A stretch of DNA of 37,928 nucleotides, from positions 1 to 37,928 of the forward strand of contig JAOPZS010000121.1 of NCBI GenBank assembly GCA_025963965.1, given 5' to 3'. Shown one piece after another: positions 1 through 37,928 of this stretch; position 1 is the first letter of the stretch; the number at the start of each line of letters is the position of its first letter. The notes below the pieces were generated by a model. It was not told the DNA's origin. It saw only the letters and a program-made list of their open reading frames with translations, and did no database searches. The DNA comes from Solirubrobacterales bacterium. Its GTDB lineage: Bacteria > Actinomycetota > Thermoleophilia > Solirubrobacterales > Solirubrobacteraceae. Both the position numbers and the translations under genes were made by a program.

Positions 1-89
1 AACAGCAGGAACAGCAGGGGGTGCACCGCGACGCCACCGGCGATCGCGACCACGACAAGCACGATTAGCAACAGCTCGATTATTCCCAT
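1..89 (-). CDS. Small hydrophobic membrane protein, N-terminal part (runs off the window)
   Basis: An ATG at 89 on the minus strand opens a frame that stays open to the window edge, giving 29 residues that begin MGIIELLLIVLVVVAIAGG. Almost every residue is hydrophobic, so this is one transmembrane helix starting at the N-terminus. Very small proteins of this look are common in actinobacteria and are usually annotated only as hydrophobic proteins. The C-terminus is missing and no function can be given. The upstream region has only a weak purine stretch (AAGCGG) as a possible ribosome site. Confidence 0.5.
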   Translation of the reverse strand, partial: MGIIELLLIVLVVVAIAGGVAVHPLLFLL

Positions 90-258
90 GCCGCTTAATT
101 ACCCGGCGCGCCGTTCGGCAACCGCGAAGGCGCTCTCAGGCGATGCGCATCAACCTCCGGCAGCGGCCTGATCGCGCTCCTCACGGAGCTTCCCGCGCCG
201 TGGTCCGCTGCGGAGCCGAGGCGGACGGTGGTGTCTCGCCCCTCGTTCGACTGATGGG

Positions 259-330
259 GGTCACGTCGCATGCGACGTGACCGGGGCGGCCGCATGCGGC
301 CGCCCCCCGGCCGGCACATGTGCCGGCCGG
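259..330. repeat. Three abutting perfect 24-bp palindromes centred on CATG
   Basis: Three perfect inverted repeats of 24 bp each lie end to end at 259-282, 283-306 and 307-330. Their left arms are GGTCACGTCGCA, GGGGCGGCCGCA and CCGGCCGGCACA, each followed by its exact reverse complement. Symmetry breaks exactly at each junction (258/283, 282/307 and 306/331 do not pair), so the units are separate. The centres are 24 bp apart and all read CATG. The array begins 26 bp past the stop of the ArsR-SRPBCC gene, in its 3' untranslated region. It could be an array of RNA hairpins, a set of protein binding sites, or a palindromic repeat element. No T-tract follows, so a simple terminator is not obvious. 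Confidence 0.9.
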
Positions 331-355
331 CAGGCACCCGGATCAGGTGTCCGTC

Positions 356-1123
356 CTACGACCCGGCCCGCGCGTACATCAGCGAGCCCGGCGTCGTCAG
401 ATCCTCGCCCGTCTCCAGCAGGGTCTTCAGACCCGACAGGATCATCGGCCAGCCGCCGTAGATCTGATCGTTCGCACCGTCGCGCAACTGGTCGTGGATC
501 ACGCGCAGGCGGCACGAGTCCTCGACCTGCTCGATCTCCCAGGTGACCCGCGAGGTACCTTCGCTTGCGACGTCCTCATCCCAGCGCGCGTGGAAGCTCT
601 GGACGAGCTTGCGCGGCGGGTCGACCTCGAGGTTCTCGCCCGAGCTGATCTCCAGGCCCGTGCCCGGGTGAACGGCCTCGTAGCCGGACCCGGGCGTCCA
701 GTCGGACTCGACTCCGACGCCGAACGTGTAGCGCCGGCGCAGCTCGGAGTCGGTGATCGCCTGCCACAGGCGCTCAGGGGTCGTCTTGATGTAGATCTCA
801 AACACCTTTTCCATCGTCTTCTCCTCGATCGTCCGCTTTAGCCCCGTGAGCGTCGCCGCCCAGGGCTCTGAGTACTGGCTGACCCACCTGTCGTGGACGA
901 GCCGGATGGGGACGGCGTTCAGGAAGTGGAGCTTCTCCCGGCCACGACGTTTCGTCGTCACGAGCCCGGCCTCCTCGAGCACCCGCAGATGCTTCATCAC
1001 GCCGAAGCGCGTCATCGGCAGGCGCTGCTCGAGCGCAGTCAGCGTCTGACCGTCCTCGCGGCGGAGCTCGTCGAGTAGGCCGCGACGGGTCGGATCAGCC
1101 AGTGCCTTGAACACCTCGTCCAC
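356..1123 (-). CDS. ArsR-family regulator fused to a C-terminal SRPBCC (AHSA1-like) domain
   Basis: Residues about 1-90 form an ArsR winged helix: the start reads DEVFKALADPTRRGLLDEL, followed by MTRFGVMKHLRVLEEAGLV as the recognition helix and KRRGREKLHFL as the wing. Residues about 105-255 form an AHSA1-type SRPBCC fold (KVFEIYIKTTPERLWQAITD, later VTWEIEQVEDSCRLRVIHDQ). Such fusions are usually autoregulated repressors whose SRPBCC domain may bind a small hydrophobic ligand. I chose the GTG at 1123 because a TTGACA/TATGGT promoter at 1160-1131 would start transcription at about 1124, giving a leaderless message. The frame also allows an ATG at 1135 and an upstream start at 1153, but those lie inside the promoter. 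It is divergent from the GST gene and probably controls it. Family call sure; start moderately sure. Confidence 0.88.
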   Translation of the reverse strand: MDEVFKALADPTRRGLLDELRREDGQTLTALEQRLPMTRFGVMKHLRVLEEAGLVTTKRRGREKLHFLNAVPIRLVHDRWVSQYSEPWAATLTGLKRTIEEKTMEKVFEIYIKTTPERLWQAITDSELRRRYTFGVGVESDWTPGSGYEAVHPGTGLEISSGENLEVDPPRKLVQSFHARWDEDVASEGTSRVTWEIEQVEDSCRLRVIHDQLRDGANDQIYGGWPMILSGLKTLLETGEDLTTPGSLMYARAGS

Positions 1124-1130
1124 GAGCCAC

Positions 1131-1160
1131 ACCATACGTGACCATATGGTCACTTGTCAA
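1131..1160 (-). promoter_or_regulatory. Promoter of the ArsR-SRPBCC gene with an operator palindrome in its spacer
   Basis: On the minus strand a perfect -35 TTGACA (1160-1155) and a -10 TATGGT (1136-1131) are 18 bp apart. The spacer holds the perfect 16-bp palindrome GTGACCATATGGTCAC (1138-1153). A repressor bound there would block RNA polymerase directly, which is the usual design for ArsR autoregulation. The palindrome is also only 29 bp upstream of the GST start at 1182, so one site could control both divergent genes. The palindrome is seen; regulator identity is inferred. Confidence 0.7.
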
Positions 1161-1181
1161 GGCGAATATCGTCGACCTTCG

Positions 1182-1778
1182 ATGCTGCTCTATGACTCCG
1201 CCGTCTCGGGCAACTGCTACAAGGTCCGGCTGCTGCTGAGCATGCAGGGCATCCCGTTCGAGCGGCGCGAGGTCGACGTGGTCGAGCGCTCCGACCGGAT
1301 GGAGCTGCTCGGGGAGCTCAACCCGGCACTTCGCGTGCCGACGCTCGTGCTCGACGACGGCGAGCCGCTGGCGGAGTCCAACGCGATCCTCTGCTATCTG
1401 GCCGAGGGGACCGAGCTGCTGCCGGCGGAGCGCCTCGCGCGGGCACGGGTCCTGCAGTGGCTGTTCTTCGAGCAGTACAGCCACGAGCCGTACATCGCCG
1501 TCGTGCGCTTCTGGGTGATGTTCTCCGCCACACCTCCCACCGCGACGGAGATCGAGGCGCGGCGCGCGGGCGGCTACGGCGCGCTCGATGCGATGGAGCG
1601 GCATCTCAGCGGGCGCACGTTCCTCGTCGGCGAGCGCTTCACGATCGCCGACATCGCCCTCTACGCCTACACGCACGTCGCCCACGAGGGGGGCTTTGAG
1701 ATGTCCGGCTACGGCGCGATCGAGCGATGGCTGCGTCGCGTCGACGGGCAGCCAGGCCACATCCCGATCACTGCCTGA
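1182..1778 (+). CDS. Glutathione S-transferase family protein
   Basis: The 198-residue protein has an N-terminal thioredoxin-fold GST domain: a beta strand and active-site loop SGNCYKVRLLLSMQG, then RVPTLVLDDGEPLAESNAILCYLAE, which carries the cis-proline (VPT) and the glutathione-binding ES motif. An all-helical C-terminal domain follows (about residues 85-195), with the typical GRTFLVGERFTIADIALYAY N-cap region. It probably conjugates or reduces small electrophiles in the cytoplasm; the substrate is unknown. An upstream start at 1107 is in frame but would overlap the divergent regulator and its promoter, and the GST fold begins at MLLYDS, so 1182 is preferred. It probably belongs to the regulon of the adjacent ArsR-SRPBCC protein. 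Confidence 0.9.
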   Translation: MLLYDSAVSGNCYKVRLLLSMQGIPFERREVDVVERSDRMELLGELNPALRVPTLVLDDGEPLAESNAILCYLAEGTELLPAERLARARVLQWLFFEQYSHEPYIAVVRFWVMFSATPPTATEIEARRAGGYGALDAMERHLSGRTFLVGERFTIADIALYAYTHVAHEGGFEMSGYGAIERWLRRVDGQPGHIPITA

Positions 1779-1784
1779 GCCTGC

Positions 1785-2168
1785 TCAGGAGGGCTTGGCG
1801 AACTCGCGAAAGGCGGCGGTCATGCGGCCGTCGCGCTGCTCCTCGGGGCTGTCGCCGCCGACCCGCGCACCGTCGTCGCGCACAGCGCCGAGGTCGGCGT
1901 TGGCCTGCAGCAGCGCGCTCTCGAGCTGGTGGCGAAGGTCGGTCTCGCACCCCTCGCTGAGGTCGGCGACGGTGATCTCGCCCTTGGCGATCTTCACCGC
2001 GCCCCAGCGCTCCTCGCCGGCGGGCCCGAGGCGCTGCAGGACCTCGGCGAAGCGCCTGGCCCAATGCTTCGGGATCTCACCGCCGAGCGCTACGCGCAGG
2101 CGAGCATCGCTGACCTCGGCGCTGTCCCATTCGATGTGAGGTGCGTCCTCGCCGGCGGGCTCGCTCAT
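1785..2168 (-). CDS. Conserved hypothetical protein, 127 residues
   Basis: This acidic, soluble-looking protein starts MSEPAGEDAPHIEWDSAEVSDARLRV on an ATG at 2168. It contains a compact central section (GEIPKHWARRFAEVLQRLG, then ERWGAVKIAKGEITVADL) and a helical C-terminus rich in Ala, Glu and Asp. There is no signal peptide or membrane helix, and I do not recognise the family. It is convergent with the GST gene, with 6 bp between the stops. Codon phase and composition look like real coding sequence, and the antisense frames give low-complexity Arg/Ala strings. Confidence 0.65.
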   Translation of the reverse strand: MSEPAGEDAPHIEWDSAEVSDARLRVALGGEIPKHWARRFAEVLQRLGPAGEERWGAVKIAKGEITVADLSEGCETDLRHQLESALLQANADLGAVRDDGARVGGDSPEEQRDGRMTAAFREFAKPS

Positions 2169-2259
2169 GGAGAAGCTCTACCCGCCGGCGAGCGGCGCGA
2201 CACCGTGCCTGCGAGCTCCGGCACGTTTGACGCGCCCCGCCGGGGGTACGCCGCAGATC

Positions 2260-2406
2260 ATGGGAACACGAGCAGCAGCCCCCGCCCCGGCTCCGCCGCG
2301 GCCGGACCCGGCGCCCCCGGTGCCGCGGCCGTCGCCGGTGCCGCCGGTGCCGGGACCTGACATCCCGCCGGCGCCCGAGCCGCCGCGGCCGAGCATCGGC
2401 GCTTGA
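2260..2406 (+). CDS. Possible small proline-rich ORF ahead of the NAPRTase gene
   Basis: An ATG at 2260 opens 48 residues made of Pro, Ala, Arg and Asp steps (PAPAPPRPDPAPPVPRPSP, then PGPDIPPAPEPPRPSIGA). Its TGA (2404-2406) overlaps the TTG start of the next gene (2403) as TTGA, the kind of junction used for translational coupling. Ribosome-site support is weak (GGGGG about 14 bases upstream). It may be a real short Pro-rich protein or only high-GC sequence lacking stops. The same frame is open further upstream to an ATG at 2167. Confidence 0.3.
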   Translation: MGTRAAAPAPAPPRPDPAPPVPRPSPVPPVPGPDIPPAPEPPRPSIGA

Positions 2407-3485
2407 GAGAGCGCCTCGAGGCGTCCGTCTTTCGACTGCCGGTCGAACGGATCCGCGACGGCTACTACTCAGACGCCTACTTCAACACCACGCGAGCGCT
2501 GCTGCTCGAGCGTGAGCTGCATCCGCAGGTGCTGATGCAGGTCTTTCAGAAGCGGGACGGCGCCCGGCTGGGCGGCATCGACGAGGCGATCGCCGTGCTG
2601 CGCGAGTGCTCCGGCGTGCGCGAGGCCGACGGCTCGTGGCGGGCCGGGTGGGACGAGCTCGTCGTGGAGGCGCTCTACGAGGGCGAGGAGATCGGAGCCC
2701 GCGAGGTGGCGCTCACGATCTCCGGTGACTACACCCTGTTCGCTCACCTGGAGACGGTCTACCTCGGCTGCATGACGCGCCGCACTGGCGTCATGAGCAA
2801 CGTCGCGCGCACCGTCGCCGCCGCGCGCGAGAAGCCGATCTTCTACTTCCCGGCGCGTCACGAGCACTGGCTCGTGCAGACCGGTGACGGCTGGGCCGCT
2901 CACGTAGCCGGTGCGATCGGCGTGTCGACCGACGCCCAGGCGTCGTGGTGGGGCGGACGCGGCATCGGCACTGTTCCGCACGCGCTGATCGCGGCCTACG
3001 GCGGCGACACGGTACGAGCGGCCGAGGCGTTCGCGGAGCGCTACCACGATGAGATGAACGTGACGGTGCTCGTCGACTTCGTGAACGACTCGGTCGGCAC
3101 GGCGGTCGAGGTCGCGCGGGCGCTTGGGCCGCGCCTGTGGGGCGTGCGCCTGGACACCTCCGAGGACCTCGTCGACGTCGCGCTGGCCGGCCGCCGGGGC
3201 GACGCCCTGGCGGGGGTCTCGCCCGAGCTCGTCCGGGTCGTTCGCGACGCGCTCGACGCAGCAGGGTTCGGCGACGTGAGGATCGTCGCCTCGGGCGGCT
3301 TCGACGCGGAGCGGATCAAGCGCTACGAGCGCGAGGGCATTCCCGTCGACGCCTACGGCGTCGGCTCCTCGCTTCTGCGCGGCGGGCACGATTTCACCGC
3401 AGACATCGTCGAGGTGGACGGCCGGCCGCGTGCGAAGGTCGGGCGCGCCCGCTGGCCGAACCCGCGACTGCAGCCCGTGCCCTAG
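2403..3485 (+). CDS. pncB: Nicotinate phosphoribosyltransferase
   Basis: The 360-residue protein matches the shorter, archaeal-like branch of nicotinate phosphoribosyltransferases. It has the N-terminal RIRDGYYSDAYFNTTRALL, a central STDAQASWWGGRGIGTVPHAL with the likely phosphorylatable histidine of the GTxxH segment, and a C-terminal barrel half with VRLDTSEDL, IVASGGFDAERIKRYE and YGVGSSLL for phosphate and PRPP binding. It would convert nicotinate, PRPP and ATP to nicotinate mononucleotide in NAD salvage. The start is TTG at 2403, which overlaps the TGA of a small proline-rich frame. It ends on a CTAG shared with the convergent gene. No other NAD gene is nearby. Confidence 0.9.
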   Translation: MRERLEASVFRLPVERIRDGYYSDAYFNTTRALLLERELHPQVLMQVFQKRDGARLGGIDEAIAVLRECSGVREADGSWRAGWDELVVEALYEGEEIGAREVALTISGDYTLFAHLETVYLGCMTRRTGVMSNVARTVAAAREKPIFYFPARHEHWLVQTGDGWAAHVAGAIGVSTDAQASWWGGRGIGTVPHALIAAYGGDTVRAAEAFAERYHDEMNVTVLVDFVNDSVGTAVEVARALGPRLWGVRLDTSEDLVDVALAGRRGDALAGVSPELVRVVRDALDAAGFGDVRIVASGGFDAERIKRYEREGIPVDAYGVGSSLLRGGHDFTADIVEVDGRPRAKVGRARWPNPRLQPVP

Positions 3486-3826
3486 CCCTTTTTCGCGTCG
3501 ACGGCGCGCTGCAGCTGGCCCTTGTTCATCTTCGAGCGCCCATCGACGCCGAGCTGTCTGGCCTCGTTGTAGAGCTGTTCGCGCGTGCGCCCGCGCGGAC
3601 CCGGTTTGCCCGATCGTTTGCCGCCGCGGCTGCTCGCCGATTTGCCCCGCGTCGACGTGCGAGAGCTGGCTTTCGATTCGCCGCTGCGCGCGCGTTCCTT
3701 GTTGACCGTGCGCGCCGCGATCTCCTCTGCGCGTTTGGTCGAGGCTCCCTGCTGTTTCTCGGAGTCCTTGATGTGCTCGTACTGACGGCCCCGCTTGCTT
3801 TCTTTTTTCACGCCCCTTGGCGGCAC
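3482..3826 (-). CDS. Basic protein with C-terminal Rho-N-like domain
   Basis: The 114-residue protein is rich in Lys, Arg, Ser and Gly. Its N-terminal half has the conserved stretch RQYEHIKDSEKQQGASTKRA followed by EEIAARTVNKERAR. A disordered Ser/Arg/Gly linker follows, then a C-terminal Rho-N/SAP-like helix pair (RTREQLYNEARQLGVDGRSK, then MNKGQLQRAVDAKK). Homologues are often labelled plasmid stabilization protein without experimental support. It probably binds nucleic acid. Its stop is read from the same CTAG (3482-3485) as the convergent pncB stop. Confidence 0.75.
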   Translation of the reverse strand: MPPRGVKKESKRGRQYEHIKDSEKQQGASTKRAEEIAARTVNKERARSGESKASSRTSTRGKSASSRGGKRSGKPGPRGRTREQLYNEARQLGVDGRSKMNKGQLQRAVDAKKG

Positions 3827-3899
3827 GCCGTTCCTCCGTTCGATCGTGTGAACCCTGCTGCGCCACTACCCCACACCGCGCGGTCGAAAAGCGTCGTGT

Positions 3900-4304
3900 T
3901 CAGCGGCGCACGTCCGACCCGCAGAAGGCGCACTTCCTCGCGAGGTTCGGGATGTCGCTGAGGCATTCAGGGCACGGCGCCGTCTCGGACTCGACGTCGG
4001 GCTCGGTGCGGCGCCGCGCCATCAGCGCGTTGACCGGCTGGACGACGAAGAAGAACACGGCGGCGGCGATCGCGACGAAGGCGATCAGCGCGTTCAGGAA
4101 CGAGCCGTATTTGAATTCGCTGCCATTGACCGTGAAGACGAGATGAGAGAAGTCCGGCTTGCCGATGATCGCCGCGATGACCGGCGTGATGAGGTCGGCG
4201 ACGAGTGCCGTCACAACCGCTCCGAACGCGGCGCCGACGACGATCCCGACGGCCAGGTCGACGACGTTCCCCCTGAGCAGGAACGCCTTGAAGTCCTTCA
4301 CCAT
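3900..4304 (-). CDS. mscL: Large-conductance mechanosensitive channel MscL with a C-terminal CxxC pair
   Basis: The protein starts MVKDFKAFLLRGNVVDLAVG, the typical N-terminal amphipathic helix and TM1 of MscL. TM1 continues IVVGAAFGAVVTALVADLITP, a periplasmic loop contains FTVNGSEFKYGSFLNA, and TM2 is LIAFVAIAAAVFFFVVQPVNALM. The pore opens under membrane tension to release solutes on osmotic downshock. After TM2 the cytoplasmic tail carries CPEC and CAFC, a zinc-ribbon-like pair in place of the plain helical bundle of E. coli MscL. The ATG at 4304 is preferred over an upstream in-frame start (4364) because it follows AAAGGGGAGGC and matches the family start. Length is 134 residues, normal for MscL. 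Confidence 0.93.
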   Translation of the reverse strand: MVKDFKAFLLRGNVVDLAVGIVVGAAFGAVVTALVADLITPVIAAIIGKPDFSHLVFTVNGSEFKYGSFLNALIAFVAIAAAVFFFVVQPVNALMARRRTEPDVESETAPCPECLSDIPNLARKCAFCGSDVRR

Positions 4305-4381
4305 GCCTCCCCTTTCGTAGAGCCCCTCCTCGCCCGCGATCGTAACGAGCGCCCAGGCGAGCAACGCGCTCTCCCGGCGCG

Positions 4382-4999
4382 CTAACCCTGCTCGGCCGCG
4401 CTGATCGCTCGCGCGAGGGCGGCTCGCCCGTCATGCAGAACCGGTTCGCCATGTGAGACGAGGAGCCTCTCTGCCGGCAGCTCGGTCAACGGGCGCATCA
4501 GGCGCGCGAGGCCGGCCCTGTCGATCTGAACGCGGCTCAGCCAGGATTCAGGGCACAACGCCACGCCGCCCGCCCCGTCGCCGAGCAGGCGGTCGCCGAA
4601 GACGATCGCGGCGACGCCGGGCAGCCAGTAGTCGGTCTCCCCCGCTCCGCGCAGCGGCTTCGGCTCGACGCCGTGCGGGATGAAGTTCCACGCCCGCGGG
4701 CTGTTCGCGGCGTAGCGCTCGGCGAGCTGGTCGCGATCGCGGCGGTGCCACTGGATCGTCGTGAGGATGCTGACGGGCCGTGCGGCGACGAGACCGTCGA
4801 GCCATTCGAGGAACCCGTCGCGTTCATCCTCGGGCAGCAGCGGGTCGAACAGCACGACGGCGTCGGGAGCCTCGTAGAGGACCGAGCCCACGGTCGGGCC
4901 CCAGTCGTCGGGCCCACCGGGATCGGCGCCCGGGTGCCACTCGGGGTGACTCGCAGTCCAGCGGTAAAGACCGGCCGCGAGCTCTTGGGGAGGGGTCAC
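4382..4999 (-). CDS. MBL-fold hydrolase-like protein with a degenerate metal site
   Basis: The 205-residue protein resembles metallo-beta-lactamase-fold proteins: early strands VGSVLYEAPDAVVLFDPLLP, a GFLEWLDGLV helix, then ILTTIQWHRRDRDQLAERY where HxHxDH would be expected, and a late LLVSHGEPVL strand that supplies a histidine in active enzymes. The three histidines of the first motif are replaced (W, R, R) and only the Asp remains, so it may not bind two metals. The start is GTG at 4999, preceded by AGGAGAG. It lies 8 bp after the lipoprotein gene on the same strand, so the two are probably one operon. Confidence 0.75.
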   Translation of the reverse strand: MTPPQELAAGLYRWTASHPEWHPGADPGGPDDWGPTVGSVLYEAPDAVVLFDPLLPEDERDGFLEWLDGLVAARPVSILTTIQWHRRDRDQLAERYAANSPRAWNFIPHGVEPKPLRGAGETDYWLPGVAAIVFGDRLLGDGAGGVALCPESWLSRVQIDRAGLARLMRPLTELPAERLLVSHGEPVLHDGRAALARAISAAEQG

Positions 5000-5007
5000 G
5001 CTCTCTC

Positions 5008-5766
5008 CTACTTCTTCTTGGAGCCTGCTTTCAGCATGCAGCTTTTCGCTTTTTTCGATGTCGTGGTGGCTGAGCAGTTGAGCCCCGCCTTGCCGGCCTC
5101 GACTTCGCGCAGCAGCTGCGTGCCGGGACTGTGCGGGAAGCTCGAGTCTGCGCCGTAGCCGATCGAGATGTTGTCACCGTTGTGCATGACATAGGCGGCG
5201 GGATCGGTGAGCACGTGCCCGTTGACGTAGAAGTGCAGCTTGTCGCCGCCGAGCCCCTTGAAGCCGCCGACCTGTTCGGGCCCGAGCTTGACACCCCACA
5301 CCTTGAAGAACTCCCCGAGCGTGAACTTGTACGGGCGCACGGTCTCCATGTGGATGACCCCGGTGCTGTCGTGGGTGTGCAGGCTCGTCTCGATGCCCTT
5401 GGAGGGCTCGAGCCCGATCAGCGCAGCGACGGGGATCAGCAGGCCCTCGTTGTAGATGTGAAGCGCCGCATGGATGTGGAACTTTTCGTTGCCGACCGGC
5501 GGCAGGCCGAGTTCGGCGCGCCGTTCCGGCAGATGCGCGTATTCGGCGGGCCATGGCCCCTGGCTCGTCTGCAGGCCGGGGCCGGTGATCACGAGGCCCG
5601 GGGCGGTCGCGGTGCCGGCCGTCGCGCTCGTCGTGGCCGGGCTGCTCGAGCCGCAGCCGGCGAGTAGGAGAAGCACGGCCACGGCGGCCGGCACAGCCGC
5701 GAGCGCCTGAACGGCGCGACGGCGCACGCGGTCTCGACGTGTCTCGCTGGGCCCCCGCTCTGGCAC
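5008..5766 (-). CDS. Secreted lipoprotein with conserved His-rich motifs
   Basis: A basic N-terminus and hydrophobic stretch end in the lipobox LLAG-C (AVAVLLLLAGCGSSS), predicting a membrane-anchored lipoprotein. The mature part has two conserved His clusters: KFHIHAALHIYNEG and SLHTHDSTGVIHMET, followed by FTLGEFFKVWGVKL and YVNGHVL. This LHTHD...GVIH plus TLGxFFxxWG pattern occurs in many uncharacterised exported bacterial proteins, and the His spacing suggests metal binding, which is not proven. The tail is Lys-rich (SKKK). The start is taken as GTG at 5766, but a later in-frame GTG could also serve. It is probably co-transcribed with the MBL-like gene 8 bp downstream. Confidence 0.78.
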   Translation of the reverse strand: MPERGPSETRRDRVRRRAVQALAAVPAAVAVLLLLAGCGSSSPATTSATAGTATAPGLVITGPGLQTSQGPWPAEYAHLPERRAELGLPPVGNEKFHIHAALHIYNEGLLIPVAALIGLEPSKGIETSLHTHDSTGVIHMETVRPYKFTLGEFFKVWGVKLGPEQVGGFKGLGGDKLHFYVNGHVLTDPAAYVMHNGDNISIGYGADSSFPHSPGTQLLREVEAGKAGLNCSATTTSKKAKSCMLKAGSKKK

Positions 5767-5979
5767 GTGGGCAAGGGTAGCTGAGAGCAGGCGCGCCCAG
5801 ACCCGGTTGGCAGGACGGGCACGCCGGCGCTTCTACGCCGACAGGTCGCGCGGCGAGCTCCGAGCGCCGCCATGCTGCAGGATCATGCAGGCGATGCGCA
5901 ATCCGGCCTTCCCCCCCGCGCTCCCGAACACCTGGCGCAGGAGCTTGCGCTTCCGGGCTCAGACCGGCGAACAAGAGCG

Positions 5980-6348
5980 ATGAACCGAGCAGGGCTTCGC
6001 AAACGCTGCCTCTCCTTCAACGGGACCGCCGAGACGTTCCCGTTCGGAGCGGAGACCTCCGTGTTCAAGGTCTCCGGCAAGATGTTCGCGCTCTCGCGCC
6101 TGGACCGCGCCCCGCTGAGCGTCAGCCTGAAATGCGACCCCGGACTCGGCGAGCAGCTTCGCGAGGCGTATGCCGCGATCCTCCCCGGCTATCACCTGAA
6201 CAAGCGCCACTGGAACACCGTGGTGATCGACGGGTCGCTCACCGATCAGATGATCAACGACATGATCGAGGACTCATACGACCTCGTGCTCAGCAGTCTG
6301 CCGCGCGCGCGCCGGGAGGCGCTGGGCTGGCGTCTGCGGGACTCTTGA
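5980..6348 (+). CDS. MmcQ/YjbR family protein
   Basis: The 122-residue protein has the YjbR fold: LSFNGTAETFPFGAETSVFK at the start (the family's substrate-recognition-like strand pair), GKMFALSRLD, LKCDPGLGEQLREAY, then PGYHLNKRHWNTVVIDGSL and the C-terminal helix DMIEDSYDLVLSSL. The family is often called DNA-binding-like and its role is not firmly known. The ATG at 5980 fits the family start, and the longer in-frame extension to 5872 does not. It ends 2 bp before the tRNA-His gene, which is on the opposite strand. Confidence 0.88.
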   Translation: MNRAGLRKRCLSFNGTAETFPFGAETSVFKVSGKMFALSRLDRAPLSVSLKCDPGLGEQLREAYAAILPGYHLNKRHWNTVVIDGSLTDQMINDMIEDSYDLVLSSLPRARREALGWRLRDS

Positions 6349-6350
6349 GG

Positions 6351-6424
6351 GGTGAGCGAGGGGACTCGAACCCCCGACCGCCTGGACCACAACCAGGAGC
6401 TCTACCGACTGAGCTACGCCCACC
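6351..6424 (-). tRNA. tRNA-His (GTG)
   Basis: On the minus strand the sequence folds as a full cloverleaf. The acceptor GTGGGCG pairs with CGCTCAC, the D arm starts GCTC, the anticodon stem is CCTGG/CCAGG with loop TTGTGGT (anticodon GTG), and the T arm is CGGGGGTTCGAGTCCCC. The extra 5' G (position 6424) and C73 (6351) are both present, the G-1:C73 pair that marks bacterial tRNA-His. CCA is not encoded. Confidence 0.97.
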
Positions 6425-6454
6425 ACGCGATGCGCAGCAAAGTGTAGCGACGGG

Positions 6455-7066
6455 TCAATGCTCCGGACGGTCCTGATGCTGCAGCTCGCGTTCGGCCAGC
6501 GCGAGACTCTCGCTAGGCGCGAGGCCGCCCGTGCGCGCGGCAACCGCCCGCCACGCCGCGAGCAGGCGCTCGGACTCGGCGCCGAGCAGCTCGGCCAGCT
6601 CGCCGGTCCGGGCGGTCTCGTACTCGGGTGAGCCCGCGGGCGCACCGGGCGCTGTCACCGGCTGCTGGTCCGCCACGCTCGGGTAGTCCTGTGCGGGCTC
6701 AGTCGCCGCCGACCCGGCCTCGCCCGTCGCCAGGGGCGGGGTTGCGCCGGCCTCAGCCGGAGCCTCCGCCGAGGCGCTGCCGTCCGCGATCGCCTGGCGC
6801 GCTTCGGCGAGAACGCGGTCGGTTACGTCGGTGCCCTGGCGGCGCGCCGTCTTCCATCCGCGGCCCATCGAGAGGCCGTCGACGGGGATCGGCGGCCCTT
6901 CGACGACGGCGATCGTCGACTCCCAGGGGGCCCACTTGTCGCCGTCCATCTCGATGATCTTGTTCTGCACCCACGGCAGGATGATCGCCCCCAGCTGCTG
7001 TCCGGACTGGTTGAAGCGGGTCAGCGCCCTGGGGAAGTTGCGCATCTCGAGATGGAACGTGGGCAT
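6455..7066 (-). CDS. Conserved hypothetical protein downstream of the DNA methyltransferase
   Basis: The 203-residue protein starts MPTFHLEMRNFPRALTRFNQ. Its first 90 residues look folded and conserved (SGQQLGAIILPWVQNKIIEM, KWAPWESTIAVVEGPPIPVD, GLSMGRGWKTARRQGTDVTD). Then come an Ala/Glu/Pro-rich linker and a short helical C-terminus (ELLGAESERLLAAWRAVAAR). I do not know a function. The ATG at 7066 is chosen because the conserved part begins there, although the frame is open to 7141 inside the methyltransferase gene. Only 13 bp separate it from the methyltransferase stop, so co-expression is likely. Confidence 0.7.
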   Translation of the reverse strand: MPTFHLEMRNFPRALTRFNQSGQQLGAIILPWVQNKIIEMDGDKWAPWESTIAVVEGPPIPVDGLSMGRGWKTARRQGTDVTDRVLAEARQAIADGSASAEAPAEAGATPPLATGEAGSAATEPAQDYPSVADQQPVTAPGAPAGSPEYETARTGELAELLGAESERLLAAWRAVAARTGGLAPSESLALAERELQHQDRPEH

Positions 7067-7079
7067 CGCCGCACCGAGT

Positions 7080-7979
7080 CTAGGTGCGCGTGCCTGCCGC
7101 GGCGTGGCCGTCGGCGCCATCGGTCGCGGCGAGGCGCTCACGCATCACCCGCACGGCCTCGGGGTTGGAGTCGATCAGGACGTAGCGGCGTCCGAGCCCG
7201 GCGGCGACGGCTCCGAGCGTGCCCGAGCCGGCGAAGAAGTCCAGGCACCAGTCGCCAGGGCGAGTCGAGGCGGCGACGATGCGGCGCAGCACCCCCTCGG
7301 GCTTCTGCGTCGGGTACCCGGTCTTCTCGGTTCCGGTGGTCGGCACGATCGTGTGCCACCAGACATCCGTGGGTAGCTTCCCGCGCGCGGCCTTCTCTGC
7401 GGTGACGAGCCCCGGGGCCATGTACGGCTCGCGGTCCACCGCCTCGGAGTCGAAGTGGTAGCGCTCGGGGTCGCGCACGTAGACGAGGATCGTGTCGTGC
7501 TTGGCAGGCCATCGCCGACGGGCGCGGGCGCCGTAGTCATAGGCCCAGATGATCTCGTTGAGGAAGCACTCGCGCCCGAAGATCTCGTCGAGCAGCAGCT
7601 TGCAGTGGTGCGCCTCGCGGTAGTCGATGTGGAAGTACAGCGTGCCCTCGGCGGCGAGCAGGCGGTGCGCCTCGGCGAGCCGCGGCGCGAGAAAGGCGAG
7701 ATAGTCGTCGAAGCTGTCGCCGTAGCTGGAGCGCTCGAGCAGCTCCGTGCGGTAACGGCGGCCCTGGAAGCCCGTCCGCTCGCCGCCGGGGTCGCTCACG
7801 GCCCGTAGCGTGCGCCGCTCCTGGCGCTTGCCGGTGTTGAACGGCGGGTCGATGTAGACGAGCTGGAAGGACGCGTCGCCGAAGCCCGCCAGCAGCTCGA
7901 GGTTCTCGCCGAGCAGGATCTGATCCTGACGGGACGTCTGCGCTGCGCCGGGCACGCGGCTGAGCTTACGGACGCCCAC
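7080..7979 (-). CDS. Site-specific DNA methyltransferase (beta class, orphan)
   Basis: This 299-residue protein carries motif IV DPPFNTG at about residues 45-51 (VYIDPPFNTGKRQ). Motif I comes late, at about 255-262, as LDFFAGSGTLGAVAAGLGRR followed by YVLIDSNPEA. Motif IV before motif I defines the beta class of amino-methyltransferases; DPPF suggests N6-adenine, but N4-cytosine is possible. A target-recognition region lies between (HHCKLLLDEIFGRECFLNEI onward), and TGYPTQKPEGVLRRIVAAST is the typical QKP segment. The start is GTG at 7979. No restriction enzyme gene is adjacent, so it is an orphan, perhaps regulatory, methyltransferase. Confidence 0.9.
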   Translation of the reverse strand: MGVRKLSRVPGAAQTSRQDQILLGENLELLAGFGDASFQLVYIDPPFNTGKRQERRTLRAVSDPGGERTGFQGRRYRTELLERSSYGDSFDDYLAFLAPRLAEAHRLLAAEGTLYFHIDYREAHHCKLLLDEIFGRECFLNEIIWAYDYGARARRRWPAKHDTILVYVRDPERYHFDSEAVDREPYMAPGLVTAEKAARGKLPTDVWWHTIVPTTGTEKTGYPTQKPEGVLRRIVAASTRPGDWCLDFFAGSGTLGAVAAGLGRRYVLIDSNPEAVRVMRERLAATDGADGHAAAGTRT

Positions 7980-8015
7980 CGATGGAGCGGCGCGCGTGTG
8001 TTATTGCTCGGCGCC

Positions 8016-9062
8016 ATGAGCAGAAGGGGCTGGTTCGCCTTCGCGGCGATGTCGAGCATCTGGGGCGTTCCGTACCTCTTCATCAAGATCGCCCTCGACG
8101 GCGGAGCGCCGCCGGCAGGCGTGGCGTTCGCGCGGGTCGTGCTCGCCGCGGTCGTGCTGCTCGTGCTTGCCGCCCGTGCGGGGACGCTGGCGCCGCTGCG
8201 CGGGCGGATGCGGTGGGTGGCCCTCTACGGGATCGTCGAGATCGCACTGCCCTTCCCCCTGATCGCGTTCGGCGAGCAGCGCCTGCCCTCGTCGCTCGCC
8301 GCGATCCTGATCGCCTCGGTGCCGCTGATGATCGCGCTGCTGTCGCTGCGCTTCGCCGGCGCCGAGCGCCCGACGGCGACGCGCATGGCGGGCCTCTTGA
8401 TCGGCTTCGCCGGCGTCGTGACGCTCGTCGGGGTCGATGTCTCACATCGCCCGGGCGAGCTGCCGGGAGCGCTCGCCGTGCTCGGCGCGGCCGCCGGTTA
8501 CGCCGTCGGGCCGCTGGTGCTCAAGCGCCACCTGGTCGAGCTCGACCCGCGCGCGACGATGGGTGCGAGCCTCGCCGTGGCGGCCGGCGTGCTGGCGCTG
8601 CCCGCGGCCCTGACCGTCCCGGCGCACGCACCGAGCGCCGGCGCGGTCGCCTCGATCGTCGTGCTGGGTCTGCTCTGTACCGCCCTTGCGTTCGTGATCT
8701 TCAACGTCCTGATCGCCGAGGCCGGCCCGGCCCGGGCATCGGTGATCACCTATCTGAACCCGGTCGTCGCGGTCGGCCTGGGCGTGCTGCTGCTGGGCGA
8801 GCAGCCCGACTCCGGCACGGTCGCCGGGCTGCTGCTCGTGCTCGCCGGGTCGTGGCTCTCCACGGGTGGCCGTCTGCCGCCCGGGATCGTCCCACGGGTG
8901 CGAGGCCGCCAACCGCGACCCGCGGCGGCGGATGCCCCCGGCTGGACTCGAACCAGCAACCCCCGGCTTAGAAGGCCGGTGCTCTATCCAGTTGAGCTAC
9001 GGGGGCCCGCCACCATCTTGGCGACTGGCGGGGACGGGCGCGGCGCGGACCCCTCAGGCTGA
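8016..9062 (+). CDS. EamA/DMT-family transporter; frame continues through an antisense tRNA
   Basis: Ten predicted membrane helices occupy about residues 1-290, as two EamA repeats: the first from GWFAFAAMSSIWGVPYLFIK, the second from LAVLGAAAGYAVGPLVLKRH and ending LLLVLAGSWLST. The family exports amino acids, metabolites or toxic compounds by proton exchange; the substrate is unknown. The last ~55 residues are translated across the minus-strand tRNA-Arg (8933-9006) and look spurious (PGWTRTSNPRLRRPVLYPVE). No stop occurs between the last helix and the tRNA, so either the tail is real or an earlier stop was lost. The start is ATG 8016; an upstream GTG at 7998 is in frame. Confidence 0.87.
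   Translation: MSRRGWFAFAAMSSIWGVPYLFIKIALDGGAPPAGVAFARVVLAAVVLLVLAARAGTLAPLRGRMRWVALYGIVEIALPFPLIAFGEQRLPSSLAAILIASVPLMIALLSLRFAGAERPTATRMAGLLIGFAGVVTLVGVDVSHRPGELPGALAVLGAAAGYAVGPLVLKRHLVELDPRATMGASLAVAAGVLALPAALTVPAHAPSAGAVASIVVLGLLCTALAFVIFNVLIAEAGPARASVITYLNPVVAVGLGVLLLGEQPDSGTVAGLLLVLAGSWLSTGGRLPPGIVPRVRGRQPRPAAADAPGWTRTSNPRLRRPVLYPVELRGPATILATGGDGRGADPSG
8933..9006 (-). tRNA. tRNA-Arg (TCT)
   Basis: On the minus strand the acceptor GCCCCCG pairs with CGGGGGC, the D arm is GCTC...GAGC, the anticodon stem CCGGC/GCCGG encloses loop CTTCTAA (anticodon TCT), and the T arm is GCTGG TTCGAGT CCAGC. A73 is at 8933 and CCA is not encoded. It lies antisense inside the open frame of the EamA gene. 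Confidence 0.97.
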
Positions 9063-9111
9063 TTTCATCATTTAAGGCAGCCTTCATGAGAAACCTGTAA
9101 AAGTTCCGGCT

Positions 9112-9951
9112 GTGAGTTCCGAGGCCGAGGGCGATCTGACCCGCAAGCAGCGCCGCGAGCAGGCGCGCACCGAGCGCAAAGCCGCCGAGCAGGCGGCCGC
9201 GGCGAGCGTCGCACGCCGTAAGCGAATGACGCAGCTCGGCGGCGCGGTCGCCGTCGTCATCGTCGCGATCGTCGCGATCCTGATCGCCACGAGCGGGGGC
9301 AGCAGCAAGACGAAAGCGCCGCCCTTCAAAAACACCGCGCAGGAAAAACCCGTGACAGAAGCCGTCGCCGCCGTCAAGGAAGAGCTCGACGGCATCCCGC
9401 AGAGCGGCAACGTCCTCGGCAAGGCCACGGCGCCCGTGACGCTGGCCTACTTCGGGGACCTCGAGTGCCCGATCTGCAAGGAATTCACCGAAGGAGCACT
9501 GCCGAGCGTGATCAAGAACGACGTGCGCTCGGGCAAGCTGAGGATCGAATACCGCAACCTCGAGACGGCCACGCGCGAACCCGAAACGTTCCGCAACCAG
9601 CAGTCCGCCGCGCTCGCTGCCGGCAAGCAGAACAAGGGCTGGTACTACATCGAGCTCTTCTACCACCTGCAGGGCGCGGAGAGCAGCGGCTACGTGACCG
9701 AAAAGTACCTGCAGGGACTCGCCGAAGCGACGCCGGGGCTGAACCTGGCGAAATGGACCTCCGATCGGGCTGACCAGTCCTTCCAGGCGAAGCTCGCGAC
9801 CGACGCCCAGGAAGCCAACAACGCCGGCCTGAGCGGCACCCCGGCGTTCCTGATCGGCAAGACGGGCAGCGCGACGAAGAAGCTCGAATACACGTCGCTG
9901 AAGGACCCGTCGAGCTTCGAAGAAGCGGTCGCGAAGCTCGCCAAGGCGTAG
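9112..9951 (+). CDS. Membrane-anchored DsbA-like thiol oxidoreductase
   Basis: The 279-residue protein starts on GTG. A very basic cytoplasmic segment (residues 1-40) precedes one membrane helix (about 41-60, LGGAVAVVIVAIVAILIA). The exported part is a thioredoxin-like DsbA fold with active site CPIC at 119-122 (GDLECPICKEF) and a cis-proline loop GLSGTPAFLIG near residue 240. It should form or exchange disulfides in proteins outside the membrane. The next gene, 6 bp downstream, is a VKOR homologue, which reoxidises DsbA in organisms without DsbB, so the two form a functional pair. Glu codons are more often GAA than in the neighbouring housekeeping genes. Confidence 0.93.
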   Translation: MSSEAEGDLTRKQRREQARTERKAAEQAAAASVARRKRMTQLGGAVAVVIVAIVAILIATSGGSSKTKAPPFKNTAQEKPVTEAVAAVKEELDGIPQSGNVLGKATAPVTLAYFGDLECPICKEFTEGALPSVIKNDVRSGKLRIEYRNLETATREPETFRNQQSAALAAGKQNKGWYYIELFYHLQGAESSGYVTEKYLQGLAEATPGLNLAKWTSDRADQSFQAKLATDAQEANNAGLSGTPAFLIGKTGSATKKLEYTSLKDPSSFEEAVAKLAKA

Positions 9952-9957
9952 GGCGCG

Positions 9958-10443
9958 ATGAGCGCACGGACGGTCCGCATCGTCCTGATCGTGACGGCGG
10001 TGCTCGGTGTCGGGCTCGCCTCCTACCTGACGTACATCCACTACGCCGGGATCAAGCCGCTGTGCGGCCGGAACGGTGGCTCGTGTGAGTTCGTCCAGAC
10101 CTCCCAGTACTCGGACCTGGCCGGCGTGCCCGTGGCGCTGCTCGGCCTGATCGGCTACGTGCTGATCCTCGGCTCGCTTCTGGCGCCGGACGAAGAGCGC
10201 TTCCGCTTCGCGACGGCGGCGCTCGTGCTCGGCGGGTTCGCCTTCAGCGCCTACCTGACCTACCGCGAGGTCTTCACCCTGGAAGCGATCTGCGAGTACT
10301 GCGTGTCGAGCGCCGTGCTGCTGACGGTGATGCTGCCGCTCTCGCTTTGGCGCTTCCTGCGCGGCGGGGACACCGGCGGCTCGGCGGCTCCCGTCGCCGG
10401 CCCGCCTGCGGATCAGCCGGCAGCGCTCGCCAGCCCGACCTGA
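9958..10443 (+). CDS. Vitamin K epoxide reductase (VKOR) family disulfide oxidoreductase
   Basis: The 161-residue integral membrane protein has four or five helices. It has the VKOR cysteines: loop pair C36 and C43 (PLCGRNGGSCEF) and the membrane CxxC at 112-115 (AICEYCVSSA), plus the SDLAGVPVALLGLIGYV segment with the conserved Ser. In bacteria it passes electrons from DsbA to quinones. It begins 6 bp after the DsbA-like gene, so they are an operon. The C-terminus is a short Ala/Pro-rich cytoplasmic tail. Confidence 0.94.
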   Translation: MSARTVRIVLIVTAVLGVGLASYLTYIHYAGIKPLCGRNGGSCEFVQTSQYSDLAGVPVALLGLIGYVLILGSLLAPDEERFRFATAALVLGGFAFSAYLTYREVFTLEAICEYCVSSAVLLTVMLPLSLWRFLRGGDTGGSAAPVAGPPADQPAALASPT

Positions 10444-10613
10444 GGCGGATCCCCGGCGGGCGTGCGCGCGTGGGGCCGGCGCACCGTTTGACGCGACGCC
10501 GCGCGAGGCGGCTCAGCGATGCCGCGAGTTGCGCAGCTTTTCCGGGTCAATACGTCCAACTGGCGGCTCTTCGGCCGGGCATCGGCTCGCCGCGGCCGAG
10601 GAGTCTCCTGACC

Positions 10614-12362
10614 ATGGGCAGCGACCCCATCACCGTGCGCAGCACGGCGCAGCCGCCGGTCCCCGGCGGCGAGGCCGGTGTCCGCAAGCTTTTCGAGATG
10701 ACGAGCGACCTGCTCGCGACGATCTCGCTGGACGGCCGCTTCATGTTGCTGAACCCTGCATGGGAGCAGTTGCTGGGATGGAAACGCGAGGAGCTCCAGT
10801 CGCGCCTGGTCAGCGACTTCGTGCATCCCGACGACGCCGAGCAGCTCGGCCCGCTTCGGGCCGGGGCCGGCCACCCGACCGAGATCGAAAACTTCACGAC
10901 GCGCTACCGCCACCGCGACGGCTCGTGGCACTGGCTGCTGTGGAGCGCGCGGCGCGACGGCGGCACGTGGTACGCCGCTGCCAAGGACGTCACCGACCGC
11001 ATGTGGCTCGAGCGCCAGGCCCTGCACGACCCGCTCACGCGCCTGCCTAACCGCACCTTGCTGATGGACCGGGCGCGCCAGGCGGTGACACGGCTGCACC
11101 GCAGCGACGGAGTGCTGGCGATGCTGTTCGTGGACCTTGACAAGTTCAAGGCGGTCAACGACAACCTCGGCCACGACGTCGGCGACCGGCTGCTCGTGTC
11201 CGTCTCAGAGCGTCTCGCGGAGCTGATGCGCGACAGCGACACGATCGCCCGGCTCGGCGGCGACGAGTTCGTGATCCTCGCCGAGGAACTCGAGAACGAG
11301 GGCGAGGCGATGGCGCTCGCAAGCCGCGTGCTCGATGCGCTCGAGCGGCCGTTCCCGCTGGGGACGGCGGAAGTGGCGATGCTCGCCAGCGTCGGCGTGG
11401 CGGTCACCGATGACCCCGCGTCGGACCCCGAGGGGATGCTGCGCGAGGCGGACCTCGCGATGTACAAGGCGAAGGGAGCCGGCGGGCGGCGCCTTCAGCT
11501 GTTCGACGAGAGCCTGCGCCGTGCGATGGACACGCAGGTCGAGCTCGAGCTGTTGCTGCGCGGCGCGCTGCCACGCCAGGAGCTGTTCCTCGCCTACCAG
11601 CCGATCCTGCCGCTGAGGGGCGGGCAGGCGGTCGGCATCGAGGCGCTGCTGCGCTGGCGCCCGAGGCGCGACGGCCAGGACGAGGAACTGCTGCCGGCCG
11701 CTTTCCTGGCACCGGCCGAGGACAGCGAGCTGATCGTGCAGATCGGCAAGTGGGTCCTGCACACGGCCTGCGCACAGGCCGAGCGGTGGCGCCGGGCGGG
11801 GATCGCGGTCCCTGTCTCGGTCAACGTCTCTGCGCGCGAGCTGATCGAGTTGGACCTGGCCGAGCGCGTGCGCGAGGAGCTCGCCTACTGCCGGCTGCCG
11901 GGACGCGCGCTGTGCATCGAGGTGAGCGAGGAGGCGGTGATGCGCGACCCGGAGCGTGCGCGCGAGGCGCTGCGCGACATCAGGCGCTTGGGCGTATCAG
12001 TCGCGCTGGACAAATTCGGGGCGCACGGGCTGTCGCTGGGGCTGCCCCGTGGAGTGCCGCTCGACGTGGTCAAGCTCGACCGCGAGCTGACCGGCAGCTT
12101 CGACCGCGACAAGGACCGCCGCGCGATGTTCGCCGCAACGATCGCGCTGGCCAAGGAGTCAGGGCTGCGCGCGATCGCCGTGGGCATCGAGACCAATCGC
12201 CAGCTGGCCCTGGCTCGGCAGCTCGACTGCTCGATCGGACAGGGCTACCTGCTGCACAGCCCGGCCGCGCCGGGCAGTCTTCGCCTCAGGGACAGCACGG
12301 GCTCTGTAACGTCCGCGCCATGGCGTCCACTGGTGCGACTGGGCGGCGACAGCCGCCGCTGA
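10614..12362 (+). CDS. PAS-GGDEF-EAL cyclic-di-GMP signalling protein
   Basis: The 582-residue cytoplasmic protein has a PAS domain at about residues 20-140 (FEMTSDLLATISLDGRFMLL, then FVHPDDAEQ and YRHRDGSWHWLLWSARR). A diguanylate cyclase follows at about 145-310, with intact RLGGDEFVIL and an RDSD inhibitory site five residues upstream. An EAL domain fills about 325-575. The EAL signature is IEALLRW, NVSA and IEVSEEA are kept, as are VKLD, VGIET and IGQGYLL, but the usual DDFG reads LDKFG, so one metal-binding Asp is Lys. Synthesis of c-di-GMP is therefore likely and its hydrolysis doubtful. ATG 10614 is chosen; the frame extends further upstream without a domain. Its end overlaps rpiA by 43 bp. 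Confidence 0.92.
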   Translation: MGSDPITVRSTAQPPVPGGEAGVRKLFEMTSDLLATISLDGRFMLLNPAWEQLLGWKREELQSRLVSDFVHPDDAEQLGPLRAGAGHPTEIENFTTRYRHRDGSWHWLLWSARRDGGTWYAAAKDVTDRMWLERQALHDPLTRLPNRTLLMDRARQAVTRLHRSDGVLAMLFVDLDKFKAVNDNLGHDVGDRLLVSVSERLAELMRDSDTIARLGGDEFVILAEELENEGEAMALASRVLDALERPFPLGTAEVAMLASVGVAVTDDPASDPEGMLREADLAMYKAKGAGGRRLQLFDESLRRAMDTQVELELLLRGALPRQELFLAYQPILPLRGGQAVGIEALLRWRPRRDGQDEELLPAAFLAPAEDSELIVQIGKWVLHTACAQAERWRRAGIAVPVSVNVSARELIELDLAERVREELAYCRLPGRALCIEVSEEAVMRDPERAREALRDIRRLGVSVALDKFGAHGLSLGLPRGVPLDVVKLDRELTGSFDRDKDRRAMFAATIALAKESGLRAIAVGIETNRQLALARQLDCSIGQGYLLHSPAAPGSLRLRDSTGSVTSAPWRPLVRLGGDSRR

Positions 12363-13027
12363 GCGGCGAGGACCCTGCGGCCGCTCAGAAGCGCGCGGCG
12401 GCGATCGCCGCGGCGGCGCTGATCGAAGAGGGAATGCGCGTCGGCCTCGGCACCGGGTCGACGGTCGCTCACCTGCTTCCGGCGATCGCGGCACGCGGAC
12501 TTCACGGCCTGCGGTGCGTCGCCACATCACCGGCAACCGAGCACGCCGCCAGAGCGCTCGGGTTGACGGTCTCGACGCTCGACGAGGTCGGCGAGCTGGA
12601 CATCGCGATCGACGGCGCCGACCAGGTGGATCCGGCAGGATGGCTGATCAAGGGCGGCGGCGGCGCGCACGTGCGCGAGAAGATCGTCGCCGAGGCCGCG
12701 CGGCGGTATGTCGTGATCGTCTCGGCGGAGAAGTCCGTCGCGAAGCTCTCACCCCCCGTGCCGCTCGAGCTGCTGGCGTTCGGCCTGCGAAGCACGCTGG
12801 CGGCGCTCGCGCCGGCAGCGCTGCGCGCCGACACGCCACCGAGCCCGGACGGCGGGCTGATCGCCGACTACCTGGGCGCGATCGAGGACCCGGGCGGGCT
12901 CGCCGCGCGACTCTCGGCGAGGCCCGGCGTGATCGGGCACGGGCTGTTCGAGCCGGAGCTCATCAGCGATGTGCTGATCGGTGAGGAGGACGGCGTGCGG
13001 CGCCTGGTGGGCGCCAAGGCCGTCTAG
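12320..13027 (+). CDS. rpiA: Ribose-5-phosphate isomerase A
   Basis: The 235-residue protein has the RpiA landmarks: VGLGTGSTVAHLL near the N-terminus (phosphate loop), DIAIDGADQVDP, KGGGGAHVREKIVAEAA with the catalytic Glu/Lys region, and ISAEKSV-like VSAEKSVAKL. It interconverts ribose 5-phosphate and ribulose 5-phosphate in the pentose phosphate pathway. ATG 12320 lies inside the end of the upstream GGDEF-EAL gene (43 bp overlap, different frame). No later start keeps the conserved N-terminal helix. It ends on CTAG shared with the convergent cupin gene. Confidence 0.92.
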   Translation: MASTGATGRRQPPLSGEDPAAAQKRAAAIAAAALIEEGMRVGLGTGSTVAHLLPAIAARGLHGLRCVATSPATEHAARALGLTVSTLDEVGELDIAIDGADQVDPAGWLIKGGGGAHVREKIVAEAARRYVVIVSAEKSVAKLSPPVPLELLAFGLRSTLAALAPAALRADTPPSPDGGLIADYLGAIEDPGGLAARLSARPGVIGHGLFEPELISDVLIGEEDGVRRLVGAKAV

Positions 13028-13590
13028 TCCTCCCGGCCGAGCGGCTTCAGCTCCTCGGCGTAGGACATCGAGTGGCGCACCAGCACACCGTCCTCGCCGA
13101 CGGCATAGGCGCCCATCCGCAGCAGCGGTGGCGAATAGACGTGCAGGGTGACGGCGGGGTCCTCCCCGGCGTGGCGTACCCGGTGAATGTCCGACGCCGA
13201 GAAGTGAAACGTCTGACCGGCCTTGATGATCCGGTTGCGGGGCTCGCCGCCGAGCGCCAGGCGCTCCTCGCGCACGACACCGCTGACGACGGCCACGGCC
13301 CCTGAGGAGCGGTCGTGGTCGTGGAAGCCCGTGTCGTGATCGTCCATCCAGCAGATCAGCCATGCCGTGACGTGCCCGTCGCTGAGCAGCTCCCGATAGG
13401 AGCGCTGGCTGGCGTCGTGGCGGACATGCTCGATCCACAGCTCCGGCCGGTCGGCCAACTCGGCGACGAAGCTCTCGAGCTCCGGCCCGTCGAGGTCACG
13501 CCCGCGGGGCCGCGGCACGCCGGCGAGCTCGCCGGGTCCGGCGCCCGTGGCACCCACGGCAGTAGCGCTGACTGCAGCAGCGGCGCTCAC
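13024..13590 (-). CDS. Cysteine dioxygenase-like cupin protein
   Basis: The 188-residue protein matches the type I cysteine dioxygenase fold: RSYRELLSDGHVTAWLICWM, the metal ligands in DTGFHDHDRSSGAVAVVSG, and a third His in ASDIHRVRHAG, followed by VTLHVYSPPLLRMG with the conserved Tyr. The position of mammalian Cys93 of the Cys-Tyr cofactor is Gly, as in many bacterial enzymes. It would add O2 to a thiol such as cysteine or 3-mercaptopropionate. The start is GTG 13590, which overlaps the amidohydrolase TGA as GTGA, showing tight coupling. A longer in-frame extension to 13653 would overlap that gene by 66 bp and is less likely. Confidence 0.85.
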   Translation of the reverse strand: MSAAAAVSATAVGATGAGPGELAGVPRPRGRDLDGPELESFVAELADRPELWIEHVRHDASQRSYRELLSDGHVTAWLICWMDDHDTGFHDHDRSSGAVAVVSGVVREERLALGGEPRNRIIKAGQTFHFSASDIHRVRHAGEDPAVTLHVYSPPLLRMGAYAVGEDGVLVRHSMSYAEELKPLGRED

Positions 13591-14531
13591 AGTGCCGCCA
13601 CCCCGGTCGGCTCGCCGAGCGCGCGAACGGTCACCTCGCCGAGCAGATCCCAATCGAGCTCGCCGGCGGCGCCTTCGCGCGGCGGCTCGAGCACGGGACG
13701 GTCGGAGCCGTAGAGGATCTGGCGGGCGCCGACGACCGACTCGAGCGCCCGCGCGGCGATCGGGCCGTAGGAGGACGTCTCGTAGAACAGGAGCGGGTCG
13801 GGCGCGAGGTGTCCCGGCCCGCCGCGTGCCGACAGGCGCTCGGCCTGCAGCGGCGCGAGACCGGCGAGCATCGAGAAGATCACCCGAAGTCGCGGGTGAT
13901 CAGGGCGCCCGACGGCCTGGAAGGCGAGCCAGGCGGCCTGCACGCCGGAGACGTAGTGCGTGAGCGCCGCCCACCACAGCGGCTCGGAGAGGGAGCACTC
14001 GGCGGCGCCGGCGAGGGAGGCGTCCAGGCCCGGGCCGGGGTGCACGAACAGCGGAGCCCCGCGAGCCTCGAGGCGGTCGAGGACGGCTCGCATGCGCAGC
14101 AGCTCATCCACTCCGGCCAGCGCGCCGGCCGGTAGCGAGATGCCGACGCAGCCACGGTCGAGCGCGCGGTCGACATCCTCGGGCTCGGCCCGGTCGAGGG
14201 CGATCGCGCCCCACACGCCGAACGGAGCGTCGAGCGCCAATGCGCCGTCGTGGTATGCGTCGAGCAGCGGCATCGCCTGCTCGCGGCAGAGCCGCTCGAT
14301 GCCCAGCGGGCTGGACAGGCACAGCAGCGCGCGGTCCAGGCCGTCGCGCTCGACCAGCGCGGCGCGGCGGGCCGGGTCCTCGCCGGTCCGGTCGATCACG
14401 TACGGCCGCTCCCCGGCGAGATACAGGACGGTCAGGCCGCGCTCCAGGCGCACGAACGGAAGCTCGCGACGTGCTGCCAGGCGCTCGACGAGCGGCTCGC
14501 TCCACAGGTGCTGGTGTACGTCCGTTCTCAT
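13587..14531 (-). CDS. Amidohydrolase-family (TIM-barrel) metal-dependent hydrolase
   Basis: The 314-residue protein begins MRTDVHQHLW, the HxH metal motif of the amidohydrolase-2 family. It continues with GAIALDRAEPEDVDRALDRG and CVGISLPAG, then APLFVHPGPG with another ligand His, a LRVIFSMLAGLAPL segment, and QILYGSDRPV with the conserved Asp near the C-terminus. Relatives hydrolyse or decarboxylate small ring compounds or lactones. The substrate is unknown here. Starting on ATG 14531, it precedes the cysteine-dioxygenase-like gene with a 4-nt GTGA overlap, so the two probably act in one pathway, perhaps on a sulfur compound. Confidence 0.85.
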   Translation of the reverse strand: MRTDVHQHLWSEPLVERLAARRELPFVRLERGLTVLYLAGERPYVIDRTGEDPARRAALVERDGLDRALLCLSSPLGIERLCREQAMPLLDAYHDGALALDAPFGVWGAIALDRAEPEDVDRALDRGCVGISLPAGALAGVDELLRMRAVLDRLEARGAPLFVHPGPGLDASLAGAAECSLSEPLWWAALTHYVSGVQAAWLAFQAVGRPDHPRLRVIFSMLAGLAPLQAERLSARGGPGHLAPDPLLFYETSSYGPIAARALESVVGARQILYGSDRPVLEPPREGAAGELDWDLLGEVTVRALGEPTGVAAL

Positions 14532-14655
14532 CGCACACGACAATAGCATGTTTGTTGATCGAGTTTATGAGATTTAGCTCGTAGACCGGGCGGCGAGATC
14601 TGGGTCCGGGCGCGACGATGTACGCGGGACCGCCTCAGCGACGAAAGGATCGACG

Positions 14656-15042
14656 ATGTCTGGACCGTTCATCTTCATCGCCACGAACAGACTCCGCGAG
14701 GGCAAGCTCGCCGCGGAGCGCGAGCGCGCCCGTGACCTCAGCTCGTTCATCGAGGCAAACGAGCCGCAGCTATTGGCGTTCAACGAGTACGCGAACGAGG
14801 AGGGCACCGAGGTCGGTGTCGTGCAGATGCACCCGGACGCCGCCTCGATGGAACTGCACATGGGGGTCGTTGCGGAGCGTGCGGCACGCGCCTACGCGGA
14901 GACACTCGACGCGACAACGAGCATCCAGGTCTACGGCCAGCCGAGCGATGCCGTACTGGAGATACTGAGCCGCCAAGCCGGCGCCGGAGTTCCGATGACC
15001 ATCAAGCGCAGCCACGTCGCAGGCTTCAGCCGAATCCACTGA
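14656..15042 (+). CDS. Small conserved protein, possible dimeric alpha/beta-barrel fold
   Basis: The 128-residue protein (MSGPFIFIATNRLREGKLAA) alternates strands and helices in the ABM/quinol-monooxygenase-like pattern: an N-terminal strand, a long helix with ERERARDLSSFIEANEPQLL, a strand LAFNEYANEEGTEVGVVQMH, then DAASMELHMGVVAERAARAY. Such proteins form dimeric barrels, and some oxidise quinols or bind heme. No catalytic residues are clear, so the function is open. AAAGGA lies 7 bases before the ATG. The 125 bp upstream are relatively AT-rich and probably hold the promoter. A 12-bp perfect hairpin follows 26 bp after the stop. Confidence 0.75.
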   Translation: MSGPFIFIATNRLREGKLAAERERARDLSSFIEANEPQLLAFNEYANEEGTEVGVVQMHPDAASMELHMGVVAERAARAYAETLDATTSIQVYGQPSDAVLEILSRQAGAGVPMTIKRSHVAGFSRIH

Positions 15043-15068
15043 GGCCTTCTCAGACCGAGCCGGCGAGG

Positions 15069-15100
15069 GCGGAATCCCGCATCGCAGAGCGGGATTCCGC
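15069..15100. terminator. Perfect 12-bp hairpin, probable terminator
   Basis: The arms GCGGAATCCCGC (15069-15080) and GCGGGATTCCGC (15089-15100) pair completely around the 8-base loop ATCGCAGA. It stands 26 bp after the stop of the preceding gene, and on the other strand just downstream of the tRNA-Trp fragment. There is no T-tract on either side. A related but weaker hairpin lies downstream of the intact tRNA-Trp at 16337-16375. Confidence 0.6.
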
Positions 15101-15113
15101 ATCCAGAGCCGAG

Positions 15114-15162
15114 CGGGGGACCCAGGAATCGAACCTGGCGTTGCGGTTTTGGAGACCACCGT
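15114..15162 (-). repeat. 3' fragment of tRNA-Trp, candidate attachment-site duplicate
   Basis: These 49 bases are identical to 16386-16434, the 3' part of the intact tRNA-Trp: discriminator base, 3' acceptor strand, T arm, variable loop and the anticodon arm. At 15163 the match stops and the D arm and 5' acceptor strand are absent, so this copy cannot be a functional tRNA. The flank AGAGCC...CGGGGG is shared too, with a few changes. Duplication of a tRNA 3' part is the usual footprint of site-specific integration. Confidence 0.85.
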
Positions 15163-15223
15163 TTTGTGGCGTTCTGGCCCGAAAACGCGGGCCTGGATGT
15201 TCCCGGGGAGGCGCGTTGCGCTG

Positions 15224-15337
15224 CTACCGACGCGTGTTCTGTGGCGTGTGGGCGCCAGCGATCAGCAGGCCGACGATCAGCAGCAGAGCCCAGAAGTTGA
15301 GCGCGCCGGCGGTCACCGCCCACGCTCTACCGACCAT
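15224..15337 (-). CDS. Possible 37-residue single-helix membrane protein
   Basis: An ATG at 15337 opens MVGRAWAVTAGALNFWALLL followed by IVGLLIAGAHTPQNTRR. The helix ALNFWALLLIVGLLIAG is a good membrane segment with an aromatic belt, and a short basic tail follows. CCGGGG touches the ATG and is not well spaced as a ribosome site. It lies inside the stretch bracketed by the tRNA-Trp copies. I cannot exclude a chance frame. Confidence 0.3.
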   Translation of the reverse strand: MVGRAWAVTAGALNFWALLLIVGLLIAGAHTPQNTRR

Positions 15338-15384
15338 CCCCGGATCGTAGACACCACGCGGGCGTAGGGGATACTTGCCGGGCC

Positions 15385-15801
15385 TTGTCTGAGGAGTCCA
15401 CGACCCCCGATCCGGTTGAGCTTGTCCGCAGGGCGTTTGAGGGTGCGAATCGCCGCGATACCGATGCGGTGATGAGCAGCTTCGCCGAAGATGCGACCTT
15501 CGACGGGAGGGCGTTGGGCGACCGCTTCGAGGGGCGGGCGGCCATTCGCAGCTTCGTTGAGGAATGGTTTGGCATGTACGAGGAGCTGGAGTACGGGCTC
15601 GAGGAGGTCCGGGACCTCGGCAATGGGGTTGTGTTTGCCGTGGTGGTTCAGAACGGTCGTCCGGCTGGCAGCGCGGGTCGCGTTCGACAGCGCGAGGGAT
15701 GGGCCTTCGTCTGGGTACGAGGCTTTGTTGCACGCCTTACGATCTCCGAGGTCGATGAGGCTCGTGCTGCCGCCGAACGCCTCGCCGAGGAACGGGGGTA
15801 G
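15385..15801 (+). CDS. SnoaL-like / NTF2-fold protein, copy 1
   Basis: The 138-residue protein begins on TTG and reads LVRRAFEGANRRDTDAVMSS followed by FAEDATFDGRA, the classical SnoaL-like start (helix, then DxDAV and a strand). It continues with FEGRAAIRSFVEEWFGMYEE and a C-terminal strand pair with WAFVWVRGFVARL. SnoaL-like proteins are small cone-shaped barrels that are isomerases, hydrolases or binding proteins; the role here is unknown. The second copy starts 3 bases after its stop (TAG GCG ATG), so they are co-translated. Confidence 0.8.
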   Translation: MSEESTTPDPVELVRRAFEGANRRDTDAVMSSFAEDATFDGRALGDRFEGRAAIRSFVEEWFGMYEELEYGLEEVRDLGNGVVFAVVVQNGRPAGSAGRVRQREGWAFVWVRGFVARLTISEVDEARAAAERLAEERG

Positions 15802-15804
15802 GCG

Positions 15805-16197
15805 ATGTCGCAGGAGAACGTGGAGACGGTCAGGCAGGCGATCTCGGCGATCAACGTGCGGGACATTGACGCCTACCTCGCCTGCTGTACTGAGAACGTG
15901 GAGCTGTTGTTGCCGATGGTCGGGTCCGAGTACTTGGGGGCTGGCGGGATCAGGCGGTTCTTCACCGACATCGAGGACATCGGCCCTGACTTTCGGATCG
16001 AGGTGCAGCGCGTGCTAGCAATAGGCGACAGCAACGTGCTCGCCCTTCTGCGCGTCGGATCGACTGGCCGTGCCAGCGGGATTGTGACCGGTGCTGAAAG
16101 CGCGAACGTCTACGACTTCATTGACGGCAAGATCAGTCGCATCCGCATCTTCCTCGACCGCGATGAGGCTCTCAAAGCCGTCGGGCTGGCGGAGTAG
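15805..16197 (+). CDS. SnoaL-like / NTF2-fold protein, copy 2
   Basis: The 130-residue protein starts MSQENVETVRQAISAINVRD, a very typical SnoaL-like N-terminus, then DAYLACCTENVELLLPMVGS, GGIRRFFTDIEDIGPDFRIE, and the closing strand IDGKISRIRIFLDRDEALKA. Function unknown. It shares its stop-to-start junction TAGGCGATGTCGCA with the start of a third, broken copy at 16201, so the array arose by tandem duplication or shuffling. Confidence 0.82.
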   Translation: MSQENVETVRQAISAINVRDIDAYLACCTENVELLLPMVGSEYLGAGGIRRFFTDIEDIGPDFRIEVQRVLAIGDSNVLALLRVGSTGRASGIVTGAESANVYDFIDGKISRIRIFLDRDEALKAVGLAE

Positions 16198-16200
16198 GCG

Positions 16201-16320
16201 ATGTCGCACGAGAACGTGGAGATCGCCAGTCGGGCGCCGCGTGGCCTCCACAGCGCTGCGGGCCAGTCTGCGGGCCAGCGCGGGCCAAGATCGGGCGGTC
16301 TTCGCGTCTTGGGCGGATGA
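16201..16320 (+). pseudogene. Remnant of a third SnoaL-like gene
   Basis: An ATG at 16201 opens MSHENVEIASRAP, matching the start of the preceding SnoaL-like protein. Homology then ends and the frame stops at TGA 16318-16320 after 39 residues of low-complexity sequence. At DNA level 16195-16222 repeats 15799-15826 with few changes. It looks like a truncated gene start left by deletion next to tRNA-Trp. Confidence 0.6.
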
Positions 16321-16385
16321 CCGCCGCACACGCCCTGACCCCCACCCTCCGCTCTGTAATGCGGAAACCGGGGTCTAGAGCCAAA

Positions 16386-16456
16386 CGGGGGACCCAGGAA
16401 TCGAACCTGGCGTTGCGGTTTTGGAGACCACCGTGTTACCGATACACCAGTCCCCC
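16386..16456 (-). tRNA. tRNA-Trp (CCA)
   Basis: On the minus strand the acceptor GGGGGAC pairs with GTCCCCC, the D arm is GTGT/ACAC, the anticodon arm GTGGT/ACCGC encloses CTCCAAA (anticodon CCA), and the T arm is CCAGG TTCGATT CCTGG. The discriminator is G73 (16386), as expected for Trp. CCA is not encoded. Its 3' 49 bases are duplicated at 15114-15162. Confidence 0.97.
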
Positions 16457-16609
16457 GAGGGGACAGGATTCTAGGGGCTGAGAGGCTTGGCGGCCGCCGC
16501 GCGCGCGGCCTCCCGCCCCTTTTGCAAACGCAACCGAGCGGGTAAGCTACGCCGACTCGAGGCGGCCGACAGCGGTCCGCCGAACCGCCAAGGAGGGCAG
16601 ATCAGCCAC

Positions 16610-19540
16610 ATGCGCGCACGGGGCGTCGCGCTTCTCAGCCTGTATTTCCTGCTCGCAATCGCGGGACAGGCGCTGGCGTCCGGGATCACGAACTCCTCTG
16701 ACGACCTGCGGACCGGGTGGTACCCCGGGGAAGCGGCGATCACGCCGGAACTGATCGAGGAAAAAAAGTTCGGCGAAGAGTGGTCGACGAAAGTCGAAGG
16801 ACAGGTCTACGCGCAGCCGCTGCTCGCGATGGGCACGCTCTTCGTGGCCACCGAGATGAACAAAATCTACGGGCTCGATCCGGCTACGGGGACCGCGAAA
16901 TGGTCAGCGACGCTCACCCACGGCGCCCCCTGGAATCCCGCCGACATCGGCTGTGCCGACCTCACACCGTGGGTCGGCGCCACGGCGACCCCTGTGATCG
17001 ATCCCGCGACGGGGATCGCCTACCTGACGCACAAGACCTATGCGTCGGGCAGCTCGGGAGAAGCCAGGTGGTGGATGGACGCGATCGACGTCGCGACCGG
17101 TACTGAGAAGCCCGGCTTTCCGGTGCCGCTCGAAGGCCAGGCGCAGAACATCGAAGGCCTCAAATTCAACGCCACGAACGAGTTGCAACGCCCGGGCCTC
17201 CTCCTGATGGACGGCACCGTCTATGCAGGCTTCGGCTCGCATTGCGACCACGACCCGTACCAGGGGTGGGTGTTCGGCGTGTCGACGAGCGGCACGGTCA
17301 AGGCGCGCTGGGCTACCGACCCGAACGGAGCGGGCATCTGGCAATCCGGTGCCGGGCTCACCTCGGACGGGTCCGGAAGGATCCTGCTCAGCACCGGCAA
17401 CGGCTTTGATCCGGAACCGCCGATCGCCGGCTCCACGCCGCCCATTGGGCTCGGCCAGGCTGTCGTGCGCCTGCAGGTCCAGCCGAGCGGCGAACTGAAG
17501 GCGGTCGACTTCTTCGCCCCCTACGATGCCAACACGCTCAACACATGGGATGCGGACTTCGGCTCGGGCGGCGTGACGGGGCTTCCGAACGAATACTTCG
17601 GCACCGGGACCTCGACCCCGCACCTGGCGGTGGCGGTCGGGAAGGACGGCTACGTCTACCTGCTCAACCGCGACGACCTCGGCGGCTACGGGGTCGGCGA
17701 ACATGGGCAGGACAACGTCGTGCAACGGATCGGTCCCAACGGCGGTGTGTGGTCACGCCCGGGCGTGTGGCCCGGCAACGGCGGTTGGGTCTACATCCCA
17801 ACCGCCTCCGCAGGGAACTCGGCCGGCGGCTCGGCGGGAGAACTGGACATGTACAGGTACGTCGTCTCGGCCGGCAAGCCCAGGCTCTTCCTCGAAGGTA
17901 GATCGTCAGATGCGTTTGGCTTCTCCTCCGGAGCGCCGGTCATCACCTCCAACGGGACCGAAAACGGGTCTGCGGTCGTCTGGACCATCTGGGCGCCCAA
18001 CGGCACGGGCGCCGGGGCGCAGCTGCGCGCGTACGCCCCCCTGCCCGTCGAAGGAAAAGCGGTGCTGATGCAAAGCTGGCCGGTCGGGACCTCAGCCAAG
18101 TTCTCCACTCCCGGCGTCGGCCAGGGGCGAATCTACGTCGGCACGCGCGACGGACACGTGCTCGGGTTCGGCGCGCCGGTCGCCTCACCGCTCACCGGGC
18201 CCCGAACGGAATTCCCGGCAACCGTCGTGGGCCAGACGTCCAGCCAAAACGTGACGCTCACAGCTCAACGCGAACTCACGATCGAAGCCGTCACGACCAC
18301 CTCTTCGCAGTTCACGGCCGGTGCCCCTTCGCCAAAACCGCCGGTGACGCTGAAAGCGGGCCAGAAAATCAACGTGCCCGTGACCTTTGCCCCGAGCGGC
18401 GCGGGCCCACAGGCCGGCACGCTCCAGGTCACCGCGAACGGGAGCGTCCTCTCGTTCTCGCTGAGCGGCGCCGGGCGATACACGGGGCCAAAGCTCCAGG
18501 CGAGTCCTCCGGTCGTGACCTTCGGCGGCACCAGTGTCGGCTCACCGCTGACCGCTCAGGTAACGGTCAAGAACGTCGGATCCGAACCACTGACCCTCAA
18601 AACGACGCCTCCGAAAGCGCCGTTCTCGATCGAAGGGGAACCGGTGCCAGGCAAACTCGCACCGGAAGAATCGTTCGTCGCACAGCTCAGGTTCGAACCG
18701 AAGCTGAACGGCAGCTACACAGGAGAACTCGCGTTCCTGAGCAACGGCGGGAACATGACCATTGGCCTGACGGGCATAGCCGCGCCACCCGGGTTGCTCA
18801 GCATCTCCCCTCCGCGGGTCGACTTCGGACAGGTGCTCGTCGGCCACGAAGCCGTTCGCTCGTTCGCGATCACGAACACCGGCGGCCTTCCGGTCAAAAT
18901 CAACATCTCCAAGCCACCGATCGCCGGGCCGTTCCACGCGATAACGAGCCTTCCAGAGGGAGAAAGCGTCGTCGGGCCGGAAGAAACGGTCACTGAGAGT
19001 GTTCGGTTCGCTCCCACGGCAGTTGGCCCGATCGCCGATGTCTGGCGGATCACGGGCCAGGACTCGAGCGGTCTGCACGAAGTCGGCTTCACCGGCGAAG
19101 GGGTGCTGACGAGCGCAAGCCTGGTCGGGTCCGTGCCTGGTGGGGGCTCGCTCGGCTTCAACGCGGGGAGCGCCCTGACCCGCGTCCTCACCAAGAACGT
19201 TCTGGTCCGCCGAAGCGGGAAAGTCTTCGTACGGGTTCATTGCGCCGGGGGCTCTGGATCCTGCACCGGCTCGATCACGCTGCGAACGCTCCGAGCCATC
19301 CGTCAGCGACTCGGCCGCGCCGTGATCATGACGCTCGCCACGGGCCGGTTCAGGATCGCCCACGGTCGCTCGGCGACGATCGACCTGCACCTCTCGAAGG
19401 CCGGTCGCACGCTGCTGGCCCGCCAGCGGACGCTCCGTGTCCGGGCCTCGACGGTGACCCAGGAAGATGGCGCCGGCCACGCCCATGTGGTGCAGGCCGT
19501 CGTCACGCTCCGCGCAGCGCCCGGCCTGCTCGCTCACTGA
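16610..19540 (+). CDS. Secreted beta-propeller protein with three ASH-type (choice-of-anchor D) domains
   Basis: The 976-residue protein has a signal peptide (MRARGVALLSLYFLLAIAGQ, then ALA before SGI). Residues about 45-545 form a PQQ-like beta-propeller with repeats such as KIYGLDPATGTAKWSATLT, AYLTHKTYASG and GYVYLLNRDDLGGYG. Three ASH/choice-of-anchor-D modules follow (VVGQTSSQNVTLTAQRELTI; VTFGGTSVGSPLTAQVTVKN; VDFGQVLVGHEAVRSFAITN), then a basic C-terminal beta domain. PQQ cofactor residues are not evident, so a structural or binding role is likelier than dehydrogenase activity. AAGGAGGG lies 12 bases before the ATG. It is 170 bp upstream of the prepilin operon on the same strand and, like it, prefers GAA and AAA codons. 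Confidence 0.85.
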   Translation: MRARGVALLSLYFLLAIAGQALASGITNSSDDLRTGWYPGEAAITPELIEEKKFGEEWSTKVEGQVYAQPLLAMGTLFVATEMNKIYGLDPATGTAKWSATLTHGAPWNPADIGCADLTPWVGATATPVIDPATGIAYLTHKTYASGSSGEARWWMDAIDVATGTEKPGFPVPLEGQAQNIEGLKFNATNELQRPGLLLMDGTVYAGFGSHCDHDPYQGWVFGVSTSGTVKARWATDPNGAGIWQSGAGLTSDGSGRILLSTGNGFDPEPPIAGSTPPIGLGQAVVRLQVQPSGELKAVDFFAPYDANTLNTWDADFGSGGVTGLPNEYFGTGTSTPHLAVAVGKDGYVYLLNRDDLGGYGVGEHGQDNVVQRIGPNGGVWSRPGVWPGNGGWVYIPTASAGNSAGGSAGELDMYRYVVSAGKPRLFLEGRSSDAFGFSSGAPVITSNGTENGSAVVWTIWAPNGTGAGAQLRAYAPLPVEGKAVLMQSWPVGTSAKFSTPGVGQGRIYVGTRDGHVLGFGAPVASPLTGPRTEFPATVVGQTSSQNVTLTAQRELTIEAVTTTSSQFTAGAPSPKPPVTLKAGQKINVPVTFAPSGAGPQAGTLQVTANGSVLSFSLSGAGRYTGPKLQASPPVVTFGGTSVGSPLTAQVTVKNVGSEPLTLKTTPPKAPFSIEGEPVPGKLAPEESFVAQLRFEPKLNGSYTGELAFLSNGGNMTIGLTGIAAPPGLLSISPPRVDFGQVLVGHEAVRSFAITNTGGLPVKINISKPPIAGPFHAITSLPEGESVVGPEETVTESVRFAPTAVGPIADVWRITGQDSSGLHEVGFTGEGVLTSASLVGSVPGGGSLGFNAGSALTRVLTKNVLVRRSGKVFVRVHCAGGSGSCTGSITLRTLRAIRQRLGRAVIMTLATGRFRIAHGRSATIDLHLSKAGRTLLARQRTLRVRASTVTQEDGAGHAHVVQAVVTLRAAPGLLAH

Positions 19541-19710
19541 GGCCCTCCGGACACAGGCGGGCCCGCGCCCGCGGCTGCCCCCGGCGCTGACATCCCGTCC
19601 CTCGGGACCGCCGCGGCGGCACTGCCCAACCCGCCTAGCGCCCTCGGCGACTGCTCAAGCACGGCTCGGGCGCTGCCGAAAGGAAACTAGGTTCGGAGCC
19701 GCTTGTAACA

Positions 19711-21141
19711 ATGCGCACATTTCTTGAGAACATGCCGGGACGGCACCCCCGCCGTAGCTCGCTGGCCGCGGCGCTTCAGGCGCGCCTCGACGAGCTCCAG
19801 ACCCGCGAGGACGGATTCATGCTGATCGAAGTGATGGTCAGCGCGATGCTCGTGGCGCTGATCGTCGTCGGCACGTTCAGCGGAATCGATGCTTCCGGCC
19901 GCGCGCAGAGGAGCGAGCGCGTGCGCAACCAGGCGACCGCCCTGGCCCAGCAGGACGAGGAGCGGCTGCGCAGCCTCTCGAGCTCCCAGCTGGCGAGCCT
20001 CAGCGAAACGAAAACGACCACCTTCCAGAACACCAGCTACACGATCACGTCGAAGTCCGAATTCATCTCCGACACCGCCGGCGAAGGGAGCTGCAGCAGC
20101 ACCGGGGCCACCGCTGACTACTTCCAGACCTCCTCGGAAGTCAGCTGGCCCGGGATCGGCAGCCGGCCGAAGGTCGTGCAGACCGGCCTTGTCTCGCCGC
20201 CCGCCGGAGGCGAGCTCATGGTCCTGGTCGAAGACGGCCGCGGCGGCCGAACGTCGGGTATGAACATCACCGGCACCGGCCCGGCGGCCCTGTCGGGAAC
20301 GACCGCCGCGAACGGGTGCGTCGTGTTCGGGCCGCTCGAAGAAGGCACCTATGTGGTCAATGCCAAACAGACCGGCTACGTGAACCCGGACGGCGAAACC
20401 GAAGTGCCGAACAGCAAACGCTCGATCACCGTGACCGGCCAGACGACCGTCAGCGACCCGCTCGAGTTCAACAAAGCCGGCTGGATCGAAGCCAAAGTCG
20501 CGACCGCCCCGTCGTCACTCGGAGGCGCGCAGACACTGAACGTGATTGCCGAACAGACCGGCCTCAGCGCGAAGTACAGGGAACTGCTGGCCAGCGAATC
20601 GGGCGGCTACACCTCAGGCACCTCAGAACTGTTCGAATCAGCGCACACGTTCTTCCCGTTCGCGTCCGCGTACAACGTCTACGCAGGCTCATGCCTGGCG
20701 AACAACCCGACGACTTTCGGGGGCACAGTGCAGCCGGCCCAGGTCGAACCGGGAGCGGCCGCCAAAGTCACGGTGACCGAGCCGGGGATGATCGTGCTCT
20801 TCTACAACGGCGCGAGCACGGCAAGCAAAGGCACCCTCCTGACCTCCGGTTTCAAACTGTACGTCAAGGACACCGACACCGGCGAAGGCAACTGCAACAA
20901 CACGACCTACGAAACGAAACTGGCGTCGAGCATCGGGACCACGAAAGGATCGCTCGAACGCCCTGGCCTGCCGTATGGCAAATACACCGTCTGCGCGTTG
21001 TTCACGAAAAGCGGCACGGGCACGAAATACCGCGCCCTCAAGGAAGGCGTCGAAAACAAGAACACCACGACCGGGACAACCGTCGAACTGTTCGAAAAAG
21101 GCAGCTCGCCTGAAGTGACGACGGGAAGCAGCTGTCCATGA
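19711..21141 (+). CDS. Large minor-pilin-like prepilin protein (PilV/GspI-like N-terminus) with a Cna/CarboxypepD-like insert
   Basis: A 35-residue basic leader ends in G35, followed by FMLIEVMVSAMLVALIVVGT, a type IV prepilin cleavage site G|F with Glu5 and the hydrophobic assembly helix. The rest (476 residues in all) is a large extracellular part. About residues 165-260 look like a carboxypeptidase-regulatory/Cna-B fold (GELMVLVEDGRGGRTSGMNI, then GCVVFGPLEEGTYVVNAKQT), and a second such module may follow. Four or more cysteines could form disulfides. It probably sits at the pilus tip or in a pseudopilus as an adhesive subunit. Its TGA overlaps the next ATG as ATGA. No assembly ATPase, PilC or peptidase gene is in the window. 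Confidence 0.83.
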   Translation: MRTFLENMPGRHPRRSSLAAALQARLDELQTREDGFMLIEVMVSAMLVALIVVGTFSGIDASGRAQRSERVRNQATALAQQDEERLRSLSSSQLASLSETKTTTFQNTSYTITSKSEFISDTAGEGSCSSTGATADYFQTSSEVSWPGIGSRPKVVQTGLVSPPAGGELMVLVEDGRGGRTSGMNITGTGPAALSGTTAANGCVVFGPLEEGTYVVNAKQTGYVNPDGETEVPNSKRSITVTGQTTVSDPLEFNKAGWIEAKVATAPSSLGGAQTLNVIAEQTGLSAKYRELLASESGGYTSGTSELFESAHTFFPFASAYNVYAGSCLANNPTTFGGTVQPAQVEPGAAAKVTVTEPGMIVLFYNGASTASKGTLLTSGFKLYVKDTDTGEGNCNNTTYETKLASSIGTTKGSLERPGLPYGKYTVCALFTKSGTGTKYRALKEGVENKNTTTGTTVELFEKGSSPEVTTGSSCP

Positions 21142-21848
21142 TCGCCCCCCCTCTGAAGCGCGCGGTGACAGGTGCACGGGCCGGACAGGCCGGGTTCACG
21201 CTGATCGAGGTCCTCGTCGCGACGATCACGTCGCTCGTCGTGGCGATGGCGCTGTTTGCGATCCTCGAGGTCGCGACCCGCCAGACCTCGGGTGTCTCCG
21301 AACGCGTCCACGCCAACCAGCGGGGCAGGATCGCGATGGAATACATCTCCAACGACCTTCATTCGAGCTGCGTCGCCGTCACAGCGGTTCCCGTGCTCTC
21401 GGGAAGCACCGGCACGAGCCTCGAACTGCTGAGCGAACGCGGCAGCAACGCCTTCTTCACGGCGATGACAAAGCACCGCCTGTATCTCTCGGGCACGACG
21501 CTCTACGACGCCGTCTACCCCAGTACGGGCGGGGTCGTGCCGCACTGGACCTTCTCATCCACGCCGGCCAGCACCAGCACGATCCTCACGGGCATCTCGC
21601 AGTCCGGAGCGACCCCCCTGTTCCGTTACTACAAGTACGAAAGCAGCACGCTTCCCGAAACCGTGATGACGACGCCGCTGAGCGAAGCGAACGCCAAGCT
21701 GACGGCCGCGGTGAAGCTGGCGATGACGGTCGCCCCCGAAACGAAAACCAACTCGATCGCAGTCGGAAAGAGCATCGAACTGGAAAACACCGTGCTGCTG
21801 CGCTTCGACCCGGCCTCGACCACCAGCCAGAACACGCCATGTACCTGA
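21138..21848 (+). CDS. Minor-pilin-like prepilin (PilW/GspJ-like)
   Basis: The 236-residue protein has a short leader ending in G19 and the prepilin motif FTLIEVLVATITSLVVAMAL with Glu5, followed by QRGRIAMEYISNDLHSSCVA, the typical PilW/GspJ segment after the helix. A Ser/Thr-rich beta domain follows. It overlaps the upstream prepilin gene by 4 bp (ATGA) and the downstream one by 10 bp, so the three form an operon and probably one complex. Confidence 0.85.
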   Translation: MIAPPLKRAVTGARAGQAGFTLIEVLVATITSLVVAMALFAILEVATRQTSGVSERVHANQRGRIAMEYISNDLHSSCVAVTAVPVLSGSTGTSLELLSERGSNAFFTAMTKHRLYLSGTTLYDAVYPSTGGVVPHWTFSSTPASTSTILTGISQSGATPLFRYYKYESSTLPETVMTTPLSEANAKLTAAVKLAMTVAPETKTNSIAVGKSIELENTVLLRFDPASTTSQNTPCT

Positions 21849-23437
21849 TCCGCAAGATCAAGCTTCGCCGCGCCGCCCTCGCAGCCGAGGACGGGTTCAC
21901 GATGCTGCTGGCGATCGCCGCGCTGCTGATCACCTCGCTGCTTGTCACCGCGTCACTCGTGGCGGCCGAAGGGGACATCGGCCTGACGCATCGCGACACC
22001 GCTGCCAAGAAGGCCTACTACGCCGCACAGGCCGGCATCAACGACTATGTCTTCCACCTCAACCGCAACAGCAGCTACTGGGAATACTGCACGAGCAAAG
22101 AAGCAGAAAAAAATGTGGCGCTCAACCAGGTCGGCTCGACCTCCAACCGAGCGAAAGTCCCTGGCTCAAGCGAAGAGGAATACGCAGTCCAGCTGCTGCC
22201 CGCATCGACCGCGGCGCCGGAAACGAAATGCAATCCGGAAAAGCCCACCCAGACGATGATCGAGAACGGCACCGAAGCCGGCGGCACGTTCCGTGTCGAG
22301 TCGACGGGATACTCGGGTTCGGGGACCGCCTGCAAAACCGGGGTGGAAACGGGATCGTGCGCCAAGCGCACGCTGGTCGCGACGTTCTCCAACGCAGGTC
22401 TGCTCAACTACATCTACTACACGAAGTACGAGACGCTCGACCCGTTTACCTACACGCCGACGAAGCCGCAGTGCGCCGCCTTTTCAGGGACCCGGCCGTC
22501 GGAATGCACGAACATCCAGTTCATCACCGGCGATGAAATCAAAGGTCCGCTGCACACCGAGGACACCTCGATCGTCTGCGGCACGCCGTCGTTCGGCCGC
22601 ACCAGCCAGGACCTGATCGAATTCAAAGGGTGGTACACACAGAACTGCAGCGGGGAAATCAAAGTCAACGGCACGCTCGTGCCGAAAGGCACCGTGAAAA
22701 GCGTCGAACCACCGCCCAGCAACGCCTCGCTGAAAACCCTCGCCAGCACGACCTACACCGGGAAGACGACAATCGCGCTGACCGGCGAAACGATGACCGT
22801 CACAAACGGGGGCACGACGACGACGGGCGTTGCCTGGCCGTCCAACGGCGTGATCTACGTCGCCAACGGCTCCTGTAGCACGACCTACACCCCCTACGGC
22901 CCCTCCTACAGCGCCGACACCGCCTGCGGCAACGTCTATGTCAGCGGCACCTACAGCAAATCGCTGACGATCGCCGCCGAAAACGACATCGTGATCACCG
23001 GCAGCCTCACGCCGCCGCTGACCGGCACCACGCCGAACACCGGCGCCACGCTCGGCCTGATCGCCAACAACTTCGTTCGCATCTACCACCCCCTGACCGG
23101 CACGCGCAGCAACACGCAGAACGGTTGCGGGTCGTCGACGAACAACACCGCCGAAGACCTCAAAGACCCGTCGATCTATGCGGCGATCCTGGCGTTGAAG
23201 CACTCGTTCATCGTCGACAACTTCGACTGTGGCACGACGCTCGGCAAACTCAACGTCTACGGCGCGATCGCACAGCTCTTCCGCGGACCGGTCGGTGAAT
23301 CAGGCAGTCCCGAAAGCGGCTACCTCAAGAACTACGAATACGACGACCGGCTCTCGGTCGAGTCACCGCCGTACTTCCTGAACCCGGTCAAGGCCGCCTG
23401 GAGGGTCAGGCGCGAGACGCTCGCGCAGAACCCCTGA
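21839..23437 (+). CDS. PilX/GspK-like prepilin with a large beta-rich extracellular domain
   Basis: The 532-residue protein starts MYLIRKIKLRRAALAAEDG, then FTMLLAIAALLITSLLVTAS. The residue at +5 is Leu, not Glu, the state known for GspK-type tip subunits, which do not need Glu5. The helix leads to KKAYYAAQAGINDYVFHLNR, the typical PilX-like segment. The remainder is Thr/Gly/Asn-rich and repetitive in strand pattern (GNVYVSGTYSKSLTIAAEND, then IVITGSL), like polymer-forming or beta-helical folds, with paired cysteines. Lys and Glu codons are strongly AAA/GAA. It probably caps the minor-pilin complex. It is convergent with the glycosidase gene, with 70 bp between. Confidence 0.83.
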   Translation: MYLIRKIKLRRAALAAEDGFTMLLAIAALLITSLLVTASLVAAEGDIGLTHRDTAAKKAYYAAQAGINDYVFHLNRNSSYWEYCTSKEAEKNVALNQVGSTSNRAKVPGSSEEEYAVQLLPASTAAPETKCNPEKPTQTMIENGTEAGGTFRVESTGYSGSGTACKTGVETGSCAKRTLVATFSNAGLLNYIYYTKYETLDPFTYTPTKPQCAAFSGTRPSECTNIQFITGDEIKGPLHTEDTSIVCGTPSFGRTSQDLIEFKGWYTQNCSGEIKVNGTLVPKGTVKSVEPPPSNASLKTLASTTYTGKTTIALTGETMTVTNGGTTTTGVAWPSNGVIYVANGSCSTTYTPYGPSYSADTACGNVYVSGTYSKSLTIAAENDIVITGSLTPPLTGTTPNTGATLGLIANNFVRIYHPLTGTRSNTQNGCGSSTNNTAEDLKDPSIYAAILALKHSFIVDNFDCGTTLGKLNVYGAIAQLFRGPVGESGSPESGYLKNYEYDDRLSVESPPYFLNPVKAAWRVRRETLAQNP

Positions 23438-23507
23438 TCGCCTCTCCCGCGGCGCCGTCGGTCGCACCGTTCGATCCCGCCGCCCGGCGGCCCTCCACGG
23501 CTTCCGG

Positions 23508-25085
23508 CTAGTGACCGCGCCTGGCCCCGCGGCGGTGCGCCTTCTTCTTTGCCGGGACGATCGTCACGAGTGCAGCGCTGGCCGGCTTCAGGCTCAGTGT
23601 CATCAAGCCGTTTCGCACCGTGGCGTGCTCTGCGCGCAGGGGCGCAAGCCACTTGCCGTTGGCCGCGACCGCGTGGCCGGCCAGGCGCACACCGTCGGTG
23701 GCCCCGAGCGAAGGCCCTGTCAGGCGCAGCACGCGCGCCGCGCCGAGTCCCGCGCCGACGGGGACGCGCAGGGCCAGCGGGAGCGAGCCGGGCGCTTCCT
23801 CGTCGACCAGCAGAAGCTTTCGGGTGTGCGCCGGACCGTCGAACCCGTAGGCGACGAGGTTCGGTGCGACAGCGGCAGTGATCGTCGTCGGCAATGGCCG
23901 GTAGCCGATCAGCGAGCGCGTCAGCAGCAGGGCATACCAGTCGGGCTGGGCGCGCATCTGCCCTGCGGCGAGCGCCGCCGGATCAGGCGCGCAGAGGGGC
24001 GTGTAGCCGGCACAGTTCGTCGGGTTTCCCTGCAGGTTCACGCCGACCGTGCCCGCCGCCATGTTCTGGCCGATGTACGCAGCGGCCCACAGAGCCGACG
24101 CGTAGGTGTTGCTGACGCCGGGGACCCCGCCGCAGGACACCGAGTTCGTCTCGTCCATCCGGAACGGGATGTTGCGTGCGCGGGAGATCGACAGGTACGT
24201 TTCCAGTGAACGCGCCTCGAGCCCGCGGATCGGCGGGCTCAGCAGCAGTTCGATCGACGGCGCCGGTACGTGCGTGCAGCCGAGCGGGTAGTGGTGGCCG
24301 GTCAGCAGCACCGGCGCCTGCGTGAGCGCCTCGGCGAAGCCCCACTCGGGAAACGCCCCGGAGCCCGAGACGTCCGGTCCGACGATCGCCACGCCGGGCG
24401 TCAGCGCCGTGATCGCGTCCCGGTAGGAGGTGACCTGTTCCTCGAACTGCTGCGCTCCCCACGGCAGCGCGCGAAAACCGTGGCGGCCGAAGGCGTCGGG
24501 CTCGTTGCCGATCTCGACGGCGAAGAGGTTCCGGCCGAGCGCGGCGCGGGCGGCGGCGACCTCGCGAGCTGCCGATTGCGGTTCGTAGTGGGCCATGCCG
24601 ACGGTCAGCAGCACCTGCCAGCCGCTGCGGCGGGCGAGCGCGCCGATCGCGCGCATCTGCGCCGGCCCGATCACGCTCGTGGCCCACGCCGGTCGCGCTG
24701 TCACGGAGTCCGACCAGCCGATGTTCTGATCGGCCGTGATGCCCCCAAGGCGCAGCAGCCCGGGCCCCAGCGAGCGCAGCAGCCTGACGAGATCGCCGTG
24801 CGCCCCAAGCGCACCGAGCTGATCGATCGCCTGGGCCTCGAAGGACAGGCCGAGAAACCGTGCCGGCACGGGATGGCCGGGCGCGAGCGGGTTGATCCTC
24901 AGTTCCACCGGCACGGCAGACGGCGCAGGGGGCGGAGCCGGGGCGGGTGCTTCCCCGGCACCGGGGGCCGGTGTCGCGCCGGGGGCCGCGGCGGCGCGGG
25001 CTGCGCCAGGCAGGCAGATCGCGCAGGCGAGGATCAGCGCTGCGAGCAGCGTGGGCGCTGAGAGCTTTCGGGGGGTGGCGGCCAT
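23508..25085 (-). CDS. Secreted GH79-like glycoside hydrolase (beta-glucuronidase/heparanase-like)
   Basis: The 525-residue protein has a signal peptide (SAPTLLAALILACAICLPGA, then ARA) and a Pro/Ala linker. A TIM barrel starts at PARFLGLSFEAQAIDQLGAL and includes LLRLGGITADQNIGW and LLTVGMAHYEPQS. The likely acid/base Glu lies in FAVEIGNEPDAFG and the nucleophile Glu in IPFRMDETNSVSCGG. A beta-sandwich C-domain follows, with LLLVDEEAPGSLPLALRVPV. This layout fits GH79-type enzymes acting on uronic-acid polysaccharides; the true substrate is unknown. ATG 25085 is chosen for the signal peptide, although the frame extends upstream to 25232. It may trim polysaccharide at the cell surface, near the pilus and exoprotein genes. 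Confidence 0.83.
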   Translation of the reverse strand: MAATPRKLSAPTLLAALILACAICLPGAARAAAAPGATPAPGAGEAPAPAPPPAPSAVPVELRINPLAPGHPVPARFLGLSFEAQAIDQLGALGAHGDLVRLLRSLGPGLLRLGGITADQNIGWSDSVTARPAWATSVIGPAQMRAIGALARRSGWQVLLTVGMAHYEPQSAAREVAAARAALGRNLFAVEIGNEPDAFGRHGFRALPWGAQQFEEQVTSYRDAITALTPGVAIVGPDVSGSGAFPEWGFAEALTQAPVLLTGHHYPLGCTHVPAPSIELLLSPPIRGLEARSLETYLSISRARNIPFRMDETNSVSCGGVPGVSNTYASALWAAAYIGQNMAAGTVGVNLQGNPTNCAGYTPLCAPDPAALAAGQMRAQPDWYALLLTRSLIGYRPLPTTITAAVAPNLVAYGFDGPAHTRKLLLVDEEAPGSLPLALRVPVGAGLGAARVLRLTGPSLGATDGVRLAGHAVAANGKWLAPLRAEHATVRNGLMTLSLKPASAALVTIVPAKKKAHRRGARRGH

Positions 25086-25250
25086 GGCTCGGGAGCGGAA
25101 GGCAACATCAAACCCGATCGGCGCCCAAGTCTCGCCGGTAGGCACCGCGGCGACCGACACCGGCAGGCGGGTGCGATTCGGTCCCCGGGCTCCCGGGGGC
25201 GCCCGGTGCTGTGCCGCGCAGGTGCGCGACACAGCAGGGCGCCTCTGCGG

Positions 25251-26768
25251 CTACGAGTAGCTGTAGCGGTCTGCCGCGACCTTCTTGCTGGCCGCTTTGC
25301 CGACATTGGCCCGGAGGTCGACGGTGCCCGCCTTGGCTGCCGGCGGCGCCACGAGCAGGCAGGTCGTCGTGGAGAGACATTCGACGCTCCACGCGGCAGC
25401 CTTGCCGAACTTGAACGTCGTCGCTTCCGCTCCCGGCGCAAAGCCGCTGCCTTCGACCGTGACGCTCGCCGCTTCGCCCTTCGGGCCGCCTGGCGGGGTA
25501 ACCGCCGTGATCGTCGGATTGCCGTACTTGAACGCGTCGGCCGAGCCGGCCGCGCTCGTGCCGTTGGGCGAGACGACCGTGACGTGTACGGCACCCGATG
25601 TGCCAGGCGGCGAGACGGCCGTGATCGACGTGGGCGAGTTGACTTTGTAGCTGCTCGCATCCGTCGAGCCGAACCGCACGGCGCTGGCCGCCGTGAAGCG
25701 GCTGCCGGTGATCGTGACGGTCGTCCCGCCGGCCGCCGGCCCCTTCTTGGCCGAGACCTTGCCGACGGACGGCGCCGGTTCGCCGCCGAGGATGTTGAGC
25801 GCAGCCATCTGCGCGCCGATGTATTCCCCGATCTCGCCTTCTGCCGGAGTGTTGTCGTTGATGGCCGGCCTCGCCTCGTGCGATCCGGGGTCGTAGCTGC
25901 CGGCGTATTCGTAGAGCTCGTAGCGTCGCGTCACCGACTCCGCGCCCTGGCCGAGCGGTTTTTCGCTGGCGAGCTCGCCGCCATTCGCGACGCCGAACTC
26001 CTTCTGCAGCAGGATCCATTCGACCTCGGTCTGTGATTCCTCCTGCGGAACCGCCGGGTCGTCGGTCAGCAGGTGGTTGAGGTCGGCCGGCTGTGGGGAT
26101 TCGGTCTCATAGACCTTCACCCACTGCGCCTCGCCGAATTCCTGAAATCCGTCGGGTTCAGGTGCGTCCACCACGGCGCGTACGCCGGGTGCCGCTCCGC
26201 CGCCTGCCGGCGGTTGGACGCTCCACTGCGGCGCCGGCAGACTGACGCTCGTTCCCGAGGCCTGCAGGTTGCCGGGATGGGCCTGGTCGGCGACGAGCCA
26301 CCTGTACACCGTCTTCGTCGGGTTCTTGTTGAGTCCCAGGCCGAAGTGCTCGCAGCCGCTCGTGAGGTAGTCGCTCGAGCCGCCCGTCCAGCACTGGTGT
26401 CCGAGCGTCGGAGCGATCGGGGAGCTGGCCACGGGCGTCGCCGCCGTGAACGTTTTCGTCTGCGCGTCGTAGGGGCTTTCGTAGCGGACGTAGACGCCGC
26501 CGGGGAAGTCGACGAGCTTGGGGTTGCCGTACCGCTCGTACGGGGCGCCGAACTCATAGGAGATGTCGGAGCTCGACACATCGTCGAGCTCGATCTCGAA
26601 ACCGTGCGTCTCTTCGCCGGTGTCGTTGATGACGTCGAAGTTGCTGAGCGTGCCGTAGGTCACTTCCGCCGATGCCGTAGCGGGCATCAACCCGACCAGC
26701 AGCATCAACACAGCGAAGACCCAGGCGCCCGGCAGCCGGCGATCTCCCCCAGCGACTTTCTCGAACAC
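25251..26768 (-). CDS. Secreted protein with two C-terminal IPT/TIG domains
   Basis: The 505-residue protein has a signal peptide (GAWVFAVLMLLVGLMPATAS, then AEVTYG). The N-terminal part is a beta-rich domain of unknown family (FDVINDTGEETHGFEIELDD; FPGGVYVRYESPYD; EWILLQKEFGVANGG). Two IPT/TIG immunoglobulin-like modules follow: PSVGKVSAKKGPAAGGTTVT, then PTITAVTPPGGPKGEAASVT. Such proteins are usually surface or matrix proteins. The GTG at 26768 is chosen because AGGAGGGG lies 6-13 bases before it. An in-frame upstream start (26828) lacks a ribosome site. It is divergent from the ECF sigma gene with 205 bp between, so it is a plausible target. Confidence 0.78.
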   Translation of the reverse strand: MFEKVAGGDRRLPGAWVFAVLMLLVGLMPATASAEVTYGTLSNFDVINDTGEETHGFEIELDDVSSSDISYEFGAPYERYGNPKLVDFPGGVYVRYESPYDAQTKTFTAATPVASSPIAPTLGHQCWTGGSSDYLTSGCEHFGLGLNKNPTKTVYRWLVADQAHPGNLQASGTSVSLPAPQWSVQPPAGGGAAPGVRAVVDAPEPDGFQEFGEAQWVKVYETESPQPADLNHLLTDDPAVPQEESQTEVEWILLQKEFGVANGGELASEKPLGQGAESVTRRYELYEYAGSYDPGSHEARPAINDNTPAEGEIGEYIGAQMAALNILGGEPAPSVGKVSAKKGPAAGGTTVTITGSRFTAASAVRFGSTDASSYKVNSPTSITAVSPPGTSGAVHVTVVSPNGTSAAGSADAFKYGNPTITAVTPPGGPKGEAASVTVEGSGFAPGAEATTFKFGKAAAWSVECLSTTTCLLVAPPAAKAGTVDLRANVGKAASKKVAADRYSYS

Positions 26769-26878
26769 GACGCTCCCCTCCTCGATTGATCTTGCCCGTT
26801 TGTGTATTAGACACGGCGACGGGTGCAAAGATCACGCTCGCGCTGAGGATCCGCTCACGATCCCCACTGACGCTGTGC

Positions 26879-26892
26879 GAACCGTTAGGTTC
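26879..26892. promoter_or_regulatory. Inverted repeat GAACC-gtta-GGTTC upstream of the sigma gene
   Basis: A perfect 5+5 bp inverted repeat with a 4-base spacer lies 82 bp upstream of the sigma-factor ATG and 111 bp upstream of the divergent exoprotein start. GAAC is a common -35 core of ECF-sigma promoters, so this may be an autoregulated promoter or an operator. No matching -10 can be fixed. Confidence 0.35.
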
Positions 26893-26973
26893 TTACGCGA
26901 TGGGGGCTCGGCGAACCAACAGCGCACGCGAGGTGCCCGTGTTCGTGACATCGGCTCGCCTCCGGTTGGCGAC

Positions 26974-28287
26974 ATGAGCCCGAGGCGCTCGACGCGACTG
27001 CTCGCCAAGCAGTCCGATGCTCGCCTGGTCGAGCTGTGCCGGCAGGGCGATGAGCGAGCGTTCGAGGCGATCGTCCTGCGCTACCGCCGAGAGCTGCTGA
27101 GCCACTGCCGCCGGCTCGGCCTCTGCAAGGCGCGCTCGGAGGACGCGCTGCAGCAGGCGCTGCTCAAGGCGTGGCTGGCACTCCGCGGGGGCACCGACGT
27201 ACGCGAGCTGCATGCCTGGCTGCAGCGCATCACCCACAACACGGCGCTGAACCTGCTGCGCAGCTCACGTGAGAGCTCCGCAGCCGAGCTCGACTCGGCG
27301 CTCGTCGACGCCGCGCATGTGACCGACGCTGCGCTCGAGCGCACGACCGCGCTGAGGGACGCTCTCAGCAGCGTCGCGGCGCTCCCGGCGATGCAGCGCG
27401 AGGCGCTGCAGCTGAGCGCGATCCAGGGGCGATCGCACCAGGAGGTCGCGAGCGCGCTCGGGATCTCACACGTCGCGGTGCGCGGACTGCTCTACCGGGC
27501 ACGCGTGACGCTCCGCGCAGGCGCGGCGGCGGTGATCCCGGCCCCTCTCGCCGGCTGGGTGACGCAGTCGGCAAACCGCCTCTCGGGCGCCGGCAGCGGC
27601 ATCGCCGATTCGGCCGACGGAGGCTTCAGCTTCGGCGGAGCGCTGCTGGGGAGCGCAGCGGTCGCAGCGACCGCCGCCGTCGCCGTCACCTCGGTCCTCG
27701 CCCCCTCCCCCACCGCGCGACACCGACCCGACCCGGCGCCGCGATCGGTCGCGAGCGCGGCCGGCCCGAGCAGCCTCGCGGCCGACGGCACGTCGGCGAT
27801 CCGCTCGGGTCCCGCCCAGGGGGCAGCGCGCCTGCGAGGCCCACAGCATCTGACCTCGAGCGTCGCCGGGGGGCACCGGATCCTCGCCACCGCCACACCG
27901 CTCCGGCGCCCGACACGCGGTACGGAGGCCCCGGCGTCCTCCACGGCGCCGGCGGCGGCGCAGCAACAGGGCCCGCCGGACGCGACGGCATCGAACGCCG
28001 CCGGCTCGGGCACGGCAAGCCCCGGCAGCCCGAGCGCGCCGACGGGGAGCGAAGCCCCGACGGCTCCAAAGGCGCCGGGGGTGGGCGAAGCTCCGCGCGG
28101 ACCTGACGACGGCGGCTCCACCAGCGAGACCGCAGAACGCGAAGCCGAGGCCGCCCGCGAACAGCGTGAACGCGAAGCCGAGAAAGCTCGCGAACTGCGC
28201 GAACGCGAAGAAGAGTCCGCCCGCGAACTGCGCGAACGCGAAGCGGAGAAGGCTCGCGAACTGCGCGAGCGCGAAGCCGCTCACTAG
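26974..28287 (+). CDS. ECF-type sigma factor fused to a transmembrane helix and a charged coiled tail
   Basis: The 437-residue protein begins with sigma region 2 (SDARLVELCRQGDERAFEAI and SEDALQQALLKAWLAL, then ELHAWLQRITHNTALNLLRS). Region 4 follows at about residues 125-190 (LPAMQREALQLSAIQGRSHQ, then EVASALGISHVAVRGLLYRA). After it comes one membrane helix near residues 220-250 (GALLGSAAVAATAAVAVTSV). A ~150-residue Ala/Pro/Ser-rich stretch then ends in a repeated AREL-REREAEK coiled region (about 385-437). The tail would be outside the cell, so this sigma factor may be held at the membrane until released or signalled. No separate anti-sigma gene is adjacent. ATG 26974 is chosen; the frame extends upstream without a domain. 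Confidence 0.85.
   Translation: MSPRRSTRLLAKQSDARLVELCRQGDERAFEAIVLRYRRELLSHCRRLGLCKARSEDALQQALLKAWLALRGGTDVRELHAWLQRITHNTALNLLRSSRESSAAELDSALVDAAHVTDAALERTTALRDALSSVAALPAMQREALQLSAIQGRSHQEVASALGISHVAVRGLLYRARVTLRAGAAAVIPAPLAGWVTQSANRLSGAGSGIADSADGGFSFGGALLGSAAVAATAAVAVTSVLAPSPTARHRPDPAPRSVASAAGPSSLAADGTSAIRSGPAQGAARLRGPQHLTSSVAGGHRILATATPLRRPTRGTEAPASSTAPAAAQQQGPPDATASNAAGSGTASPGSPSAPTGSEAPTAPKAPGVGEAPRGPDDGGSTSETAEREAEAAREQREREAEKARELREREEESARELREREAEKARELREREAAH
28137..28284 (+). repeat. Coding tandem repeat in the sigma-factor tail
   Basis: The DNA is built from near-copies of GCTCGCGAACTGCGCGAACG with short GAAGC/GAGAA spacers. It encodes ARELREREAEK units that differ by few residues. 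All Glu and Arg positions follow a heptad-like pattern, predicting a long charged helix or coiled coil. Repeat number may vary by slippage. Confidence 0.8.
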
Positions 28288-28548
28288 CGCGCCCCGCCCG
28301 CCCGGCGCACCGACGATGCCAGCACTCGGATGCAGGAGGCGGGACGCGTAGGAAACCCCCACCCGGCCTTGGGCGGTCTGGTCGCAGCGCTGCTCGATCC
28401 CGTAGGGCGCGTAGCTCGGCAGCAGGCTCTGGAGACCGACACCTGAAAGCGCGGCCGACCGCGCGGTTCTGCGTCAAACCCTGCCTGGCTTTAGCGGTCC
28501 AGAACGGATTCGGCTTGAGCAGCGATCGTGCGCTTGACAATCGAGATC

Positions 28549-28610
28549 GACTGGCCCCCGGCCCGGCGCCCTTCTCAACTTCGACCTCGGCTGGGCCCGG
28601 GGCCGCAGTC
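28549..28610. terminator. Long GC-rich hairpin after the sigma gene
   Basis: Positions 28553-28567 pair with 28590-28604 (15 positions, one mismatch and one G-T). Outer GACT/AGTC (28549-28552 and 28607-28610) extends the stem after a small bulge, and the loop is 22 bases. It stands 262 bp after the sigma stop and about 100 bp before the collagen-like gene. It could end the sigma transcript or lie in the leader of the next. I see no gene in the rest of 28288-28711. Confidence 0.5.
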
Positions 28611-28711
28611 CCGCCCGCATGACATTTGGCCAAGGCGCCCAGGAGAACCGGGACGTGCGTGGTAACAGTCCGTCTGCGAGCCCCGTCTCGCCCTCTATCA
28701 GGAAGGCCCTC

Positions 28712-29431
28712 ATGAACCGCATCCGTGCGACGTTCCGCTACGCGAACGTCGTCTCCACGCTCTGTTTGTTCCTGCTGCTCGGCGGCGGCTCCGCCTACGC
28801 GGCGTCGCAACTGGTGCCGAAGCACAGCGTCGGCTCGGCACAGATCAAGAAGGGCGCGGTGACGCCGAGCAAGCTCAGTTCCGCCGCGAAGCATGCGATG
28901 ACGGGCGCGACGGGACCTGACGGGCCGAAGGGAGACTCGGGCGCAAAGGGGGACACCGGACCGCAAGGCGCCCCGGGCATCAAGGCGGATCCAGGCGTCC
29001 AAGGCGCCCCGGGCATCAAGGGGGATCCAGGCGTCCAAGGCGACCCGGGAGTCGAAGGGGAGCAAGGCGAAACCGGGCCGAGCGATGTCTACTCCGCGCG
29101 TTTGACTCTCAAGGCGATCACCCCTGGGTTCGGTTACCAATCGGTGGTCTCCGTCGCGCTGCCCGCCGGGAACTACCTTGTCTCGGCAACCCAGACCGCG
29201 GAATCGGAAGGGGGTCAGTCGACGGTCGAATGCGCGATCTTCTCCGGTTCGACCAGCGTGGCGACCTTCTACGCGCGGGTCCCCACCCTACTCTCGGGGA
29301 CGGTAGCCGGCGAGGCGACGATCGCCCTCTCAGCCGCGACCACCGTCTCGGAGCAATGTGGAAGCACCGAACATGTCATGAACCTCTCTGGCCCCGTCCT
29401 GGCCGCGATCAAGGTCGGTACCTTGCACTAG
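28712..29431 (+). CDS. Collagen-like triple-helix exoprotein
   Basis: The 239-residue protein starts MNRIRATFRYANVVSTLCLF, with a signal or anchor helix LFLLLGGGSAYAA, then the family segment SVGSAQIKKGAVTPSKL. Residues about 70-125 are Gly-X-Y triplets (GPDGPKGDSGAKGDTGPQG and on). A beta-sandwich C-terminal head follows (YSARLTLKAITPGFGYQSVV, then AGNYLVSATQTAE). It likely forms a trimeric surface stalk. One triplet reads IKA DPG where its duplicate reads IKG DPG, a Gly-to-Ala break. AGGAAG lies 7 bases before ATG 28712. A longer upstream extension to 28619 lacks the family start. A strong hairpin follows the stop. Confidence 0.87.
   Translation: MNRIRATFRYANVVSTLCLFLLLGGGSAYAASQLVPKHSVGSAQIKKGAVTPSKLSSAAKHAMTGATGPDGPKGDSGAKGDTGPQGAPGIKADPGVQGAPGIKGDPGVQGDPGVEGEQGETGPSDVYSARLTLKAITPGFGYQSVVSVALPAGNYLVSATQTAESEGGQSTVECAIFSGSTSVATFYARVPTLLSGTVAGEATIALSAATTVSEQCGSTEHVMNLSGPVLAAIKVGTLH
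28965..29036 (+). repeat. 36-bp direct repeat in the collagen-like region
   Basis: 28965-29000 and 29001-29036 are two 12-codon copies encoding QGAPGIK[A/G]DPGV. They differ at one base, giving Ala (GCG) in the first copy and Gly (GGG) in the second. A third, more diverged copy follows. Recent in-frame duplication is likely. Confidence 0.85.
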
Positions 29432-29438
29432 CGTGCCC

Positions 29439-29470
29439 ACCCGGGCCGCCGCTTCGGCGGTCGCCCGGGT
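29439..29470 (+). terminator. Hairpin after the collagen-like gene
   Basis: ACCCGGG (29439-29445) pairs with CCCGGGT (29464-29470). An inner stem CCGCC/GGCGG (29446-29450 and 29456-29460) closes a GCTTC loop, leaving a 3-base bulge. It starts 8 bases after the stop at 29431. No T-tract follows, as is common in high-GC actinobacteria. Confidence 0.65.
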
Positions 29471-29572
29471 CGGACCCGCATAGCTCGGCGCCGTCGGTCC
29501 GACAGACCGCCGACCGGTGGGGCGCGGTGCGCTGTCGGACTACTATTCGCTGCACTACTTGTCCGTGACGGG

Positions 29573-29687
29573 GACATCGCAGATGTCACACCCGGTCGCT
29601 GGGTGACCGAGAACCCCGCGAGGGGCGGCTGACGATGCCTCCGCGACAGCCGACGGCCTCAAGGACCGCCACGACCCCTCTTGGGGT
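29573..29687. other. Run of short hairpins, possible structured RNA
   Basis: Consecutive perfect stems occur: GACATC/GATGTC (29573-29587), CGGTC/GACCG (29593-29609), CCCC/GGGG around GCGA, a GNRA-type tetraloop (29614-29625), CGGCTG/CAGCCG (29626-29652) and ACCCC/GGGGT (29674-29687). The last could terminate the minus-strand tRNA-Leu. No known riboswitch or ncRNA family was recognised, and no protein frame fits. Confidence 0.35.
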
Positions 29688-29712
29688 GCCGGTTCCAACA
29701 AGGCCAAGACGA

Positions 29713-29796
29713 TGCGGGCGAAGGGACTCGAACCCCCAAGGGCTTTCGCCCACCGGCTCCTAAGGCCGGCGTGTCTACCAGTTCCACCACGCCCGC
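29713..29796 (-). tRNA. tRNA-Leu (TAG)
   Basis: On the minus strand the acceptor GCGGGCG pairs with CGCCCGC. The anticodon stem CCGGC/GCCGG encloses CTTAGGA (anticodon TAG). A long variable arm TGGGCGAAAGCCCT and T arm with GGGTTCGAGTCCC mark a class II tRNA. A73 fits Leu. CCA is not encoded. Confidence 0.97.
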
Positions 29797-29873
29797 TGGC
29801 TCGTCGAAGCGTAGCCGCGGGAACCAGCCCGGGCGCCCACGCGGGCCGCGTGAGCGGGTATCTTCAGGAGCGC

Positions 29874-30389
29874 ATGTCGGCTCCCGAAGAGCAGGATCGG
29901 CCCCGCGGGACGATCATCACGCACCCCAACCGCGACAAGGCGGTCGTGCAGGCGACGCGGGCGACGGTGATCGTCCTGCTGCTGGCGAGCGCCGCGCTCG
30001 TCCTGATCGTGACCATCGGCGGCTGGGGCGTGCTGCAGGGGATGATCCCCGTGCAGATCCTCTACGTGATCGTGTACGTCACGCTCGCCTTCTACGCGGG
30101 TCGCTGGAACCGGGGGGTGCTGCCGGTCGCATCGGCACTCGCCGTGCTGCTTGCGATCTTCGCGGCCGTCGCCGGCCCGGGCTGGTTCGCCCGAGACAAG
30201 ACCGGCTTCGAACAGCCGCCGATCGACGCCGGCGTGCTCGGGCTCCTGACGCTGCTGATCGTGCCCGTGCAGATCCTGCTGGTGGCGTTCGCGATGCGCG
30301 GCTTCCAGCAGGGCTGGAACGTCGAGCTCGAGCGCCGCGACCCGGCAGTCCAGCCGGACCTCTACGGCGCGCCTCCACATCCCGCCTGA
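29874..30389 (+). CDS. Conserved four-helix membrane protein
   Basis: The 171-residue protein has a polar N-terminus (MSAPEEQDRPRGTIITHPNR), then helices at about 30-50 (VIVLLLASAALVLIVTIGGW), 55-75 (GMIPVQILYVIVYVTLAFYA), 82-100 (VLPVASALAVLLAIFAAVAG) and 120-142 (GVLGLLTLLIVPVQILLVAF). The tail ends QPDLYGAPPHPA. I do not recognise a characterised family, and the last helix and tail look conserved-type. ATCTTCAGGAGCGC precedes the ATG, giving a good AGGAG site 4 bases away. It sits between two tRNA-Leu genes. Confidence 0.75.
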   Translation: MSAPEEQDRPRGTIITHPNRDKAVVQATRATVIVLLLASAALVLIVTIGGWGVLQGMIPVQILYVIVYVTLAFYAGRWNRGVLPVASALAVLLAIFAAVAGPGWFARDKTGFEQPPIDAGVLGLLTLLIVPVQILLVAFAMRGFQQGWNVELERRDPAVQPDLYGAPPHPA

Positions 30390-30423
30390 GCGGCGGGGTA
30401 TGCTCGCCGCGATCGTGCGGTGC

Positions 30424-30506
30424 GCGGCGGTGGCGGAACGGTAGACGCGGGGCCCTCAAAAGGCCCTGTCCGAAAGGGCGTGTGGGTTCGATTCCCACCC
30501 GCCGCA
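30424..30506 (+). tRNA. tRNA-Leu (CAA)
   Basis: The acceptor GCGGCGG pairs with CCGCCGC. The anticodon stem GGGCC/GGCCC encloses CTCAAAA (anticodon CAA). The long variable arm TGTCCGAAAGGGCGT and T arm GTGGG TTCGATT CCCAC complete a class II tRNA. A73 at 30506; CCA is not encoded. Confidence 0.96.
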
Positions 30507-30513
30507 TTGATCC

Positions 30514-31332
30514 TCAGCTGACGATCCGGTGCAGCGTCTGGGCGAGCCCGGTGCGCCCGGCGAGGATCCCGCCCGGCAGCCCCGCCCGCTCCTGCAGCTC
30601 GACGATCTCAAGGCCGGCGCGCCGGCAGATCAGCTCTCCGGCGGCGATGTCCCAGGCCTTCACCGAGCGCTCGTAGTAGACGTCGAATCGACCGGCCGCC
30701 GTCCAGGCGAGATCCAGCGCGGCGCTGCCGAAGCGCCTCACGTCGCGAACCAGCGGCGCGAGCTCGGCGAGCACCGCGGCCTGTGCCGCGCGCACGCCCG
30801 CGTCGTAGGCCAGCCCAGTCGCGACCATCGCGCTCGACAGGTCACCGCCGGCGGCGTCCTGCCCGTGCGGGTCGACGGCGCGCCCGCGCAGCTCCACTTC
30901 CCCCCGCGCGCTTCGCAGCAGCGCCGGGCCCTCGCGCGTCGCCGTGAACAGCTCCTCCCGGTTCGGGTCGTAGATCGCCCCGGCGATCGTCCCGTCCGCG
31001 TCCGCGACGGCCACGCTGACCGACCACTGCGGGATCCCGAACAGGAAGTTGACGGTGCCGTCGAGCGGGTCGACGATCCAGCGCAGGCCGCTCGATCCCG
31101 GCTCCTCGCCCCCCTCCTCCTCGCCGAGGAAGCCGTCGCCGGGACGGCGCTCGCCGAGCAGCTGGCGGATCGCCCGCTGTGAGGCGAGGTCGGCCTCGCT
31201 GACGAGATCGGTCGGGGTGCTCTTGCTGGAGACGGAGTGCTCGGCCCCGCCCGCGGCGCGCTCGGCGAGCAATTCGCCGCCGAGCCGTGCCGCCTCGATC
31301 GCCAGCTCGAGCAGCTCGAAGTCGCCGCTCAC
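30514..31332 (-). CDS. suhB: Inositol monophosphatase family protein
   Basis: The 272-residue protein carries the IMPase/FIG superfamily motifs. These are TDLVSEADLASQRAIRQLL, the acidic GFLGEEEGGEE, then WIVDPLDGTVNFLFG (the DPxDGT metal site), and the late WDIAAGELICRRAG with the third metal Asp. It would hydrolyse inositol phosphate or a related sugar phosphate with Mg2+. The start is GTG 31332, overlapping the amidase TGA as GTGA. The suhB symbol is by family only; substrate and orthology are not certain. Confidence 0.88.
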   Translation of the reverse strand: MSGDFELLELAIEAARLGGELLAERAAGGAEHSVSSKSTPTDLVSEADLASQRAIRQLLGERRPGDGFLGEEEGGEEPGSSGLRWIVDPLDGTVNFLFGIPQWSVSVAVADADGTIAGAIYDPNREELFTATREGPALLRSARGEVELRGRAVDPHGQDAAGGDLSSAMVATGLAYDAGVRAAQAAVLAELAPLVRDVRRFGSAALDLAWTAAGRFDVYYERSVKAWDIAAGELICRRAGLEIVELQERAGLPGGILAGRTGLAQTLHRIVS

Positions 31333-32744
31333 GAGAACTGCGGCGGCACACGGTCCGCCCAGGGGCGCGCTGCCTCGAGCTGCGCCGCCAGCGCCAGCAG
31401 CGGGCCCTCGCGCCCGGCAGCAGCGACGATCTGAACGGACAGCGGCATGCCCTCGGCCGAGAAGCCGGCCGGAACCGAGGCCGCCGGCTGGCCGGTGAGG
31501 TTCCAGACGCCGTTGTACGGAACCCAGCCGGCGACCGCGTTGAGCGTCCACAGCGCGCCGCGTGCCTGCAGCGCGCCGACGGCCGGGGCGGGTGCCGCCA
31601 CGGCCGGCGTGATCAGGAAGTCGTGGTCCTCGAGCACCCGGTTCAGGCGCGCCGTCAGGGCCTGCTCCCCCGCAAGGGAGCGATCGATGAAGCTCTGCGG
31701 GATCAGCCCGCCGAGCCGGGCGAAGGTGCGCGTCCGGCGTTCCAGGCGCGCGGGATTCTCGAGTGCCCCGACGTCGTCGTGGGCTCCGCGCATGTAGCGG
31801 GCGATCACGTTCGGGATCGTGTCGTTGCCGTACTCCGGGTCGCGCTCGGCGACGTCGTGGCCGAGCGAGCGGAGCAGCTCGACGGTCTCGTCGAGCGCGC
31901 GCGAGGCCTGCTTGTCGAGCTTCGTGAGCACGAGCCCCGGGAACTTCCTCGAGAACGCGATGCGCAGGCGCCCCGGGGTCGTGGCGGCGGCGTGAGCGAA
32001 GGGCACATCGGGCGCAGGCGGCCGGTCCGCGTCGACCTCGGCCGATCCCGAAGCGACGTCGTGGAACAGCGCCGTGTCGGCGACGCGTCGGGTCAGCACG
32101 CCGTTGACCGACAACCCGTGCCAGGCGCGCGAGCGCGGCGCCAGCGAGACGCGCCCTCGCTGCGGCTTGAGCCCGAACAGCCCGCACCAGGCGGCCGGGA
32201 TCCGGATCGAGCCGGCGCCGTCGGAGCCGAGCGCCGCGCCGACGAGCCCTGCCGCGACCGCGGCGGCGCTGCCGCCGCTCGAGCCGCCGGGGGAGCGCTG
32301 GATGTCCCACGGGTTGCGCGTGACCCCGAACGTGGCCGTCTCGGTGAATGGCCACAGCGTCATCTCGGGGACGTTCGTCTTGCCGATGATCACAGCGCCG
32401 GCCTCGCGCAGGCGCCGCACCACCTCGGCATCGGCCGCCGCCGGGGTCTGCTTCGCGTTCGTCCCGTAGGTGGTCACCTCGCCGCTCACGTCGATGTCGT
32501 CCTTGACGGCGATCGGGACCCCCAGGAGCGGCCGGTGCGCTCCTGCCGCGCGGCGGCTGTCGGCCTGGTCGGCTTCGAGCAGCGCCCGCTCGGCGAACAC
32601 GACACGGAAGGCGTTCAGCACCGGGTCGTGGCGGGCGATCCGCCCCAGGTAGAGCTCGACGAGCTCGCGCGAGGACACCTCACCGGCCGCGATCAGCTCG
32701 ACCTGGCGGGCGATCCCCGCATATGCCAGCTCGAGGGGCTGCAT
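31329..32744 (-). CDS. Amidase (amidase-signature family)
   Basis: The 471-residue enzyme has the Ser-cisSer-Lys triad. Lys is in VPIAVKDDIDVSGEVTTYG, and the serines are in the Gly/Ser-rich signature SPGGSSGGSAAAVAAGLVG followed by ALGSDGAGSIRIPAAWCGLF. Other conserved segments are IIGKTNVPEM and FGVTRNPWD. It hydrolyses amide bonds, but substrate cannot be told from sequence. It lacks neighbours of the GatCAB complex (no gatB or gatC here), so it is a stand-alone amidase rather than GatA. It is translationally coupled to the IMPase gene by a GTGA overlap. Confidence 0.9.
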   Translation of the reverse strand: MQPLELAYAGIARQVELIAAGEVSSRELVELYLGRIARHDPVLNAFRVVFAERALLEADQADSRRAAGAHRPLLGVPIAVKDDIDVSGEVTTYGTNAKQTPAAADAEVVRRLREAGAVIIGKTNVPEMTLWPFTETATFGVTRNPWDIQRSPGGSSGGSAAAVAAGLVGAALGSDGAGSIRIPAAWCGLFGLKPQRGRVSLAPRSRAWHGLSVNGVLTRRVADTALFHDVASGSAEVDADRPPAPDVPFAHAAATTPGRLRIAFSRKFPGLVLTKLDKQASRALDETVELLRSLGHDVAERDPEYGNDTIPNVIARYMRGAHDDVGALENPARLERRTRTFARLGGLIPQSFIDRSLAGEQALTARLNRVLEDHDFLITPAVAAPAPAVGALQARGALWTLNAVAGWVPYNGVWNLTGQPAASVPAGFSAEGMPLSVQIVAAAGREGPLLALAAQLEAARPWADRVPPQFS

Positions 32745-32836
32745 CAGACGCGCAATCTATGCGAAAACCTGATGTGTCCGCCGCGACCGCGCCTACGATG
32801 GGCGCCGGGGCGAGGAAGCGAGCAAGGGGGAGCGCG

Positions 32837-33445
32837 ATGTCATATCCGGTGAGCTTCGAAGCCGACTACGCCGAGAGGCGCAGCCGGCTCAGCGCCTTCT
32901 TCCGGCTGATCCTCGCGATCCCGCACGCGATCCTCCTCTACATCTTCGGCATCGCCGCGGGCGTCCTCGTCGTGATCGCCTGGTTTGCGATCGTGATCAC
33001 GGGGCGCTACCCGAAGGGCCTGTACGACTTCGCCTCGGGCTTCGTCCGCTACCTCTCGAGGTTCGTCGCCTACACGGCGCTGCTCACCGACGCCTACCCG
33101 CCGTTCAACGGGTCCGATGACGCCTCATACCCGGTGCGCATGTCCTTCGCCGGGCCGCTCGAGAGGTACAGCCGGCTGAAGACCTTCTTCCGGGCGATCC
33201 TCGCGATCCCGATCATGGTGCTGCGCTACGTGATGACGCTGATGCTCGAGATCGGCGCCGTCGCAGCGTGGTTCATCATCCTCGTCACAGGCAGGATGCC
33301 GCGCGGGCTGTTCGACCTTATGGTGCTCGCCAACTCCTACACGGCGCGCAGCGACGCCTACCTGTTCCTGCTGACCGAGACCTACCCGCCGTTCCAGGAC
33401 GAGCACACGCGCGGGGCCGGCGTCGCGTCGCAGCAGCCGGGCTAG
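32837..33445 (+). CDS. DUF4389-type membrane protein with an internal duplication
   Basis: The 202-residue protein contains two similar halves. The first begins YPVSFEADYAERRSRLSAFF, then RLILAIPHAILLYIFGIAAG. The second begins YPVRMSFAGPLERYSRLKTF, then FRAILAIPIMVLRYVMTLML. Each half has a pair of membrane helices and a matching YPKGLYDFASGFVRYLSRF or MPRGLFDLMVLANSYTARSD stretch and a TxAYPPF or TETYPPF end. DUF4389 function is unknown. AAGGGGGAG lies 5 bases before the ATG. It ends on CTAG shared with the convergent carboxylase gene. Confidence 0.85.
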   Translation: MSYPVSFEADYAERRSRLSAFFRLILAIPHAILLYIFGIAAGVLVVIAWFAIVITGRYPKGLYDFASGFVRYLSRFVAYTALLTDAYPPFNGSDDASYPVRMSFAGPLERYSRLKTFFRAILAIPIMVLRYVMTLMLEIGAVAAWFIILVTGRMPRGLFDLMVLANSYTARSDAYLFLLTETYPPFQDEHTRGAGVASQQPG

Positions 33446-34959
33446 ACGGGTGTCACGGCGTTGTGCTTGCGCGGCCACGCGCGCTGCTTGGAGCGCGCGT
33501 GGTTGAACCGCCGGATCAGCTCCTCGCGCAGGAGCTCCGGTGCCACCACCGCGTCGACCACCACCTCTGAGGCGAGGTGCAGGATGTCGATGTCGGCCGC
33601 GTACTCGGCGCGCAGCCGCTCCGTCTCGACGGCCCGCTCGGCCTCGTCCTCGATCGCCTGCAGCTGGTTGTAGTAGACGGCGTTGATCGCCGCCTGCGGC
33701 CCCATCACGGCGATCGACGCGCTCGGCAGCGCGATGCAGCAGTCCGGCTCGAACGCCGGGCCCGCCATCGCGTACAGGCCGGCGCCGTAGGCCTTTCGCA
33801 CGACCACCGAGATCTTCGGCACGGTCGCCTCGCTGACGGCGCTGATCATCTTCGCGCCGTGGCGGATGATCCCGTCGCGCTCGACCTGCGTGCCGATCAT
33901 GAAGCCCGGCACGTCGGCCAGGAACAGGAGCGGCACGTTGAACGCATTGCAGTTCCAGATGAATCGTGCCGCCTTGTCGGCCGAGTCTGAGAACAGCACG
34001 CCGCCCTTGTGCCTGGGCTGGTTGGCGACGATTCCGATCGCCTGCCCGTCCAGGCGCGCGAAGCCGACGACCAGCTCCTTCGCCCAACGAGGATGGATCT
34101 CGAGGAACGAGCCCGAGTCGATCAGCCCGTCGATCAGCGCCTTGATGTCAAACGGCTTGTTCTCGTCGGCCGGGATCAGCCCTGCGATCTCAGCACCGGC
34201 CGGCTCCGCCGGCCCGGCCACAGGGGGCTCGCCGCGCCAGTTCCCGGGCAGGAACGAGAGGTAGCGACGGGCGAGATCGATGCCCTCCTCGTCGCTCTTG
34301 ACGAGCTGGTGCCCGCAGCCGGAGACGCCGGTGTGCATGCGGGCGCCCCCCATCTCCTCGAGCGTGACCTTCTCGCCGATCACCATCTCGGCCATGCGCG
34401 GCGAGCCCAGGTACATCGAGGCGTTGCCGTCGCGCATGATCACGATGTCGCAGAACGCCGGGATGTAGGCGCCTCCGGCCGCGCTCGGGCCGAACAGCAC
34501 GCAGACCTGCGGCACGACGCCCGAGAGCTTCACCTGGTTGTGGAAGATCCGGCCGGCCCCACGGCGCCCTGGGAACATCTGCACCTGCTCGGTGATGCGC
34601 GCGCCGGCCGAGTCGACGAGGTAGACCATCGGCACCTCCAGCGACATCGCCCGCTCCTGGATGCGCAGGATCTTCTCGACCGTCTTCGGCCCCCACGACC
34701 CCGCCTTGACGGTCGGGTCGTTGGCCATCAGCGCGACCGGGCGCGCACCGATCGTGCCGACGCCGGTGACGACGCCATCGGCGCCGAGACCGTCCTCCTG
34801 CCAGTTTGCGAGCAGCGCTTCCTCGGAGAACGAGCCCGGATCGAGCAGCAGCGCGACGCGCTCACGCACGGGGAGCTTGCCCTGCTCGAGCGCCTTGGAG
34901 CGATGGCGCTCGGGCCCGCCTGCGAGCGCGCGCCCGGCGGCGTCCTCGAGCGCGCTCAT
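33442..34959 (-). CDS. Acyl-CoA carboxylase, beta (carboxyltransferase) subunit
   Basis: The 505-residue protein has both crotonase-like halves of the biotin-dependent carboxyltransferase: the N-half contains GPKTVEKILRIQERAMSLEV, YLVDSAGARITEQVQMFPGR and CVLFGPSAAGGAYIPAFCDI; the C-half has IGIVANQPRHKGGVLFSDSA, FLADVPGFMIGTQVERDGII and the oxyanion-hole stretch YGAGLYAMAGPAFEPDC. It transfers CO2 from biotin to an acyl-CoA such as propionyl-, methylcrotonyl- or acetyl-CoA. The substrate is not decided by sequence, but the neighbouring HMG-CoA lyase and enoyl-CoA hydratase suggest methylcrotonyl-CoA. The alpha subunit is not in the window. ATG 34959 overlaps a 33-residue frame as ATGA. Confidence 0.9.
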   Translation of the reverse strand: MSALEDAAGRALAGGPERHRSKALEQGKLPVRERVALLLDPGSFSEEALLANWQEDGLGADGVVTGVGTIGARPVALMANDPTVKAGSWGPKTVEKILRIQERAMSLEVPMVYLVDSAGARITEQVQMFPGRRGAGRIFHNQVKLSGVVPQVCVLFGPSAAGGAYIPAFCDIVIMRDGNASMYLGSPRMAEMVIGEKVTLEEMGGARMHTGVSGCGHQLVKSDEEGIDLARRYLSFLPGNWRGEPPVAGPAEPAGAEIAGLIPADENKPFDIKALIDGLIDSGSFLEIHPRWAKELVVGFARLDGQAIGIVANQPRHKGGVLFSDSADKAARFIWNCNAFNVPLLFLADVPGFMIGTQVERDGIIRHGAKMISAVSEATVPKISVVVRKAYGAGLYAMAGPAFEPDCCIALPSASIAVMGPQAAINAVYYNQLQAIEDEAERAVETERLRAEYAADIDILHLASEVVVDAVVAPELLREELIRRFNHARSKQRAWPRKHNAVTPV

Positions 34960-35057
34960 CGCGGCGGGCGCAGCCGCATGGCGACCATGCGCTCGCGCGG
35001 TTTCACAGCGACGCGCTCGCGGTGATCGCCTGCCGGGGTTCCGGAGGGGTCGCCCAT
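34956..35057 (-). CDS. Possible 33-residue ORF between the dehydrogenase and carboxylase genes
   Basis: An ATG at 35057 lies 2 bases after the dehydrogenase stop. It opens MGDPSGTPAGDHRERVAVKP followed by RERMVAMRLRPPR, and its TGA overlaps the carboxylase ATG as ATGA. The tight packing on both sides favours translation, as a coupling peptide or a very short carboxylase-associated protein. It is far shorter than known epsilon subunits and has no recognised domain. Confidence 0.35.
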   Translation of the reverse strand: MGDPSGTPAGDHRERVAVKPRERMVAMRLRPPR

Positions 35058-35059
35058 GC

Positions 35060-35947
35060 CTAGAACGCGGGGTTCTCCCGCGGCTCCTCACCGGAGTAGT
35101 CGTAGAAGCCGGTCCCCGACTTGCGGCCGTACCAGCCGGCCGCGAGCATCTTGCGCAGCGTCGGCGGGCGCGCGAAGCGCCGCTCGCGGAACTCGTCGAA
35201 GAGCACGTCGCAGATCGACCCGAGCGTGTCGAGGCCGACGAAGTCGGCGAGCGTCAACGGGCCCATCGGGTGCCCCGCGCCGGCCTTCATCGCCTCGTCG
35301 ATCTCGGCGACCGACCCGACGCCCTCTTCGTAGGCGCGCATCGCGTCGAGCATGTAGGGGACGAGCAGCCGGTTGACGATGAAGCCGGCCTTGTCCTTCG
35401 TCGGGATCGCGAGCTTGCCCTCGCTGCGCGCGAACTGCAGAGCGGTCTCGAACGCCTCCTCGGTGGTGGTCAAGGCCCGCACGACCTCGACGAGCTTCAT
35501 CACCTGCGCCGGGTTGAAGTAGTGCAGCCCGACGAACTGGCCCGGGCGGCTCGTCGCCGCCGCCTGGTCGATCACGGCCAGCGAGGACGTGTTCGTCGCG
35601 AATACCGCCTCGGGCTTGACGATCGCGTCGAGCTCCTTCCACATCTCGAGCTTCAACGGCAGGCTCTCGGTGATCGCCTCGATCACGAGATCGCAGCCGG
35701 CGAGGTCCTTGTAGTCGGTCGTGCCGGCGATCCGGCCGCGCACGGCGTCAGCGTCCTCCTGGCTGGACTTGCCCTTCTCGACGGCGCGGGCGAGCTGCTT
35801 CTCGATCTTGCCGATGCCCTTCTGCAGCGTCGCGTCATCGACCTCGCGCAGGACGACCTCGTAGCCGGCCTGGGCCGCCACCTGAGCGATCCCGTGACCC
35901 ATCAGGCCCGCCCCGAGCACTCCAACCTGCTTGATCTGCTGCGGCAT
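35060..35947 (-). CDS. 3-hydroxyacyl-CoA (3-hydroxybutyryl-CoA) dehydrogenase
   Basis: The 295-residue protein has an N-terminal NAD-binding Rossmann fold with GVLGAGLMGHGIAQVAAQAG, then DLVIEAITESLPLKLEMWKE and FATNTSSLAVIDQAA. The catalytic His-Glu pair sits in GQFVGLHYFNPAQVMKLVEV. The C-terminal helical domain has KDKAGFIVNRLLVPYMLDAM and HPMGPLTLADFVGLDTL. Length and layout match stand-alone hbd/fadB2-type enzymes. It oxidises a 3-hydroxyacyl-CoA in fatty or branched-chain acid breakdown. It is first in a run with the 33-residue ORF and the carboxylase beta gene, and is divergent from the enoyl-CoA hydratase. Confidence 0.93.
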   Translation of the reverse strand: MPQQIKQVGVLGAGLMGHGIAQVAAQAGYEVVLREVDDATLQKGIGKIEKQLARAVEKGKSSQEDADAVRGRIAGTTDYKDLAGCDLVIEAITESLPLKLEMWKELDAIVKPEAVFATNTSSLAVIDQAAATSRPGQFVGLHYFNPAQVMKLVEVVRALTTTEEAFETALQFARSEGKLAIPTKDKAGFIVNRLLVPYMLDAMRAYEEGVGSVAEIDEAMKAGAGHPMGPLTLADFVGLDTLGSICDVLFDEFRERRFARPPTLRKMLAAGWYGRKSGTGFYDYSGEEPRENPAF

Positions 35948-36045
35948 TTGACTCCTTCATAGCTCTGTCGAGGGCGGCCACACGCCGCTCCCTCCCCACC
36001 CGCCGGGCGTGGCCGGTGCCGAGAGCCTATTACCGGGATCCGAGC

Positions 36046-36069
36046 CGCGTCGGCGCCGGCGCCGACGCG
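36046..36069. promoter_or_regulatory. Perfect 24-bp palindrome in the divergent acyl-CoA promoter region
   Basis: CGCGTCGGCGCC (36046-36057) is followed by its exact reverse complement (36058-36069). It lies between the divergent dehydrogenase (start 35947) and enoyl-CoA hydratase (start 36132). It could be an operator for a fatty-acid or branched-chain regulator or a hairpin. All but two bases are G or C, so chance symmetry is easier here than in AT-containing sequence. Confidence 0.5.
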
Positions 36070-36131
36070 CCGCACGGTGGGCGAGGTGAGCCGAATAACC
36101 TCTCCAGGGTCACCGACGCCAGGAGGGTCCG

Positions 36132-36890
36132 ATGAGCATCGTCGTCACCGAGGACCGCGGCCAGGTCCGGCACATCGTGCTGAACCGCCCGGAGAAGCGC
36201 AACGCGATGAACCAGGAGCTGCTGCTGGCGCTCGGCCAGGCGCTGCGTGAGGCGGCATCCGAGCCGACTGTGCATTGCGTCGTGCTGCGCGGCGAGGGAC
36301 CCGTGTTCTCCGCGGGCGTCGACCTCAACGAGCTGATGGCCTCGACCGGACAGCCCGGGATGCTGCGCCCGTTTCGCAAGGTCTTCCTCGAATGCGCGAA
36401 CCTCTGTGAAGAGATGGCCAAGCCGGTCGTCTGCCAGATCCACCGCACATGCGTCGGCGGCGCGCTCGAGGTGGCCCTCGGCTGCGACCTGCGCATCGCC
36501 TCCAGCGACGCACAGCTGGGACTGCCCGAGGTCAAGTTCGGGATCATCCCGGACGTCGGCGGCTCCACGCGCCTGCCTGCCGTCGTCGGCCTCGGCCGGG
36601 CGAAGGAGCTGATCATGACGGCGCGCACGATCGGTGCGCAGGAGGCCGAGCGGATCGGCCTCCTCAACCGCGTCGTCGAGCCGGACGAGCTCGAGCACGC
36701 GACCGGTGCGCTCGTGGAGGAGCTGCTGGCGAACTCGCACATCGCCGTCGGGCGCGCCAAGCGCGTGCTGGACGCCTCGGCTCGCCCCGCGCTCGCGCAG
36801 ACGCTCGAGATGGAGGTTGCCGTGCAGGAGTACTGCGTCGCCGCAGCCCGTGAGTCGGCGCGCGAGGTCGAGCAGGCGCTGGCGGGCTGA
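36132..36890 (+). CDS. Enoyl-CoA hydratase/isomerase family protein
   Basis: The 252-residue crotonase-fold protein has HIVLNRPEKRNAMNQELLLA near the start, the oxyanion-hole segment FSAGVDLNEL, then GGALEVALGCDLRIASSDAQ with the first catalytic Glu, and LGLPEVKFGIIPDVGGSTRL with the second. Both catalytic Glu residues of crotonase are present, so hydration of an enoyl-CoA is likely. With HMG-CoA lyase next door, 3-methylglutaconyl-CoA hydration is a reasonable guess. AGGAGGG lies 6 bases before the ATG. It is convergent with the HMG-CoA lyase gene, with a 41-bp gap. Confidence 0.92.
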   Translation: MSIVVTEDRGQVRHIVLNRPEKRNAMNQELLLALGQALREAASEPTVHCVVLRGEGPVFSAGVDLNELMASTGQPGMLRPFRKVFLECANLCEEMAKPVVCQIHRTCVGGALEVALGCDLRIASSDAQLGLPEVKFGIIPDVGGSTRLPAVVGLGRAKELIMTARTIGAQEAERIGLLNRVVEPDELEHATGALVEELLANSHIAVGRAKRVLDASARPALAQTLEMEVAVQEYCVAAARESAREVEQALAG

Positions 36891-36931
36891 TCCGCCGCCG
36901 TGGCGCGTCCGGCGTCGCGGGGGGCCCCGCC

Positions 36932-37891
36932 TCAGCGGTGCCAGTCGACCGGGCCGGCCACCAGCGTGTGGCTGCCCAGCGGCCTGCCCAGCAGCTGCTG
37001 CACGGCCGCCGTGCAGGCGAGCAGCGCGGGCAGCTCGACTCCGGTCTCGATGCCCATCTCGTGAAGCATCGAGACGAGGTCCTCGGTCGCGATGTTGCCG
37101 GTCGCGCCGGGCGGGACCGGGCAGCCGCCGAGCTCGCCGAAGCTCGACTCGAACGAGTCGACACCCGCCTCGAGCGCCGCCAGGACGTTGGCGAGACCCT
37201 GACCGCGCGTGTTGTGGAAGTGGGCGGTCAGCTCGACCTCGCCGAGCTCGCCCCGGGCGCGCGTGAAGAACTCCTTGACCTGCCGGGGGTTGGCCATCCC
37301 AGTCGTGTCTCCGAAGCCGATCTCGACTGCGCCGGCGTCGCGCAGCGCGGCGGCGATCGACAGCACCCGCTCGACCGGTACCTCGCCCTCATACGGGCAG
37401 CCGAACGACGTCGAGATCACCCCCTCGCAGCGCAGCCCCGCCTCGCCGGCGCGGGCGAGCACGCGCTGCAGCCCGTCGAGCGACTCGGCGACCGAGCGGT
37501 TGACGTTCTCCCGGTTGTGGGTCTCAGACGCCGACAGGAAGACGTTGACCTCGTCGAAGAGAGCCCGCCCGCCCCGCTCGCCGTCGGCCTCCGCGAGCAG
37601 CGCGAGCGCCGTGTCCAGACCGCGCTCGTTGGGGATCAGCACCGACACGCTGACCTCGCCCGGCACGTCGATCGCAGCGAGCACGTCGGCGGCGTCGGCG
37701 AGCTGCGGGATGACGTCTGGGCGCACGAAGCTCGTCACCTCGAGGCGGCGCAGGCCGGTGCGCGCGAGGGCATCGATCAGCTCGACCTTGCGCGCCGTTG
37801 CGATCACCTCGGGCTCGTTCTGGAAGCCGTCGCGCGGCCCCACCTCTCGCACGCGCGCCCGCGCAGGGAGCGTCTCTGAGACGGCGCTCAC
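36932..37891 (-). CDS. mvaB: Hydroxymethylglutaryl-CoA lyase
   Basis: The 319-residue TIM-barrel protein has REVGPRDGFQNEPEVIATAR at the N-terminus (catalytic Arg-Asp), LEVTSFVRPDVIPQLADA, and NVFLSASETHNRENVNRSVA. Further on are the metal motif ELTAHFHNTRGQGLANVLAA (HxH) and the flexible active-site loop GELGGCPVPPGATGNIATED with its Cys. It splits HMG-CoA to acetoacetate and acetyl-CoA, the last step of leucine breakdown. The GTG at 37891 overlaps the upstream TGA as GTGA, so it is preferred over the adjacent GTG at 37894. Confidence 0.93.
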   Translation of the reverse strand: MSAVSETLPARARVREVGPRDGFQNEPEVIATARKVELIDALARTGLRRLEVTSFVRPDVIPQLADAADVLAAIDVPGEVSVSVLIPNERGLDTALALLAEADGERGGRALFDEVNVFLSASETHNRENVNRSVAESLDGLQRVLARAGEAGLRCEGVISTSFGCPYEGEVPVERVLSIAAALRDAGAVEIGFGDTTGMANPRQVKEFFTRARGELGEVELTAHFHNTRGQGLANVLAALEAGVDSFESSFGELGGCPVPPGATGNIATEDLVSMLHEMGIETGVELPALLACTAAVQQLLGRPLGSHTLVAGPVDWHR

Positions 37892-37928
37892 CACATCGAC
37901 AGGCCGCCGCTGACGCCGAGCGTCTGGC
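37888..37928 (-). CDS. C-terminal end of an upstream gene coupled to HMG-CoA lyase
   Basis: The frame entering from the window edge reads QTLGVSGGLSMW and stops at TGA 37888-37890, overlapping the GTG of the lyase gene by four bases. Only 12 whole codons are visible, too few to name a family. The overlap puts it in the same operon as the lyase, so it is probably another acyl-CoA enzyme. Confidence 0.5.
   Translation of the reverse strand, partial: QTLGVSGGLSMW

What the first reader, a model, noticed from the sequence alone, without database searches (positions are those of the whole stretch)
259..330. Three different perfect 24-bp palindromes placed end to end
Each unit is a perfect inverted repeat of exactly 24 bp (left arms GGTCACGTCGCA, GGGGCGGCCGCA, CCGGCCGGCACA), all centred on CATG, with centres exactly 24 bp apart and no spacer. 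The arms differ in sequence, so symmetry and length are conserved while sequence is not. This is the pattern expected from selection on structure (three hairpins in an mRNA 3' end) or from a protein reading symmetric sites on a fixed 24-bp pitch. Chance is negligible. I know of no described element with this build.
Basis: seen in the sequence. Interest (0 to 1): 0.82.

Follow-up and report, generated by a model that had tools for sequence, protein, structure and literature searches.

The report
Tandem hairpin arrays with paired mutation
Three mirror-image DNA hairpins sitting end to end turn out to be one copy of a repeat found many times in related bacteria, in which the two arms of each hairpin change together over evolution, so its shape and length are inherited while most of its sequence is not.

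Summary
It is one copy of a family. Arrays of 2-6 such units (pitch mostly 24, core RCATGY) match in 19 of 24 genomes of the genus and recur in some other genera of its family (Solirubrobacterales MAGs). In 100 fetched regions plus the window, 23 of 2880 inner stem pairs are mismatched. At orthologous sites both arms change together: 49 two-sided against 3 one-sided pair changes (one genome pair per site), half of them transversions, which no G-U step can bridge. Arrays favour gene 3' ends and are rare between divergent genes; six genomes carry one in frame inside an ABC-F gene. Presence at a site is patchy. No U-tract; RAYT-type transposase in 1 of 24 genus genomes; no Rfam or phage match; nothing like it in my paper searches. 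Best reading: a lineage-specific, dispersed, non-coding hairpin-array repeat, REP/MITE-like in behaviour, whose symmetry is probably kept by arm-templated copying, with constraint on loop and length. Its function (3'-end RNA structure or DNA hairpin site) and its spreading enzyme are unresolved.

The parts
259..330 (.). array of three abutting 24-bp palindromic units (10-bp stem, CATG loop each)
259..282 (.). unit 1 (arm GGTCACGTCGCA; first position by the end consensus)
   Evidence: orientation, position consensus
283..306 (.). unit 2 (arm GGGGCGGCCGCA)
307..330 (.). unit 3 (arm CCGGCCGGCACA; last position; the identical 24-mer occurs in several same-genus genomes)
356..1135 (-). gene whose stop codon lies 25 nt before the array: HTH_20 plus AHSA1 domains; start uncertain (the listed ORF runs to 1153)
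3..89 (-). reading frame on the far side of the array (same direction, start 169 nt away, cut by the contig edge); looks like a small membrane protein by eye

Best explanation
One copy of a lineage-specific, dispersed, non-coding repeat: a cassette of 2-6 abutting hairpin units, each 12 nt plus its complement (10-bp stem, CATG loop, core YRCATGYR), most often placed soon after a stop codon. SHOWN: genus-wide and partly family-wide occurrence; a half-length of about 12 nt; near-perfect pairing; two-sided evolution of the arms at orthologous sites; shared position-specific sequence of first and last units at unrelated sites, meaning the copies are related; patchy presence at a site; in-frame residence in one gene family. 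INFERRED: (1) copies spread and vanish like small palindromic mobile or REP-like repeats, by an enzyme not identified; (2) each hairpin stays perfect mainly because the nascent strand uses one arm as template for the other during replication (quasipalindrome template switching, or cruciform repair), so a mutation in one arm is either undone or copied across; (3) loop and length are kept because the hairpin itself, as DNA or RNA, is what some factor recognises; (4) it is tolerated, and may help as a two-way 3'-end structure, downstream of genes.
For: Distribution: 19 of 24 genus genomes; 41 of 232 order genomes, those with two or more matches all in family f1. Perfection: 23 of 2880 pairs at positions 3-10 mismatched, against 12 G-U of 163 stem pairs in 8 tRNAs of genus loci. 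Paired change: 237 two-sided to 23 one-sided in 150 aligned unit pairs with at most 3 changes, not independent; 49 to 3 with one genome pair per site, 25 transversion-type and 24 transition-type. Ruler: mismatches in 0-2% of units at pairs 1-10, 5% at pair 11, 18% at pair 12, 94% (370 of 395) at pair 13 (duplicate loci included). Loop: 310 of 319 hairpins in 98 tandem runs have CATG and no run lacks it. Shared ends. Patchiness: 6 changes on the best tree, shuffled mean 5.3. Apparent decay: sister genome G004 has single arms of two units and one stem with an altered loop (by eye). Units resemble each other more at orthologous sites (1 of 500 shuffles as high) than within a genome (49 of 500), so they evolve in place. 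Literature: template switching creates and maintains hairpins (PMC8794818, abstract and start of introduction).
Against: No mobilising enzyme was found; Y1 transposase is absent from 23 of 24 genus genomes. No clear target duplication at the one clean filled/empty pair. Well-supported branches force only 2 of the 6 presence changes; most forks of that tree are open. Pure template switching does not explain why the loop stays CATG, so some selection is needed. The 3'-end bias would also fit selection for a 3'-end function. Units were accepted with at most 2 mismatches in ten, and regions were chosen by a CATG pattern, which flatters pairing and loop conservation.
Confidence: 0.5

Rival explanations
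1. RNA-level element: a tandem hairpin block at transcript 3' ends that terminates transcription or protects mRNA in both directions, with compensatory change under selection on RNA pairing.
For: Position: 61 tandem, 19 convergent and 7 divergent gaps against 155, 35 and 84 array-free gaps of 60 nt or more; 46 of 61 tandem arrays nearer the 3' end. Mostly other genera: 13 of 30 rows lie between convergent genes, several within 0-12 nt of both stops (at least two rows are duplicates). Fold strength. Array-free tandem gene ends have a few more long stems than shuffles (8 against 2 of 202).
Against: No U-tract; arrays in frame in ABC-F with frame-keeping spacing; no wobble preference; equal transitions and transversions among paired changes; 14 of 21 orthologous sites empty; convergent gene ends without arrays lack long stems (2 of 87 against 3 shuffled); no clear bias of array polarity to transcription (19 to 14).
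Confidence: 0.25
2. DNA-level site: an extruded cruciform or ssDNA hairpin with a YRCATGYR tip, bound by a dedicated chromosome-organising or repair protein.
For: The loop and its flanks are nearly invariant while the stem is free; both orientations are used; alternating pyrimidine-purine core.
Against: No candidate protein; presence at a given site is patchy and five of 24 genomes of the genus have no match.
Confidence: 0.15
3. A member of the REP/BIME families, for instance one spread by a RAYT (Y1) transposase.
For: Dispersed, extragenic, palindromic, biased to gene 3' ends. CGTC-type REPs have 8-9 bp stems, 4-5 nt loops, intragenic units and no associated transposase (PMC3733652 passages), so a missing RAYT alone does not exclude that branch.
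Against: Y1_Tnp in 1 of 24 genus genomes (G007), not in G002, G005, G014 or G022, which have more matches; no GTAG or CGTC tail in the end consensus; stem sequence not conserved.
Confidence: 0.05
4. Ordinary dimeric-repressor operators in tandem.
For: Perfect dyads of operator-like length.
Against: Arms vary freely yet stay symmetric; located mostly after genes, rarely between divergent ones; pitch varies 23-26.
Confidence: 0.04

Closest known systems
REP / BIME extragenic palindromic repeats (GTAG and CGTC superfamilies; PMC3733652, passages read)
   Same: Small palindromes, dispersed, some clustered, mostly between genes, some inside reading frames; CGTC types have similar stem and loop lengths and no transposase.
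   Different: REP families share sequence and a GTAG or CGTC tag; here the stem is largely sequence-free, units abut on a 24-bp ruler, the loop is CATG, and no such tag shows in the end consensus.
Rickettsia palindromic elements (recalled; equated with CGTC families in a PMC3733652 passage)
   Same: Palindromic repeat tolerated in frame inside a protein gene.
   Different: As recalled, conserved-sequence palindromes and not tandem ruler-length units with co-changing arms; not compared here by computation.
Mitochondrial repetitive / double hairpin elements (PMC2800124, passages read)
   Same: Multi-hairpin elements, some GC-rich, dispersed, mobility mechanism open.
   Different: In the sponge elements stems are conserved and loops vary; here it is the reverse.
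Intrinsic terminators / 3'-end inverted repeats (PMC13155455, passages read)
   Same: Stable perfect inverted repeats with 4-nt spacers just after stop codons.
   Different: No U-tract, runs of 2-6 units, near-invariant CATG, at few genes, also inside a reading frame.
Template-switch-maintained hairpins / quasipalindrome correction (PMC8794818 abstract and start of introduction; PMC7202029 search listing only)
   Same: Two-sided stem changes without wobble intermediates are what arm copying predicts.
   Different: Described as a mutational process acting on stems, not as a dispersed repeat family with fixed unit length and loop.

Membership tests
REP/BIME | dispersed extragenic palindromes | tested here: met
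REP/BIME | family-wide conserved sequence of the palindrome | tested here: not met
   stems vary; the YRCATGYR core and position-specific preferences are shared
REP/BIME | GTAG or CGTC tag at one end | tested here: not met
   end consensus CCGG|AACAGC and GGTC|YYCC, no such tag
REP/BIME (GTAG branch) | Y1 tyrosine transposase (RAYT) in the genome | tested here: not met
   1 of 24 genus genomes (not a defining feature of the CGTC branch)
MITE | target-site duplication | tested here: inconclusive
   one clean filled/empty sister pair (G022, G003) without a clear duplication; one search gave an apparently decayed copy instead
MITE | terminal inverted repeats shared with an autonomous transposon | not tested
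   the two ends differ in consensus; no parent transposon was sought beyond Y1
Intrinsic terminator | GC-rich hairpin after a stop codon | tested here: met
Intrinsic terminator | U-tract after the hairpin | tested here: not met
   for the window; end consensus of 101 arrays shows none
Intrinsic terminator | transcripts end there | not testable with these tools
   no RNA data held
Structured RNA family (Rfam) | match to a curated covariance model | tested here: not met
   nothing near a gathering score in window 1-1500
Rickettsia-type palindromic elements | in-frame residence in protein genes | tested here: met
   6 of 17 ABC-F orthologues with a readable linker; three other in-ORF calls (L307, L339, L341) were not checked

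The most novel reading that the evidence does not exclude
A class of chromosomal element whose inherited identity is shape, not sequence: a hairpin array with a 12-nt ruler and a CATG tip, in which an arm-copying process (replication template switching, possibly with a dedicated hairpin-recognising enzyme) rewrites one arm from the other, so the element evolves by whole base pairs and can spread to new sites.
Probability: 0.3. Interest if true: 0.9.

Novelty: new variant of a known kind. Interest (0 to 1): 0.76.

Why it matters
Compensatory change is the classic proof of a working RNA helix. Here is a natural system with up to about twenty copies in one genome (20 arrays fetched from G002), orthologous copies in many species, copies inside a reading frame and an apparently decaying copy, in which paired changes outnumber single ones about 16 to 1 (10 to 1 over all close unit pairs) with no sign of a wobble route. 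It makes directly testable whether stems stay perfect by selection or by arm-templated mutation, and it flags a dispersed repeat family that my literature searches did not find described (open-licence PMC papers only, top listings only).

Tried and rejected
Chance or one-off assembly error: rejected (reversed-pattern control 1 against 182 in the genus; other genomes). Over the whole order the reversed control gave 31 matches (my sum), 19 of them in one genome of another genus (G182), which I did not look at; forward matches were 289 (my sum). G020's single match is imperfect by eye and equals its control. RAYT/REP machinery: not supported. Phage origin: no similarity in 50,697 phage records, and the 23 viral contigs with the spaced GCATGC pattern hold no palindromic runs. 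Titles were shown for 80 of the 119; of the 16 titled loci with runs, 15 are Solirubrobacterales and 1 an Actinomycetes MAG, and the other 64 titled loci hold none. Concerted evolution of units within a genome: weak (49 of 500 shuffles as high). Clustering of presence on the tree at one site: none. Orientation relative to transcription: 19 to 14. The fold of the 3' ends of 12 AHSA1 orthologues showed single GC-rich hairpins in several relatives outside the genus, but stop positions were not pinned, so I do not rest on it. Site L265 gave no usable empty site. A tRNA control over all loci mixed organisms and was redone on genus loci only (8 tRNAs). Paper searches listed no description of such arrays; one search returned nothing, and searches listed only the top 20 of 121, 15 of 22 and 12 of 602. 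In PMC13155455, PMC3733652 and PMC2800124 only passages were read, in PMC8794818 the abstract and start of the introduction, in PMC6649704 the abstract; the rest are search listings only.

Full report
OBSERVATION. The three 24-bp palindromes at 259-330 are exactly as described. The block lies 25 nt after the stop codon of a minus-strand gene with HTH_20 and AHSA1 domains (356-1135) and 169 nt before the next minus-strand reading frame. As a single strand it folds into three 10-bp hairpins with CATG loops.

IT IS A FAMILY. A search of the neighbourhood in 61 genomes hit the palindromes at other places of same-genus genomes, and nine of the fetched loci held runs of 2-6 palindromes, mostly abutting. 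The pattern CATGYN{16,20}RCATGYN{16,20}RCATG then matched 19 of 24 genomes of the genus, 182 forward matches by my sum, reversed control 1. Five genomes had none and the window's own genome has one. Matches overlap (a four-unit array gives two), a few are not palindromic by eye, and G020's only match is imperfect and equals its control. Over the order it matched 41 of 232 genomes (289 forward; reversed control 31, of which 19 in one genome, G182, not examined; sums mine). The genomes with two or more matches are all in the window's family, and convincing palindromic arrays were seen in four of its genera (g1, g2, g39, g14). Some single matches elsewhere are plainly not palindromic; not every one was read. 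Public titles place the relatives among Solirubrobacterales metagenome genomes.

ANATOMY. I fetched 100 array regions from 17 genomes; some listed places were left out (for example G019:C117, G023:C53, G004:C74, G018:C45, G008:C177, G020:C116, G021:C182), as were matches the tool did not list. With the window these give 101 arrays of 2-6 units. Centre spacing is 24 in 171 of 259 cases, 25 in 43, 23 in 30, 26 in 15. Pairing falls off at the twelfth pair: in 395 units, duplicates included, mismatches are 0-2% at pairs 1-10, 5% at pair 11, 18% at pair 12 and 94% (370) at pair 13. From the dyad outward the arm reads A, C, purine, pyrimidine (C 85%, T 15%), then mostly G or C. In 98 tandem runs of perfect stems with any loop, 310 of 319 loops are CATG and no run is without CATG, though most of those loci were found through CATG. 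First and last units have their own consensus at unrelated sites, and the last unit is often followed by something like AACAGC, so the dispersed copies look related; similar ends appear in the other genera. The window copy itself lacks the AACAGC flank.

EVOLUTION. Flanking genes show that many arrays are orthologous between species, with different unit numbers and different arms, still nearly all perfect. In 150 aligned unit pairs with at most three changed base pairs, 237 changes are two-sided and 23 one-sided (comparisons overlap). Taking one genome pair for each of 19 site groups, 49 are two-sided and 3 one-sided, 25 of transversion and 24 of transition type; one of the 19 groups gave no aligned unit. 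Mismatches at pairs 3-10 are 23 of 2880; of 22 that could be oriented to transcription, 3 are G-U and 5 A-C. Units were accepted with at most two mismatches in ten, so the rate is conditional. In 8 tRNAs of genus loci 12 of 163 stem pairs are G-U. Ordinary RNA-helix evolution through G-U is therefore a poor fit; copying of one arm from the other fits, as proposed for hairpins in general by PMC8794818 (abstract and start of introduction read).

CONTEXT. Of 101 arrays 61 lie between genes in tandem (46 nearer the 3' end), 19 between convergent genes, 7 between divergent genes, 9 inside a called frame and 5 at an edge; array-free gaps of 60 nt or more are 155 tandem, 35 convergent and 84 divergent (my own simple gene finder). 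Array-free gene ends have no excess of stems of 8 or more between convergent genes (2 of 87 against 3 shuffled) and a slight one in tandem (8 of 202 against 2), so such hairpins are not the genus's standard terminator. In 6 of 17 ABC-F orthologues with a readable linker an array of 3-5 units lies in frame in that linker; its 15 spacings are all exactly 24, against 156 of 244 elsewhere, roughly 0.001 by chance by hand calculation, which says the frame is translated through the array.

TURNOVER. At one intergenic site an array is present in 7 and absent in 14 of 21 genomes examined. On a tree of the adjacent gene (20 genomes, 6 with the array; G005 left out) presence needs 6 changes, shuffled mean 5.3; the tree is weak and its well-supported branches force only 2. 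Neighbour genomes G022 and G003 give a clean filled/empty pair without clear duplication. In G013 the array fills the space between the stop codon and a -10-like GATAGACT of the next gene (read by eye). At another site G004, sister of G014, has what look like single arms of two units and one full stem whose loop is no longer CATG (by eye): I read this as decay, so the structure would not be essential there.

INTERPRETATION. Shown: a dispersed, lineage-restricted, apparently homologous family of hairpin arrays with conserved length and loop, arms changing in pairs, patchy presence at sites. Inferred: spread as a small non-autonomous element by an unidentified route; perfection kept chiefly by arm-templated mutation; loop and length kept by recognition of the hairpin. 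An RNA 3'-end role is the main rival and may coexist. The element behaves like REP or MITE repeats in distribution, but fails the tested REP features (shared sequence, GTAG/CGTC tag, RAYT), so I do not file it there.

Noticed in passing
window 60-127 and G000:C43:80722-80789: A 68-base exact match between the window's contig near its start and another contig of the same genome, perhaps an assembly overlap: the contig appears to break about 130-260 bp from the array.
   Followed up: no
L040, L041, L299, L311, L332, L335, L344 and window 259: Several arrays lie within about 260 bp of a contig end, as if hairpins break short-read assembly; copy numbers may be undercounted.
   Followed up: partly
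L273, L334, L479 (CACG), L299, L301 (TATA), L267 (CTTG), L421 (CAGG): Units at or near array edges with perfect stems but a changed loop.
   Followed up: partly
G182 (same family, genus g8): The reversed control pattern has 19 matches in this one genome while the forward pattern has none; some other spaced repeat may live there.
   Followed up: no
window 36046-36069: Another perfect 24-bp palindrome (CGCGTCGGCGCCGGCGCCGACGCG), single and without CATG.
   Followed up: no
L364 (G019 ABC-F linker): The ABC-F linker where other species carry the array holds an unrelated run of NGGAPSGAAP-type repeats in G019; the linker seems to accept repeats in general.
   Followed up: no
L429 (G000, homologous to the L315 site): At this site the window's own genome has one long hairpin without CATG (by eye).
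   Followed up: no
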